Part shown: positions 1 to 64,000 of the stretch, piece after piece
How the letters are laid out: each line of letters starts with the position of its first letter
Numbering within the stretch: position 1 is the first letter of the stretch
DNA from: Epichloe hybrida
Lineage: Eukaryota > Ascomycota > Sordariomycetes > Hypocreales > Clavicipitaceae
Direction of reading: 5' to 3'
DNA length: 64,000 nucleotides
Assembly (NCBI GenBank): GCA_019022495.1
Contig: JAFEKR010000024.1
Location: 186,001-250,000 of the forward strand
Made by a program: the position numbers and the translations under genes
The notes under the pieces: model-generated
What the model was told of the DNA's origin: nothing
Database searches by the model: none
What the model saw: only the letters and a program-made list of their open reading frames with translations

Positions 1-722
1 AAACTTCTTCAAACACGCACTTTGAATAAAAGAAAGGATAAAAGACCAAACATGCTGTCGTTACAAACTGCAATATATATTCGACACTTGCATTAGAAGC
101 TCACTAAGACAGGACTAAGAGAACAGAACAAATCGGAAGATCAACCGGACGACGCGGTACCAAGGCTAGGCTACAAACAAATGGGTCACCAATACAGCCA
201 AAGAGGATATCGCGCCGGTGCTGACCAGTCCACATACCAGAGAATGTCGACCACACGTCGTGTCCCTTTCTTGACTATTCCGCCTCAACCACAGTTTGAA
301 TTGCATCAGTTGCTAGCCATCGCCGGTTCCCGCCAACAAGCCTGATTATGAGGAACCATTACTAAATCAAGAGCACAGGGGGCTAACGTTGTGTAAACCT
401 GTACTCAGAATACATACACCACCAATTCTCGTCCATTTTTCTCTTTCACAGTTGGTTTGGTTCCTCCTGTCATCTTAATCATAGCCAGCTTTTTTAATTG
501 AAATGCGAAAAAGCACAGCGGCGTGGTGTAGAACAAGTGTTAAATCGAGATTTCTTTTCTTGGTTGCAGTCCAGGTGGGTGGATGGTTCTTCTGATCTTC
601 AGTCATTATAGGGAGGAGTAAAAACCAACGCCGACAAGAGATTTCTACATAGACCAACGTCGCATATCTTCCTTTTGTTTTCAGCACATCACTGAAAGAC
701 CTTTCGTCTCGGTGAACTCGAA
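1..722. other. Gene-free left edge and 3' flank of the septin gene
   Basis: No reading frame here resembles a protein. The part next to the septin stop codon is probably its 3' UTR, since that gene is transcribed leftward. No RNA gene or repeat was seen. Confidence 0.6.
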
Positions 723-2448
723 TTAAGCTTCGTGATCGCCATTGGCCTCGGCAGGCACGCTCATAGAAGCAGTAGAAGTCTCTCGCTGCATACGGGCCTC
801 GATCTCTCGGAGCTGTGACTCGCGAGCCAAAAGCTCCTGTCGCTTCTCGTTGATCTCGCGCTGGACCTTGAGTTCGATCTCGCGCAATTTCTCTTCTTCT
901 CGTCGGAGCTGTTCCTCCTTGAGGCGAACGGACTGCGAAGCAAGGTCCTCGGGGTTCATGGAGCTGTCGATGCTAAGAAAAAAATAATCAGGTCAGTAAA
1001 AGGGTCACATCCTATAGGCTGATTCATATCACGACTTACTTTCCAGCAGAACCATCCACGCTCTTGGAGAGCTTCTCGGTACGGTAGTTCTCATACAAGA
1101 AATCGTGGGTGATTTCCTTGAGATCAGCCAGGTGGCTATGGAGGAGAGCAGATCGAATGGCGAGGAAGTCGGAGTGGCGAGGGTTCTCAACCTCGGCAGG
1201 ACCCCATTGATACTGGCGTGCGCGGACCTTGCGGCCGCCAATCTCAACAATGTCCTCGGAGCCAACAATGGCAAATGGCAGGAGGCCTCGGAGCTCGGCG
1301 TTCTCCTCGACAGTGTCCTCATCATCTTCCTCGATGTCGTAGGGAAAGTTGTAAACAGGAATGCGGTAGTGTTCAATATCCTCCATAACAAGCTTCTTCG
1401 ACTCGGCCAACTCGGCGGGGGTCAGGGAATCGGCACGTCCAATGACAGGGATGACGTTGCATCGGGGAGCAAGGCGCTTCATGAGCTCGATATCAAGTTC
1501 TCGAAGACTGCCGATCAGGCGTTAGGAGGGCTGGATCATGGATTGGTTTGCATATTCAGCAACAGATGCACTCACCCATGGCCAGTGGGGGTGATGAAGT
1601 ATAGCGTCACGTGGACACGGTTGTCCCTGAAGCGGGGGTTACGCTTGATGCGAGATTCCTCGGCCAAGATGTCATCGTATTGTCTCTCGAGGTATCCGAC
1701 GATCTCTGAAAAGCTGTTTCAAATTTAGTATAGCCGTCACTACCATGATATGCGCAGCTGTACCAGGGAACGGTGACGGCCTACCTAGCTTCGTTGTCAA
1801 TCTGATCACCGAACCCAGGGGTATCAACGATGGTCAGCGAGATACGAGTACCCTCCTCATCAAGTTCAAGCTCTGCAAAATCCCGTCATCGTCAGTCATG
1901 TATTTCCTCTCGCATCGTGTCTCGTCTTCGTCGGACAGCTGCAAACCACGTACCGACAGTGACAGGCTTGATCTTGACACCTTCCTCAACGTGGGCATCG
2001 GTGGGATCGTCGTCATTCTTATGCGTAAGGACATCCTTGTTGCAGAGCGTGTTGACAAAGGTGGTGCGACCTTTAGACACAGAGACGATTAGCGAAATGT
2101 GCAAAGACACGTGCAAATTCCGGACCGAAAGTTGTTCAATCTGTGAGACGAGGCATGTTGATCAAGATTGGTGTGGCCAGGACGTACCAGTTCCAGAGGC
2201 ACCGCACACCATCAAACAGAACTGAATTCCCTTCTTGACATTCTTCTTTCTTCGAAGCATCTTCTGTTATAAAATAGACATGTCAGCATATCATCATGAC
2301 CCCTCGTTTGATTTGTGTCAAGCTTTTATCAGCCACGCAGAGCACAATTGTTGAGCAGGTTGACAGCGTTGCGGGCTGAGCAGGTATGCGTCCAGGGGTT
2401 GGGCGGGAGCTTGTGAGAGAAGACACGTACAGTAGCGGCGGACGACAT
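723..2448 (-). CDS. cdc11: Septin, Cdc11/AspA type
   Basis: Filament-forming GTP-binding protein of the septin ring at septa, hyphal tips and infection structures. I read seven coding exons: 2431-2448, 2188-2263, 1954-2070, 1785-1872, 1576-1713, 1040-1507 and 723-972. They sum to 384 aa with closed frames and GT-AG introns. The first exon carries only six codons (MSSAAT). Motifs in order: polybasic stretch (RRKKNVKK, about residues 10-17), P-loop GASGTGRT (27-34), G3 DTPGFGD, G4-like GRAD, the septin unique element, then a C-terminal coiled coil rich in E/R/Q (LREIEARMQRE). The P-loop Lys is replaced by Arg, as in yeast Cdc11 (GQSGSGRS), which does not hydrolyse GTP. That and the Cdc11-like coiled-coil ending favour Cdc11 over Cdc3, Cdc10 and Cdc12. 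Orthologues are AspA (Aspergillus) and Sep5 (Magnaporthe). Confidence 0.93.
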
Positions 2449-2907
2449 CTTGACTGAAGCTGCGGGTTGGAGATACTGGCCGAAAGAAAAGAACAGAGAC
2501 GACGAGAGCGTCAGACGATCAAAGTTGAGGGGATGGGGGGAAGACAAGGCTGCGTGGATATTGCAGAATGGCAGAGCAACTCGCTGGATGAGGAAAAGGA
2601 AGGACGGAGAGAGGTACGCTTGGAAATGGGATGGCGGACAGGACGTTGCTGGGGAGTGGTGGACTCGGAAAAGGTGAGGCAAGGGGGTGAAGGAGCAGGT
2701 ACGAGCACGGGTGGTGCTCCAGTCAGTCACTTCAAGGGACCAGCAGGCTGCAGCAGCACAGCAGACCACGCAATACGGAGTACTCCTACGTAGTGGTAAA
2801 GTGGAAGAGCCAATTTCACGCCTGGAGCAGCCAATCAACTGCCCCCGGCAGCTGGCAGGAATAACTGTCAACTGCGACGACCAGATGCGTCCCGTTTATT
2901 ATGACTC
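2449..2907. promoter_or_regulatory. Septin upstream region
   Basis: Lies between the septin start codon and the left end of the transposon island. It is GC-balanced and so not visibly RIP-mutated. It contains one exact TACGGAGTA motif at 2774-2782, a 9-mer that recurs in other intergenic parts of this window. No gene is supported. Confidence 0.5.
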
Positions 2908-2910
2908 CGA

Positions 2911-2947
2911 GGGTGTGATCCACGAAAACTCTGTAAAGTTAGCAGAG
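2911..2947 (+). repeat. Left terminal inverted repeat of the Harbinger-like element
   Basis: Begins GGGTGTGATCCACGAAAACT. The first 23 bases are identical to the reverse complement of 12333-12355, and four mismatches follow in the last 14. Its inner part, AAGTTAGCAGAG, recurs at 3186-3197 as a possible subterminal site. Confidence 0.85.
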
Positions 2948-3439
2948 TGCACAACGATACACAAGGGACGCGCTAACCATTTTTAGCTACAAATTTACAT
3001 AGAAAGTTATAGAATTAAGTCCACTTCGCATTTACCCCTATTTATAATATACTAGACTAGTAGGGGGCGCGTAAATACCTATAATAGGATTAGATACTAA
3101 GAATAAAGGGAATTCTACTGTTTTTTAGCTCTTATTTTTACAGGGAGTAAATCGCCTTATAAACTTTATAAGGAGTACTATAACAAAGTTAGCAGAGCGC
3201 TATAATAACCTTTCTTAGGAATTATAACCTCTTATTTAAGTATATTACTATTAAAAAAGATAATAATAGTAATAATCTTTATATTATAGTATTAATTCTC
3301 CTATGCTATAGGGCCACAGCAAGAATATAGAGAGTGCTCTATTAGCCCTATTACCTCTAAGAGCATATTCACTATTACTATTATAATAATGCTAATAATA
3401 CTAATAAATTTATAGCTCTTAAAGAAGGAGCTTAATAAT

Positions 3440-4330
3440 TACTAACTACCTCATAGGACCTTTACTATTATATTCTTTAGAAGCCTAGTTACTACTTTAT
3501 ATAACTCTTTTAGATACTAAAGGAGACCTTTCTTTAGCTCTATAGCTAGCTTTAGAATAATACTTTGCTTAGGGATTTATAATACTAATTAGTTAAGCAG
3601 AAAGTAATAATATTCTTATAGATCTATACCTATAATAAGCCTTAAAGAAACATAGGGTATTAGTTTTATCTAAGCTAATTATTAGTATTATAGATTTTTT
3701 ATAAGTTACTTAACCTAGTAAGGAAACTATATATAAGATTTATTTATTAGCTAAACCCGGAGTTTATATTACTTATTATAGAATTAAATAATAGATTCCT
3801 TTAATTTAACGGTATAATTAGCGCTATAGATAGTATATATATTCCCGCATATATCTTACTTTTATAGTAGAAGAGGTTTTAGTTAAGGAAGAATAATATC
3901 TCACAAAATATACTAGTAGCCGCTAGCTTTAAGGGATTATTTTAATATATACTACCTAGCGCAGAAGGTTTTATTAATAATATAACCTTAATATAGATAG
4001 TATTATTAAAGTTATTTTTAATACCCTAAGGTTGCTTTTATCTTAGTAATATAGGATTTAGTATAAATTAGGGGCTAATCATGCCTTTTTTAAGAGTTTA
4101 GTATTATCTATAAGACTAAGCACTTACTAGTTAGCGACCTATAAACTAGGAAGAGCTCTTTAATTATTAGCACTTATAATTAAGAATAGTAGTTAAGCAA
4201 GTCTTTAGGTAATACAAGCAAAAGTAAAAGATTATTTACTATAGCGTAGCTAAATATAAGTTTCTTATGTAAATCAAGATAATCTATGCTATTACTAGTC
4301 TATTTAACTTTATTAAAATAGGTAGGAAGG
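3440..4330 (+). pseudogene. Relic of a HARBI1-like DDE transposase
   Basis: Read in one continuous + frame, this stretch keeps segments typical of fungal Harbinger transposases: ETFL-LYS near 3520, AIDSIYIPA with the first catalytic Asp codon at 3829, RKNNISQN and a FKGLF-YILPSAEGF block near 3890-3975, and a C-terminal IKIIYAITSLFNFI stretch near 4280. Where the second catalytic Asp is expected (3979-3981) the codon is AAT (Asn). Where Glu is expected (4195-4197) it is AAG (Lys). Both are G-to-A changes, and nearly all stops are TAA/TAG in place of likely Gln, Arg or Trp codons. Harbinger elements often carry a second, Myb-like gene; I could not demonstrate one in 4331-5730. Confidence 0.72.
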
Positions 4331-5730
4331 AACCTAATGAATTTAAAGCATATAAGATAGAGCTATTACCTCTAGATAAGCGTAAAGCTCTTTAAGCAGC
4401 TACTAGGCAAGCTAATAAGATAAATTAACGCTATATAGGGTTATAAATTCGTAAATAAGTCGCTAAGTAGCTTTAGGATTAATACTAAAGTATAGAATAG
4501 GTTAAGGATATATATATTAGATAAAATTAGTAGTATTATTAATAAATTATAGCTTTTATGCTAATAGTGCTATAGAGAGAAAAGTGATAATACACACGCC
4601 TGTGGAAAATATTAATACCCTTGCTTATTTAACCTAGCTAGGCCTAACACTAAAGTTTAATTTAACCTACGCTTTCTTTACTTCCCTTAACAATAATACA
4701 TTCTAAATAAGAGTATTTACATAATCCTCCTTTAACCATAAGATAATTCAAATTACTATAGCTATCCTAAGCTCTTCGCTATATAATTAATAGTCCTTAA
4801 GTGCCTATGTAATATCTTCTGTATTTATAGACCTTAGGGAAAAGATATACTACCTAGGGCCTATAGTGTGTAGCCTAAGGACCTTTAATATAACCTCTAA
4901 AAGCTCTATTAACTATACTATAGCCTTTCGCTTCTACAAGCTCTTTAGTAATCTATTTAGCTATGATTTACTAGGTGTAAACCTAGTAAAAGGATTTAAT
5001 AAGTAGCTATAGGCTAGCCTTAGAGAACTATAACTAGGAGAGTAGCTATCTCCTATGATTTTAGAAATATCTAGGTAAAGCAAAGAATTATTATTAACTT
5101 TAAAGGGATTATTATTATCCTAAATCTCTTATATAAAACAAGGATTATTATTATTAGTACCTTATTATATACCTCTAGTATTATCTTCTTTATTATATAG
5201 TTCTAAAGAGCAGCTGCCTTGCCTTATTTCCTCCTTTACTATAGTAAATCCTTTATTATCCTAAGCCTTAAGAATCCTATCACTAGCTAGAAGGTCTAGT
5301 ATAAAGACCTCTACCTACTCTATAGCTATAAAAGACTTATTAATAATTAGAGGCTTCCTTATAATAGCTCTCCTAAACCTCTTATAAACCTCCTTAATAA
5401 ATTTAATATTCTACTTACTTATTTAAAGCTTTCTAGTCTCTTTATTATAAGTTATACTAGATTATAACTCTATAGCTTAGAATACTTACTATACCTTCTT
5501 TAGCTATATATAGTAATTCTTAATAAGCCTTACCTCCTATTAATAAGTTAGGAATTTAAGGATAAGGGTAGGAAGGAAGCCCTTAAAGAGGTCTCTTATA
5601 ATACTAGGCTTCTTATTATTAAGCTACTACTTACGCTAAGCTTTAAGTAGTAAATTTAGCAGGAAAAGCATCTCTATATTAGACTAGCAAGACTAATTAG
5701 TAAATAATGCCTGCAACTACGTGAATTAGG
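4331..5730. other. AT-rich remainder of the Harbinger-like element, left of the copia insertion
   Basis: Strongly AT-rich with many TAG/TAA triplets in all frames and no usable reading frame. By position it should hold the second gene or the 3' part of the split element; after the copia insertion the element resumes at 12112. No identity can be assigned because RIP has erased the coding signal. Confidence 0.5.
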
Positions 5731-5735
5731 ATATT

Positions 5736-6031
5736 TGTTGGAACAAGCATGATATCAACAAGGGTGCGCGCCTCTGATTAGGTGGGCGCGTTGCATCGCG
5801 GACCCACATGTCCGGCCTAACCGCGCCGCGATCGGAGTTGGCACATGTGGCCTCTTCGCTAATGACCCTGATTAAGGCCCCTTTTCCTATGATAAATAGC
5901 ATACCCTCTTTGCTTCTATTTAATCCCTCTTTTACTTACTTTAATAAACTAGAATATATAATAATTACGTGCACTTTAGTCCACCCCGAAAACCTTATGC
6001 GTAGGTTAATGGTATCCTATAGATACTAACA
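5736..6031 (+). repeat. 5' LTR of the copia element
   Basis: 296 bp with TG...CA ends in the form TGTTGG...CTAACA. It differs from the 3' LTR at 33 positions by my count, all transitions, with no indel. The outer (left) half is GC-richer and the inner half is more A/T-converted. A weak TGGTTATC-like sequence just inside (about 6039) may be the decayed primer-binding site. Confidence 0.92.
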
Positions 6032-6599
6032 CTAATTAGTGGTTATCTCTATAGATACCATAGATTAGCAAGGTTTATAGAAGAGGCATTAGTATTAAGG
6101 ACTTACCTTATGAAAGAGGAAGTGCTACTTTAAGATACTAAATATACTAAGGAAGAAGTATATTCTAGCTCTCCTTTTACCTTAAGTAACTATAACTAGC
6201 TCTATGCCAAATCCAAGCTTATTAACTTAATTAAGGCCTAGTTAGTAACTAACCTAACCTATCTTTATTTATTTGATTAGCGTGTCTATTACGCGAACAA
6301 ACCCTTAGAAGCGTGTTTATTAAATAATTAAGGCCTAGTTAGTAACTAACCTAACCTATTCTTAATTATTTAATTAAACCTACTAAGGGGTAAAAACAAT
6401 AGCTTTACTTATAATCCTTTAGACTTCTATTAATTCTTTATTTCCCTTACCCCCCTATTTACCACTAATATTATAGTAAAACATTAAGATTAACTAGAGG
6501 GATCTAGAGCCTAAGACATTCCCTCTAATCATAAACGCACCTTCCCCCCTAAGGATACTAGAAAAGGAGCTAATCCATAAGTTACATCTTACCTCCTTA

Positions 6600-9500
6600 A
6601 CTATATATCCCCTAATTTATACTAATATATTATATAATAAGCACTAGAGAATAAGGAATTATTTAATCTTAAAGTAAACACTACCCCTAAAGAACTTATA
6701 GCCTAGATTCTTATTAAGAAAGCAACCTATAAATATAAGAACCTATACTTACGAACCCTATTTACTATCTTTAGTAATAACTTTAGAGGATAGAAACAAG
6801 AAATATTCTAAGTAGTAGATCCTAAAGCTATAAAGAGTTTTTAAGACTTTCTCTTCTTTAGTAGCATTTACATAGACCTATAGAGTTGCTATAAGATAAT
6901 AGTCTTGCTTAAAGATATTATTAACCGTAATAGATTCTATAATTAGAAAGAAGAAGAAATACAGGAAGTTACTAGGAAGTATTCCCCCTTTAAGAGGTAA
7001 ATAGCGGAGAAGGACTTTTATAAAGACCTCCTTCCTATTAGTATCCCTTCTTTTAGAGATTAACTAAAGTAACTAATTACTCTATATTATCCCTAATCCC
7101 CTTAACTACTATAATCACTTCTGTTCTATTCCTAGATTCTGTTACACTAATCCCTAAGCATACTAAGTATAAGGCAAAGGTATAATAGCAAAGGTAATCC
7201 CCCTATTACAAGCCCTTAACTATAACCCTAGACCCCCCTTATTTCCCCTCCTATAATAAGGCACTATAATCCCCCTCTATAATCTAGGACTATAGCACCT
7301 TTTCTATAAGATTTAATTATCCTTATTCCCCCTTAGGAGATAGGCTAACCCTTATTAAAGCAACTACTTAATCTTAATAAATTTTATAGTAATAAGAGTA
7401 TTAAGTATAGCGCTAGGGAGTATAATATTCTTAATATTAAGCTCTTAACCTATTAAAGGAAGTGTAAAATACTAGGAATTACATAAGAATAGTTAGGCTA
7501 CGGTTTTAAGTTTATGCTAAAAGGAAGACCTCTATAGTACTTCTTAGAGAACCTTTTAGGCTAAGAAGACCCCTAAGATCTCCTAACTCTTATCCATAGG
7601 ATTAGGCAGAAGTTTAAGACAGATAATATGTATTAAAAGAACCGTCTATTATAGGGAAGATTATAACTACTCATAATTATCCAAGAGAACCCTAGTAAAT
7701 TAAAGATTAAGTGCTTTAAAGACCTTATAATAAAGCTTTTAAATCTCTAAAGGGTAAATCCTTATAGATCCTAGTTAGAATTAGACCTCCGTAGTTAGAT
7801 TCTAAATGCCTACAAAGGAATCCTGGAATATAGGGCCTATATTATTAATTCTCCTGTTAACCTCTAACGCTTTTATAAACGGATAAGGATATTAATTAGC
7901 AAATCTAAAGCTTTAATTAATTAGTAGTAGTTCCCTACGGAAGCTAGCACTAAGGAACACTTTTAGACTAACTATAAGTACAATAGAAGAGGCAAGGAAG
8001 CCTAGTATAGTCAATCTTTATTAAAGAGCAAGCCTTAACACTTAAAAAAGTATTATATATGTAGCAAAGAAGGTTATTAGTTAACTAAACACTTAGATAA
8101 GGACTAGAAGAAGGTATTCTAATGATTTAAGAATTACTCTTGCACAGACTTAACAGCTTCTTTATATAATACATTCCTAATATAGTATAAAGGTAATAAT
8201 AATCCCGAATTAGCTAAGGATAATAATATTAACTAATATCTAACAGAACTTAGTTTTAGTAAAGAAGATAGTAATGGCTAAGTGCCCACGAGCTTCTTCA
8301 TACACAGGACCACTTACAACAGCCATATAACTACTAAGATTCTTGCTAGTAGAGCAATAACTTATACTCTAGTTAAGAAGAATTTATTTAATCTTTAGGA
8401 ACTAGATAAGGCACTAAGCGTATTTATACTTAAAGAATAATATTCATCTAGAACCTTTAAAGGTATTATGGCTAACATAGGTACTACAGGATGTTTATTA
8501 GCAGGCCACCCTTAATTCTTAGCTTTATAAAGTGTAATACTAACTATTACGCTTAATAAGTTAGATACTAGGAAGATAAAGATTAAATTCGGCCCTAGAG
8601 AACTAATTAAGGCACTTAGATTAATTAAAGTGCTAACTCTGTTTGGAATTATTCTCTTTTAGGTAATCCCTATAAACACTCCCTTTCTCTTATACCTTAA
8701 TAATATAACCTGCCTAAAGATTAATTTCTATATATTAGAGAATGTTCTATAGCAAGGGAATATTAAGGTTTCTATTATACGTAAATAGGGGTATATATAA
8801 ATGCTTCTTAATAAAGAAGAAAGTATTGCTTAGAGTTATCTCACAGAGATTAAGCTCCGCTAATTATATTAATACTTTAGACACCCTTTAGTTTAATATC
8901 TTTATAATTTACTATGTAAATTAGGGTATAAGGTTAAGTTTAAAGCTATTAAGAAACTAACTAAGGTTTGCTAGCAGTGCTAATTACACGCAGATAGCCC
9001 ATATTAGTTTAAATTCACTCTTTAGGATAAATATACCTATAATTACGAAATCATTATAGATATTATATATCTTAATAGTAACCGCCCTATTCTACAAGTT
9101 ATTAATATAGCTATATCCTTTAATATAGCTAGATTTATTAAAGATATCTCTGTAAAAACCACATGGGAAGCACTCTATCTTTACTAGATTAACGTCTATC
9201 TAGGCCCCCTAGATTTAATTATTACAGATGCTAGAACAACCTTCAGAGGCAAGGAATTTAAGCAGCTTGCGTTATTAATAGTAATTAAGATTAAAGACGT
9301 CCCTATTAAGGCTTACTATAGCATTAGTAAGGTTAAGCAATATCACAGGCCGCTCTAAAGAGCCTATAATATTATCTAACAGGAATGCCTGACAACGCCA
9401 GAGCCTGTGGTATTGCAAATAGCAGTCAAAGCTATAAATAACACCGCAGGATTAAATGGTCTTATGCTAATAGTCCTTATTTTTAGCGCGTATTCTTATA

Positions 9501-11570
9501 TAGTTAAGGAATTACCTCTATTACTAGATATTACGTAGCAAGCCCTTATAATCTAACTAGTAATAAAGGAAGTTAAGCGCATTTATACCTAGTAGAAAGT
9601 TAGTAATGCCCTTGCTACAAGGAACAGTCCTAACACCTCTATAACCGTTAGCCTCCCGCTAGAATTGCTTGTACGCGTGTAGCGCGAAGGCAAGGGATAG
9701 GCAAGTCCCTATAAGCTATTAGCTATAGAGAGCAAGACTTACACTCTTAAGCTCCCTTAAGGCCCTAAGGCCTTTAGATTAATATCTATTAGGCCTTTTT
9801 ATAAAGATCCTAATAAAGAGAGACCTCCTAAGAGCGTAAATAACCAAGACGCCTCCCTATAGCTTATAGCTACCCCTCCTGCTAATCCCCTAAGGCAAGG
9901 ACCTAGAAGACCTTAGAAGAACCCCCCTGTTATTATATCTGATGTTAATTACGTAAATTAAATAAAAGATAAGACTAATGTCTTTCTATTAGCTAAGGAA
10001 AGCTTTAACCTTAAGCTTATAATCTAATTACATAAGGAAGGAATCATTAAGACCCCTAGCAAACCCTTTAAGCTATCTACTAAAGCTAAGATTAATTCTC
10101 TGATTAAATAAGGTGTGTTTGAATTTATTAAGTATAATAAAAGAGAGTATAGTAGAGTTTGAATTTTTAATTCCTATATTATTAATAAGGTAAAGGGTAA
10201 GACAACGGATCTATATAAGAAGTTAAGGCTTGTGATCTAAGGTTATAGCGATAAGAAGAAGCTAGTGATTCTTACACAGGCCCTAATAATCTAGCAAGCT
10301 AGCTAGTGATTAATCCTTATGATAGCACCTGCGTTATTATTAGTAGGCCTTATTCTCTAGCTTCGCGATATTACACAGGCCTATGTATAAGCACAAACGC
10401 TTCTTAGTTATATAATCCTAGCCCGAATCCCTATCTAAATCCATTACCTATACCCTATAGGTATAATAATATAAGTGATTAAGCCTCTATATAGTATTAT
10501 AGAAGCTAGCACCTACTAGTAGGTAACGTATTATTGTCACTATAAAGAAATACTCCAGATAATAACCTCTATGTTTAACCTATGCCTGCTTGTGATAATA
10601 AAGGAGAACCTAACCTTCGTGTGTATAGGGATACAGACTGACAATATAATTAGACTATCTAACCACGAGTTCTCTTAATAAGAGGAAGATTAATTAAAAG
10701 CTACTTCTTTTGCTACTAAGCTAAAGCAAATCCTTTTCACAGGGAACCTACTAACCTTTAATAGTAGTATTATTACTCTTAAAAATAATATAATTACACT
10801 AAGGTAAAAGGGCTAGAGTAGAAAGCTTTAGTTAATCCTACTAACTAATTTAAAATAGGTATACATAGAACAACAAGCTTAAGGCGCGTATATTACCTTA
10901 ATTTACTAACCTAAAGCCTGCTTTAACCTCTCTATTGCTGCATAACACTAAGAGCTATTACCTTAAGATATAAAGAGCCTAAACTAATAGATTTAATAGC
11001 AAATCAATAATCTAAGCTAAGGATTAAGGTTTATACTATTTAATCTTAAAAAGGTAAAGCTTTTTGCATTTATAAATAGATTATTTGCTAACAACTAGGA
11101 CCTTACTTCCTAGCTAGGCTATATGCTTATCCTAGCTAGTAAAGTCTAAGAGGAAAGCACCTTTATAATCTAAGGTAATATTATACACTATAGCTTTACT
11201 AAGAGTAAAAGAGTTATGAGAAGTGTGCTTGCCTCTGAGATCTACAGCATGGTTACTAGTGCTAATATAGCTCACGCGGTCTTGATAATACTTAGGTTAA
11301 TTACCTATTAATTAAACCTCCCTACGATTCCTGTTATTATCTATACTAATTTATACTCTTTATATAAATACCTTGTTAAGCTTAGTACCATGAAGGAGAA
11401 GTGTCTTATAATTAATATTATAGCCCTTTATTAATCATATAAGCAATGAGAGATCTGTGAGATTAGATAGATTAATAGGAATGATAACCTTACTAATGTA
11501 TTTACAAAGGCATTACTAAATAAGGCATTTAAGAGGTTTATTACAAGCAATAAGGCAACTATTAGGATAG
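6600..11570 (+). pseudogene. Relic of copia gag-pol
   Basis: The original + frame can be followed through RIP stops. Integrase: the first catalytic Asp codon is at 9059-9061 and the second at 9227-9229. The Glu expected 35 residues later is now AAG (Lys) at 9335-9337, so the DD35E spacing is intact but the residue is lost. Reverse transcriptase: the fungal QTDD box survives as Gln-Thr-Asp-Asn, with the second Asp codon now AAT at 10643-10645. RNase H: the first Asp position near 11066 reads Asn, followed by a recognisable TKSKRVMRSVLASEIY stretch. Integrase before RT is the Ty1/copia order and excludes Gypsy. The gag part (about 6600-8000) is too decayed for residue-level reading. Confidence 0.85.
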
Positions 11571-11815
11571 AAGGGTAGGTTACATGATTGTAATGTTTGT
11601 GTTAATCTAATGAGATTAAAGGTGTTAAGAATTAGGCTTACTTATCCTTGCATAGGCTTATAGATTGGATTTTATTGTTTATTATACCCCTTCCCCTTAC
11701 CCTTTTCTTATGATATTATTCGTAATTATTTAATCTTATTCATTCCTTAATTCCTATTTACTTCTCTTATTAATATTATACATTAATAATCATGTTAAAA
11801 AGAGAGAGTTTCTAG

Positions 11816-12111
11816 TGTTAGAACAAGTATAATATTAACAAGGGTGCGCGCCTCTGATTAGGTGAGCGCGTTACATCGCGGACTCACATGTCTAGCCTGA
11901 CCGCGCCGCGATTAGAGTCGGTATATATAGTCTCTTCGCTAATAACCCTAATTAAGGCCCCTTTTCCTATAATAAATAGCGCACCCTCTTTGCTTCTATT
12001 TAATCCCTCTTTTGCTTGCTTTAATAGACTAGAATATATAATGATTACGTGCACTTTAGTCCACCCCGAAAACCCTACGCGTAGGTCAATAGTATCCTGT
12101 AGATACCAACA
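11816..12111 (+). repeat. 3' LTR of the copia element
   Basis: 296 bp, from TGTTAG to CCAACA, followed directly by the ATATT target duplication. It is most A/T-converted in its inner (left) half and better preserved in its outer half, the mirror image of the 5' LTR. Confidence 0.92.
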
Positions 12112-12318
12112 ATATTATATTAATTAATATTTAAATTATAAGGTGTTTGCTAATGAATTGCAATATAGATTAAATTTTTTTACCATCTATAAAGGGAATA
12201 TTAGTTATAAGGGGTTACAGACGCTAAGGGCAGTAAGAAAAAGCCACAAAATGCAAGCTCGGACTGTACAAAGTAATCGCCCTATAGTGATCCACATACA
12301 AGTTGTACTATGGGTCGT

Positions 12319-12355
12319 CCCTGCCAACTTAGCAGAGTTTTCGTGGATCACACCC
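12319..12355 (-). repeat. Right terminal inverted repeat of the Harbinger-like element
   Basis: Its reverse complement begins GGGTGTGATCCACGAAAACT, matching the left TIR. A further GTGATCCAC copy lies just inside at 12287-12295 in the opposite sense, which may be a subterminal transposase site. Confidence 0.85.
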
Positions 12356-12358
12356 CGA

Positions 12359-14068
12359 ATGAGCAGCAGTCATGCAGTCGTGCAGTCGTGCAATCACCTC
12401 GTCCATGTCGCTCGTGTCCTTTTTAGTGCCGACTTGTGACGAGGAGCTTTCTTCTTCTTCCCACCTTTCTTTCTTCCTGTGCGCGCCCTGTTGCTCACGC
12501 CCATGCGTCCATGTCCATCAGAGCAAGAGCCGCTCGACGTATTTAGCCAGCTTCGCACAGCGCATCTCATCATCGATTTTGGGAATCCTTGATGGTTGCC
12601 CTGTGGTTCGGCATTTTCTCAGGGGTTCGCTGGCCAGAAACGAGGTATCATGCCCAAAAAAAATGGTCAGTTTCAGTCCAGAGCACAGAGTACCAGAAAT
12701 ACCAGGCACCTGGGTTCATCTCGCAATGTGCCACCACATCACGATGAGCTACTACTACTACTACTACCACTACCTATAGTACCGAGTACTACGCCCTTTT
12801 ATTAGTTCGTACAGGCACTTATAATAAGTGATGGCGACTCCGTCCAGCACGAATGGTGCTGCAGGGTCCATCCCGTCCATCCCGTCCCGTCCAATTGGCG
12901 GTAGAATGAGCCTTTAATAGGGCCAGACCGCCTCTGTGCAGGTATATACATAGGTCCATGTTTGACGTGGCTGTGGGAGAGTGTTGAAGAGGCCAATAAA
13001 GCGCATGCTGTCGCCTTTTCGACCAGCGGCTTCTACTCCGCACAGGCAATCACACTATCAATCGTATGTACACCATGGTTTTCTCAACGCTCAATCACGC
13101 AGACTTTGCTGTCATTTTGTGAGTTCCTTCGTCAACCCCTTGATCTCATCGTGGTCGTTCAAGCCAAGGCCTCTGATTGCTTGTCCCCCCGCCCGTGCGC
13201 GACGCTAACCTAATTGGATGAACCCTGGGGTCCGGCAGTTCCTCGGTAGGGCACTCCTTTTGTTGCATTCTCATCACGTGTTGGTGTTGTCACTTTTGGT
13301 ACTGTCACTTGGTGACGAAGAGATGACAGACAACATTTCAGCCCATGGACGAGAGTTAAGTTCTTAGTATTCTTTTTTCATGTAAGTTCCTTATACCCAA
13401 TCTTTCTTTTTTTTTCATTCATCAATACCATAAAAGGTTTGTCTCGTCTTGCTCGAGGTATTGATGCTGTTTCAGGTAGACTAAGCTGCGATGCCCCGAG
13501 GCTGAGGCTGTCTGTCATGCGTGGTGGCGTCTCCACAACCATTCGACGATTCGCCCAATCGACGTCGCGGGCTCCAGTCTATTGGCCTTGCCTTGCCTTG
13601 CCTTGCGTCTGCTTCCTTTGTCTAATAATCAATATCGTCAACCCTTTTTCTTTCTCTCTCGATTGAAATGGGGATTTCGGGAGAAGCCTTTTCTCGCTTC
13701 TGGTCTTGAATCCTTCATCCAAGCATTTACCTCGTGTGCCTTCTGATTATCGAGCATCGCTTCGTGAGGTTTGGTCGCGGAAGCTCGAACTCGATGAGCT
13801 AGGCAAAAACAGAGCATAGACATCAAAACACAACAACAACAACAACAACGTCGTCGTCGTGCAAGCGTCTCTGCAACGTTTGGACTCACCTAAGTTCGGA
13901 CTGCCGACGCAAACCCCGCTTGAAATGCCTCGATATCTTGACAAATAGTGCTGCTGGATTTTTGTCGCGCGCAACAAGGCATCTATCTCACTTCGCTCTC
14001 ACCAACACACAAAGTGTCATCCGCCCACGACCTGTTTCTCATTCCTTGCGACCACGCCTCATCTCATC
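12359..14068. other. Intergenic region left of HSV2
   Basis: No reading frame here resembles a known protein. The stretch holds a CTA-rich run near 12750-12775, CCTTG repeats at 13586-13606 and an ACA/ACG triplet run at 13828-13860. The right end is presumably the HSV2 promoter and 5' UTR. Confidence 0.55.
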
Positions 14069-15357
14069 ATGAATGTCCGCCCGCCCATAGAGTCGTCGAG
14101 TCCGACTGCCGTGCTTTCCGTCGCATTCAACAGTGATAGTAGCTGCTTTGCGGTTGGCCTGGAGTCAGGAATATGCAGTATGTTACGCTGTCGCCTGCCC
14201 AAGCCAACCATGTAATTCCCTTTAACAAGATGGCGTAGTTTTTCATACAAAGTCATGCTTAATGAAGGCATCAAGAGGTATAACTTGCGGGATGACAGCT
14301 ATGATGCGGCATATTCTCATTAAACTAATATTTGGTCCAGACTTCAATGCCGGCATAGGCCTCGTTCAGATGATGGGCATGACCAACTACCTCGCTCTTG
14401 TCGGGGGTGGCAAATCACCAAAATTTGCCATGAACAAGGTATTTCAAACTGCCATTTAGATTCTCCTAGAATCCTTCGCCTCCAGATCTGACTCGTTACG
14501 TCCAGGCCATCATTTGGGATGACATGAAAGGTAGGATTGCGCTTGAGATATCAGCGCCCAGCTCCATTCGTGGCGTCCAACTCGGCCGTGAACGCGTCGT
14601 TGTTGCTCTCCAAAGCAGTGTTCGCGTGTACTCCTTCTCCAAACCCCCAAACCTACTCCACGTTTACGAAACTGCAGACAACTTTCTCGGCCTGTGTTCA
14701 CAGTCAAACAAGCAGCTCGCGTTTCCCGGCAGAACCCTCGGTCAGATCCAGCTCGTCGAGCTTGTGACGGGCAACGTCAGTATCATTCCTGCGCATTCGT
14801 CGGCCCTGAAAGCTATTCAGCTGAGTACAGATGGAGAGCTGCTCGCGACGGCTAGCGAGACTGGGACTCTCATTCGTGTCTATTCGACCAGCAACTGTGC
14901 CAAGATTGCAGAGCTTCGGAGAGGAATCGACCCGGCGACGATATTCTCCCTCGCCTTCTCTCCCTCAGGGCGCCATGTTGATATTCCCAATTCAAAGCGG
15001 CAATCAATACAGCGTAGTCAACATTTCGGGGCAAACGAGGCCGACTCCGGAAAATGGGGCATCCTCGGCAAGATCCCCCTCATGCCTCGCATGTTCTCAG
15101 ATGTCTACTCATTCACGTCTGCGCCCTTTGAGGCCGGTGACGAAACTATGATTGGGGGAATACCCTTTTCAGAGGGCACCGTACTTGGAACCATGCGCCC
15201 TGCAAAAGGGATAATAGGCTGGACTGGCGAAGACAGTCTTGCTGTCGTGGGGGCTGGTAGAGACGCCAGGTGGGAGAAGTTTGTCCTTGTAGATGGAGAA
15301 AATGGAAAGCGCATCTGTGTGAGGGAGGGATGGAAACGATACCTGGGCAATACGTAA
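14069..15357 (+). CDS. hsv2: PROPPIN phosphoinositide-binding WD40 protein, HSV2/Atg18 family
   Basis: A PI3P/PI(3,5)P2-binding beta-propeller of the autophagy and endosomal PROPPIN family. Exons 14069-14177, 14341-14438 and 14506-15357 give 352 aa. The start ATG opens MNVRPPIESS, and both introns have GTATGT/GTATTT donors and CAG acceptors. The diagnostic lipid-binding motif LRRG lies in AELRRGIDPATIFSLAFSPSG. LRRG rather than FRRG, and the KWGILGKIPLMPRMFSDVYSF segment, point to the Hsv2/SVP1-like-2 branch rather than Atg18 proper. Oddity: after FSPSG the family normally continues with a short strand ending before a DxP stretch. Here about 13 residues appear to be missing and the local frame is shifted, yet the overall frame is closed (around 14969-14990). 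The propeller may therefore lack one strand, or the assembly has a local error. Confidence 0.88.
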
Positions 15358-15570
15358 CATTTAACGACTAGGGGTGGAAGTTTAAAAAAAAAAATTTTTG
15401 GTCATGTTGCATTACCATATTGGGACCATTTTGGGACGATCCTAATTTTTTTCTCACAATTCTACACATGGGTCGAAATTTAGGCGAGGCGCTACTTGTT
15501 CACGATACCAATACTACCAACATCACAACTTTGAAACTCCTTTGACGATGCGTGCGTCATGATGCAAGTA

Positions 15571-16614
15571 TTAGTCTCTGTGATGTCGCGGGGAACGACT
15601 CCGACTTCTTCGTTTCCTGCCATCTTCGCCACTCCAACGTTTCGACCCCGACCCAATAGATCTATCTCGTCCGTGTCTCCTTCTGTCACGGTCACGGTCA
15701 CGGTCTGGATCCCGACCATCATCTCTATCGCGTCCTGTATCCTTGCGCCTCTCTCTATCTTCGTCGTCACCGCGATGTCGTCGTTCTTTTCGTCTTTCGT
15801 CTCGAGAATCATCACCCCTATGACTGCGCGGGTCGCGGTCCCTATGTCTGTCCTTGCTCCGATCTCTGTCCCGATGCCTATGCCGTCTGTCCTTGTCCTG
15901 TGGTGATTCGTTCCTCCTCCGATGCGATCTGTGTCCATGGCCATGTCTGTGAATTTTCTCCTTCTTCTCCGCTTTTCTTCTCGCCTCCTCGACCTCCTTC
16001 TTCTTCTCTTCCACCAGAAATGCCTTCATCGGATCGTCCTCGTCATGATCTCGTATCAAGATGGCGAGCTCTCTCTCTTCTGGCAACACTGGCCGCTGCG
16101 ACACTTCCCCCTGCTCACTTTGCTCATCATCAGGCTTCAGTTTTCCCTCCTTGCGCATCATAGCCTCCCAGCTGACGTCAAACTCGGCAGGGTCCTCATC
16201 GTCCCTCGCCTTGTATCTCGCATGGTCGACACTGATGATCCGTCCTCCAACGTCGGCTCCGCCGAGATTATCGACGGCGAGGTCTGTGCTGCGCTGGTCT
16301 TCGTACTGGAGCCACCCGAAGCCTTTTGATTTACCCGTCTCTTTGTCGCGAGCGAGTTTGAGAAAGGTCGGCTCGCCGAACTGAGAAAAAATGGTTATGA
16401 CGTCGCCTTCGGTCATTTCATAGGGAAGGCCCCCGAAGTAGATGTATGCTGTGTCGCGGTAGTCAACGTGCCATGATCCTTCTGGAGTTCTGAGCAAAAA
16501 ATGTCAGTGGTGGGGTTTTCCATCTCCTGATGGAACAGACGGAGAACAGAATACTTACATTCCATTTTCTATTTCTTTCTTGTTGAGATCTTGGATCGCT
16601 CTGATTTTATTCAT
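15571..16614 (-). CDS. ist3: U2 snRNP / RES-complex RRM protein IST3 (RBMX2, Cwf29)
   Basis: Component of the retention-and-splicing (RES) complex at the activated spliceosome, in the nucleus. Exons 16559-16614 and 15571-16489 give 324 aa. The N-terminus MNKIRAIQDLNKKEIENG and the following SWH...Y-D-AYI block match yeast Ist3 closely. One RRM (about residues 33-111) has RNP2 IYFGGL and RNP1 KGFGWLQY, followed by DQRSTDLAVDNL. The C-terminal half is a long charged R/D/H/S tail ending in an RS-type stretch. It is absent from yeast Ist3 but present in human RBMX2, whose length is similar. The start codon overlaps the stop of the upstream small gene (ATGA at 16611-16614), so the two probably share one mRNA. 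Confidence 0.93.
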
Positions 16615-16911
16615 TTCGAAAACGTAGCCGGCGCCGCCTTGGACAGCGACAGACGTGGATGTTGGGACCAGACAACATCCTCATCTATATCATCGGCGGC
16701 AAAGCTGCGGCCTGGTGGTGGGGCGCTGTTGGATCCTGCGTGTCAGTGTCACAGTGAGTGACACCCCTGGAGCACAGGGCATGAACCAACCTAATTCGCT
16801 GCCTCGGTAGATTTGGCGCGGGTCAATTTCCGGGCCGTCGAGCTCCATGCCCAAGGTTCGTAGGAATCGCAATGTGGTAAGGAGGGAAGGAACGTTTTGT
16901 CGATCGGTCAT
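16611..16911 (-). CDS. Small conserved-looking protein upstream of, and overlapping, IST3
   Basis: Exons 16791-16911 and 16611-16735 (a 55-nt intron with a GTTGGT donor and CAG acceptor) give an 81-aa protein. It begins MTDRQNVPSLLTTLRFLRTL and ends ...KAAPATFSK. Frame closure across the intron lands exactly on a TGA inside the ATGA that also starts IST3. It is acidic in the middle (ADDIDEDVVW) with a helical N-terminus. I do not recognise a domain. The 4-nt overlap, same strand, and absence of room for a separate IST3 promoter argue for a bicistronic transcript with re-initiation. Alternatively it is a long upstream ORF that controls IST3 translation. The complete absence of a gap between the two frames argues against chance. 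Confidence 0.75.
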
Positions 16912-17224
16912 TGGTTGTCACCAAGAACAAAGGACGACTTGGACGAAACCGAGACTGATTGTCGACACGATATCTGCAGCCTGTCAAACCGCAGGCGAAG
17001 ATGCCTCCACTGTAACGCCTGAATCTCCCGGAAAAGAGTCCCCTTCCCCTGACATCACTTACGCGGTTCTTTCGCCCACCGACACGCTAGAACGAGCTTA
17101 TCGAGCGAGCCACACGCGTTTCAACCCACCACATCAGCTTCTTATGATCTGGGCTCGAGAGTTTTCTCGGAGCTTGCTTGGGAGAATCGCACGAAACAGA
17201 ATACTGTGAACCCGTACCGCTGCC
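16912..17224. promoter_or_regulatory. Divergent promoter between the IST3 unit and dynein LIC
   Basis: A 313-bp interval between two divergent start codons; it must hold both core promoters. No clear TATA box or repeat was seen. Confidence 0.6.
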
Positions 17225-19245
17225 ATGGCGAGCAGAAACGAAAGGGTGTCGACGTACACCTCTGGCTCAGGTGAAACCGAAGGTCGGAACGGCGAACAGA
17301 AGAGAAATCTGTGGGCGTCCATGCTGGAGTCGGTCGCCAGCGGAAAACGTCTTCCACAAAAGAATCTGCTCGTGCTAGGTAAATGGGCCCCTGCCCTTTC
17401 TCTTTCAAAGCAATCGCATTCTCGAAATGCTAATGTCGGAAAACCAAAAGGCGGTACCCCTGAGACGCAACGAGAATTCATCGAGTCACTATCCAGCTCA
17501 GAAGGAAGACGCACCTTTGACCGACAGAAAACCCCACCCGTCGCGAACAACTTTGCTCTAGGCTATACATACTACGATGTGTTGGACGCCGACCAAGATG
17601 GTGCGTATTGAGCCGCTGCGGGAGTGTCGTGCACCAGGTTCAGGCGGATCTAACATGCGCCTAGATACACTGGCACGAGTATCGCTTTACTCACTATCAC
17701 AGCCGTCAAATGAATTCGCTTCACTCGTGTCGCCGCTGCTCAACGCTGAGACCGTTCCCCACTCAGCCATTGTGATCCTGCTGGACTGGTCGCAGCCGCA
17801 TCAGTGGCTTCGCCAGGTCTGGAAATGGATCCAGGTCTTGGAGGAGGTCATGGGCAGAGTGGACGCCGAGTCACGAAACGAGATGGAAGAGATCATGGCA
17901 TCATGGAAAGAGCGCGGTCGTGGAGGCGCCGCCATCAACTTGGATGGCACGCCGACAGCCGCGGGAACAAGCGGCGACGGCGACGGCCTCTTGCCCTTGG
18001 GACCAGGAGAATGGTCTGAACCCTTGGGACTGCCGCTTTGTGTGGTCTGTCAGAATGTAAGTTTTTTTCGCCTCCAAAAGACAAATTTCATCTCGGGACC
18101 ACCAAGGTGACAATGTTTTCAGGCGCAAAAAATGGAATTTCTCGAAAAGAACAAAGGCTGGAGAGAACCTGACTTTGATACCGTTTTACAATATCTCCGA
18201 ACAATACTCCTTCGACGTATGTCGCTCAAACTGTTCAAAGCCCCCAACACCGACATGTTGAAACTCAAAGACGGCTAACTTGTCACCCGCAGACGGCGCC
18301 TCTCTCATCTACACCTCCCAAAACACACCCTCTCAGCTACCTCTCCTCATACACTCTACTCTCGGAATCACCTCACTGCTAAAACGCCAACCTCTCAAGC
18401 ACAACGTCATTGACCGTGACAAGATCGTTGTCGCGCCCAACTGGGACTCATGGGGTAAGATCCGCATCCTCGGCGGCACCTTTGACGCCGAGCTCGTCTC
18501 CAAAGGCTGGGAGGAAGACATCAAGCTTCCGCCGGGATCCAACCCAGGCGCAGCCGAGGACGTCGCGCCTACCGACGAAGACGCGGATGCGCCTCCAACA
18601 ACGCCCGTGCATCATAGCCCTAGCGCCATCACCCAGTACGAAGAATGGTGTCGTGACCCCAACAGCGGTGGCTTGGCCGTCGTGGAAAGCGCCATGAACG
18701 ACGGCAAGACGGTGGGCGTGAACAGTGAAAACCCCCAGGATTTTTTCGAGAGACAGCTCAAGATCCTCGAGGCGTTCAAGGCCAAAGCCCCCGAGAAGGG
18801 TTCCGCCAACGGCGACCATCTTTCCTCCTCACGGCGGGTCGATTTCCCCGAAGAGAAGAGCGTAAATGATCACATTGGACCAGTCCAGTTCAACATGGGT
18901 GGCATACAAGTCGATGCCGATGACATGCTGCAGCGTCTAAAGGTAAAATCGATCGCGCCATTCTTTTCAACCTCGCATCACAGCAAGCGTACCTACTTCA
19001 CAGCCCACCAGGAGAAGAAGGGGGAAAAAAGAAGTCTTGAATTTCACCACATTTTCACTAACACGCTGTCGCAGGACCGAAATGCACACGTCTCCTCCCC
19101 AGATGAAGACTACCAACTTGATGATGAGGATGCAGGCCCACCAAGCAACATGGCCACCACAAATTTCGACAACGAGCAGCTGCAGAGCTTCTTTAGCAAC
19201 TTGATGAATAGGACGGCCGGAGCGGCGGATAGCCCGAGGTCATAG
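17225..19245 (+). CDS. Cytoplasmic dynein light intermediate chain
   Basis: Dynein-1 subunit that binds the heavy-chain tail and links the motor to cargo adaptors. Six exons (17225-17378, 17451-17600, 17665-18056, 18123-18216, 18293-18942, 19075-19245) give 536 aa with closed frames. The N-terminal Ras-like fold begins around NLWASMLESVASGKRLPQKN and runs to a VLGGTPETQREF segment, where the P-loop is degenerate, as in fungal LICs. Further family blocks are NNFALGYTYYDVLDADQDD, IVILLDWSQPHQWLRQVW and DFDTVLQYLRTILLRHGASLIYTS. The C-terminus (DFFERQLKILEAF, then a DNEQLQSFFSNLMNR helix) matches the adaptor-binding region. Intron 1 (72 nt) is in frame and lacks a stop, so retention would add 24 residues. 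Confidence 0.93.
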
Positions 19246-19583
19246 CGAAGCACGTCTTGACTGGAAGACATTTTTTTTTTTGACGAGGAAGCGGGGGAGA
19301 TTCCGATGATAGGCAGTCCTTGTTGTAAAATAGATACCCATTATTGAGGAAGTGGTGAGATGTATAAGAAAAAAAACAAAGGGACAGAATTCAATGGACC
19401 GGAATGTCTTGTGCTTTTGCTTGCTTTGCATCGCAGCACGGCACGGCACGGTACGGCACGGTACGACATGGCACACACAACGAGGGGTGAATTGAGGAAC
19501 AGAATTAATAATAGTGCTGATAACGCGAATGACCAGGACATGCCCCAGCCATCAGAAACCAGGACGGACAGGACTGGCAAAGA
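19246..19583. other. Convergent 3' flank between dynein LIC and the DUF255 gene
   Basis: Both neighbours end here, so it should hold two polyadenylation regions. A short GGCACGGTAC-type repeat lies at about 19435-19470. No gene was seen. Confidence 0.6.
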
Positions 19584-21927
19584 CTACGCCTTTTCCCGCT
19601 TCCGCCTGTACTGCACGTCGGCCACAGGCCCGCTGAAGCCCAACCGTGCCGTGACCACGGCCCCCAACAGGCCGGGGAACAGCCACGGATGCTGCAGCAT
19701 TTCTGCCTCGAAAGCGTTCACCGTCCCCCTGGCCAGGGCAGAGTAGGTCTCGTCATCGAGCAAAGCGCCCAGACGGAAGAGATTGGACGCGGCGACGGCG
19801 TTGACGGACGGGAGCGACGTGTCCATGCCGTCTTTGAGGCGGAGAATGGTGTGCGGTGATGTAGATGATGTGGAGAAGAAAGCGCCGGCTTGGGGGTCGT
19901 GGAAGAGTGTATTCTGGGTTTCTGGTGCGCGGCGTGGTTAAGTCGTGTGCGGATTGTGTAAGAAGAAGAAGAAACAAAAGAACAAAAACTTACTTTGGAG
20001 GACATCCGCAAACTCAAGGAGAGATTCGTCTCCGGTCGCGGTGAAGAGGTCCAAGAGACCGTTGATGAGGTATGCGTAATCGTCGGCGAAGCCTTCAGTG
20101 CCGCGACCGTCTTGCCATATTCTGTACAGGACTTTGGATGATGCATCCCAGAGGTTCGTCTGGATAAAGTTGGCGGCGGACCGGGCGGCGGTGAGGTACT
20201 TCTGGCTGAGGGTGGTGGCAACGCTCTTGAGGGCAATGGACGCCCGAGCGAGGGATGAGATGACGAGACCGTTCCAGGCTGTAATGACCTTGTCGTCGAG
20301 CTCGGGACGCGTTCGCTCCTTGTCTCGCCGGGCTTTGAGCTCCTGTCTGGCTGTCTGGATGTACCGCTGCACTGTCGCCAGGGGTAAGTTGAACTGTTTG
20401 CTCAGCTCGTGGGGGGTCTTCACAATGCGCAGTATGTTCTGGTTGAAGAAGTCGTCATTTGCGTCGTGATCTTCATCGACGTTGCCGTCTTCTTGGACGT
20501 CCCAGTGAGCAGCGGCAACTTGGCTGATTTGCTTGTCTTGGCCTGACGCATCTACTACCGAGTCGAACTCGCGCCTCGTCCATAGGTAGTATGCGCCCTC
20601 TTTCATTTCCTTGTCTCCTCGCCTCATGAACGAGTCCGCAGCCTCGCTAGACGCCAGCCCGCCGCTGGGCAAAGCGATGGGTGCAGAGCTGAGATATTCG
20701 GCCAGCTCGATCAGCGTATCGAAAAACTCGCTTTCGACTTTCTCGCCGGCAAGGCGCCAAGCGTCGAGATAGAGGGTCAACAATAGAGCATTGTCAACAA
20801 CGAGCGTTTCGAAGTTGGGGATACTCCAATCTGGCGTTACGGAGCAGCGAGAAAAGCCAGTAGCTCCAATGTGGTCATGCAGCGCACCATCTCGGATTCT
20901 GCGCAGTGTGTCTACAGCCATATCGCTAGCATGCCTGCACTCGGCCTCTCCGACTACGTCCTGCACGGCTGATGGGGCAGCTCTGAGCTGGAGCAGAAAG
21001 GCCAGTTTGGGAGGAGTCAGAAACTTGGGCGCGAGACCAAATCCACCATAGACAGGGTCAAAGGTCCCCGCGACATGGGTGTAGGCTTCCTCCAGTTGGT
21101 CCAGGTCAAGTTCACTTGACACCTGCGTGTCCTTGTCCTGAGCCGCCTGCGCCAGAAGCTCAGGAACGGTGGGAATCGCCCAGCTGGGTGTTGCAATCGG
21201 GAGCGGGCCGCAGATTCCTCGAGTTCCCAATGTGCCTTCAGCGGCGAATTCTCGCAACTGGCCTAAATCTTCCGATGCCTCTTTGCGACACCGTGCTTCT
21301 TGATCTCGCCAGATATCTCGAACCTTTCTGAAGATTGTCAGAGAGTCCGGCGTTTCGTCCTCGTGCTCGGCAACGGCTCGACGAGAGGTGCCCGGTCCAG
21401 GCCAGTAAGTGCCTCCGAATACCGGCTCCAGGTCGGGAGTGACAAAAACGTTTAGCGGCCAGCCTCCCACATTGCTCACTGCTTGTACGTAGTTCATGTA
21501 AATAGTGTCGATGTCGGGTCGTTCTTCTCGATCCACAATTATGGGAACAAAGGATTCGTTCAAGACGCTCGCGCATTCCGCATTGGAGAATGACTCTTGA
21601 GCCATGAGCCGACAGACTATGGCCGATTAGCTGGTATCGTCTTGGCGATGTTGTCAGGTCAGGCCGAAACGTACAATGGCACGCCTTGTACCCGACATGC
21701 AGGAAAATGAGCTTATTTTCCCGCTTCGCCCGTTCGATCGAGTCCGAGTCTAGAGTCTGCCATCTTACTAAGCTGTGCAACCCGCTTCGTACAAAAGGAC
21801 TCTTGCTCGAGGCAGTTCTGTTTTCTAACGGCGTTGGTTGAGCAGTCGCTCCCGGGTCCGTGACTGATACAACAGCTCCCATTGCTCCTCTTGCCGCAGC
21901 CGATGCGGTAAGTTCTGATACAAGCAT
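19584..21927 (-). CDS. DUF255 / SPATA20-type thioredoxin-domain protein
   Basis: Large protein with an N-terminal thioredoxin-like DUF255 domain followed by an (alpha/alpha)6 six-hairpin glycosidase-like domain; the family (bacterial YyaL, human SPATA20) has no firmly assigned reaction. Exons 21675-21927, 19994-21616 and 19584-19921 give 737 aa. The domain opens with SKSPFVRSGLHSLVRWQ and RENKLIFLHVGYKACHFC, so the redox site reads Cys-His-Phe-Cys where bacterial members have CHWC. It continues FVPIIVDREERPDID and NVGGWPLNVFVTPDLEPVFGG. The C-terminal part has WNGLVISSLARA and FADDYAYLINGLLDLFTAT. Start chosen at MLVSELTA; an in-frame ATG at MGAVVSVTD 15 codons later is possible, and the leader could be a targeting sequence. 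Confidence 0.88.
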
Positions 21928-23205
21928 CGTAGAAAGAAGAGGCGATGAAAAGTTAGAAAGCAAGAACAGGGCAATGGTTGTTACTATCGAACGGCCCGCG
22001 ACTAGCCAAATGCGACGAGGGCGGCGGGCGGGCGGGGCTGGTCCGAGGTGGGACGATCGTCGATAAAGACGTTGGAGACTACATGTACATAAGTTTGGGG
22101 CGGGGTCGAGCGAGAAGTCGTTTGTTTGGTCGACAATGGTGGGGAGGGTTCTTTCAACAAAGCAGGGACTGGACCTTTTCTGGCGTCGTGTTAAGAGTCG
22201 GTCGCCCAGGTAATAACGATGTTCTAGTTGAGTTGTACAGATTCCCGGACGAGGGCACGCGACGCTTCGCGATTGGATTATCAAAGAGGCATGTCTGGCG
22301 GCGGCCACGGTGTCGGGTTCGGGTGGTGATGACACAGCCGCGAACTTCAGAAGGGACGTGAGAGAAAGAAGTGGATGAGCTATGTAACGTTGCACGGGAT
22401 ATCAGGGGTATATAAGTTTAAATATGTCCATGTTTTTCGGAGTTGGACCTTCCAAACGAACTAATTTCTTGCCTTTTACCAGAGATTACCGTGGAATGGC
22501 CAAAAATACTCCGATGCAAAAATCTTTGGAACGCTCAGAGTTCGACTCCCGTCGATGTCTGTCTTTTTTGTTTCTTAAAACATCGCGCGTGTGAAAGCGC
22601 AATGTATCGTAGCCAATGCAGTAATTACAGTAGCAAAACGACGACACTTTTGTAAATTAGCGCCAACGTCGTCACATTATCTGTCATCCGTTTTGCTTTG
22701 CGCTCAACTCTAGCAATTCACCCACCCGCCGTGCGTTTTGGATGCCGCCTCGATCATCTAGCTTCTTCCTATCGAAATGCAACGTCGACACTTTAAAATT
22801 CAAGGCCAGCACTAGCTGCCGAGAATAGAGCATGAATCCATACATTGCTAGGAAAGAGACTGGTTAACAACGACTGCCTCCCTCCCTTCCAGAGAAGAAC
22901 CACTCGGGGCGACGCCCGGATCATGACGGATGGGCATCGCTTACGGGAATGGAACAAGCTGGTTTAAGTAGATTATCCCGCGTCATCTCCATGTAAAACA
23001 GGGAGCAAAGGATGAGTCGAAACACGGCATTGCCCATGTTGATGTGGCAGGGTCGAAGGGGTTGCCCGCCGGATGACTCACCAGTGTGCAAGGCAGAACG
23101 CACCTATAAATGAGGCCGTGGGAAATGCACACTCTTGGCTGGCTCTCAGCCAGCCAGTCAGTCACTCGACCACATCGAACCCTCACAGAAATCGTCGTCA
23201 CCCCG
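21928..23205. other. Intergenic region between the divergent DUF255 and cyclase genes
   Basis: Nearly 1.3 kb without a supportable gene. A pol III B-box-like string followed by a T-run lies at about 22538-22567, but it does not fold as a tRNA. Promoters of both neighbours should lie at the ends. Confidence 0.5.
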
Positions 23206-24628
23206 ATGGAACCCATCGTACTGGATCGTACTGGACGGGCGAACGGGCGAAGGCGGCGGCCAGCTCGTCCGGCTAGCGTGCGGCCTCGCAGCACTCACTT
23301 GCCAGCCCGTCACGATCCAGCACGTCCGAGGCAATCGTGAGGGCGAAAGAGGAGGCGGTACGTCGAGCCCATCAGATTGCGCAGGATGGTCTCTGGCCGT
23401 CCATCTTCTGACACACAAGATACACAGGTCTCAAAGTACAGCACGTCACCTCCCTTTCATGGCTCGCCAAAGTCACAGATGCAGAGGTCCATGGCCTCGC
23501 CGTCGGGTCCGAGAACCTTACGTTCAAGCCCAGGCGCTCTCCTGCCGAGCTTGTTGAAAGAATCTTCGAGATTGATGCCGACACAGATGCCGCGAGCGCA
23601 TTACTCATTCTACAAGCCATCTTCCCTTTCGTTCTGTTCGCCGGCAACGACACCAACGAGCCCGTGGTGCTGCATATATACGGCGGCACCAACGTCCACT
23701 GGTCGCTGAGCTACGAATACTTCGACCAGGTCCTCATGCCGGTCTTCGAAGAGAGATTCGGAGTCCGTGTCCAACGGGAGTTGAAGACACGAGGCTGGAA
23801 CCTAGGACCCCGTTCACGGGGTCACATTGCCCTTGCAGTCCATCCTGTTCGCAGGGGTGAATCGCTCAAGTTTACGCCCCCGCCGCGATTGACATATCCT
23901 TCTTCCTATCAAGTTCTCAGAGTCGATGCAAGCATAATTACTCCCCGTGCTTCTCACGAAATCGTCCAAGAAGAGCTTGGTAGATCTCTGGGACAAGTAT
24001 ACCCCGATGCAGAGATCCACTTCGAGATAGTAGAGGACTCAGGTCACGACACCAGATGGTCCATCCTTCTCGTCGCTCACTCACGGGGCAGCATTCGATG
24101 GGGCCGAGACTCGCTCTTCTCCATGCCCAAGAACCTCGAGTCTACTCGGGAGAAGTTCATACAGCGTGCTTGTGCGAGGCTCTGCGAGGCGCTGTACGAG
24201 GAGACTTCTCGGGGCGGCACGGTCGATGAGTTCCTTCAAGATCAGCTGGTTGCCGTGCAGGCCCTCGCAGAAGGATTCTCGACGTTTCCGAGGGGCGGTA
24301 ATTCGTCGCAGTCAGCGGACGGCCTAGTAGAGAAGCTGGGGACAATTGAAGTGCGGGATGGTACGGGGATAAGAAAGGATACACATGAGCAGCCGTTTGG
24401 AAATGGGTCCACGCATACGACGACGGCGAGGTGGGTGGTGAGTAAGCTAAGCTTTTGCCGGGGGCAGAATTCTACCAGGAGGGGGATACGGTCAAGGGAG
24501 TGGGTTTCTGTGCACACACAAATCCAACTAGAAACATTTCCAACACAAAATTGCGCCCACGCCAAAGGCCGGCCCCTCGTGGGACATCCACGTCGTCTGG
24601 CGTCCCGGATTTTGACGGAGGTTGTTGA
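23206..24628 (+). pseudogene. RNA 3'-terminal phosphate cyclase (RtcA-like), frame broken twice
   Basis: The family converts RNA 3'-phosphate to a 2',3'-cyclic phosphate. Two exons, 23206-23357 and 23428 onward, carry LDGRTGEGGGQLVRLACGLA, then GGGLKVQHVTSLSWLA, SENLTFKPRR, IYGGTNVHWS and TARWVVSKL. The start ATG (23206) opens MEPIVLD, but a perfect 10-bp tandem repeat (ATCGTACTGG, 23215-23224 and 23225-23234) shifts the frame before the GEGGGQ motif. Near the 3' end a 5-bp repeat (TAAGC twice, about 24443-24452) shifts it again before the LPGAEFYQEGD-like end. One copy of each removed would give a single frame ending at 24626-24628. The position of the family's catalytic His (E. coli VGEHLADQ) reads Phe (VDEFLQDQ). 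Alternatives: two assembly errors, an upstream first exon bypassing the first shift, or an implausibly short 26-nt intron at the second. Confidence 0.82.
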
Positions 24629-24948
24629 GATGGCATGACACGGGGATATGGGGACATGGGGACATGAGGACATGAGGACATGGGGGGTCCCCACAATTGC
24701 CGGTGCCAGTGTTGCCAGTTGCCAGTTGCCCTGCCAGACGCGGCGAGACGCCAACCAAATTTCCAGCGTCAAGAAATCTTCAACAAGGTCCCTGACACCA
24801 GACAACACCAGACAGCACCAGACAACACCAGAACAACAAAGACGCCAAACCACTTCACCGTCATCGCATCTGAATCTGCATCTTCGTCGCAAACCTCAGC
24901 AATTGGCCCTACTCACAGAGGTGCAGAGCCTCAGCTTCCTTCTTCACC
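24629..24948. promoter_or_regulatory. NUP53 upstream region with two short tandem arrays
   Basis: Contains an 8-bp array (GGGGACAT/GAGGACAT, five units, about 24642-24682) and a 10-bp array (ACACCAGACA, four units, 24795-24834). The arrays fall in the presumed NUP53 promoter and 5' UTR. No gene was seen. Confidence 0.6.
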
Positions 24949-26310
24949 ATGGCTCCGCTCATCCTTCATAACGTTCCCGATGAGGAGTGCTACGTCGGCG
25001 ACGACGGCATCAAGCGTCCCTACGCCATGTATTTCAGCCAGTCCGTCATGACACCGTCTCTTTTCCCTCTATCAAGCTCTACAAAGGGCACAAAGGTCCT
25101 TTCACTCCCCCGTCCTGCTAACCCAACGATTTTCAGACACGAAGCGCACACAGGAAGCACTAGGTCACGGCGCAATGTCGCGGAAACTGGTTCCTTTGGC
25201 AAATCTACCAGGCGATCTCGATCGAGAACCGGCACACCTGCCCGAAGTCGCGAGAATCCGACCCTCGCTGCCGCAGACAAGCTCTTTGGCGACTGTGTGT
25301 CAAATCAAGCGGCTGCCGCTGCTCCGGCCGCAACGAATCAGCGCAAAAGCAGTGGCTTGATGCAAGACGATGCTCCCCCCCCGCGGGTCAACCCGTCCAC
25401 CCCCGTGCAGCTCATCCTTCGCGGCTACCGCTCTCCATCGCAGCAATATGCTGCCATTTCCCACTACGAGGAACTTGCGGGGGCCATACTGGAAGATTAC
25501 CCGCGCGACCCTCCCGCCTCACAGCGGCGGTACAAGTCGGAGCTACGCGATCCTGCCTTTACACGCCGTCGAAACCTCGGCGCGGATGAACGGGCTCTGG
25601 TCAACCGCGCAGATGGCGGCGAGCATTGGGTCAAGGTGACGTTTGAGAGCACCGAGGCCGCCAACGCAGCCATGTATGCAAGCCCCCAACGGATCTTGGG
25701 CTATCTGGTCTACGCCGAGCCGTACAGGGGCATCCCACCCGCCAAGGACGAAGCTTGCCCCGACGTGGACAGCATCATGGACGGCGGACACGAGCGCTCT
25801 CAGAGCATGCCGGCGGCCGTGGGCACTCCCCATCGAAAAAGCATCAGTGGCATGCCCACCATGCTCCGCAGCCGGCTGCTGGATCTGTCACCCTCGGATT
25901 CGAGAACATCCAGCCAGACTCTCGACACGGCTACTCTGACACAATCACAACACTCGTCGGCCACCATGACGGACGCGCCAGGCCTCAGCTCAGGCGGCGT
26001 CGAGACGCAGGTGGAGATGAAGGACGAAGACAGCATATTTTGCCGGCGGATTCCCACGGCCCGTCGAGCCCGTCTGCTTCCCGCCGAACAAGCCCTGCTC
26101 CCGCAGCAGTCCGTCATGCAGCGGCTCGTCAATGCCGTTCCGTTTGTGAAATGGTTCAGCGGCAGCATGATTGGAAACGAGGTGCCCCGAACCGAGACGG
26201 GCGACTTTGACTGGGGCCGTGCCAGCTTGTACTGGAAAATCATATGGTGGCTCGACGCAACCTTTGGTCTGTTCAAGGGCGACGTGTACAACATTGACAA
26301 GGATGACTAG
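24949..26310 (+). CDS. nup53: Nucleoporin NUP53/NUP35
   Basis: Inner-ring nuclear pore protein that binds Nup170/Nup155 and the membrane. The ATG sits in a good context (ACCATGG). The N-terminus MAPLILHNVPDEECYVGDDG and the SRRNVAETGSFGKSTRRSRS block are typical of filamentous-fungal Nup53. An RRM-like MPPN domain follows (PVQLILRGY...AISHYEELAGAILEDYP...HWVKVTFESTEAANAAM, ending GYLVYAEPYRG). The C-terminus ends in an amphipathic segment (LYWKIIWWLDATFGLFKGD) suited to membrane contact. I infer a 96-nt intron at 25041-25136 (GTCCGT donor, GCTAAC branch, CAG acceptor), giving 421 aa and joining YFSQ to HEAHTG. The intron is in frame without stops, so an unspliced 453-aa form is also possible. 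Confidence 0.9.
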   Translation: MAPLILHNVPDEECYVGDDGIKRPYAMYFSQSVMTPSLFPLSSSTKGTKVLSLPRPANPTIFRHEAHTGSTRSRRNVAETGSFGKSTRRSRSRTGTPARSRENPTLAAADKLFGDCVSNQAAAAAPAATNQRKSSGLMQDDAPPPRVNPSTPVQLILRGYRSPSQQYAAISHYEELAGAILEDYPRDPPASQRRYKSELRDPAFTRRRNLGADERALVNRADGGEHWVKVTFESTEAANAAMYASPQRILGYLVYAEPYRGIPPAKDEACPDVDSIMDGGHERSQSMPAAVGTPHRKSISGMPTMLRSRLLDLSPSDSRTSSQTLDTATLTQSQHSSATMTDAPGLSSGGVETQVEMKDEDSIFCRRIPTARRARLLPAEQALLPQQSVMQRLVNAVPFVKWFSGSMIGNEVPRTETGDFDWGRASLYWKIIWWLDATFGLFKGDVYNIDKDD

Positions 26311-27051
26311 AGGGCGTCCAGTGCTGAAGTTGTCGCGAAGCGAAGAAGGCAGAGGCGGCGGCGTAGCAGGCAGTCGGGCGGCGGCGGCGGCAGCGCCATG
26401 TGATTGTCCAACTGCACCGGTTTTTCTCTTCTCTTCTTTTCTTTTTCTTTTACTCATGATTTGACGAACAAGGGGGAAAATACTTGTCATGTCATTGCAA
26501 TGACGAGGATATTTATTTATTGCCTCGTACTTCGTCTTGTCCTTGTCAAAAAGGGGGAGAGGGCTGGGATCTGGGGCCGCATCATCTGCGTCATCTCAAA
26601 AGGCGTTTCCTTGGCGTCGGGTACTCATCGAGGGACAACAAGCAACGTGGTTGTCCCGAGACCCCAAAACAATTGTGGTGGATTCGGCGGGCAAATTTCT
26701 TTTTTTTTTTGTCTTTTTTTTCCTATAGAATAAATCCAATCCAGCTTGTACGGCTTACAAAGAGGGATGGATATACTAATACATCATGGTCTGTTTTACG
26801 ATAACAGGGACGTCCCAGGACTGCCCGAGTACCCAAAGCTGCACGCTCGCAGTGGTCCATGCAATGTAACTATAAAGGCAAGTCATGAGAATCCGACATG
26901 ACTTGACTACGGCCGGCCAATGATGAAAGGACGGAAGAAGAATAAGTCAAGGCGTGTGAACATGGCCGAATGCAAACAGAAAATAACACACAAGTCACTG
27001 GTATGCGGAACGCGGAACGCCTCATGGGTCGGTCAGTCAGTCACGCCAACT
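26311..27051. other. Convergent 3' flank of NUP53 and IVY1
   Basis: Holds two 3' ends, with T-rich runs (about 26425-26450, 26697-26720). No supported gene. Confidence 0.6.
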
Positions 27052-27611
27052 TCAGTCCCCCCATGCATCTGCCGAGCTCACCCCATCATGATGTCTTGGT
27101 TCCCCCTCACCAGGCGACTGCGACCTCTTCCTGCCCCTGTTTTCGTCGTCGTCGTCGTCGTCATGACGGTTCGCGCCCTCCTCTTCTTCTTCTTCTTCTT
27201 CTTCCACCACATGCTCCTCCTCCTTCTTGACACGTTGGCTCGAGTGTCCACCCATTGCCCCCAATGATTCAAACGTCACGTCGGCGGGTATCCTCCGAAT
27301 GGGCTGGGGAGAAAAGGGCCTAGCACCACGGGGCTTGTTGAAGTCTGCCGAGAATGAAAACACGCTGTCGGCATCGCCTGCGCCGCCTGCGCCGCCGCCC
27401 CCGTTCTGCTTCGGCTCCGTCGCCAGCGCCGCAAGAGACTGGTAGCGCTCCGAGTCCATCAGCAGACTGTCCCCGCGGGCGTGTGCTGGCCGCGCGGAGC
27501 CGCCTTCGGATGCGGAATCAGCGAGGATGCTCTTGGGCGGCAGTATGGAAAACAGCTTGGTTGAGGACTCGCCCACACCATTTGCGGCGGCTGTGCCTGC
27601 GCCGGTTCCGC

Positions 27612-27644
<33 letters not shown>

Positions 27645-28515
27645 TGTCCTCTGTGGCGAACAAGTCTGTTCCCTTCTCCAACAGGTCGTCTAGGCCGCCG
27701 CCCGTCCAGCCCTTGCGCGCAAGGCTCTCGAAGATGTCCACCTCTGCCCGCACCAAGCTACAGCTTGCGTCGACGATGCGGCCGCTCGTGTCCTGCGATT
27801 CGCGCAGCAGTGTCCTGGAGTGGTCGGCGTGGAGCGTCGTCAGGCCGTCGAGCTTGGACGTCAGCTCGACGAGATGGGCTCTGAAGCGGGCGACGTCTCT
27901 GCGGCGCTGCTTGCTGTGGAGCTTGAGCCCTTCCTTTTCCAGGCGCTTGACTTCTTTGCTCTGCGCCTTGATCTTGGCCTGGTACGTCTCTTCCTCGTCG
28001 TCAATGACGGTCTGCCACTTGTCCAGGTCGTGGAGGAGGGGCACCTCGAAGGAGCGGTAGACGGTCTCGGACAGGATCTGCTGGTGGTTGGCGACGAGGT
28101 GGTGGACGCCCGAGGCGGAGAGGAGCGTGTCGGCCGTGCAGGCGCCGCGAGGGTTGGTGAAGGAGGCCGTCATGCTGGTCGCGCCGGGGGCGTGAGGGCC
28201 CGAGATGGGCTCCGCGCATGCTTCCTTGAGGCGGGCGCATGCCTCGAGGGCCGAGCCGAACTGCGACGCGGCGTTGGAGAGGGTGGCCAGGGCGAGGCGG
28301 TACGTCTTGGCCGCGGCGAGCAGGTCCGAGTAGGCCCGTTGCGAGGCCTCGAGGTCAGACTTTGTGAGGACGGCGTGCGAGGGCCGGGGCGCGGGCGGCA
28401 GGGGGAGGATGAAGCGTGACATCGGGTTCGCCGTCGACGCGATGGAGTAGACGGGCGAGGAGGGGATGGGCGGCAGCTGCGAGGGCGAGGGCGAGTGCAA
28501 AGGTGACGGGGCCAT
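27052..28515 (-). CDS. ivy1: I-BAR phospholipid-binding protein IVY1-like
   Basis: Single exon, 487 aa, starting at the ATG of MAPSPLHSPSPS. A long helical region (about residues 45-260) with SDLEASQRAYSDLLAAAKTYRLALATLSNAA and RSFEVPLLHDLDKWQTVIDDEE...KRLEKEGLKLHSKQRRRD has the pattern of the inverse-BAR fold of Ivy1. Yeast Ivy1 acts at vacuole and endosome membranes with Ypt7 and the EGO/TORC1 system. The C-terminal third is low complexity: a (VG)n run from a GACGCC microsatellite (27615-27650), a poly-Glu stretch and a poly-Asp stretch. Assignment rests on helical pattern and fungal family memory. Confidence 0.78.
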
Positions 28516-29090
28516 GGCGCCGGAGAAGGGGCACAAGTGCCTCTTTGAGCCTCGGCTGAGCCTTTTGTTAAGTTGATGTGGCCTGCGTATGAGATGGAGG
28601 AAGGATTATCGTCGTCCGGGTATTAGGTTTGGTAGGTAGGTTCTGGTTTGGTGGAGTTGTTGAGGTGATTTCCGGGGGGGGGGGGGCGAAGGGCAAGTCG
28701 GCTGGCTGGTTTGTTTGGTTTGTTTATTTGCCAAGCGGGTCGGCCGGCCTCAGTCAGGGTCAGAGATGTGCCGACGTCGGGACGTTGGTGGGCAACGGCT
28801 GGCATGCGGACTCGACAACGAAGAGAGAAGAGAAATGTATGTCACTGTCGAGAAAACTTTTCGCGAGAGGAAAGAGCATCTTGGAATCACTTTACGAAAC
28901 GCATGGCTTAGTCCTGATGGTTCTGTTCTGGGTTGCATATATACATGTACATGCTTGGCTAAATTCGAGAATTTTTCGCCAACGCCGAGAGCCAACGCCG
29001 AGAGCCAACGCCGAGAGCCAACGCCGAGAGATTCAAGCTGGAAAAAAAATGAGTGACAAATGACAACCCCCAGCGACCGCATTCCTTCCA
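28516..29090. other. Intergenic region with a G13 tract and a 13-bp minisatellite
   Basis: IVY1 promoter on the left and LRR-gene 3' flank on the right. It includes 13 consecutive G (28674-28686) and four perfect 13-bp repeats (28979-29030). Confidence 0.6.
28979..29030. repeat. Four perfect tandem copies of a 13-bp unit
   Basis: Unit CCAACGCCGAGAG repeated four times without a mismatch, ending 60 bp from the LRR-protein stop codon. The absence of mismatches suggests recent expansion. Confidence 0.95.
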
Positions 29091-30515
29091 TCACCTTTTC
29101 CAAACTGGCCCGCACTTCCAGGAACAACCCCGGTGAAGAAAAGGAACAGCCCTCTCATCATCTGCGAGGCTCAAGGATCGTGCAATCTTGCCGCTGCTGA
29201 CTTTCTCGACAGTGCTTATCTCCCGCCACTCCACCCATTCGATTGTGGGCACAATAACCGACTTTTTGCAATTCGTACAAGCAATCCCTCCCATCTCCTT
29301 TTGCTGCACGGCTCGTTCCAACAGATGACGAAGATGTGACAGGCCCTCGGGTATATAATGCGGCAGTTTTGAGAGCTGGTTGGTAGAGTAGCAGGTACGG
29401 AGAGCCATTTCAACTAGTGACGGAACGCGACTGGGTCGGGCCTGGAGACGTGCATCATCCGCCTCTTCGCCCTTGTCGCCATCCACCACAGCTGCTTTGT
29501 TCGACGCGCCGTAGGCTGGGAATCTAAACGTAGACAGCACCCGTCCTATAGAGTCGGACATCTGGAGAGGGGTTCGACCCAAGGGATGCGATACCAACCG
29601 TTCTTCTGTTAACTCGTAGCGGTTGTTCTCGTCCGACTCATAGTCAAAGGGCGACTCCGGTTCGAGGAAAGCATTTGGAAACAAGACAAGATCCTTCAAA
29701 TTGAGATCAAACAGTTGCACAAGTTCGGCAGGAAGCGAGCGGAGCCGGTTTTGCGACACATTTAGCTGCTTGAGGTTGGACAGTTTCGCTATTGCAGGTG
29801 GAATCTCTGACAACTTGTTCCCCCTCAGACTAAGAATCGTCAAGTGCTGCAAGTCGAATAGAGCGCCGGGTACGAGTCTCAGACGATTCATTGCCAAGTA
29901 CATCTTGAGTTGCGGTTCCTTTTGTTCGAACGCGACGTCCTTTGCCACCACGGGTATGCATGAGAAATTTGACAACGGGCTGAGTGTCTCGTTGCTTAGT
30001 TCTTCCAATCCCATCGACCAAAAGTCAACCGTCTCGTCACCTTGCTCTAAACAAGCTTGAATCTTCTCCCGCGCGAGAAGCTCTGCCTTGGTCAAGGTCG
30101 GCACTGGTCGTCGCTGGTCCAATTGCGGCAACTTGGACGGCAGTGGCATCTCCAAAACTTCTGAAGCTAGGTCGTCGGACCCGTCAGAACCAAGATACAC
30201 ACCGCTATCGAATTTTCGGACTAGCTTTCGATCTCTGTTGGGCTTCGGCAATGTCAGACAGTCGCTGAATGTTGAATCTGATGACGTGGGCTGCTGCTGA
30301 AACCAGGTCCCGACATATCGCTTCTTCTTCCGCCCTTCCACGTAGTTGTCCAGACCAGGATCATCATCGCTAGAGAATACAGCTGGATCGCTCGAGTCAT
30401 AAACACCGCCTGATTGTGGATGACGAACACGCTTGCGGGGATTCTTGCTGAAGCTCTGAGAGCACTCATCCCACGACACGGCCGGGAGGCGCGGGAGAGA
30501 CGGTTCTTCAGCCAT
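29091..30515 (-). CDS. Leucine-rich-repeat protein with C-terminal Cys motif
   Basis: Single exon, 474 aa. The N-terminal 150 residues are basic and disordered (NPRKRVRHPQ, EGRKKKRYVG), compatible with nuclear localisation. About three LRR units follow (residues 205-280: LRLVPGALFDLQHLTILSLR, NKLSEIPPAIAKLSNLKQLN, SQNRLRSLPAELVQLFDL). A conserved-looking C-terminus follows, with ACTNCKKS and later HRGCSWKCGP; the Cys pairs could form a zinc ribbon. Fungal genomes carry such LRR/zinc proteins without an assigned role, and I know no function for this one. Confidence 0.8.
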   Translation of the reverse strand: MAEEPSLPRLPAVSWDECSQSFSKNPRKRVRHPQSGGVYDSSDPAVFSSDDDPGLDNYVEGRKKKRYVGTWFQQQPTSSDSTFSDCLTLPKPNRDRKLVRKFDSGVYLGSDGSDDLASEVLEMPLPSKLPQLDQRRPVPTLTKAELLAREKIQACLEQGDETVDFWSMGLEELSNETLSPLSNFSCIPVVAKDVAFEQKEPQLKMYLAMNRLRLVPGALFDLQHLTILSLRGNKLSEIPPAIAKLSNLKQLNVSQNRLRSLPAELVQLFDLNLKDLVLFPNAFLEPESPFDYESDENNRYELTEERLVSHPLGRTPLQMSDSIGRVLSTFRFPAYGASNKAAVVDGDKGEEADDARLQARPSRVPSLVEMALRTCYSTNQLSKLPHYIPEGLSHLRHLLERAVQQKEMGGIACTNCKKSVIVPTIEWVEWREISTVEKVSSGKIARSLSLADDERAVPFLHRGCSWKCGPVWKR

Positions 30516-31076
30516 TGCGACCGGACTTTGCTACAGATTGCAGAAAGAATTACATGAACAGTTTCCTAGTCCACGCGCGATATAGGGGCCGAGTTTCCAA
30601 CGGGGACGACACCAGCCGCCGTTGATGAGGAAGGAATGTAACGTAACGTGTTGAGAGAGAGAGCTCCGCCGGGACGCGCGCGGATGATGACGGGGGTCCA
30701 GTCCAATCTGCGTTATTACCTCGTGCGTGTGACTGTGTCTCCATATGTATCTTCAGCGCCCCACCCCTCCTCCTGTCGTGTGCCTGAATGGTGGGGCTGG
30801 CGTTCATTCTCCAGAGCCGAACCATTTCATGAGATTGTCATCGCATTTGCTTGCTCGTAAGGAACGACTAGTCGTTTCACGACATTGTGTCCATTAGTTT
30901 TCTTGCAAGCCTCGTAAATCAAGCAGAGCTCTCGAATTCCAACATTGTCGAATGCGCAGCCAATCGCGATTTGATGGTACAATCATGTATGGCTTTATGG
31001 TTTCGTTTTACGCTGCGTCTCTCGCTGAGGTACGACAATTTTTTTATTCTTTTTTTTTTTTTTGGCATGACGTGTC
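30516..31076. other. Intergenic region between the LRR and PLP2 genes
   Basis: Holds the LRR-gene promoter and PLP2 3' flank, with a T15 run at about 31048-31062. No gene was seen. Confidence 0.6.
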
Positions 31077-31912
31077 TTATTCCCAATCATCGTCTTCGCC
31101 ATCATTTCTTGATCTTCCAGTTGCGCCAGTCTTGATACTTTTGCCCAGCCCAGCCAAGCGTTCGTCCTCAGCGTCCTCAGCAGCTTGTCTCCTCTTGATT
31201 ACACGCATATCCGATTCGGGAACGGCTCCAACCTCGACAAGCAAGTTGTCAATATGTCGCATGTTCATTCGAACACCACCGAGTGTCATCAGGGTGACCT
31301 CTTGCTTGACAATGTCCCCTTTGCTGTACACCAGTATAGTTGGGCAGTTCCTGTCCGGGTAGTTCTCAATGGCCTGGTTCGCGCGAATTTCGCAAAACTT
31401 GACGTCACCGTATTCTCTGGCAGCCTGCCGCCAAAGCTCCGAAAGGACTCTTGATTCCACATTCGTTCCGGTGCCGGCTGTTAAGTTGACCAACACATGT
31501 CCCTTTTGAGAAGCGTCTGTGACTTCGCGCTGGTAGTCTGGTTTCGATATCGGGTAGACACTACCATGATTTGACTTTTTCTGAAGACTGCTGAGCTCAG
31601 CCATGCGCTTTTGTCGATACTGGTCCAGGAACTCCTCGTCCTCCAAATCTTCTAATTCATCAAGCTCGTCCAGATCCTTTCCTTCGAGTCGATTTTCGTG
31701 CGCTAATCTTCGACCTTCAATAATCGCCTCCTCAATCATAGGAGTAGGGCTCGGTGGCTTTTCTGGTATGACTCCATGTTTTCGCAAAATATCGTTCCTG
31801 TACGAGTCAGCACTTTCTACATCGAGGTGCCATCGCGGGGTACTTACCACTCTGTATCTGCATTTGGGTCATCAATAGGAACAGCAATTCGCTGATCGCC
31901 AGGAGCCGCCAT
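31077..31912 (-). CDS. plp2: Phosducin-like protein 2 (PhLP2/PLP2), thioredoxin fold
   Basis: Cytosolic co-chaperone of the CCT chaperonin in actin and tubulin folding. Exons 31848-31912 and 31077-31797 give 261 aa. The N-terminus MAAPGDQRIAVPIDDPNADT joins across a 50-nt intron to the family signature EWNDILRKHGVIPEKPPSP. A coiled acidic/basic segment follows (LDELDELEDLEDEEFLDQYRQKRMAEL). The thioredoxin-like domain (about residues 120-225) includes HVLVNLTAG, VKFCEIRANQAIENYPDRNCPTILVYSKG and the VEVGAVPESD end. The hydrophilic C-terminus ends DDDWE. The EWNDIL box separates PhLP2 from PhLP1 and PhLP3. Confidence 0.92.
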
Positions 31913-32434
31913 ACTGAAATAAACTACGGCAAACGAGCTTCTCGAGAACGTCCGGCCCAAACTTATTCGAAGGCAAAAAGACCGAAGAGCCAAGGCAACA
32001 GAACCACCTTTTCACAAATGGCAGCCTGAAATAACGATGAGCATCTTGGGCTGATGGGTTCAATCGCCCCATGCAGGGCCATGGCCAAGTGGATGGCATA
32101 AGTTGCACAAGGCCCTCTCCACCGCCCGCACAAAATACAAGAACTTGTGGGCCCCTTCGTGCAATATCTCGTTATACTTAGCTTACACCAATCAGACAAC
32201 TCTGAAATTTGCATCACGTGGTGCTGGGCCAGGAAGCCCTATCCCGCTAGTCCGCTTCAGACCAAATTCCTGGCTAGAGGCCAACGAGTTTTCCCCTCCT
32301 CATTTGCACCGAACTTTTCTCGTTTAACACCTCTCACGCATCTTGCGAGCCTCAACTCTGCCGCCAGGTTTCGTCAAGTTTCTCCATCCTCGCAAGACAT
32401 CGACGGCAAAGTTATCCTCGAACAATCAGTCAAA
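31913..32434. promoter_or_regulatory. Divergent promoter between PLP2 and RPS27
   Basis: 522 bp between divergent start codons. The RPS27 side ends in a pyrimidine-rich leader, usual for ribosomal-protein genes. Confidence 0.55.
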
Positions 32435-33011
32435 ATGGTGAGCGACAAAAATTCCTCCACAGGCCTCGGCCAACGATGGAATTGCCCCCTGGAACGGCGT
32501 GCGACCGAGGAGAGAAATGGACACCGCCGACGACACATACCCTGCGAGTCACTGGGGTGAAGTGCTGTCGGTCGGAAGTTCAGGAATCGATTTCGCACAA
32601 CGAAATATTCATGTAAACTCGAATCATGCTAACAATGACTGATGCAGGTTCTCGCTGTTGATCTTTTGAACCCCTCGCCGGCCGCCGAGGCCAAGAAGCA
32701 CAAGCTCAAGGTACGATCATAACAAGTCATCGAAGCATCGCCCAAACGCCATTTCACGACGCCTCTACATGCGCCGCTTTCACATCAACACAACTAGACA
32801 CCGACTCTAACATGAAACCCCTCCATAGACCTTAGTGCCCGCCCCTCGATCTTTCTTCATGGATGTCAAGTGCCCCGGTTGCTTCACCATTACCACTGTC
32901 TTCTCGCACGCCCAGACCGTCGTCATCTGCCAGGGCTGCACCACTGTCCTGTGCCAACCCACCGGTGGTAAGGCCAGATTAACCGAGGGCTGCTCTTTCC
33001 GAAGAAAGTAG
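32435..33011 (+). CDS. rps27: 40S ribosomal protein eS27
   Basis: Small-subunit protein with a zinc finger. Exons: ATG alone (32435-32437), 32648-32710 and 32829-33011, giving 82 aa, the family length. The protein begins [20 protein letters not shown] and has the C4 zinc finger CPGC...CQGC ([34 protein letters not shown]), ending [11 protein letters not shown]. The first intron directly follows the start codon, so all of exon 1 but three bases is 5' UTR. The 210-nt first intron (GTGAGC donor) may carry regulation. Confidence 0.97.
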
Positions 33012-35119
33012 ACTGCTACCGCTCGGGTTTCTCTCCTCGGGTACTCATGACTCTTGCGGTTCATTCATGGTGATCGCATCTCGGATCTGCAGAACAAAGG
33101 CAACCAAATCCTCGACAAATGGGCGTGGGGACGAACTCACTCACACCTTTGCGAACAAAATAATTTCAAAACTCTTTTTTTTTGCAGATAGAAGACGGAA
33201 TCGCCCACGAACAAGGGCGTTTGGGGTCTCCGGATATCACGCATGGCACATCATTCATCTCGTTTTTTTTTTTCATTATGCGCGCTTGTACCAAAGAGTC
33301 GTCTTTGAACCAGGAACAAAAGCACTGCATCAGGGGTGGATAGCTGGAGAAGGGCTTTTCACGAGTGTCTAGGGAGGTCTGGATGACCAACTGGATATGA
33401 GGACGTGGAACCGCTGGTTTGAGGATCGCTTCATACCCAAGTGCTCTGAGTAGCGGAGGTTAGGCACAATGCTTGCGAAAATTCAAGTAGTTTCCACGAA
33501 TATTGTCACTCGCTGTCGCCTATATCGTGTGATGTCGTGACAGACTTTGTAGCCAGGCTATGTGTGATGGACGATGAGATGCCGCAGATGCATTTAGTTT
33601 GACTCACTGCGCCTATGGACCACGAGTGTCAACGCACCAGAATTAGGAATAACACATGACTTGGTTCCATGTGTCGTGGAACAAGAGTCAGTAAACTGAG
33701 TGACAAGCCAATGTGCTCCGAATTTAATATGATCCGTACCAGCTAAAGCCCGATCAGCCAAACTGGGTGGCGATTTTCCCATCCACGACATGACAGCGAG
33801 ACCCATTTCAGGCAGATAAGAGACTTGACCAAGTTTCTCCACCCGCTGGTTCCCTTGCACCAAATATCTTGATATCTCATAGGTGGAGTTTTGTCCTCCT
33901 AATGGCGTAAGGTGTCATCTGACTTGACTTGTCCTTGTTTTTCAAGAGTTATTCATGACTACTTCTGTCGAGATGACGGTCTGGTTTGGAATAATGCCGT
34001 GAACGTAGTCCCAAATATTGCCTTTGCGAGCACTTTATGTGTGTTTTCCTTTTTTTGTAACTGCTCTTTGCAATCTATTGTCTGTCCCGTAGGATGAATT
34101 GATGCCGCTGTGAAGGGAAATCTGCGTAAATCACACAGCGCCCATGTCTCAGAAAGGGTTGATGTTTTCACCCTCTCCGACCATGACATGACGCCCTGGA
34201 AACTGTAAGTCAAATATGAAAACATGAGAAAAATCAAGATTCACTTCCCGATTTGTATTTTCCTCTCTTCTTTCCCTTTCCGACAAGTAAGGCAATTCAA
34301 GATTTTCCGTAGTTAGAGACGTCGTTGCAAAAGCAGCCACCCTACACGCCGAGAATCAGTGAGCCAATCGGCGTCGACTTACAAGTTACAGTGGGGGTGT
34401 ACTTCCCGGGAGCACTATACACGAAAACGCCACGTCCAGACGCGCTTCGGCACGCGCTTTTGGTCTCGAGGCGTCACTTTCTGCCTGAGCAGCTCCCCTT
34501 TTATCTCGAGCAGCCTTCCTGGGTCAAAAATAATCAATTTCCGGATTTTTTTTCGTATTGCTCGCTCACTAAGTGTCATGGAGACTTTGTGTCGTGAGGG
34601 CGGAAGTGGTCTGCTTAATTAATGGTTGCTCTATGTACTGTTGTCCAGGATGGATAATGGCAGTCTTTTAGCGACCACGTGGCAAACATCTGATGACCAT
34701 GAAGTACTCCGTAGTAGGTATATCAATACACTGTGCTTGCACCTTCCCCGAGTACGTAGTATTATTTCACTCGCGGCACTTGCGGAAGCCTGCAATGCAA
34801 GGAGACTTCTAGCGCTATCCGCGTGTGGCAGAGGAGGATGCGGACAGGCGAAAACGAAACATGAAGGAAATGACGGCGCCTACGGAGTAGATTGAGGATC
34901 GAGCAGAGTCAACAGTTGAATAACTTGATAATCTTCCAGACAGGAAAAAAAATGGGAGGAAAGGTCTGTCACTTATTGTAGCTCCCCTTAATGTAAGCTA
35001 CCTTACATACTAATTATCAAACGACTTGGGGTGGTACTTACGGCTTTGCTAATATGTTAGTCTATAACCAAAAATATCTCGCAGACCCAGCAACCCCACT
35101 AGCAATGGTGGAAGACCTA
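33012..35119. other. Intergenic region between RPS27 and tRNA-Thr
   Basis: No protein gene is supported over 2.1 kb. Two exact TACGGAGTA/TACTCCGTA motifs lie at 34705-34713 and 34881-34889. Somewhat AT-richer than its surroundings just upstream of the tRNA (34960-35080). Confidence 0.5.
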
Positions 35120-35247
35120 GCCCCCGTAGCACAGTGGTAGTGGTAAGTTTATCGTCAACCTACAATCGTCTCCAGCATCAGTCTCTAACATGGCACAGCG
35201 TGTCACTCGTAATGACAAGGTCGTCTGTTCGATCCAGGCCGTGGGCA
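35120..35247 (+). tRNA. tRNA-Thr(CGT): tRNA-Thr(CGT) with a spliceosomal-type intron in the D-arm
   Basis: Mature segments are 35120-35142 and 35199-35247 (72 nt, no CCA). Acceptor GCCCCCG pairs with CGTGGGC (one C-U mismatch, 5-68). T8 A9; D-stem GCAC with GTGC around loop AGTGGTA. Anticodon stem TGTCA/TGACA is fully paired around loop CTCGTAA, anticodon CGT, reading ACG. Variable loop AGGTC; T-arm GTCTG-TTCGATC-CAGGC; discriminator A. The A box (TAGCACAGTGG) and B box (GTTCGATCC) are intact. A 56-nt insert (35143-35198) separates positions 24 and 25, not the canonical 37/38. It starts GTAAGT, has CTAAC at 35185-35189 and ends CACAG. The D-stem closes only when exactly this insert is removed. 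Alternative: a disrupted pseudogene. The acceptor mismatch leaves some doubt about function. Confidence 0.85.
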
Positions 35248-35258
35248 CATGCGTCTAA

Positions 35259-35265
35259 TTTTTTT
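35259..35265 (+). terminator. Pol III terminator (T7)
   Basis: Seven consecutive T begin 12 nt after the tRNA 3' end, as expected for RNA polymerase III termination. Confidence 0.8.
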
Positions 35266-35821
35266 CAATCAGATTCTTGCCAATTCTACGCAAGAGCGCA
35301 CTTCCTTAAGTCACAGTTGTGAATTCTTTTTTTCCTCTAAATCATTCCTGGAAGCCCCGCTGGTCCACAACTATTCTTCATTACGTTCTCATATCGTCAA
35401 CGTTCGCAATACTTATTATGGACTACGTGCCCATCTGCGCAGGCGAGCGGGTCCCAAAGAGCGGCATGCGCACTAAACCCGAAACCGACATCAGCCCACT
35501 CAGGAACAAAGTCCTGCGATAGAGAAACGGACGGGACCTGCAGGAAGCGTCTCGCACATCCATCCCGACGTCAGCGGGTGAAACATACAGCTGTCCCCTC
35601 GAAACAAGGCAACCCTTCTGCCCCGAACATTCGTTTGCAATCATACGGATTACATCTTCCTACTCGACAGCATAGAAGTGACAGAGAGTCCAGATCCTTC
35701 GTTTCGTCCAACACCCGCAATCACTAGCAGCCGGGCAGCAAACCCTCATCTCGCCTAGAAGAAGAAACCCCCTGCCTCCTCCCCCCCCCTTTCGGCCTTT
35801 CGGGCATCATCATCCATCACC
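35266..35821. promoter_or_regulatory. Upstream region of the RNR-inhibitor-like gene
   Basis: 556 bp without a gene. The last 70 bp are pyrimidine-rich, including a C-tract near 35779-35788, and run into the ATG at 35822. Confidence 0.5.
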
Positions 35822-36580
35822 ATGTCGACTCCACGAACCAAGCGCCAATTCGCAGGCTCCTCCGCCGACCCTGCCCAGCGCCAAATCACATCCTTCTTCC
35901 CCTCCCGCGCAGCCGGCGACGAAGCGGCTCCGTCCGAGGCCCAGACCTCCCGCCAGCCATTGCTGCCGTCCAGCGTCCAGGCCAACCTCCTGACCGTCGG
36001 CATGCGGATTCGCAAGTCCGTCCCAGAAGGCTACAAGACCTGCGGGCCAAGCGCATTCAAGCTCTGGACCGACAACACGCCCCCGCCACACCGGGCATCC
36101 GCCTCGTCCGCGTTGCGCGCCTCGTCAAGGGAACTCGTCCCGTTTTGCGGCATCAACAAAGTCGGCGGTCTCGACTTCCAGCCCGCGCATGCGAGGGACG
36201 TTGACGACAACGACGACGACGACGACGAAGAGGTCCCAGACCTGGATGCCGTTCCGGAGTTGACCTTGTCTCAGGAGAGTGTGGAGAGCAACGTGTCTGA
36301 ATCGTCGTCGCGCAAGCGAGTCTATGATGACAACGACCGTGACGACGAGCCGACCATGCTGACGCAGCCATCCAAAGGGTGGGATGAGGAAGTCAGTCCA
36401 CGAAGCTTTGCGCCGTCTGAATGGCGGACTTCTCGCGTCATGGCCGTGCCTAGGTCCCGCGCGAGGAGGAGCGCCGTCCCCTTCAAGGGCATCGACCAGG
36501 AGAACATGGCCGTCGATGGGGACTTTGAGGATGCTGACTTTCTTGTTCTCGGGGAGGCTCGCGAGATGGATATGTCATGA
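35822..36580 (+). CDS. Ribonucleotide-reductase inhibitor family protein (Spd1/Dif1-like) with PIP box
   Basis: Single exon, 252 aa, ATG in a good context (ACCATGT). An N-terminal PCNA-interacting motif QRQITSFF lies at about residues 19-26 (Q-x-x-I-x-x-F-F). The conserved VGMRIRKSVPEGYKT segment (about residues 59-73) resembles the short motif shared by fungal RNR regulators of the Spd1/Dif1/Hug group. The rest is disordered and acidic (DDNDDDDDEE), with a C-terminal ...FEDADFLVLGEAREMDMS. Family knowledge: Spd1 restrains RNR and is destroyed through PCNA-coupled CRL4-Cdt2. The PIP box here would suit that, but this is inference. It could instead be another PCNA-binding replication protein. 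Confidence 0.72.
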   Translation: MSTPRTKRQFAGSSADPAQRQITSFFPSRAAGDEAAPSEAQTSRQPLLPSSVQANLLTVGMRIRKSVPEGYKTCGPSAFKLWTDNTPPPHRASASSALRASSRELVPFCGINKVGGLDFQPAHARDVDDNDDDDDEEVPDLDAVPELTLSQESVESNVSESSSRKRVYDDNDRDDEPTMLTQPSKGWDEEVSPRSFAPSEWRTSRVMAVPRSRARRSAVPFKGIDQENMAVDGDFEDADFLVLGEAREMDMS

Positions 36581-36977
36581 GTGTTCTTTTGATTTTTGGG
36601 GTTTTCCTTTTACCTTCAAGTTTTATTGTATTACTGTGCCGGCAGATTGACAGGATCTTGTTCGGCTTATTGGGTGGTGGTGAGCTACAGATGGCTGGTT
36701 GGGTGGATAGTCTGCTTTCTCTTTTTTTTTCTCGAGCTGTCCCTCAGGTGTTTGGAGTCGGGGAGAGAGATCAACCTCAGAATGAGCCAAGGTCAGTCAC
36801 CCAGGAATGCCAAGTATGTATTGTTCTTGAAGGCTTCTTGTCTTCACGTGAGCTCAGCCGCAAAATTCAGTAAGAGCTCCGTCGAAGTCGCCAATATACA
36901 TAAAATCTATCAAGATACGCTGTCAGAATGCAAATTATTCTTCCTAACTGCCACAGATGCCATGTCGCGCTTCCGTT
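36581..36977. other. Convergent 3' flank of the RNR-inhibitor-like and Gemin2 genes
   Basis: About 400 bp holding both 3' ends. No gene was seen. Confidence 0.6.
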
Positions 36978-38591
36978 TCACAAGCCCACAAAAGGGTTCC
37001 GAAACTCCAACAAGTCCCGTTGTCCGTAGAAATCTCCCGCGACCGTCAAAATCATGCTGAGCGTTGCACGCAAATTCATACGAAGCCGTGTTTTAGCCTC
37101 TTCCTGCGTCTCGCTTTCTTCCCGTTGCTCCTCTGTATCTGACTCATCGTCTAGCCTTGCTAAAAGACCTCTTTTGGCGGCTTCGAGATCACCATGCTCG
37201 TCTCGAGCCTCGCCATCTTCTGAGCCGGAGTCGATTTCCATGGCTGCATCGTCTCCGTTCACGGACTGTTCCAGGACTTCGCCCTCTTCCCCGTTCTCAT
37301 TTTCATTCTCTTCCCCGTTCTCATCTCCATTCGCGTTGTTCGTGGCATCAACGTGTGGATTCTCATCGTCACCCGCGGTGTACTGATCATCTTCAGGGGC
37401 GTCGCCATGCGCGACGTTTTCTTCTTCTGCATCTTCCCCATTCATATACAATGCATCCTCATCCCTGCTACTCGCATCAGCGTCCTCGTTCACGCCAAGT
37501 TCTCCATCTGGTAGCGCATCTCGCATAATAGCCATCTCCTCCAGGCTTATGCCAAGCAGCACTGCACGGCGACCAAGATCTCGTATCCATCCTATCTCAG
37601 TGTGGTTGAGCTCACCGCGCTCCGGTAGTCTTGCCAGCAATCCCCAGATCCACTGGGTCGTTCGCTCAGAAAGTGTATGGCCGCGTTGCAGGAAATTGCC
37701 GCCTATGAGGACGCGCAAGATCAGAATCACTGTTTCTTTGGACATGAGTGCCAGTTGGAGTGGGTGGGGGTCGGTATTGCGTATAAGGTTTGCCCATACT
37801 TTGTTGGTGTTGGAGTTGCGTCCGAAGGGGGCTGCGTGTGTGACTTGAGTAGACGATAAACGCTTTGCCGCATCTGTGGGGGGCTTGGAATGCAGTAATT
37901 CACGTAAACGGGCATACTTCTTCATCAATGATGCAAAGTAAGACTCATGAAGAAGTTGTACCCGAGCATCACCTTCAACATCACTGTCAAATTCTCCGTC
38001 TTCGCCATGGATTTTCCAGTCTTCGTCGGGCATGGCGATGTAAGCCCCGTCGTCGTAATATCCTTGCATGACTTCTTTGGTATATGCAATCGGAGCAGCA
38101 GCTTCAAGATCATCATCAATCTCGTCGTCGTCATTGTCTCGGTCGTTATTTTGTAAATCAGGGGGGAGTTGTGGACCGATTTGGACTTTGGGAGCGACGA
38201 GTAGGTGTGGAATGTTGTATGCCTCTTTTCTACATACTCACCATATCAGCATCATCTAAAATACGGGGGAGAAAAATTACACGTTCAGTAAAGAGAAAAA
38301 AGATTGCCGTTTGGGGAGTTGCGAGCTTGGGATTGCATATGCAGCTTACCTTACTGAGTGCAGATAGGCCATGGCGTCGGCATCATCCTCAAAGTCCGAC
38401 TCGTCGCCGCAAGGTATGGTGGTTGCATCTCCCAGGCTTGAGAAGACATATTTCTGGCCCCAAGTAGGATCTATGGATGAATTTTGGTGCTGATGGCGCG
38501 GCGTGGCGCCAGTCTGTCTCTTTGCTCGCTTGGGGCCAGGTTCCGAGATTTCTCCCTCGTCGAGGTCCTGGAGCTCTCGTTTGGAAGGCAT
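36978..38591 (-). CDS. Gemin2/SIP1-family SMN-complex protein
   Basis: Gemin2 organises the Sm ring during snRNP assembly. Exons 38350-38591 and 36978-38229 give 497 aa. The N-terminus MPSKRELQDLDEGEISEPGP is charged. Exon 2 starts KEAYNIPHLLVAP. The Gemin2 core is recognisable in WIWGLLARLPERGELNHTEI, WIRDLGRRA, and near the end LRATLSMILTVAGDFYGQRDL, which parallels the human ending. A long acidic insert (about residues 330-430: EDAEEENVAHGD, NENENGEEGE) splits the core. Neighbouring splicing genes in this window (IST3, PRP38) are probably coincidental. Confidence 0.83.
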
Positions 38592-39106
38592 GGTTGTTTT
38601 TTCGGGGTTGAAGCCTGCCGAAACCAAGGCTGTTATGGAAAGCCTGCGGATAAGATCATTGGAAGGAAAGTGCAGTGCACAGGTCGAGGGTTGTGGTGAT
38701 GTTGGCGCAAACATGGGGAATCTTGACAAGTGAATGCTGGTTGAGGTAAAACGGAGTTTTGTTAGACAGACCGGAGAGCTGCCCGACAGACCAGTTGACA
38801 GCTGCCAGGCCCAAAAGAACCACGCATGGGGCTGTCCAGGCTGGTGATAAGGTGATACAGAAGAACCAGGGAAACAAGGAACCAGGGAAACAGGGAAAGG
38901 CACACGCAGCGCTCCTTCCCGCAAAAATGGACCTGGCCTTTGGAAATGCCCAACATTGAACATTGAACATTGAACATTGATTGATCCATCCGGTCACCTC
39001 CTCTCATCGTAGCCACAACAACCAAAAACCAGCCCTGCGATAACTCGAGCAGCACGCAGTAGCTGACGCAGTAGCTGACGCAGTAGCTGATCTCGCCGGC
39101 TCTGCG
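38592..39106. promoter_or_regulatory. Divergent promoter between Gemin2 and GatA, with two short tandem arrays
   Basis: Contains AACATTG repeated four times (38952-38979) and ACGCAGTAGCTG repeated three times (39054-39089), the latter ending 17 bp before the GatA start codon. Confidence 0.65.
39054..39089 (+). repeat. Three perfect 12-bp direct repeats in the GatA leader
   Basis: Unit ACGCAGTAGCTG. A fourth identical copy lies at 39324-39335 inside the GatA intron, where its CTGA forms part of the branch-like CTGAC. Confidence 0.95.
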
Positions 39107-40752
39107 ATGAGGGCAGTTTGCATACGCTGTGCGGGTCTCCATCCGCATGTGCGAGCAGCCAAGGCGCTTCTTCTCGAGCCATGTACTACAAGCTCGCTGA
39201 GCTCGCGGCGACAATACCGGCCATATGGGACGTCACAACGTCGCTTGCAAAGCGCAAGCTGTAACCATTTCGTCAAGTGTGGTGCGTATCTTGCTTACCT
39301 TGCTGCCGGACGATGTAGCACGGACGCAGTAGCTGACAATATATAGACCGGATCGAGCCCTCGTCGCCTGCTCCTCCAAGTCATCCTATTGCGAAGCCTT
39401 TCCGGCTGGCAGTAAAGGACAACATCGCAACTGCCGAATTCCCTACGCAATGTGCGTCGCCGATCCTCCGCTCGCACCAATCCCCGTATGAAGCTACCAT
39501 AGTGTCACAGCTCCGGGCGCGGGGCGCCACCGTGGTGGGAAAGACCAATATGGACGAGTTCGGCATGGGATCACATTCGACAAACTCCATGCACGGTCCA
39601 GTGATCAGCCAGCTATCTACGGATGAACCCCTCTCAGCCGGCGGAAGCTCTGGAGGTAGCGCAGTTGCTGTCATGCTAGGAGACGCGGACATTGCACTGG
39701 GAACAGACACGGGTGGTTCGGTTCGCCTGCCAGCATCGTACACAGGAGCCGTGGGTTACCGACCGAGCTATGGAATGATTTCGCGATACGGCGTCTTTGC
39801 GTACGCCAACTCCTTGGATACAGTGGGGATGCTGGCAAAAGAGGTGAAACCTATTCTTGACCTACTAGTAGATACCAACTTGGACGAGGAACACGATGCG
39901 CGTGATCCAACATCATTATCAGCGGCATCTCGGCGGAGATGCGCCGCAGCCTGCCCCCCTACATTGGGAGCCATGTCGAGGTTGACCATTGGAATCCCAG
40001 TCGAGTATAACATCGCAGAGCTCGACCCATTGATTCGCAAAGGCTGGGCTGCCGCGGCGACAGCTCTTGAGAAACTAGGCGCGAGCATCGTGCCCGTGTC
40101 CTTGCCCTCCACCAAGGAGGCACTCTGCGCATACTACGTCCTCGCCGCCGCCGAGGCTTCTTCTAATCTTGCAAAATACGATGGCGTCCGATACGGTGTC
40201 CGAGGAGAACATGGCGATGCCCAAGGGCACACGTTGTACTCGGAAACCCGCGGAGCAGGATTTGGTCCCGAGGTCAAGCGTCGCATCTTGCTGGGAACCT
40301 ACAGTCTCAGCTCCGAGGCCATGGGCAATTACTTCATCCAGGCCCAAAAGGTCCGCCGCCTCATCCGACAGGATTTCGACAAAGTCTTCCGGTTGGAGAA
40401 CCCGCTCTACGAACCCACGCAGTTCGACCTGAGCGACATGGACGCCGAGACAGACGTGCAGGATAAGAAGGGACCGCCGCAAGTGGATTTCCTTTTATCA
40501 CCCACAACGCCCTCTTTTGCGCCAAAGCTCAGCAGCGTTTTGTCAAAAAGTAGTTTGGAAGCTTACATGGGCGATGTATTCACCGTTCCATCTAGTTTGG
40601 CCGGTTTGCCATCCGTGAGTGTGCCATCAAGAGTGGCAGAGAGTGCCTTACCGCTGGGGTTACAGTTAATTGGACAATATTGGGATGACAAGCGACTGTT
40701 GGGCATGGCGGAAAGATTAAAATCTGCCGTAGCTGCAGAGACGCCACATTAG
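39107..40752 (+). CDS. gatA: Mitochondrial Glu-tRNA(Gln) amidotransferase subunit A
   Basis: Amidase subunit of the GatFAB/CAB complex that converts Glu-tRNA(Gln) to Gln-tRNA(Gln) in mitochondria. Exons 39107-39281 and 39347-40752 (a 65-nt GTGCGT...CTGAC...TAG intron) give 526 aa. The amidase-signature triad is visible: Lys82 in LAVKDNIAT, a Ser in GGSSGGS (about 157-163) and the nucleophilic Ser (about 183) in TDTGGSVRLPAS. GKTNMDEFGMGSHSTNS is typical of GatA. The first exon encodes a basic, hydroxylated leader (RAVCIRCAGLHPHVRAAKAL) suited to mitochondrial import. Exon 1 was inferred from frame closure; the second exon alone would lack the catalytic Lys region start. Confidence 0.9.
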
Positions 40753-41135
40753 AATATTCGCTACATATGATTACATAGTAGTATTACTACGTGTACATGC
40801 GAATAGCTCGTTCTATCTCTCGATCGAATCCAGTTGTCGAGATTGGGCCAAGCCTTTTTTCAAGTTTATATCGAAAAAATCGGTAGAGTCCGCGATGAAC
40901 AGCAGCATCATGGTATGGAGTGGCGGCGACGAACAGAAGCCACTTGTTGTGTCCCTTCCCGCACGTCTCGGCGTGCCTTCGCTTCGCGGCATATTCTCCT
41001 TCGTTACCGATACTTGTCTGTCAATGCCAGCGCATTACATGGCAGCAACCTGCCCAAGTCCTGTGTACAGCAGCTCCGTGACAAGCCATGGATGCATCGT
41101 TGGTCTTTTTTGTTGTAAATGTCGTCCTGCAGCGT
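40753..41135. other. Convergent 3' flank of GatA and PRP38
   Basis: About 380 bp holding both 3' ends; no gene was seen. Confidence 0.6.
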
Positions 41136-41930
41136 TCAAGGCGACCGTGACGGCGACGCGCTCCGAACGCTGCCTCTCCCGCGATCGACATGCATAGAAT
41201 CACCCTCCCTCTCCCCCTCTTCCTCCCCATCACCGCCATCGTCATGACCGTTCCTATGTTCGTTATGGCTGCCCGGCGCACCCACCCCTTGTTCCTCCTC
41301 ATCCTCACCCAATATATCCTCCAGGTCCCCAAGCGGACTCACTCTCGGCTCCAGCAGTTCCAAATCTTCCAGGATCTCTCTCTTGGGCATCTTCCACAGA
41401 CTCGTCGCACAGATCCTTTCCTTGACGAGCAAGTCGTCCACGAATTCGTCCACATACGTCAGCGACGTCCCGTTTCTCCCCTTCCGCCTCAGTTTCCTGC
41501 GGTCCTCAAGAAACGGCTCCAGCGTCTCGTACACATCCTTGGCCTGCCTGGTCATGCGAAAGTAGAAGCTGGCCAGGGCCCGCAGGTACTTGAACTGCTC
41601 GCCGCCAAAGGACAGGTACTCTGCCAGGATCTCGTCGCTGGGCCCCAGCTCGAGGAGCTTGAACGCGAGGCACAGGAAGGGACTGGGCTTCTGGGAGTCG
41701 CCGTAGGTGCCTCCTATGAAGGAGACGTGCTCGACGACGCGGTCGACGATGTCGGCTTCGTTGAGGGCGAAGCACTGCTCCTTGTAGAAGTGGGAATCGA
41801 TGATGCGGTCCCTGACGGCCTTTTCCATTATGGTGGCGGGGTTGAGGCCGTTGGGGGCGAGTGCGGCGCTGGAGCCGCGCTCGTCGAGGAAGCGGCTCGC
41901 GTCGGCGTGGACGGTGTCGCGTTTGGACAT
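41136..41930 (-). CDS. prp38: Pre-mRNA-splicing factor PRP38
   Basis: U4/U6.U5 tri-snRNP-associated protein needed for spliceosome activation. Single exon, 264 aa, from the ATG of MSKRDTVHADASRF. The PRP38 domain covers most of the protein: NPATIMEKAVRDRIIDSHFY, YKEQCFALNEADIVDRVVEH, VSFIGGTYG, PFLCLAFKLLELGPSDEIL, FKYLRALASFYFRMT and RRKGRNGTSLTYVDEFVDDL. It ends with an acidic stretch and a short RS-like tail (SVRSASPSRSP). A long antisense frame (41190-42161) overlaps it and is a codon-bias shadow. Confidence 0.95.
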   Translation of the reverse strand: MSKRDTVHADASRFLDERGSSAALAPNGLNPATIMEKAVRDRIIDSHFYKEQCFALNEADIVDRVVEHVSFIGGTYGDSQKPSPFLCLAFKLLELGPSDEILAEYLSFGGEQFKYLRALASFYFRMTRQAKDVYETLEPFLEDRRKLRRKGRNGTSLTYVDEFVDDLLVKERICATSLWKMPKREILEDLELLEPRVSPLGDLEDILGEDEEEQGVGAPGSHNEHRNGHDDGGDGEEEGEREGDSMHVDRGRGSVRSASPSRSP

Positions 41931-42221
41931 GGCGGGTGGTTTGGTGATGACCGGCTTTTTATTTTCTCGCTGCTTTTTTTGGGGGGGGGAGAAGATTTGG
42001 CGGAGACGATGCGCTCGATAAGATTGTTGCTGTGCCAACGATTGGTGGGGCTGCAAATGACGGGCAAACGGCAACTTGAAGTTGACATCCTGGATCGAAC
42101 GAGAAGTTGTCCAACTCTGAAAAACCATTGTGCTGTGATTTTGTCTCTTATTTTGGTTTAAAAAAAATTCACTCGGTTGACTCGAAGAACTGACTTGATT
42201 GGTTGATTGTCCAGGACTGAA

Positions 42222-42958
42222 ATGCGAAAAGCGCTTCTCACCTCATCCGAGGTGTCGGCCCTCGTGTCCATCTGCGTCGGTAAGAAACATGACATGTACC
42301 CCGTGGACCGTCCGGCATTCCAAAGACGTGAGACCCGACCAAAGCTCTAATACTTTTTTTTTTTCCTCCGACTCTGCTCCTTTCTCTAGTCATCCTTTTC
42401 ACACTGGCGCTCTTCCTTAGCGGCTATGCTCTCCAGCAACGTACCCTCCGAGACCTCCGCGTCACTATACGCCCAGGCCTCACTCGACCATCGCCCAAGG
42501 CAAACCTCCCGAGCTACTTCAGGCGGGAGACAACCAAGCTCCAGGACGGGACTATAATCGTAGGGCAAAGTCAAGCGGACATCGACGAGAAGGAGCAGCT
42601 AGCTAAGAAGTATGAGCTTCTCCAAGCCGAGCCCGAGGCCGAGCCCAAGACCAAGGTCCAGAAGAAAGACGCCAACTCGGCGAAACTGGAGGACGAGGAA
42701 GCGGAAACACAACAGGAAGAGGCAGCACCGACTGGAGACCCCGACGGCAGGGCGGGAGCAACGGAGGAACAACTACGTATTCTAAGCACGCTCCAGACAC
42801 AGGCTGCGCGGCAGGCTTGGGGCGTCGAACACCCTGATCCGCGGGCGAAGAATCCCCTTCCAATTACCAGGGCAGAGCGTAGGAAGCTCGTCAAGGAGGA
42901 GATTCGGAGGTTGGCGCAGGCGGACAGACCGGTTTACTACCAGAGGAGGTTGTGGTGA
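42222..42958 (+). CDS. Small single-pass membrane protein, fungal hypothetical
   Basis: Found by splicing: exon 1 42222-42279, intron 42280-42389 (GTAAGA donor, CTAG acceptor), exon 2 42390-42958, giving 208 aa. The N-terminal 40 residues (MRKALLTSSEVSALVSICVV, then ILFTLALFLSGYALQQ) form one transmembrane helix broken by the intron. A soluble charged tail follows, with a Glu/Lys-rich coiled region and a C-terminal block RAERRKLVKEEIRRLAQ ending YYQRRLW. The exon junction lies within the helix and keeps the hydrophobic run intact, supporting the model. I do not recognise a domain. The start region sits within about 290 bp of the divergent PRP38 gene. Confidence 0.78.
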
Positions 42959-43579
42959 TTGAGTATTTTTTGCTCTTTCCAACGGCTCAATATAACGAGT
43001 GAGATGATGCTCAGGCTTGTATGACGGAACTTTTTATATCACCGGACGTAGTATTTGTTCGGTGTCATGGGAGACTGGGAGCAGTTTCATCGAGAGATGG
43101 TTTCCTCGTGTGAGGGAAGGGCATCGAATAGATTGGCATACCCTACAGTTTGATACTGCCGACGGATTGCGTTTGACTCTCATTTGTGTCATGACTGGAT
43201 TCGTGTCCGAACAAGACAATACTGATTTCTCTCGTCTCCACTAAGTAAATGATATACTTGCGCGATACTCGGAGTCGCGTAGTCAATGACTGGAGTGATG
43301 TGTATTATATGGTTGCTCTGGGAATTTTCAATGCCGTTTTACGTCAAAGATGACGCCAATTGTGGGGCCTTGGAAAACCGCCAGCTTCGACACGCACGCA
43401 CGGACCACCCCCATCCGGCTCCAGCCAAATGCGCCTCCATCTGGGGTCCCAGTAATTCCGAAGAATTTCCACCAGAAGTCGCCGCTGCTGCTGCTTCGGA
43501 ATTACTAGGACCTACTGCATGTGCATTTTGATCAATCGAAACAACAACAACAGACAGACTGCCACATGACGCACACGCG
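42959..43579. promoter_or_regulatory. COX16 upstream region with a 19-bp hairpin
   Basis: No gene was seen. A strong inverted repeat (43445-43463 and 43494-43512) lies 67 bp before the COX16 start codon, probably within its 5' leader. Confidence 0.6.
43445..43512. repeat. 19-bp inverted repeat with 30-nt loop
   Basis: Left arm GGTCCCAGTAATTCCGAAG; the right arm is its reverse complement with one C-to-T difference, which becomes a G-U pair in RNA. The loop contains a GCTGCTGCTG run. It could form a stable leader hairpin or mark a tiny inverted-repeat insertion. Confidence 0.9.
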
Positions 43580-44177
43580 ATGCCGACCTTCCAGAGCAAG
43601 AGATTCCGCGCGCCGGGCGACGCCAGCAGCATCGGGTCCCGGTACCGGCGACTCATGACCAAGCACCCCTTCGTCATGTTCGGGCTCCCGTTCCTTGCCG
43701 TCGTCGTCGCCGGATCCTTCGTGCTCACCCCCGCGACGGCGATCCGATACGAGCGACACGACCGCAAAGTGCGACAGATGACCAAGGAGGAGGAGCTGGG
43801 CGTGAGACGGGCAGCGCGCAAGGTGGACATGAAGGAGGAGTACTACGTAAGTCGGATGTTACCAAAGGAGGCCAACCTACTCCCCCCCCCCCTCCCTTTT
43901 TTCCTTCCTCGGCACGGCAGACAAAATGCGTCGAATCGCGATAACTCATCATGCGCGGAACCGCCTTCTACGAAAAATCTTTTTTTTATTTTTCATCGTG
44001 ACCAGAGATGCAAGGGAGAAAAGAGCTGGGCGAGTGCGCAGACCAAAAGAGAAAGTAACTTTGCGTACTGATGCGGAATTCATGACAATCGCGCAGCGAC
44101 TAGCAGGACGAGATCTCGATGATTGGGAGCAAAAGCGCGTTGAGCGATTACCGGGAGAAAGCGACGGCATATTATGA
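43580..44177 (+). CDS. cox16: Cytochrome c oxidase assembly protein COX16
   Basis: Mitochondrial inner-membrane assembly factor of complex IV. Exons 43580-43846 and 44097-44177 give 115 aa. MPTFQSKRFRAPG is followed by the hallmark KHPFVMFGLPFLAVVVAGSF transmembrane segment (about residues 29-50), then LTPATAIRYERHDRKVRQMT. The 250-nt intron has a GTAAGT donor and CAG acceptor. Exon 2 encodes RLAGRDLDDWEQKRVERLPG. The KHPF-FGLPF block matches yeast Cox16. Confidence 0.95.
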
Positions 44178-47100
44178 TGCAAGAGGTGTTTTCTCTGTCA
44201 AACCCGCTCGGGCGAAGAATCTGCTCGCGCTTGGTTGGTTGGTTGGTTGGTTGGGGGGGGGGTGGTGGTGTTCTTCTCGCCCTTGACGGAAGAACAGTTA
44301 GATGTTAGGTGTCTCTCCGCCTTACGATCTCAGATCGATAGCAGATATATTCTAGAGATGCCGGACATCTGCCAAGTACGTCATTTTGTTGGAGCGCGCA
44401 ACGGTTGTTGAATGGGCTGTTGATTTCACAAAGAGTCTCCCTTGCTTCTATTTTCTCTGGATATAACCGGGATTGTGGCCAAGGACCAAAGAGAGAGAGA
44501 GAGAAAAAAAGCAATTTCAACCTGGGTGTGTATTCAGAATTCATAGGGCACGACGACATGGGGTAGACTGGTTTTTTTTTCACGCGTCAAAATAAACATG
44601 TCGCGTTGGAACTGCGGCCAGGCACACGCCATCGATGGGGTGAGACAGCCATGGGCAATAAGACGGCCGTTTTTGACGAGGCCGTGTTAGTGGAACAATG
44701 CCCTGGGCGTGTCAACGGGCTTTTTGTGAGAATGCAGAAGAAAAAAAAGAAGTCTCGGAAGATCTCTCGACAGGAAGTGCTGCTCCCTCTCCCTCGTTTG
44801 AAGTCAGTCAAACGACTTGACGTTGAGAGTGGATTCGGGGGGGGGGGGAGACGGAGACGGGGACGGGGGAAAGATTTTGTCGTCAAAGCCCCCGATGGGC
44901 CCGTGGAAAGTTCGATCCAAGCGAATATCAAGACAACGGGTGAGAAGAATAGAATCGTGGAAGGATGTGGTGATGGCTTGTGGGAAAGAAAGAAAAAAAA
45001 AGGTTCTCACAGCCTCTTCCGCCCTCCCTTGCATAATGCATCGTTAGTATGACGAGTTTTGTTTGGGGGCGGTGATGAAAAAAAAAAAAAAAGAAATCCA
45101 TCGACGGGGTGCCGAGGAAGGCGGCGTCGCATCGTCAAGGACAAAAACCCGGCGAATAACTGCGAGCACTCTAGCCAACGACGGTTTTGTTCAGTCCCCA
45201 ACGATGCGAATCTAAAAACGTCCGAGGACATTCAGACGGCAGCGCCATCACGATGAGAGCAATAGCCATGAAACCGCACATGCAGTTTTGCGCAAAACAA
45301 AAAATAAAACAAAAAGAGGACCATTGTGCTAGATTGTTTGCTTTCCCCAACGTGCCATCACGGATCGAGATTCGCAGCATGGCATCAGACATTAAAGACG
45401 GTGGTGGTTGTTGATGTCCATCCCAGAGCGTTGGCCTCGGACTTCTCGGAAGCCAGGGATGGGAGGGGGGGGGGGGGGGCGGCGCCGATGCCTCCATCAA
45501 GACAGACAATGACGTTGCCGTGCGACTTGTTGGGCGGGATGGAGATTGAAAGTAGAACAAGATCAGACCGGATCGAGCTTCACTCCACACAAATCGAGAA
45601 CTAGGCGCGAGCTACGTATACTTTTTTTTTTGTCAATCCCGTTCTAGGGCCTCTTCTCCGTGAGCGTTTGTTTCATTCTTCTTTTCCCATCGAGATTAGC
45701 GAGCCAGCCTTGCCGCGCCGCGTTTATAAGGGTAGTTAGTTGCAAGTGCAGGATGATTTCCTCCGTATCAGCTTTTCTCCAACTATGATGCCATTTTATC
45801 CATTTTCACCTTGGCTCGAGCGCCCATCGCAGGCAGGGCCCTCCCAGCCAGAGAACGACGCTACCCGGAGATCCGAGACTGGCTAACCTGGCCAATTAGA
45901 TTGCGCGCGGCCGGGGGGGGGGGGGGTGCGCGGAATGGACTGAAAGAATGGGGCTTCTTCTCGGCTTCCCAACCGGGGATTTCTAGTCCAGTTTGACATG
46001 TGCGCTTATTGCGCGGCACTTGGGGTGAATTTTTTTTTGTTCTAAAAAAAGGTGAATCCTCCTCACCCATGTACATACTTTCCTAGAAGAGTTCGAACAT
46101 CATACATGTAGGTTCGCGACATGCGATCCCGCCTCAAAGTAACCAAGCGCAAGGCTCCAAAGGCTGTCATCGAGATGGTTAAAGAGACTGCCGTTTTAGG
46201 AAATGCACTCTGGCTTAATACCATGTATTTTCCAATGCAAGGGGGAATCCGTATGTACGCGCAAACACGGTACGCCACCGACGTTTTAGGAAACGACAGC
46301 ATAGAGTTTTCCGGGCAGATTCTTTTCTGCCTAGCTCTGTTCTGTACAGAATAAACTTTTTTTTTCCCCGCCAAGGATAAAAAAAAGGTCGCTATGTGGT
46401 GTGCATGAAATGGTTCGTTCAGCATGTTTGATCTTTGCTAGTACTTTTCCTCTCCGTGGGCGTGGATCGAGGTGGGGGGCAGGGTGGGGTCGGCAGGACG
46501 AATAGACGCGTCATGGCGCAAACTATTACCATTCTGTAAAGTTCTGTACGTACGGGGACACCAAACGGGCAGAGTGTCAAGAAAGAAACGGGCACCGGGG
46601 CTTCAACGACGCGCCCCTCTGCCCATTGTATGTTGGCGCCCTCTGAGTTGGAAAAGTCAAAACGGAGTACGGATTCCGGACTAGCAAGAAGACCTCGCGT
46701 TTCGCCCCAGAGATTTTCGTTTCCGATATCCGCTGGGTGGGCCCAGCTCGTCAGTCCGTTAGGCCTAATTAGGCTTACCGGCTGCTGTTGCTCAGCGTCG
46801 CCCATACATGTATTAGTCCGTTGTAATCCGTACATATCAATCAATGACGGCTGGGCACCTAGGTAACAATGAGATAACATGCAAGTGTGCTGTGGCGCCG
46901 GCCCCGCCAGTGAAGCGGGGAAGAGCATGCGTTGTGGCGCAGCCTTGTGGCGCGTTGAAGAGGAACCAGACAACAAGACCCTTTTGCCAAGGCCAGTCTG
47001 GGTATTCCATCGACTACTAAAACCTATAAGACGCAGAACCGGTACATACTGAAAAGCAAGAATGTGGTGATACACATCAAAAACCGCCACCATGCTCACG

Positions 47101-47765
47101 AAAACGGGATATATTCGTGAAGCAGAAGCCGAGTTGCATCTTGAATAAAGATAGTTTCCATTCGACACCCCGTCGGATGCCCGTCGGACGGCCAGGACCG
47201 GCCTCTCATTGGCGCGTGTTCGAAGAGTTCGCAAATGGACGAATGAATCGATCAAAAGAGCCGCCTATTTAGAGTTTGGCAAGTGCCAGTCAGTGCGGCA
47301 GTTGCCGTATTACTTTGGGGTGATGTAATGGGGTGGACGGTGACCTCATGTCGCTGGGGGATGAAACGAGGCCATCTGATGAATTGACGATGGGAACTTT
47401 CATCGATGCCATGTTTCAGCGCAATATTGCGTTATTCTCCGAAGCCTAGTGCGCATCGGGCAGAGCGCTCATCATCACCGCCAGCATCATCTTTCACTTG
47501 CATGGGGAAGGAGAGGAAGGGGAGCGTTCTCGTCCTGCCACAAACCAGGGTTTGAGTTGTTATCCGCGGCAGGGAAAGTCATCTTTTGCACAGACAAACC
47601 GCAAATCACCACTGCGTTGCACCATGGTCGACCTGCCAACGATGCTCAGCTGGCAGGTGGATGGGGATGCAGCCCTGATAAGCGCAGAATCCTCCGCGAA
47701 CAACATATGACAACAGATGATGTGTGGTGACACGACGACGACGACGCAGCCACTGTGTGCCTGGT

Positions 47766-47814
47766 GCCTGCGTGCCTGCGTGCCTGCGTGCCTGCGTGCC
47801 TGCGTGCCCGCGTG
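47766..47814. repeat. 8-bp tandem array (TGCCTGCG units)
   Basis: About six consecutive units, the last one slightly changed (TGCCCGCG). The flanks hold an ACG triplet run at about 47732-47748. Confidence 0.9.
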
Positions 47815-48201
47815 CGAGGTGGCCAATGGATAGAAGCAAAGAAAAGACGGAGAAAGGAAAACCAACTTCACTACTGCATGCAATGCGACGCAGTGCCAGC
47901 TGGACCTGCAGCAGCGCAGGTAGTGTCACGATGCGATGCAATGCAACGAACTGTGAGCTGTGAACTGTGAACTGTGAACTTGGAACTTGCGGGGAAACCA
48001 GGCCTGTGCTCTCATTGGCTGGCCCTGCGCGATGGCGGCCAAGGCAACCAATCCCTTTTCCAGTGTCAATAAGGCAGCAAGCGGCCAGGTGGTCGATTTG
48101 TCGATTTACGGGAGTACTACTCCGTTTTCCGTTGTTCCTCGGCGAGAGTTGGGCCGTTGGCAAAGTGAGTTAGATGTAGTATTAGGGTCAGTCAGCCCCA
48201 T

Positions 48202-48230
48202 CCCGCGCACCCGCGCACCCGCGCACCCGC
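48202..48230. repeat. 8-bp tandem array (CCCGCGCA units)
   Basis: Three perfect units and a partial fourth. Confidence 0.9.
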
Positions 48231-51200
48231 AGGCTGGTGAGGCTCGTGCCACGCTGGCCCACGCAGCGGTACCACGAGTAACAAATATTTCTTGTAATTT
48301 CAGGCAGCATGCACGGGTCGCAAATCTGCCGCCAAGAGAGCGGGCTCCTCGTGATCAGAAGACGACCCCGGCCGGGCTGATCAGTGAGGTCAGCAGCCAC
48401 TGATGGGAAATTGCCTTGTCTTTCGGTGACGGCCTGGCTCGGGCTGCTAGCTGGGGTCTGCTCTCTGTCTACATACTCTAGTCTACTCTAGGCCAGAACA
48501 AGGTCACGTCGGTCACGTCAGTCACTGTCAACAACGGAGTGAGGAGAACAAGACAGATTGTAGCTTGGCTTATTAGCTCGCTCGCTAGAATGGGTGGAGA
48601 AACAGGCCGAGAGAGCGTATTATTGGCGGTGGTCCGGCCGCACGATGCTGCCCAAACATTGTCTGTGACGGGAAACTCTGTTGTCAAAAGCGAGATATCA
48701 CGGTTCGGGAGAGGGGGGGGGGGGGAAGGTCATCGGCAATCGCGCGGGATGTGGGTTTCTGTGTCGTTGAAACAAGATTGCCGTGTGATTGATTTTCCTC
48801 GACTCATGCGCTGTGCCATCAAAGAACGTATCTCGCCCGGGAATGAATCCTGATGAACAACTTCGAAGCAACTCGAGACTCACCACCGTGAATGAGATCT
48901 CATCTGGAACCGTCTAACCGTCAAGAAGAGTTGAAAAAAAAAAGAAGGGGGGGGGGGGGGAAGGGGATGCACCGTTTGCATTCCAACTCTTGCCCCTGCG
49001 TCAAGCGCATTCTGGCAACAACGTACAAAACTGTCCACCGCCAGTTTGTCGTACACCACTTACCACTTGCACCTGCTCGAACGGGCCCTTTTGGGGGCAG
49101 AAAAAGTAAAAAAGAACTTGTGTGTGTGTGTTTTGGCAGCGGGTAGGCCCTGGATTTTCCTGGAAAAGCAATCAATAGACTCGGAAAAAAAAAACCGACC
49201 AAGACAAACCGGCTAACTTGCATCGTGAATGAACGGGAACAAGAGAAAAAAAAAGCAACACTCACTTTCATCACATTCCAGTCGTTGGTGAGCTGTTGTC
49301 CGCTCTAGGACAAGTCCGTGGCCGATCTGCTTGATCTGGTTCAGGCACAGGAACAAAGTCGCGGGGGGTGGGGGGGGCCATCCACTAGGCCTGATTAGTG
49401 GCTTTGTCGGTTTATCAGCCAATGAGAAAAGGCTGCTCTGAAGGCTGCTCTGAACTTGACACCAGTTTCGCTTTTATTTTCTTACTTTCCCTCGTACTTT
49501 GCGCCAGCAGCATGCCAGCCAGCCAGCCGTCCGCCATTTTGGCCCCCCGTTGAGCCATCGCGGGTGTAAAGGTGTAAAGCCAAAGAGTGCACGCCCCCGA
49601 CCCCCCCCTACCCCTACCCCTACCCGAGAAGAAGAAAGTCCTCCCTTCAAGACTCCAAGATCAAAGGCGGTCTGGCCCAGCTGTGGAGTGCTGCGAAATT
49701 ACATGTTTTGCGACAGATGGTCGCATTGCTGCACGGCACAGACAAGAACGGTGAAGCAACAAGACAGCTTCCAAGAATCCCCCTCCCCGCAAGCAAGCAA
49801 GCAAGCACTTTATGAGATGCAGATTCAAACGCGAGATGGATGGATCGCCAGAAAGCGGAGCGCATGCATCTTCTGACCTCGGGCAATGAGGAGGGGTAAT
49901 TACGTACAAGAGCATGGGGTTTGCGATGGGTTTGCGATGGGGGGGGGGGGTTCCGCTCTGCCAGTTGTACTTTTACTCGGTGCGGATGACCGAGCTCACC
50001 ATCACGGCCATCACTCTTTCCCTTTGCGCGTCTCGTCTCTGCATGTGCTGCTGCCTGCCTGCCTGTCATTCAGTTTGTATGTATGTATTGTATTGCAGAC
50101 GTTGCGGAGAAAAGTGATTTGAGTTTCCTTCCCCCTGCCCATCTTTGCTTCTTCCCGAGCCTGAGATCGCCACTGGGGGTTGCACATCAAGTGGAATTGT
50201 GGCTAGATGAGACTTTTGCCTGTCTCGACTTGCCGTTTTAGGCTCGCCTGGCAAAGTCGCGACGTAGCTAATTTGCTCACCACCAAACTTTTTGATTCCA
50301 TCAGCCCATCTCGTATACATGCTCCGTAATCCGTACAAAGAGTCCGTTTGCGTCTGGTCCCCAGCACATGCCAATGTCACGATGGTCTGCCGAGCGGCCA
50401 AGTCGTGCCGAGCGACCAAGTCGTGCCGTGGTGCCGTGGTGCCGTGGTACATGTACAGACAGACGTACATGATATCTAGATATCCAACAATGGAAACAGA
50501 CACCCCGCGCGCTCCGTATGCATGCATGCACGCAGTCGACAGGGGGCAGCATACATACATACGGATCCGTATTGTGGCTCGTATCACCAATGCCGTCGTT
50601 TTTACGGATTGCGGATTACGGAGCACAACTCTGCTAGTGCTCCGTAATTACTAATAATCCGCACTCTGCTAGTCCGTAATCCGTAAAATCCGCAATAGTG
50701 CTGGAATGCCTCGGCCTTAGTATGTGCAGCGCCGTGTGTGAATAAGCGCAGATGACACTGCCCGCATGTGTCCAAACCTTCTGCCAGCCCAGCGAGGCCA
50801 TTACTAATTTACTATTTACTCATCCGTATTTTACTACGCATTGCTGCCCACGTACTCCGTACCGGCTGTCTGTTTTCACGAGGCAGATGACCTCGCGGCC
50901 TCATGGGGCCGAGCAGGGGAGGTCTCCGGGGTTCTGGAAAGTTGAACACCGAGAGGCGAGAAGATGCCACACGAGTTGGACACCAGTGGTTGATGTCATC
51001 TTTTGGGTCACTGAAAATTGCATGGCCCAAAGTGGCCGAGGGATGTCGCATTTGGGACCTTCATCACGTCGCACAGAGTTGTCTCGCAATGTACATGTAA
51101 TCCGTACGGCACTTGCGAGATGAGTTCAATTGAAGCCTCGCCATTCCGCCGTTCCGCCATTCCGCTCACGCTTATCCAGAGGGCGACCTGATGAGCACAA

Positions 51201-51785
51201 CTCGACTTCTTGGCGTGCTGGTACTCCGCTATACAGTAGGTAAAGCCTCGGATTGAATGCAGACGGGCCAACTTGCAAAGCTAAAAAGGACGCCACAGGC
51301 ACAGCATGTATCAGCAACATGAGCAAATCTGCGCCGCAATCACGCACACAAACACACACTCACGCCTGCTTAGTGCTCACGTTTCACCGACCACAGCCGG
51401 CTAATGCTGATTCGGGGAGGTACGTCAATGGTTTGAAGGGCTTGATAGGCGGGCAGGATGGATGCACGGATAGACGGATGGACGGATGGATGGGCGGATG
51501 AATTGACGGACTCTGATCAATAAGAGATGGAGAGAAGCGAGCAGCTTCACTTCATCATCGTCTTGTTTCTCTGTTGAATGAAGCCGCTCAAACACCATTA
51601 CATACAACACGGACCAGTATGTTTCAGCTGCTGGTGCTCATCGTCACCGCGACTTTGGACACACACCCACAGCCTCCGCCCACCTGCACTGCACGTCTTA
51701 GCGCGAGCGAGGCATTTTGGGTGGCGGAGCCGCGACTTGACGACGAGCTCGACCGACAGGGGGTTCCTGTTGCGTGTGAAGTGCG

Positions 51786-52034
51786 AGCGTGAGCGTGAGC
51801 GTGAGCGTGAATGAATGAATGCGTCGATGGTCGATGGTCGATGGTCGATGGGTCGATGGCGATGGGGCAATGGGCAATGGGCGATGGGCAATGGGCAAAT
51901 GGGCGGGAGGCCAAGTGGGGGAAGGGCGGGCGGTGGGAGTCACAGCTACAGGCCCCACTCACCCACACTCGCACCTGGCACACCTGGCACACCTGGCACG
52001 CCTGGCACTCCCACCTGGCACCCCCCCACCTGGC
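51786..52034. repeat. Cluster of short tandem arrays
   Basis: Contains GAGCGT units (51786-51809), GAATGAAT, GGTCGAT units (about 51826-51857), GGGCAAT/GGGCGAT units (about 51865-51895) and CACCTGGCA units (about 51971-52035). These are slippage-type low-complexity sequence just upstream of the leader of the gene at 52597. Confidence 0.85.
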
Positions 52035-52596
52035 ACCCCCATCCTAGTCCAATCCCGGGTTCCATCTCCACTTCCGGCCAAGACCTCGAGACCTGACCCT
52101 GGCCCAAGTTGACGTACAGTATGTACCTGCAGCAGGCAGATGCAGCAGGCGGGTGCAGCAGGCAGCACTCGCACATGCTCCGCTCCGTGCATGCATACAT
52201 ATATCTTGAATGCCTTCCCGTTCTCGCATCCGGATCTCCCGCTGGCTATCATTCACGGCATATCACCATTCATTCGTTTCCTCGTGCACAGAGCTTCCAC
52301 TACGGATCCGTACTACTTGCTACCTGGGCAACCAACACTTACACACACATTTATCCATTACTTACATCACTCATCTTTAAGCCGGACAACCCGGATACTA
52401 CCTACCACCGCCAACAACATCCCGAAAACACCCCGAAACACCGGGCATATCACAAAACAAGGACACCGTCACCTACTTTTAGATAACGGCTGCTCTCTTC
52501 TTTTTTTTTCTTTTTTCCTCTTCTCTTGCGTAACCTCGTATATACGCATAGAAGCATAGAACAACACATAGCACACACGGAAGCAACACCGCCATC

Positions 52597-53478
52597 ATGC
52601 ATGTCCTCGGCAGCATAGGCCACAGCTTCAGCCACAGCTTCAACCAACAGCGCAGGGCGACGGCGCCTCGAGACCTTTACATCCGCAAGGTTTCCTTCTC
52701 AGGCTGCTCTCTCTCATCCGGCGGCTCTTTCTCCTCAAACAACTCTCGCTCCTCCGAGGGCTCCAATGGCTCCGATGGCTCCGATGGCTCCGATGGCTCC
52801 GAGGGCTCCGAGGGCTCGTCGTCATCGTCTTCATCCTCTTCCACATCCACCGCCCGAGCACCCTCAGCACGAACAAGAAGCAGCTCCAATGGCTTCGACC
52901 CGCTCAGCTCGCATCCCACCTTTCCCACCTCTCAAGCACCACTGCGCCTCCACGAACGACCGTTGATCAGCCCCGAGCGAAGCCCGTACTACTCTTCTCC
53001 CTCCACCTTCTACGACGATTCTACCGACCAAGACAGTCTCGATGACTTCCAAAGCACCGCAGATGAGGATGAGGACGAGTACACTGTCTGTCGCGCACAG
53101 GAGCTGCACTTCTCCCAGCCATCCGAGATGATGCTGCCGTACTACACTACGACGCAAGACGCATCAGAAGCCCATGATTACTTCACACTGCCTCTGGCCA
53201 AGAGGCCAGCCATGCCTCGCTCTCGATGGTCCGATTCCACCATTCAAACCTTGGACAGTGTCGACGACCTCGCCGCCGACGAGTACGAGACATCCGATGT
53301 CGAGGAGGACTCGCCATCGGAGGTGCCCAACTTCAGCCGCAAGCGCACCACTGCTCCCAGCAGGCCGCCCATGAGGTCGTTGGACGGGCTCGACCAGTTC
53401 ATCAAGAAGGGGGGCTGGAAGAGACGAGGTGTTGTCTTCAACGCAGGCGAGGCGAGGCAACACTCTGCCGAGTTCTAA
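52597..53478 (+). CDS. Ser/Asp-rich fungal protein of unknown function
   Basis: Single exon, 293 aa, with a long pyrimidine-rich leader (CT runs at 52495-52530). It begins MHVLGSIGHSFSHSFNQQRR. Residues 45-90 are a Ser/Gly/Asp run from a GGCTCCGAT minisatellite, then poly-Ser. The middle is acidic with many Ser-Pro sites (ISPERSPYYSSPS). The C-terminal 35 residues look constrained (PPMRSLDGLDQFIKKGGWKR, RGVVFNAGE). No domain, membrane segment or signal peptide was seen. The extreme length of the upstream gene-free region suggests complex regulation. Coding is supported by an uninterrupted frame with codon structure across non-repetitive parts; the function is unknown. Confidence 0.7.
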   Translation: MHVLGSIGHSFSHSFNQQRRATAPRDLYIRKVSFSGCSLSSGGSFSSNNSRSSEGSNGSDGSDGSDGSEGSEGSSSSSSSSSTSTARAPSARTRSSSNGFDPLSSHPTFPTSQAPLRLHERPLISPERSPYYSSPSTFYDDSTDQDSLDDFQSTADEDEDEYTVCRAQELHFSQPSEMMLPYYTTTQDASEAHDYFTLPLAKRPAMPRSRWSDSTIQTLDSVDDLAADEYETSDVEEDSPSEVPNFSRKRTTAPSRPPMRSLDGLDQFIKKGGWKRRGVVFNAGEARQHSAEF

Positions 53479-55859
53479 CTGAACCACACACTCTCTTGTT
53501 ACCAAGAAACTCCAAGCACACATGAGGATATTCTTTTCCAAATCAACCTCTTCTCTACTCTTTTCACGATAAGAAAGCATATATTACTTGCACCATGTCA
53601 ACCACAACGTACCTATTTACGCTCTCATGTCCTCTTCTTTATCTTTTATTATTTATTTCTCTCCATCACCATATTACTTTGCCGAGCCTTACATATACTC
53701 TACTGAAACTTGACCTTTATTTTCATGTGGCTTATTTTGGAGCATGGCGCAATAGGACGGGATACCCATTGGTATGGAACGGAATGGGAATGGGAACGGG
53801 AATGGGAATCATGATAGCTACGGCTACGAATTAAGACGCCTTCGGGCCCATCATTTTGTAATTTTGACTGTATTCAGGTGGAAACATTCGATCCATGGAT
53901 GAGCTTTGTTACAGAGCACCCACTTCTTCGTGCGTCTCATTGGTCTCTTGTAAAAGCCTTTTTTTTTCCGTCATGACTTGCTGCCAAGTGACATGGAATG
54001 TGGAACTTGATATGGCAGCGTTTGAGCCCCACTTGAACGATTGGTCCGTCAATCTCGACCAGTTGCTGAAAGCAGCTACAGTGTGACTTGGCCTCTTACG
54101 TTGATGATGCTAGTCTCGGGAGGGCAGAATTCCAATTCCAACCCGTCATACTCGTAACGGCCAGTGAATGCCCTCTTAACTGATTGGGAAGTTGCCCGGT
54201 GCCATGCTTGCCATGCTTGCCATGCTTGCCTGCCAGGCCCGCCATCCCTTGCAATCAATTGCCGTGTTATTAGCGTCGTGCCTCGACTTATCACGGATTT
54301 CCAAAGATGCCAGATGCCCCCCCAACTTGGCCTCGCCCCGCATCACTGCCACCACGACGGAGTACCACATCCGTCGTATTGACGTTTCCAGGCTCGTAAC
54401 AATTTCCCAAAACAAGGGGTTCGCTCGCTGGGCGACCCCCACAACTGGAGCCCGTTCGGCTTCCTCCGTAGGTAGTTCTCGGCAGGGACCAGGAACCAGG
54501 AACGGGAACGGGAACGGGACGCCATTCATTCATTCATGACGCGGCATCAGGGCTGGGAATCATTTTTTTTTTTTTTTTTAAATGAGAGCCCTAGTATGTG
54601 CGGACTATGAAAGAAAAGGGGGTGCCAGAAACATGTTCGTTATTTGTTAAGTTCCAGCCCTCAGGTAAGACCCTTATGGACCCTGGAGTCGAGGCCCGCG
54701 TGGCTTTCGCTCGTCGGGCGGGCTGTCGCCTCTAGGGATTCGAGATTCGAGGCATGTCTTTTCTTATTTTGGGCCTCGTTCTGGAAATGTCGAGTGATTG
54801 GGCGGATTTAAGCGAGAGCGTAGTGGACCGATCAATGGGGTGATTTTTTTTTTTTTTTTTTTTTTTTGGATTCCCCCCCTCCTTCTCTCATTTGGAAAAC
54901 GTGGGCGAGCAGGGGTCGAGATAACCCTTGCTTGCTCGCGGGTGCGAGATTAGGCACGAAATGTGAGTGAGCTGGACGAGACAGAGGGCCATGGTGGTCC
55001 AGGAGAGTGAGTGATGGATGGAGCGAGTGGGAAGGATGGTTTGTTTGTGTCTTGGCTATTTCGGATGGGTGGATGGATGGAACGGATGGAATGGAAGGAC
55101 CAGAGAGTCTTCTAGAAAAGGGCATGTCTCTCCGTGTTCCCCGAGTCACATCCGACATGAATGTGAGAGGACGGGCTAGACCTTTGTCTGCATGATTCCA
55201 TTTCACTGCTGTCTTCCTTCCTCAATCATCAGCATTCACGCCCGTCTCGGGAAGAGCCAATTCAAGTGATTGACCGACGGTATTGGTGCCAAGTTCAATT
55301 AAGGAATGGACCGCTAACCCGAACGCTTCCTATGCAAAAAAAAAAGAAAAAAAAAGAAAAAAAGAAATTGAAATACAAGACGGACATGACCCATGTTCCC
55401 CGTCCGACCACAGCTGAAGGACGCCCACTGCCCAGCCACTGGCATAATTTATCAAATGGCCCAGTCGACCGACTCCTGCGGCTCAAATGCTGCTTTCAAC
55501 GCCTCTTCATCCATCTTGTTTATAGAGCTACAGGCCATGGCAAACCTCACCCCAAATCGGACTTCTACCTCGTCGTGTATCTTCCGATGGCAAAAAGAAA
55601 AAAACGAAACTAAATAGCCCATTGATATAATTATACAAAGGAAAGTAGGGTCTGGCTCACCCTGCCATGGTCATAGTCGTCTTCTCGTGTCGTTATTCGA
55701 ATAAAGAGCTTTTTTGACAGTGGTTGTATAATTGCGTGACAGTGACGACGATGCGCATGCCCGCAAGTGATTGAGATTCATCGTGGTTCCTCGCTCTTGC
55801 GGGAATCCGCAACCCGTGTACATTGAAATGTTCAATTCTAGACACGTCAGGTTCGACCT
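53479..55859. other. Convergent intergenic region between the 52.6-kb gene and the FHA gene
   Basis: 2.4 kb with no supported gene. It contains long A/T homopolymers (about 54565-54580 and 54845-54868), GGAAC/GGGAAC repeats (about 53776-53805 and 54495-54520) and a GCTTGCCAT array (about 54205-54230). Confidence 0.5.
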
Positions 55860-58192
55860 TCACCGCTCTGATCCTGGAGAAGGTGTGGCTTGCCAGCCAT
55901 TGATGTACGCCATCAGTCCCATGCCCATCAGTACCACCCCAATCAAGGAGGCGTACGGTAATCCTGCTTGAAGCGACTGATCGCGTGAGGTAAGGCCTCT
56001 TTGCGATGACAGGGGAGTGATAGTATTCGCCCTCGACAAAGTCGGCCCGTCATCTGATTCGTCCTTAGCCACATCACTTTTGTTGGCGGTCGCGTCGGAG
56101 GACTCGTGTTCCGAAGCTGATGCAGGGGAAGTTTCTTCTTCCCCAGGATTGCCAACTGAGTTGGCTTCGCTGCGACGTGAGCGTGATTGCCGCCTCTCTT
56201 CGGCGGCAATCCGCTTCGCCTCTTCCGCACGAAGTTGCACAACCATCTCAGCCAAAGATTTTCGACTTTCATCTCTTTCGGATTCTGCGACATCGCATCT
56301 TTGCTTCCACTTCTCAAGCTGCTCTCGCATATCCTTCATCTGTTCATCCATGCTGTCAATGCGAGATTGCAAAGAGGCTTCCACATCTTTGATCGACTCC
56401 TCAATCTTTACATCTTGCTCTTCCGGCACCAGCTCCGAATACTCGGCACCCTTTGCATCATCTCTGGTCTCGGGTTCTGAGCTCACGTCGATTGTGGTGT
56501 CCATAGCCGAGAAGATCGAGCCATTCGTTTGAGCACTGGCGGATGCTTCCAGCCGTTTCGCGAGGTCTTCGGCGAGTTCACGGGCCTCTCGTTCTTTTTG
56601 AAGCATCTCCTCAAGCTCTCGCATCCGCGCTGTCTGAGCATCGATATCCCGCTTTGCGTTATTCAGAGCTTCGGTGAGATGGATTATTTGATTTAGGTTC
56701 TCCTGTCGGACAGGTGAAGAAGAGTTGGGTGGGCCGGACTTGGGCCTCTCAGAGGAGCCGCGTTTCAAAGACGGAGCATCAGGCTTTTCTGGTAAAGGCT
56801 GCTGTGGTGGTGGCGCCGGAGGTTCAGAGAATCGCGGTTTTGCATCCGTTCGAAATGGTAACGCCCCGTTCATTAAATGCTGAGACTGTTGTGTCTTTGC
56901 TGGCTCAGTCACCTCGGGTTTCTCTAGATCTTTCACATCTTCTTTGGTGAGAAGAGTATGGACAAATTGATTCGTCCGCCCCAAGTCTTGGGCTTGTAAT
57001 CTCGCATTGCGCATCTCCGTCTGTGAGGGGATAGTTAGTGCGTCGTAGGGCATCTCTTTTCTCTTTGGAAATTACAGCTACATACCGACAATCGCTTCAA
57101 AATGTGATCCGTCGCGATAGGCGCCAGAAAGAATGACCGTTGTTGCGGCATGGTGTTGGCCTGGCCATTCATGACCCCGTTATTAGCCATCATTCTACTG
57201 CCGTTGTTGCCCATGGCCGTATTGCCGCCTGGCCGACCACGCATCTGAAGAGGCCCATTAGGTATCATCATAGTTCCGTTGGCTGGGTCCAGGTCGCCGA
57301 AATTCATGTCCAGAACATTGTTGGTATTGCTCAAGAACCCCGCGTGCTCGACTTTGGCTGCAACCTTGTGATGGACCACTGTCTTTTGGTCCTCACTCAC
57401 AATATCGATCCCGAGCTCTAGATGATCCGCCGTCTGTAGTTCATGAGGCTCCGATTCGCGGTTCTCCAGAGACAGGCGCGCCCCGTTGACGAAAGTGCCG
57501 TTCGATGATTTGACGTCTCGAATGTAGATTTTCCCATTTCGTTCCGCGTAAATTTCTGCATGTTGTCTGGATAAAACTTTACTATCAAAAAAGCCGTTGG
57601 TAGCGGTTGGGACAGTCTTTTGGTTCGTCTGTCGACCAATTCTCAAGCTGTCGGGGGCAAATGGCACAGCGATGGTCTTCCTCTCAAATGTACCGTTCAA
57701 TGATAGCAGGTACAGCACAGGTTGGCCAGGGGAAACCTGCTCAGAGCCCACCTGACCACGCATCATGTGTTGCTGCTGTTGCTGAATCATCTGATTCTGG
57801 CCAACGCCTGGCTGAATACCGTTGAGGGGGGCTCCCATGCCGTTTGGTCGGTGGTGAGGTAGTCTGGAGTAGTCAGATTGTATCTCCGGTTTGCCGGTTG
57901 GCCACGAGCCCTTTGGCTGGGGCCGTTTGCGAGGCCCGGTGGAGTTAGACCACTGGCCAAGATCAGACGCCGTTGTGAGAGATGTACCGTTCGATTGCGA
58001 ATCATTCGTAGCAACAGAAGTATTGGATGATTTGGAAGACGAGGATGAGCCTGAATTGGTTCTCGACAGCGGTTTCCGCGGTGCGAACATGCCTCTCACT
58101 TCGTCAGGGTCCATCGGATTCTTTCCACTAATAGTTCCCCATACTGGTCGGGAAATTTGAGGAAAGGACGGGGGGCTGGCTACCGCAGTCAT
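55860..58192 (-). CDS. pro45: SLMAP-type FHA protein of the STRIPAK complex (PRO45/HAM-4, Far9/Far10-like)
   Basis: Exons 57086-58192 and 55860-57020 give 755 aa. An FHA domain lies in the first half (about residues 160-270): LRIGRQTNQK, FFDSKVLSRQHAEIY, YIRDVKSSNGTFVNG, with the phosphothreonine-binding Arg, Ser-Arg-x-His and Ser-Ser-Asn-Gly-Thr elements visible. A long coiled coil follows (EALNNAKRDIDAQTARMREL, RIDSMDEQMKDMREQLEKW). A C-terminal tail anchor (YASLIGVVLMGMGLMAYING) ends the protein. This layout (FHA, coiled coil, tail anchor) is that of SLMAP, Sordaria PRO45 and Neurospora HAM-4, which tether STRIPAK to nuclear envelope, ER and mitochondria in cell fusion and fruiting-body development. 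Confidence 0.9.
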
Positions 58193-59151
58193 GAGGAAGG
58201 TTCAGACGTGATTTTTGCCGACGAAGCGATGCACTCTGTGGATGTTGATGATGGCAGCTCGTTGGACAACGAAGCAAGAGAAGCTCACAATTCTCTCACT
58301 GACTGGCACCACTTCGCCGCCTCCGGACTCTACCGAAATCGAGTGTGGAGACCTCAAGGATGAGGACGAACTCGAAATGGCGCCCGTCGTTCTTCGATGA
58401 TGAGATGTGGGAAGGTTTGAAAGTCTGATTCTAATAAAAAAGAGACGTTAGCAGAAGCTGCTGAGAATGAACTGGGCTCACCGTATGCAGTCGCTTTCTA
58501 GAAACCGAGGCAGTAACAGCCATCGGTCAACCAGGCAAACAGTTTTGTCAGCCGATGAGAGTGTAACCTACCGGGAAGGGCGTTCGACCGAAAGACGATG
58601 GGATCTGGCGCGTTGTCCCAGGAAGCTGGTGTGGAGGAAGCTGAATTGGAAATTGAGAGGCCCCGTCTCCAGCTAAGCGCTGCTGAGTGTGATGTGTTCA
58701 GTGGAATGAGAGCCACATACAGTGCTGGACGCGAGTGGCATTTTCACCAACCACCGATAGGGGATTTCGTCAAGAACCAGAACCAGAATCCTATCCTCGT
58801 CAAGCTTTCTGATTTACTCTATTACTTAAAGTTTGACAACACCCCAGCGATCTCATTACTACTTGCTAGAGCCCATCAATGAGCCTCGTGATCATTACTC
58901 ACGTGATGACGTTTACAGTGCACAACGCTGGCCACGCCACCGATATTTACTGTGGGGGGGAGATGCGGGATGTAATAACGATCTTCCGGAAACCCTCTGC
59001 GTCCAATCATGCGCGTCTATTCTTTTTGGAAGCTTCACAGGGTCTCGACTTCTCGAATCGCCAGAATGGTAAAGTGGCAGTAGAGTAGTCTCCAAGACAT
59101 TGATCAGTCCAAACTCGTCGCTCGCGAATCGTCAAGTTGGTCGCGAGCACA
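58193..59151. promoter_or_regulatory. Divergent promoter region between the FHA gene and MGR2
   Basis: 959 bp between divergent start codons. No frame in it resembles a protein, and no repeat was seen. Confidence 0.5.
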
Positions 59152-59709
59152 ATGCCTCCTGTTGCAGCAGTTCCCACTGGCGGCCAACATGGTCCATCAA
59201 ATCTTGACAAGTGTATGCTCCAACCATCTGATGCACATTATTTGAGAACTAACATACCCATCTACAGTCAAAATGGGTGCCATGATGGGTGGAAGTGCGT
59301 ATAATCACGGAGCTTTCCCTCTCTCTCTTGTACCTCTGCTGACGTTTATGAAGCTGTTGGAGTTATAATGGGTTTCATATTTGGTATGAGCTTGTCGCCT
59401 CGCTTGTGTTCGCACGTCCTTGAAGGCTAACTTCAGCCAGGAACGGTCAACATTTTTCGATACGGCGCTGGGACACAGGGCATCATGAGGACACTTGGGC
59501 AGTACATGGCCGTGTCTGGAACAACCTTTGGGTAGGACTTGAAAACAATTGCCCAGATGATTGTTGCAAGCTTACATTGTCACAGCTTCTTCATGTCCAT
59601 CGGCTCCGTCATTCGATCAGACGCTGACCCTAAGCTACACGAGATGTACTCGCGAGCACAAAGACGACCGATCGTTATGATGACGAATCCTGCTTGGCGA
59701 AAGGCTTGA
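59152..59709 (+). CDS. mgr2: TIM23-associated MGR2 / ROMO1 family protein
   Basis: Small two-helix inner-membrane protein that gates lateral release from the TIM23 translocase. Five exons: 59152-59212, 59268-59294, 59354-59383, 59441-59531 and 59586-59709, giving 110 aa; exons 2 and 3 are only 27 and 30 nt. The N-terminus MPPVAAVPTGGQHGPSNLDK is followed by FKMGAMMGG, TVGVIMGFIFG, RYGAGTQGIMRTLGQYMAVS and TTFGFFMSIGSVIRSD, which align well with yeast Mgr2. Both transmembrane stretches keep their Gly-rich packing motifs. The phases close across all four introns, each with GT donor and AG acceptor. Confidence 0.93.
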
Positions 59710-61449
59710 AGGTCAGGCGGTACTCGTACATGATGCATATTCGTCAATGTGAACATCACGTCATACTACCTCAGCAGCAACTCTTGTACGATATATACAA
59801 AACCGATTTGATTCACAGAGTTTCATTAGAATCACAAAATATGTGGGTGGCTTGTTCATATGCAAAAAATAAGGAGTAATGCGGGTGCAGCGCGTTTGTA
59901 GGTCAGGTCAAAGCGACAGCACCAATATGATATCGTCACTCGCAGTCATCGTCGTAGGCGCTTGCCAGGCGCTTAGTGGGGTTTATACGAGGTGAACTGA
60001 TCCAGCATTTGTCACGCGGCACACAATAACAATGCGTACAAAGTCGATCTGGAGCGCAGCAATGGCGAGGTTACATGACTTCAGATAAGCCACCAGCAGC
60101 TGGCATCTTCATCCTCATCACTCTGGGCTTCTGCAACAGGTAGGCGCAGCCCCCTGCACATTGGACAACGCACGGCTGCGACGCTCTTCAGACCTGGTCA
60201 CGTACAACTCCGGCCATGCATGCAATGCAATGCAATGGCATGACTTGGCTGTGTTCGCTGCTTCCTCGTTGTACGGCATGCCACAACCACAGGAGCACGC
60301 GTCAATCCGATCATGGAACAGAGCCACGCATGCCATGGGGTTTCCCTTCCCAGTAGCTCGCCATGCCAACCTGTCATTTATAACTCGCTTCTACAAGGAG
60401 TACAGAGCAGCTCTCTGGTTTCGTTCTTCTTATTGTCCCTTATCCCTGTTGCCTTCTCCTTTGGGGAACCCTACAGGGCTTGGTTGTCATGCGATGGGCT
60501 GGCTGCCTCTCTACTCCGTATTATGCGCGCCAGAAAAAATGAACCGCGGAAACGCCAGATTGAAGCAAAGTGTCTTACTATCTCTTTGGTTGAGCGCTGA
60601 ACTCCACAGGCCGCACGACAACCATGGTCGAGATTTCCCCAGACGAATTTGTCGTAATGATGTGAGTACGTAAATCCGCCACGACGGATCGTTAATTACG
60701 CAGCAGCAACGGGGTCTAGAGCAAGAGTGGCATTCCTTTCCATGTTTGTTTACTGCGTACGGAGTACTTCGTATCCTCAGGCATATTCCCGGTTTCACAC
60801 ATCATAGTGCCAGACGAAGTCCCTCGGCAAGTCAGAGTGGTGAATACAGTGATGCACGGCACCAAAATTAGCCAAGGCGGCCGCATGATATTGTCCAGCG
60901 GGCACACTGGGTATCACGAGAAGTAGCGAATCGTTGCTGCCGCGTATTTAACAATCCGTCGCTGCATGTTCACGTACTCTAACGACGTGAAGCCCTGCCA
61001 CAATGTCTACCTTCTTGGCGGCTAATGCTGCCATTGCACAGGTGGTTTTCCTCTTCTACACTTTCTTGCAGGTCGAAAATCACATTAGCTATGCATGGTT
61101 TTCTCCATTGCTTGATCTTTGGTTGCGGCCGCAGAAGCAAAGCCGAGCGTGGGCCAGGCGAAGAGACTGGCGAGGAACTGCTATATATATCGTCGTACCT
61201 ATCATAACACGAAGGCGACCGACAATTCACAACCAAAGTACATCGGGTCTTCATGATTTCACACTCAATCACTCTTTGTTTTGCGGCCTAGTCCTACAAG
61301 AGACAATTGTGGCTGTTGATGGAACATGGGATCTTCACTCAGCAACGGCAGGACTGTGACTTATTCGTCTACAAATCTTGGAGGAAGGCTCACACAAAGC
61401 AGGACAAACGGGTATGCTTGTTTCAAAACCTCCGCCGCCTTACTCATGT
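59710..61449. other. Intergenic region upstream of the multicopper oxidase
   Basis: No supported gene. Two exact TACGGAGTA/TACTCCGTA motifs lie at 60512-60520 and 60758-60766. An open frame at 61003-61359 starts with a hydrophobic stretch and might be an upstream exon, but I cannot join it to the oxidase. Confidence 0.5.
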
Positions 61450-63342
61450 ATGAACCAGACCTCGTATGGGGTATGTGCTTACCGCGTTTCTTTCAGAAAG
61501 TCCTTGTTGGGAACTTTACTTGCCCCTGTGCTGCCTCTTTTCCTAGACAACAACCCTCTGCCAAATGGATCCCCATGGAGTCTGCTGGATTCAACTACAG
61601 ACTATTATGACCACTACCCACGGACTGGCGTGATACGCCCGTACGACTTCACCATCAGCCGAGGACTCATCGCCCCGGATGGTTATCAGCGCGAGGTTCT
61701 TTTAGTCAACGGCGCATTCCCCGGACCCCTAATCGAGGCCAATTGGGGGGACACTATCCAGGTGACGGTTCATAACAACATCACGAGTACCGGAGAAGGC
61801 GCGACCATGCACTGGCACGGGTTTCTTCATCGAGGCAAGCCATGGGAGGATGGTGTTCCAGGCATGACTCAGTGCCCCATCGCTCCTGGGAAGAGTTACA
61901 CCTATTCTTTCGAAGCTGAATTGTACGGGACATCATGGTACCACTCGCACTACTCGGCACAGTACGTAGGAGGGACCGTTGGCCCAATGGTTATTTACGG
62001 GCCGCGAGTCAAATCCTACGACATTGACGTCGGGCCCATTATGCTGTCGGACTGGTACCATCGAGAATACTTTACCCTGGTAGAAGAAACAATGAAGCCC
62101 AACGGTCGCCCCTTCAAGTCGGACACCAACTTGATCAACGGAAAAGCCAACTTTGACTGTTCAAAATTGCCACCGGACGACAAAACGCCCTGCCAGAGCA
62201 ACGCCGGCATCGCCAAGTTCAGATTCAAGCGCGGCAAGACTCATCGCCTGCGACTCATCAACTCTGGCGGCGGGGCACTCCAGCGCTTCTCCATCGACGA
62301 GCACACCATGACAGTCATCGCCAACGACTTTGTCCCAGTCAAACCCTACGACACCACAGTCGTGACTCTTGGCGTTGGCCAGCGAACCGACGTGCTCGTG
62401 AAAGCTGACGGTGATCGCGACGCCTACTGGATGCGCAGCAACATTTCCGAGGCATGTAGTTTGGCAAATGACCCCCTTGCTCACGCATCAATCCACTATG
62501 ACGATGCAGACGACTCCAAGGAGCCAGAGTCGCGGGCTTGGGATATCCCCGACCCCAAAACGTGTGCAAATGATGACTTGGCCCTTAGTAAACCATTCAT
62601 GGAACGAAGGCCCATTGAGCCGGATTTGACGTATGACATGGAGGTGAAGGTATTCAAGAACGAAAGCAATATAACGTTGTGGTCCCTAGACGGCGTGACC
62701 TTTCGAGGAAACTACAATAGTCCAACGTTGCTACTGAGCGCCCTGGGGAACCTTACCTTTGAAAAGCAGTGGAACGTCAAGAACACGGGTGCCGCAAAGA
62801 GCGTTCGTGTAAATGTCATTAACAACACGCCCGTGTCGTACGTGCATCTCATTACTCCAGGATGAGCGGCAGAACGGACACGGATAGACTGCTGACACGT
62901 ACATGATGACTAGGCACCCTGTGCATCTGCACGGATTCAACATGTACGTCCTCCACGAAGGACCCGGCCAGTGGGATGGCACCATGACCAACAGAGACAA
63001 TCCTCAGCGTCGCGATGTCGTGCAAGTCCGGAAGAACGGCCACCTTGTGATTCAGTTCGACGCGGCATCGAATCCAGGCATGTCTCACCCCGGAGTACCA
63101 GTGCTCCATGACCGTGCCAGAGGACAGATGACTGACGTGACGAATATTATGCAGGCGTTTGGCTGTTCCACTGCCATATAGCCTGGCACTCCTCCGCGGG
63201 GTTCCTCGCACAATTTCTCACCAATCCAGACAAAGTCGCCCAGTTCCAGCCCAGATTGCCTCAGGTTGTGGCCGAAACGTGTCGACAATGGGGCGACTGG
63301 ACGCATACAAACATCCCAGACCAGATCGATAGCGGCCTATGA
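61450..63342 (+). CDS. Laccase-like multicopper oxidase
   Basis: Secreted or cell-wall oxidase of phenolic or pigment precursors. Exons 61450-62837, 62914-63077 and 63155-63342 give 579 aa. The copper ligands are complete: HWHG (from residue 121), YHSHYS (His165, His167), HPVHLHGF in exon 2, and HCHIAWHSSAG in exon 3, which includes the T1 Cys. The conserved DNNPLPNGSPW and LLVNGAFPGPLIEANWGD blocks are ascomycete laccase features. The start is uncertain. ATG 61450 gives a basic n-region and a hydrophobic segment (SLLGTLLAPVLPLFL) before DNNPLP, usable as a signal peptide; an in-frame ATG lies at 61414, and an upstream exon is possible. Intron 2 (63078-63154) is GC-AG. The exact substrate cannot be told from sequence. 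Confidence 0.9.
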
Positions 63343-63597
63343 GGAGTTGGCTGAACCACGAAACTAAGATGGAGCTTGGTTAATGTGCATGCTGTGTATC
63401 TTTAGACATTGGACATGATAGGATAACATATTAGTGCACACAAATTCAACCGATTGTTCATCGACGTGTTCCACGTGTCTTTTTTTTTTTCCCGAAGCAC
63501 TGTACTCGACCCAACGCCTTTTGTGAATCGCGATGCTTTGTTTTCACCAAGCAGCGTGATGAGCGCTTTTTACGGCGAAGGCTTTTCGTGCTCAATT

Positions 63598-64000
63598 CTA
63601 ATGGTCTTCGCCGGGCGCTTCTGGCTCAACCAACTTGGATGGTCGCGACTCCTTGGGCGTCTCCTCGTCAGATTGCTTCACCTCATCCACCTCGTCTGCA
63701 GGAGTCGGTGAGTCCTTGGCAGCGCCAGAACCAGCGCCAACAGAAGCTTGTGGGGAGGCAGCGTCCTCGGCGTCCATTTCCGGTTTCTCTGTTCCAGAGT
63801 CAAAGGCACTTCCGTAATCACTGCCCGAGTCTTCGAAATTGAGTGCCGATTCCATGCCCTCGGCCAATTTGTTGACTTCGTCCTCTACCTCTTGTCCCCG
63901 CTCCTTGGCACTTCGAAGCTGTCGTTCAGCTTCATCATGGCCAACAAGCCCCCGCCAATACGTCTCCAACTCTTCCCGCCAGCCCAGCTCGTCGGCCAAG
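63598..64000 (-). CDS. C-terminal part of an unrecognised protein, cut by the window edge
   Basis: An open frame enters from the right edge and ends at the TAG at 63598-63600. The visible 133 residues begin LADELGWREELETYWRGLVG, followed by a helical charged stretch (AERQLRSAKERGQEVEDEVN). The tail is acidic and Ser/Pro-rich (FEDSGSDYGSAFDSG, ending PEAPGEDH). I do not recognise the family. The real N-terminus lies beyond the window. Confidence 0.65.
   Translation of the reverse strand, partial: LADELGWREELETYWRGLVGHDEAERQLRSAKERGQEVEDEVNKLAEGMESALNFEDSGSDYGSAFDSGTEKPEMDAEDAASPQASVGAGSGAAKDSPTPADEVDEVKQSDEETPKESRPSKLVEPEAPGEDH

Follow-up and report, generated by a model that had tools for sequence, protein, structure and literature searches.

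The locus at positions 35120..35247 of the window (the whole stretch of 64,000 nucleotides that was analysed) is very probably a functional nuclear tRNA-Thr(CGU) gene that would be transcribed by RNA polymerase III (pol III) and from whose transcript an intron in the D-stem would be removed by the major spliceosome. This reading is founded on the anatomy of the gene, its conservation in a second, syntenic copy that is split at the same place (C111:67248-67380, minus strand; the C111 copy), the failure of the searches performed to find an unsplit copy, and the occurrence of U6 genes with the same kind of intron; from these sequence features we infer transcription, the polymerase, splicing, the order of the steps and the use of the product in translation. 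The split gene may be the sole source of tRNA-Thr(CGU); we consider it probable that every Thr(CGU) gene of this genome is split, that this state predates the split of the Epichloe-like parents, and that cognate decoding of ACG needs the spliceosome.

Anatomy of the split gene

Exon 1 (35120..35142, plus strand, 23 nt) comprises tRNA positions 1-24, i.e. the 5' strand of the acceptor stem, the 5' strand of the D-stem, the D-loop and the first three bases of the D-stem 3' strand; exon 2 (35199..35247, plus strand, 49 nt) comprises positions 25-73 with the end of the D-stem, the anticodon arm, the variable loop, the T-arm, the 3' strand of the acceptor stem and the discriminator A. Between them lies a 56-nt U2-type (GT-AG) intron (35143..35198, plus strand) that interrupts the D-stem at tRNA positions 24/25. 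Exons, insert and T7 run were located as the preliminary description, which had proposed a tRNA-Thr(CGT) gene split in the D-arm, had given them. The 5' splice site GTAAGT is found at 35143..35148, the branch-site motif CTAAC at 35185..35189 with the presumed branch A at 35188, 10 nt from the intron end, and the 3' splice site ACAG at 35195..35198 (all plus strand). These signals had been named correctly; the distance from the end of CTAAC is 9 nt to exon 2 and 6 nt to CAG. The exon/intron junction can be placed in two ways one base apart, since a G stands at either edge: both possible cuts yield the identical product, and just one of them is GT-AG. Both copies contain GTRNGT and, 5-25 nt ahead of a YAG end, YTRAY, as is characteristic of U2-type introns; in shuffled inserts, the combination GTRNGT..YTRAY..YAG appeared in 1/1000000 and 9/1000000 cases.

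The intron is positioned in the D-stem 3' strand between the A box TAGCACAGTGGT (35127..35138, plus strand), which lies upstream of it and is left whole, and the B box GTTCGATCC (35227..35235, plus strand); both boxes were read from the sequence by the box consensus. A T7 run at 35259..35265 (plus strand), replaced by T6 in the C111 copy, is the likely pol III terminator. The claim of intact A and B boxes followed by a terminator thus holds, and by eye both boxes and the T-run are present in the C111 copy as well as in the window copy. These three elements are expected of a nuclear tRNA gene, and in its anatomy a GT-AG intron set among promoter boxes and terminator corresponds to the mRNA-type introns of pol III RNA genes such as U6.

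Joined, the exons give 72 nt that can be drawn as a cloverleaf, in which ARAGORN recognises a tRNA-Thr(cgt) with the anticodon CGT at 35208..35210 (plus strand), as expected for a nuclear tRNA-Thr. The stems are those described before: D-stem GCAC/GTGC, anticodon stem TGTCA/TGACA with the loop CTCGTAA, and T-stem GTCTG/CAGGC including one G-T pair; the single acceptor mismatch, C5.T68, is shared by the C111 copy. In the minimum-energy fold of the joined form calculated by RNAfold, the acceptor, D and anticodon stems are formed and the T hairpin is shifted; the ARAGORN drawing has the usual T-arm and cloverleaf. Excision is what restores the tRNA: at the unexcised locus, ARAGORN made no tRNA call with or without introns allowed, and Rfam at gathering scores gave no tRNA match in the whole window, in agreement with the expectation that standard scanners would miss the gene.

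The restoration was set against chance by an excision scan, in which every GT..AG stretch 40-100 nt long, on either strand of the window, was removed by script and the product submitted to ARAGORN. A junction-spanning tRNA was called in 7/26777 excisions, all seven at the split Thr locus: four were Thr(cgt) with this GT or its neighbours and three were spurious Arg(tcg), two of the latter from GT..AG pairs of the opposite strand. Two shuffles of the window in two-base blocks gave 0/28924 and 0/28568 such calls. In the same scan of C111:30001-100000, such a tRNA call was made in 12/28895 excisions, all at the second copy (six Thr(cgt) variants and six spurious Pro(tgg), four of these from opposite-strand pairs).

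According to the proposed mechanism, pol III would transcribe the gene from the intact A and B boxes through to the T-run; the wider spacing between the boxes should be tolerated by the transcription factors, as it is in tRNAs with introns at 37/38. The major spliceosome would then recognise GUAAGU, CUAAC and CAG and take out the intron, whereby C25 would be brought to G10 and the D-stem completed, which could not happen ahead of splicing. Thereafter the product would follow the usual tRNA route of end trimming, CCA addition and modification.

Two diverged copies of the gene

The exons of the two copies are identical in 72/72 bases (23/23 in exon 1, 49/49 in exon 2), whereas their surroundings have diverged. 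The inserts measure 56 nt (window) and 61 nt (C111), with 37/56 aligned bases identical and a substitution rate of 0.339; the rates in the flanks are 0.126 and 0.122 over 490 and 491 bases on either side, 0.141 and 0.143 in the nearest 291 bases on each side, and 0.041 in the downstream reading frame. At a flank rate of 0.124, the probability of 72 unchanged bases is approximately 7e-5. Both inserts retain GTAAGT, the block TCTAACAT that includes CTAAC, and the terminal ACAG; in each of them the branch A is 10 nt from the intron end, despite the unequal lengths. The retention of splice signals while the remaining intron diverges is a feature of U2-type introns, here seen in two copies of one genome that derive from closely related parents; a six-base block in the middle of the insert, CGTCTC, is also kept and matches no splicing signal known to us. 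As far as such a comparison reaches, the pattern is what a functioning tRNA interrupted by a functioning spliceosomal intron would leave; the D-stem intron predates the divergence of the two copies.

This conservation bears on the choice, raised in the preliminary description, between a tRNA matured by the spliceosome and a pseudogene in which an intron or short insert hit a redundant tRNA gene and left the exons as a relic. A relic would be compatible with the acceptor mismatch C5.T68, with splicing of Thr(CGT) being deduced from sequence, and with the chance that tRNA-Thr(TGT), which is generally held to be needed for ACA, might read ACG as well; the exons are nevertheless kept at 72/72 although insert and flanks diverged, the splice signals, A and B boxes and T-run are retained in both copies, and no other Thr(CGT) gene was found in the genome with the 72-nt and pattern searches described below. 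The joint conservation of exons and splice signals across diverged copies argues against a pseudogene, which we regard as highly improbable, and supports the spliceosome-matured tRNA.

The conserved intron signals have also to be weighed against the possibility that the tRNA splicing endonuclease (Sen complex) cuts at a non-canonical site and that GT-AG and CTAAC are coincidental. Introns in the D-arm are known from nuclear tRNAs of red algae (PMC9602550), and a bulge-helix-bulge motif drawn at the GT-AG cut would have 4/5 pairs of its inner helix in both copies and 3/4 pairs of its central helix in the C111 copy. Under the strict geometry applied, with a central helix of 4 pairs, this helix is nevertheless incomplete (2/4 pairs in the window copy and 3/4 in the C111 copy at the GT-AG cut, 2/4 and 2/4 at the cut shifted by one), the intron is situated at 24/25 instead of 37/38, and the splice-site and branch-site sequences are conserved. 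Because the position is wrong and the strict central helix is incomplete in both copies, the endonuclease is an unlikely agent, and its action at a site with fortuitous splice signals seems extremely improbable. A self-splicing intron was ruled out by the size of 56 nt.

Within the genome (79.9 Mb in total), the window and C111:30001-100000 share 25 colinear pieces of more than 250 nt that amount to approximately 46 of 64 kb at 77-95% identity, and the protein encoded at 35822-36577 shares 94% identity with an Epichloe festucae protein and 90% with one of E. bromicola, which places the genome in Epichloe or very close to it. The two regions apparently represent two subgenomes, as in hybrid Epichloe; two haplotypes would fit equally well. 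The segment 2863-12389 has no match above 250 nt among those listed for the syntenic C111 piece and, with a G+C content of 0.31-0.33 over 4001-12000 versus 0.47-0.59 from 12001 onward, looks like an AT-rich repeat block; 58496-64000 is likewise without a listed C111 match.

The neighbourhood of the gene offers a further explanation, namely that the intron is part of a pol II transcript, e.g. of the 5' leader of a ribonucleotide reductase inhibitor, from which the tRNA is liberated or which it merely overlaps. In its favour, an RNR_inhib-domain ORF begins at 35822 on the strand of the tRNA, 575 nt past the tRNA end, and the spliceosome normally works on pol II transcripts; set against this, the A and B boxes and the T-run are retained in both copies, the flanks beyond the gene show 12-14% substitution, and U6, a gene of the pol III kind, carries a comparable intron in this genome. 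A pol II origin is therefore held to be very unlikely, and pol III transcription of the split tRNA gene remains the preferred reading. Less than 7 kb from the tRNA, also, are ORFs for SIP1 (SMN-interacting protein; 36981-38069, minus strand) and a PRP38 family protein (41139-42128, minus strand), and a U5 spliceosomal RNA gene (22437-22541, plus strand; 71.1 bits versus a cut-off of 40) is the sole Rfam match in the window. That the splicing-related SIP1, PRP38 and U5 share the window with the split tRNA is probably a coincidence.

Threonine tRNA genes of the genome

An intronless tRNA-Thr(CGT) elsewhere, which the preliminary description had named as the observation that would speak against a spliced gene, was not found: a genome search with the joined 72 nt led to two exon-2 places and one exon-1 place only, and a pattern of CGT anticodon loop and T-loop, which does not cover every possible tRNA form, had 11 matches in the genome (84 for the reversed-pattern control), two of them Thr(CGT) and both split. 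For the other nine, the matched letters were assessed by eye, and ARAGORN reported no Thr at those loci. The count of Thr(CGT) genes that had been called for is thus two within these searches. The paralogous tRNA-Thr(AGT) is present in eight identical copies, all uninterrupted; the junction of the joined Thr(CGT) fits the alignment with it, CGTGTCACTNGTAATGACAAG being shared from position 25 on.

A tRNA-Thr(TGT) must exist to read ACA; it was not found in the genome by two patterns and one DNA similarity search. Among the 34 matches of the first pattern were 8 Thr(AGT), 2 Thr(CGT) and, as judged from the matched letters, 0 Thr(TGT). ARAGORN, with introns allowed, was run on 30 of these 34; a tRNA-Thr(tgt) that it proposed in L056 was judged spurious on account of its 1406-base intron. 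The second pattern had 34 matches (control 18), three of which were scanned by ARAGORN and yielded no tRNA, the remaining ones being judged by their letters except for those shared with the first pattern. The similarity search with Thr(AGT) returned eight matches, every one Thr(AGT). The Thr(TGT) gene may itself be interrupted by an intron. The failure to find a Thr(TGT) shows the tRNA census to be incomplete; nor can the genome-wide Rfam tRNA search (63 matches, 29 typed with ARAGORN) serve as one, because many isoacceptors are absent among the 29. ACG accounts for 70/232 Thr codons in 10 chosen ORFs of the 41 listed for the window (mechanical ORFs that may contain intron sequence), so that some tRNA must decode it; the split gene need not be essential, because Thr(TGT) could read ACG by wobble.

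A fixed-length pattern that combines an A box with a 5' splice site, spaced as in the split gene, matched four times in the genome (reversed-pattern control: six), i.e. at the two copies of Thr(CGT) and at two other places where ARAGORN made no tRNA call. Within this pattern of one D-loop length and one intron position, Thr(CGT) was the sole gene found to be split in such a way. For other tRNAs of the genome, such as Ile(aat), Arg(tct) and Ser(gct), ARAGORN reports short introns in the anticodon loop. With introns allowed, it misreads the C111 copy (L002 1500-1633) as a tRNA-Val(aac) with a 38-nt intron; because of this misreading, a false Val gene may be present there in automatic annotation.

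U6 and other known systems

Some fungal U6 genes had been said to carry mRNA-type introns, and this applies to the present genome: both U6 matches (C67 near 201691-201793, L026; C84 near 263041-263144, L027) are interrupted, on our reading, by a GT-AG intron that measures 60 or 59 nt. The layout is AACGATACAG, then the intron with CTGAC or CTAAC ahead of CAG, then AGAAGATTAGC; joining the exons restores the ACAGAGA box, inside which the intron sits. The two copies are identical from CGCCTTCGGG to the intron and across the 3' exon, and a B-box-like stretch, GTTCGAACC or ATTCGAATC, is found inside the intron. Because its U6 genes carry GT-AG introns, the spliceosome of this genome very likely handles one pol III transcript already. 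Neither match of the SRP RNA gene, usually also a pol III gene, contains an interruption (301 nt, whole model); this, the acceptor mismatch C5.T68, the shifted T hairpin of RNAfold and the kept CGTCTC are among the points that speak against spliceosomal maturation of the tRNA. According to PMC7827515, the promoter of U6 in Epichloe had not been identified.

Fungal U6 introns, first found in Schizosaccharomyces pombe, resemble the Thr(CGT) intron in that a small pol III RNA is interrupted by a short intron with GT-AG ends and a branch site of the fungal type. The two differ in their hosts: U6 is a component of the spliceosome, so that insertion by reverse splicing is readily explained, whereas the host of the Thr(CGT) intron is a tRNA, in which a helix is broken. 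Fungal U3 snoRNA genes also possess spliceosomal introns; their RNA class is again different from tRNA. Canzler reportedly surveyed U6 introns in fungi in 2016. A survey of that year on this subject is cited by PMC7827515 and PMC5832005, and the U6 intron of fission yeast is treated in PMC10484740.

The canonical introns at 37/38, processed by the Sen endonuclease and a Trl1-type ligase, likewise split a nuclear tRNA and leave the A and B boxes whole; unlike them, the Thr(CGT) intron is positioned at 24/25, has GT-AG ends and a branch site, and has an incomplete central helix in the bulge-helix-bulge test. Introns of the D-arm in Cyanidioschyzon merolae are regarded as endonuclease-type. The tRNA-Ile(UAU) of this alga is, like Thr(CGT), a nuclear tRNA with an intron in the D-arm, there at 12/13 (PMC9602550); in contrast to such introns, the Thr(CGT) insert conserves splice and branch signals. 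In the tRNA-intron review PMC4090602, the string 'spliceosom' occurs 0 times. Literature searched by title and start of the abstract, a scope outside which most subscription journals fall, yielded no spliceosomal intron in a nuclear tRNA. To our knowledge, no such tRNA has been described.

The splicing of nuclear tRNAs and that of mRNAs are taught as two distinct pathways. If the proposed reading is true, a spliceosome-dependent tRNA would join the two, the translation of one codon would be tied to splicing activity, the gain of introns by pol III genes would extend past spliceosome RNAs such as U6, and tRNA annotation could miss genes of this split type. Spliceosomal introns in genes of small non-coding RNAs are known from U6 and U3; what would be new in the present case is the class of the host, a tRNA.
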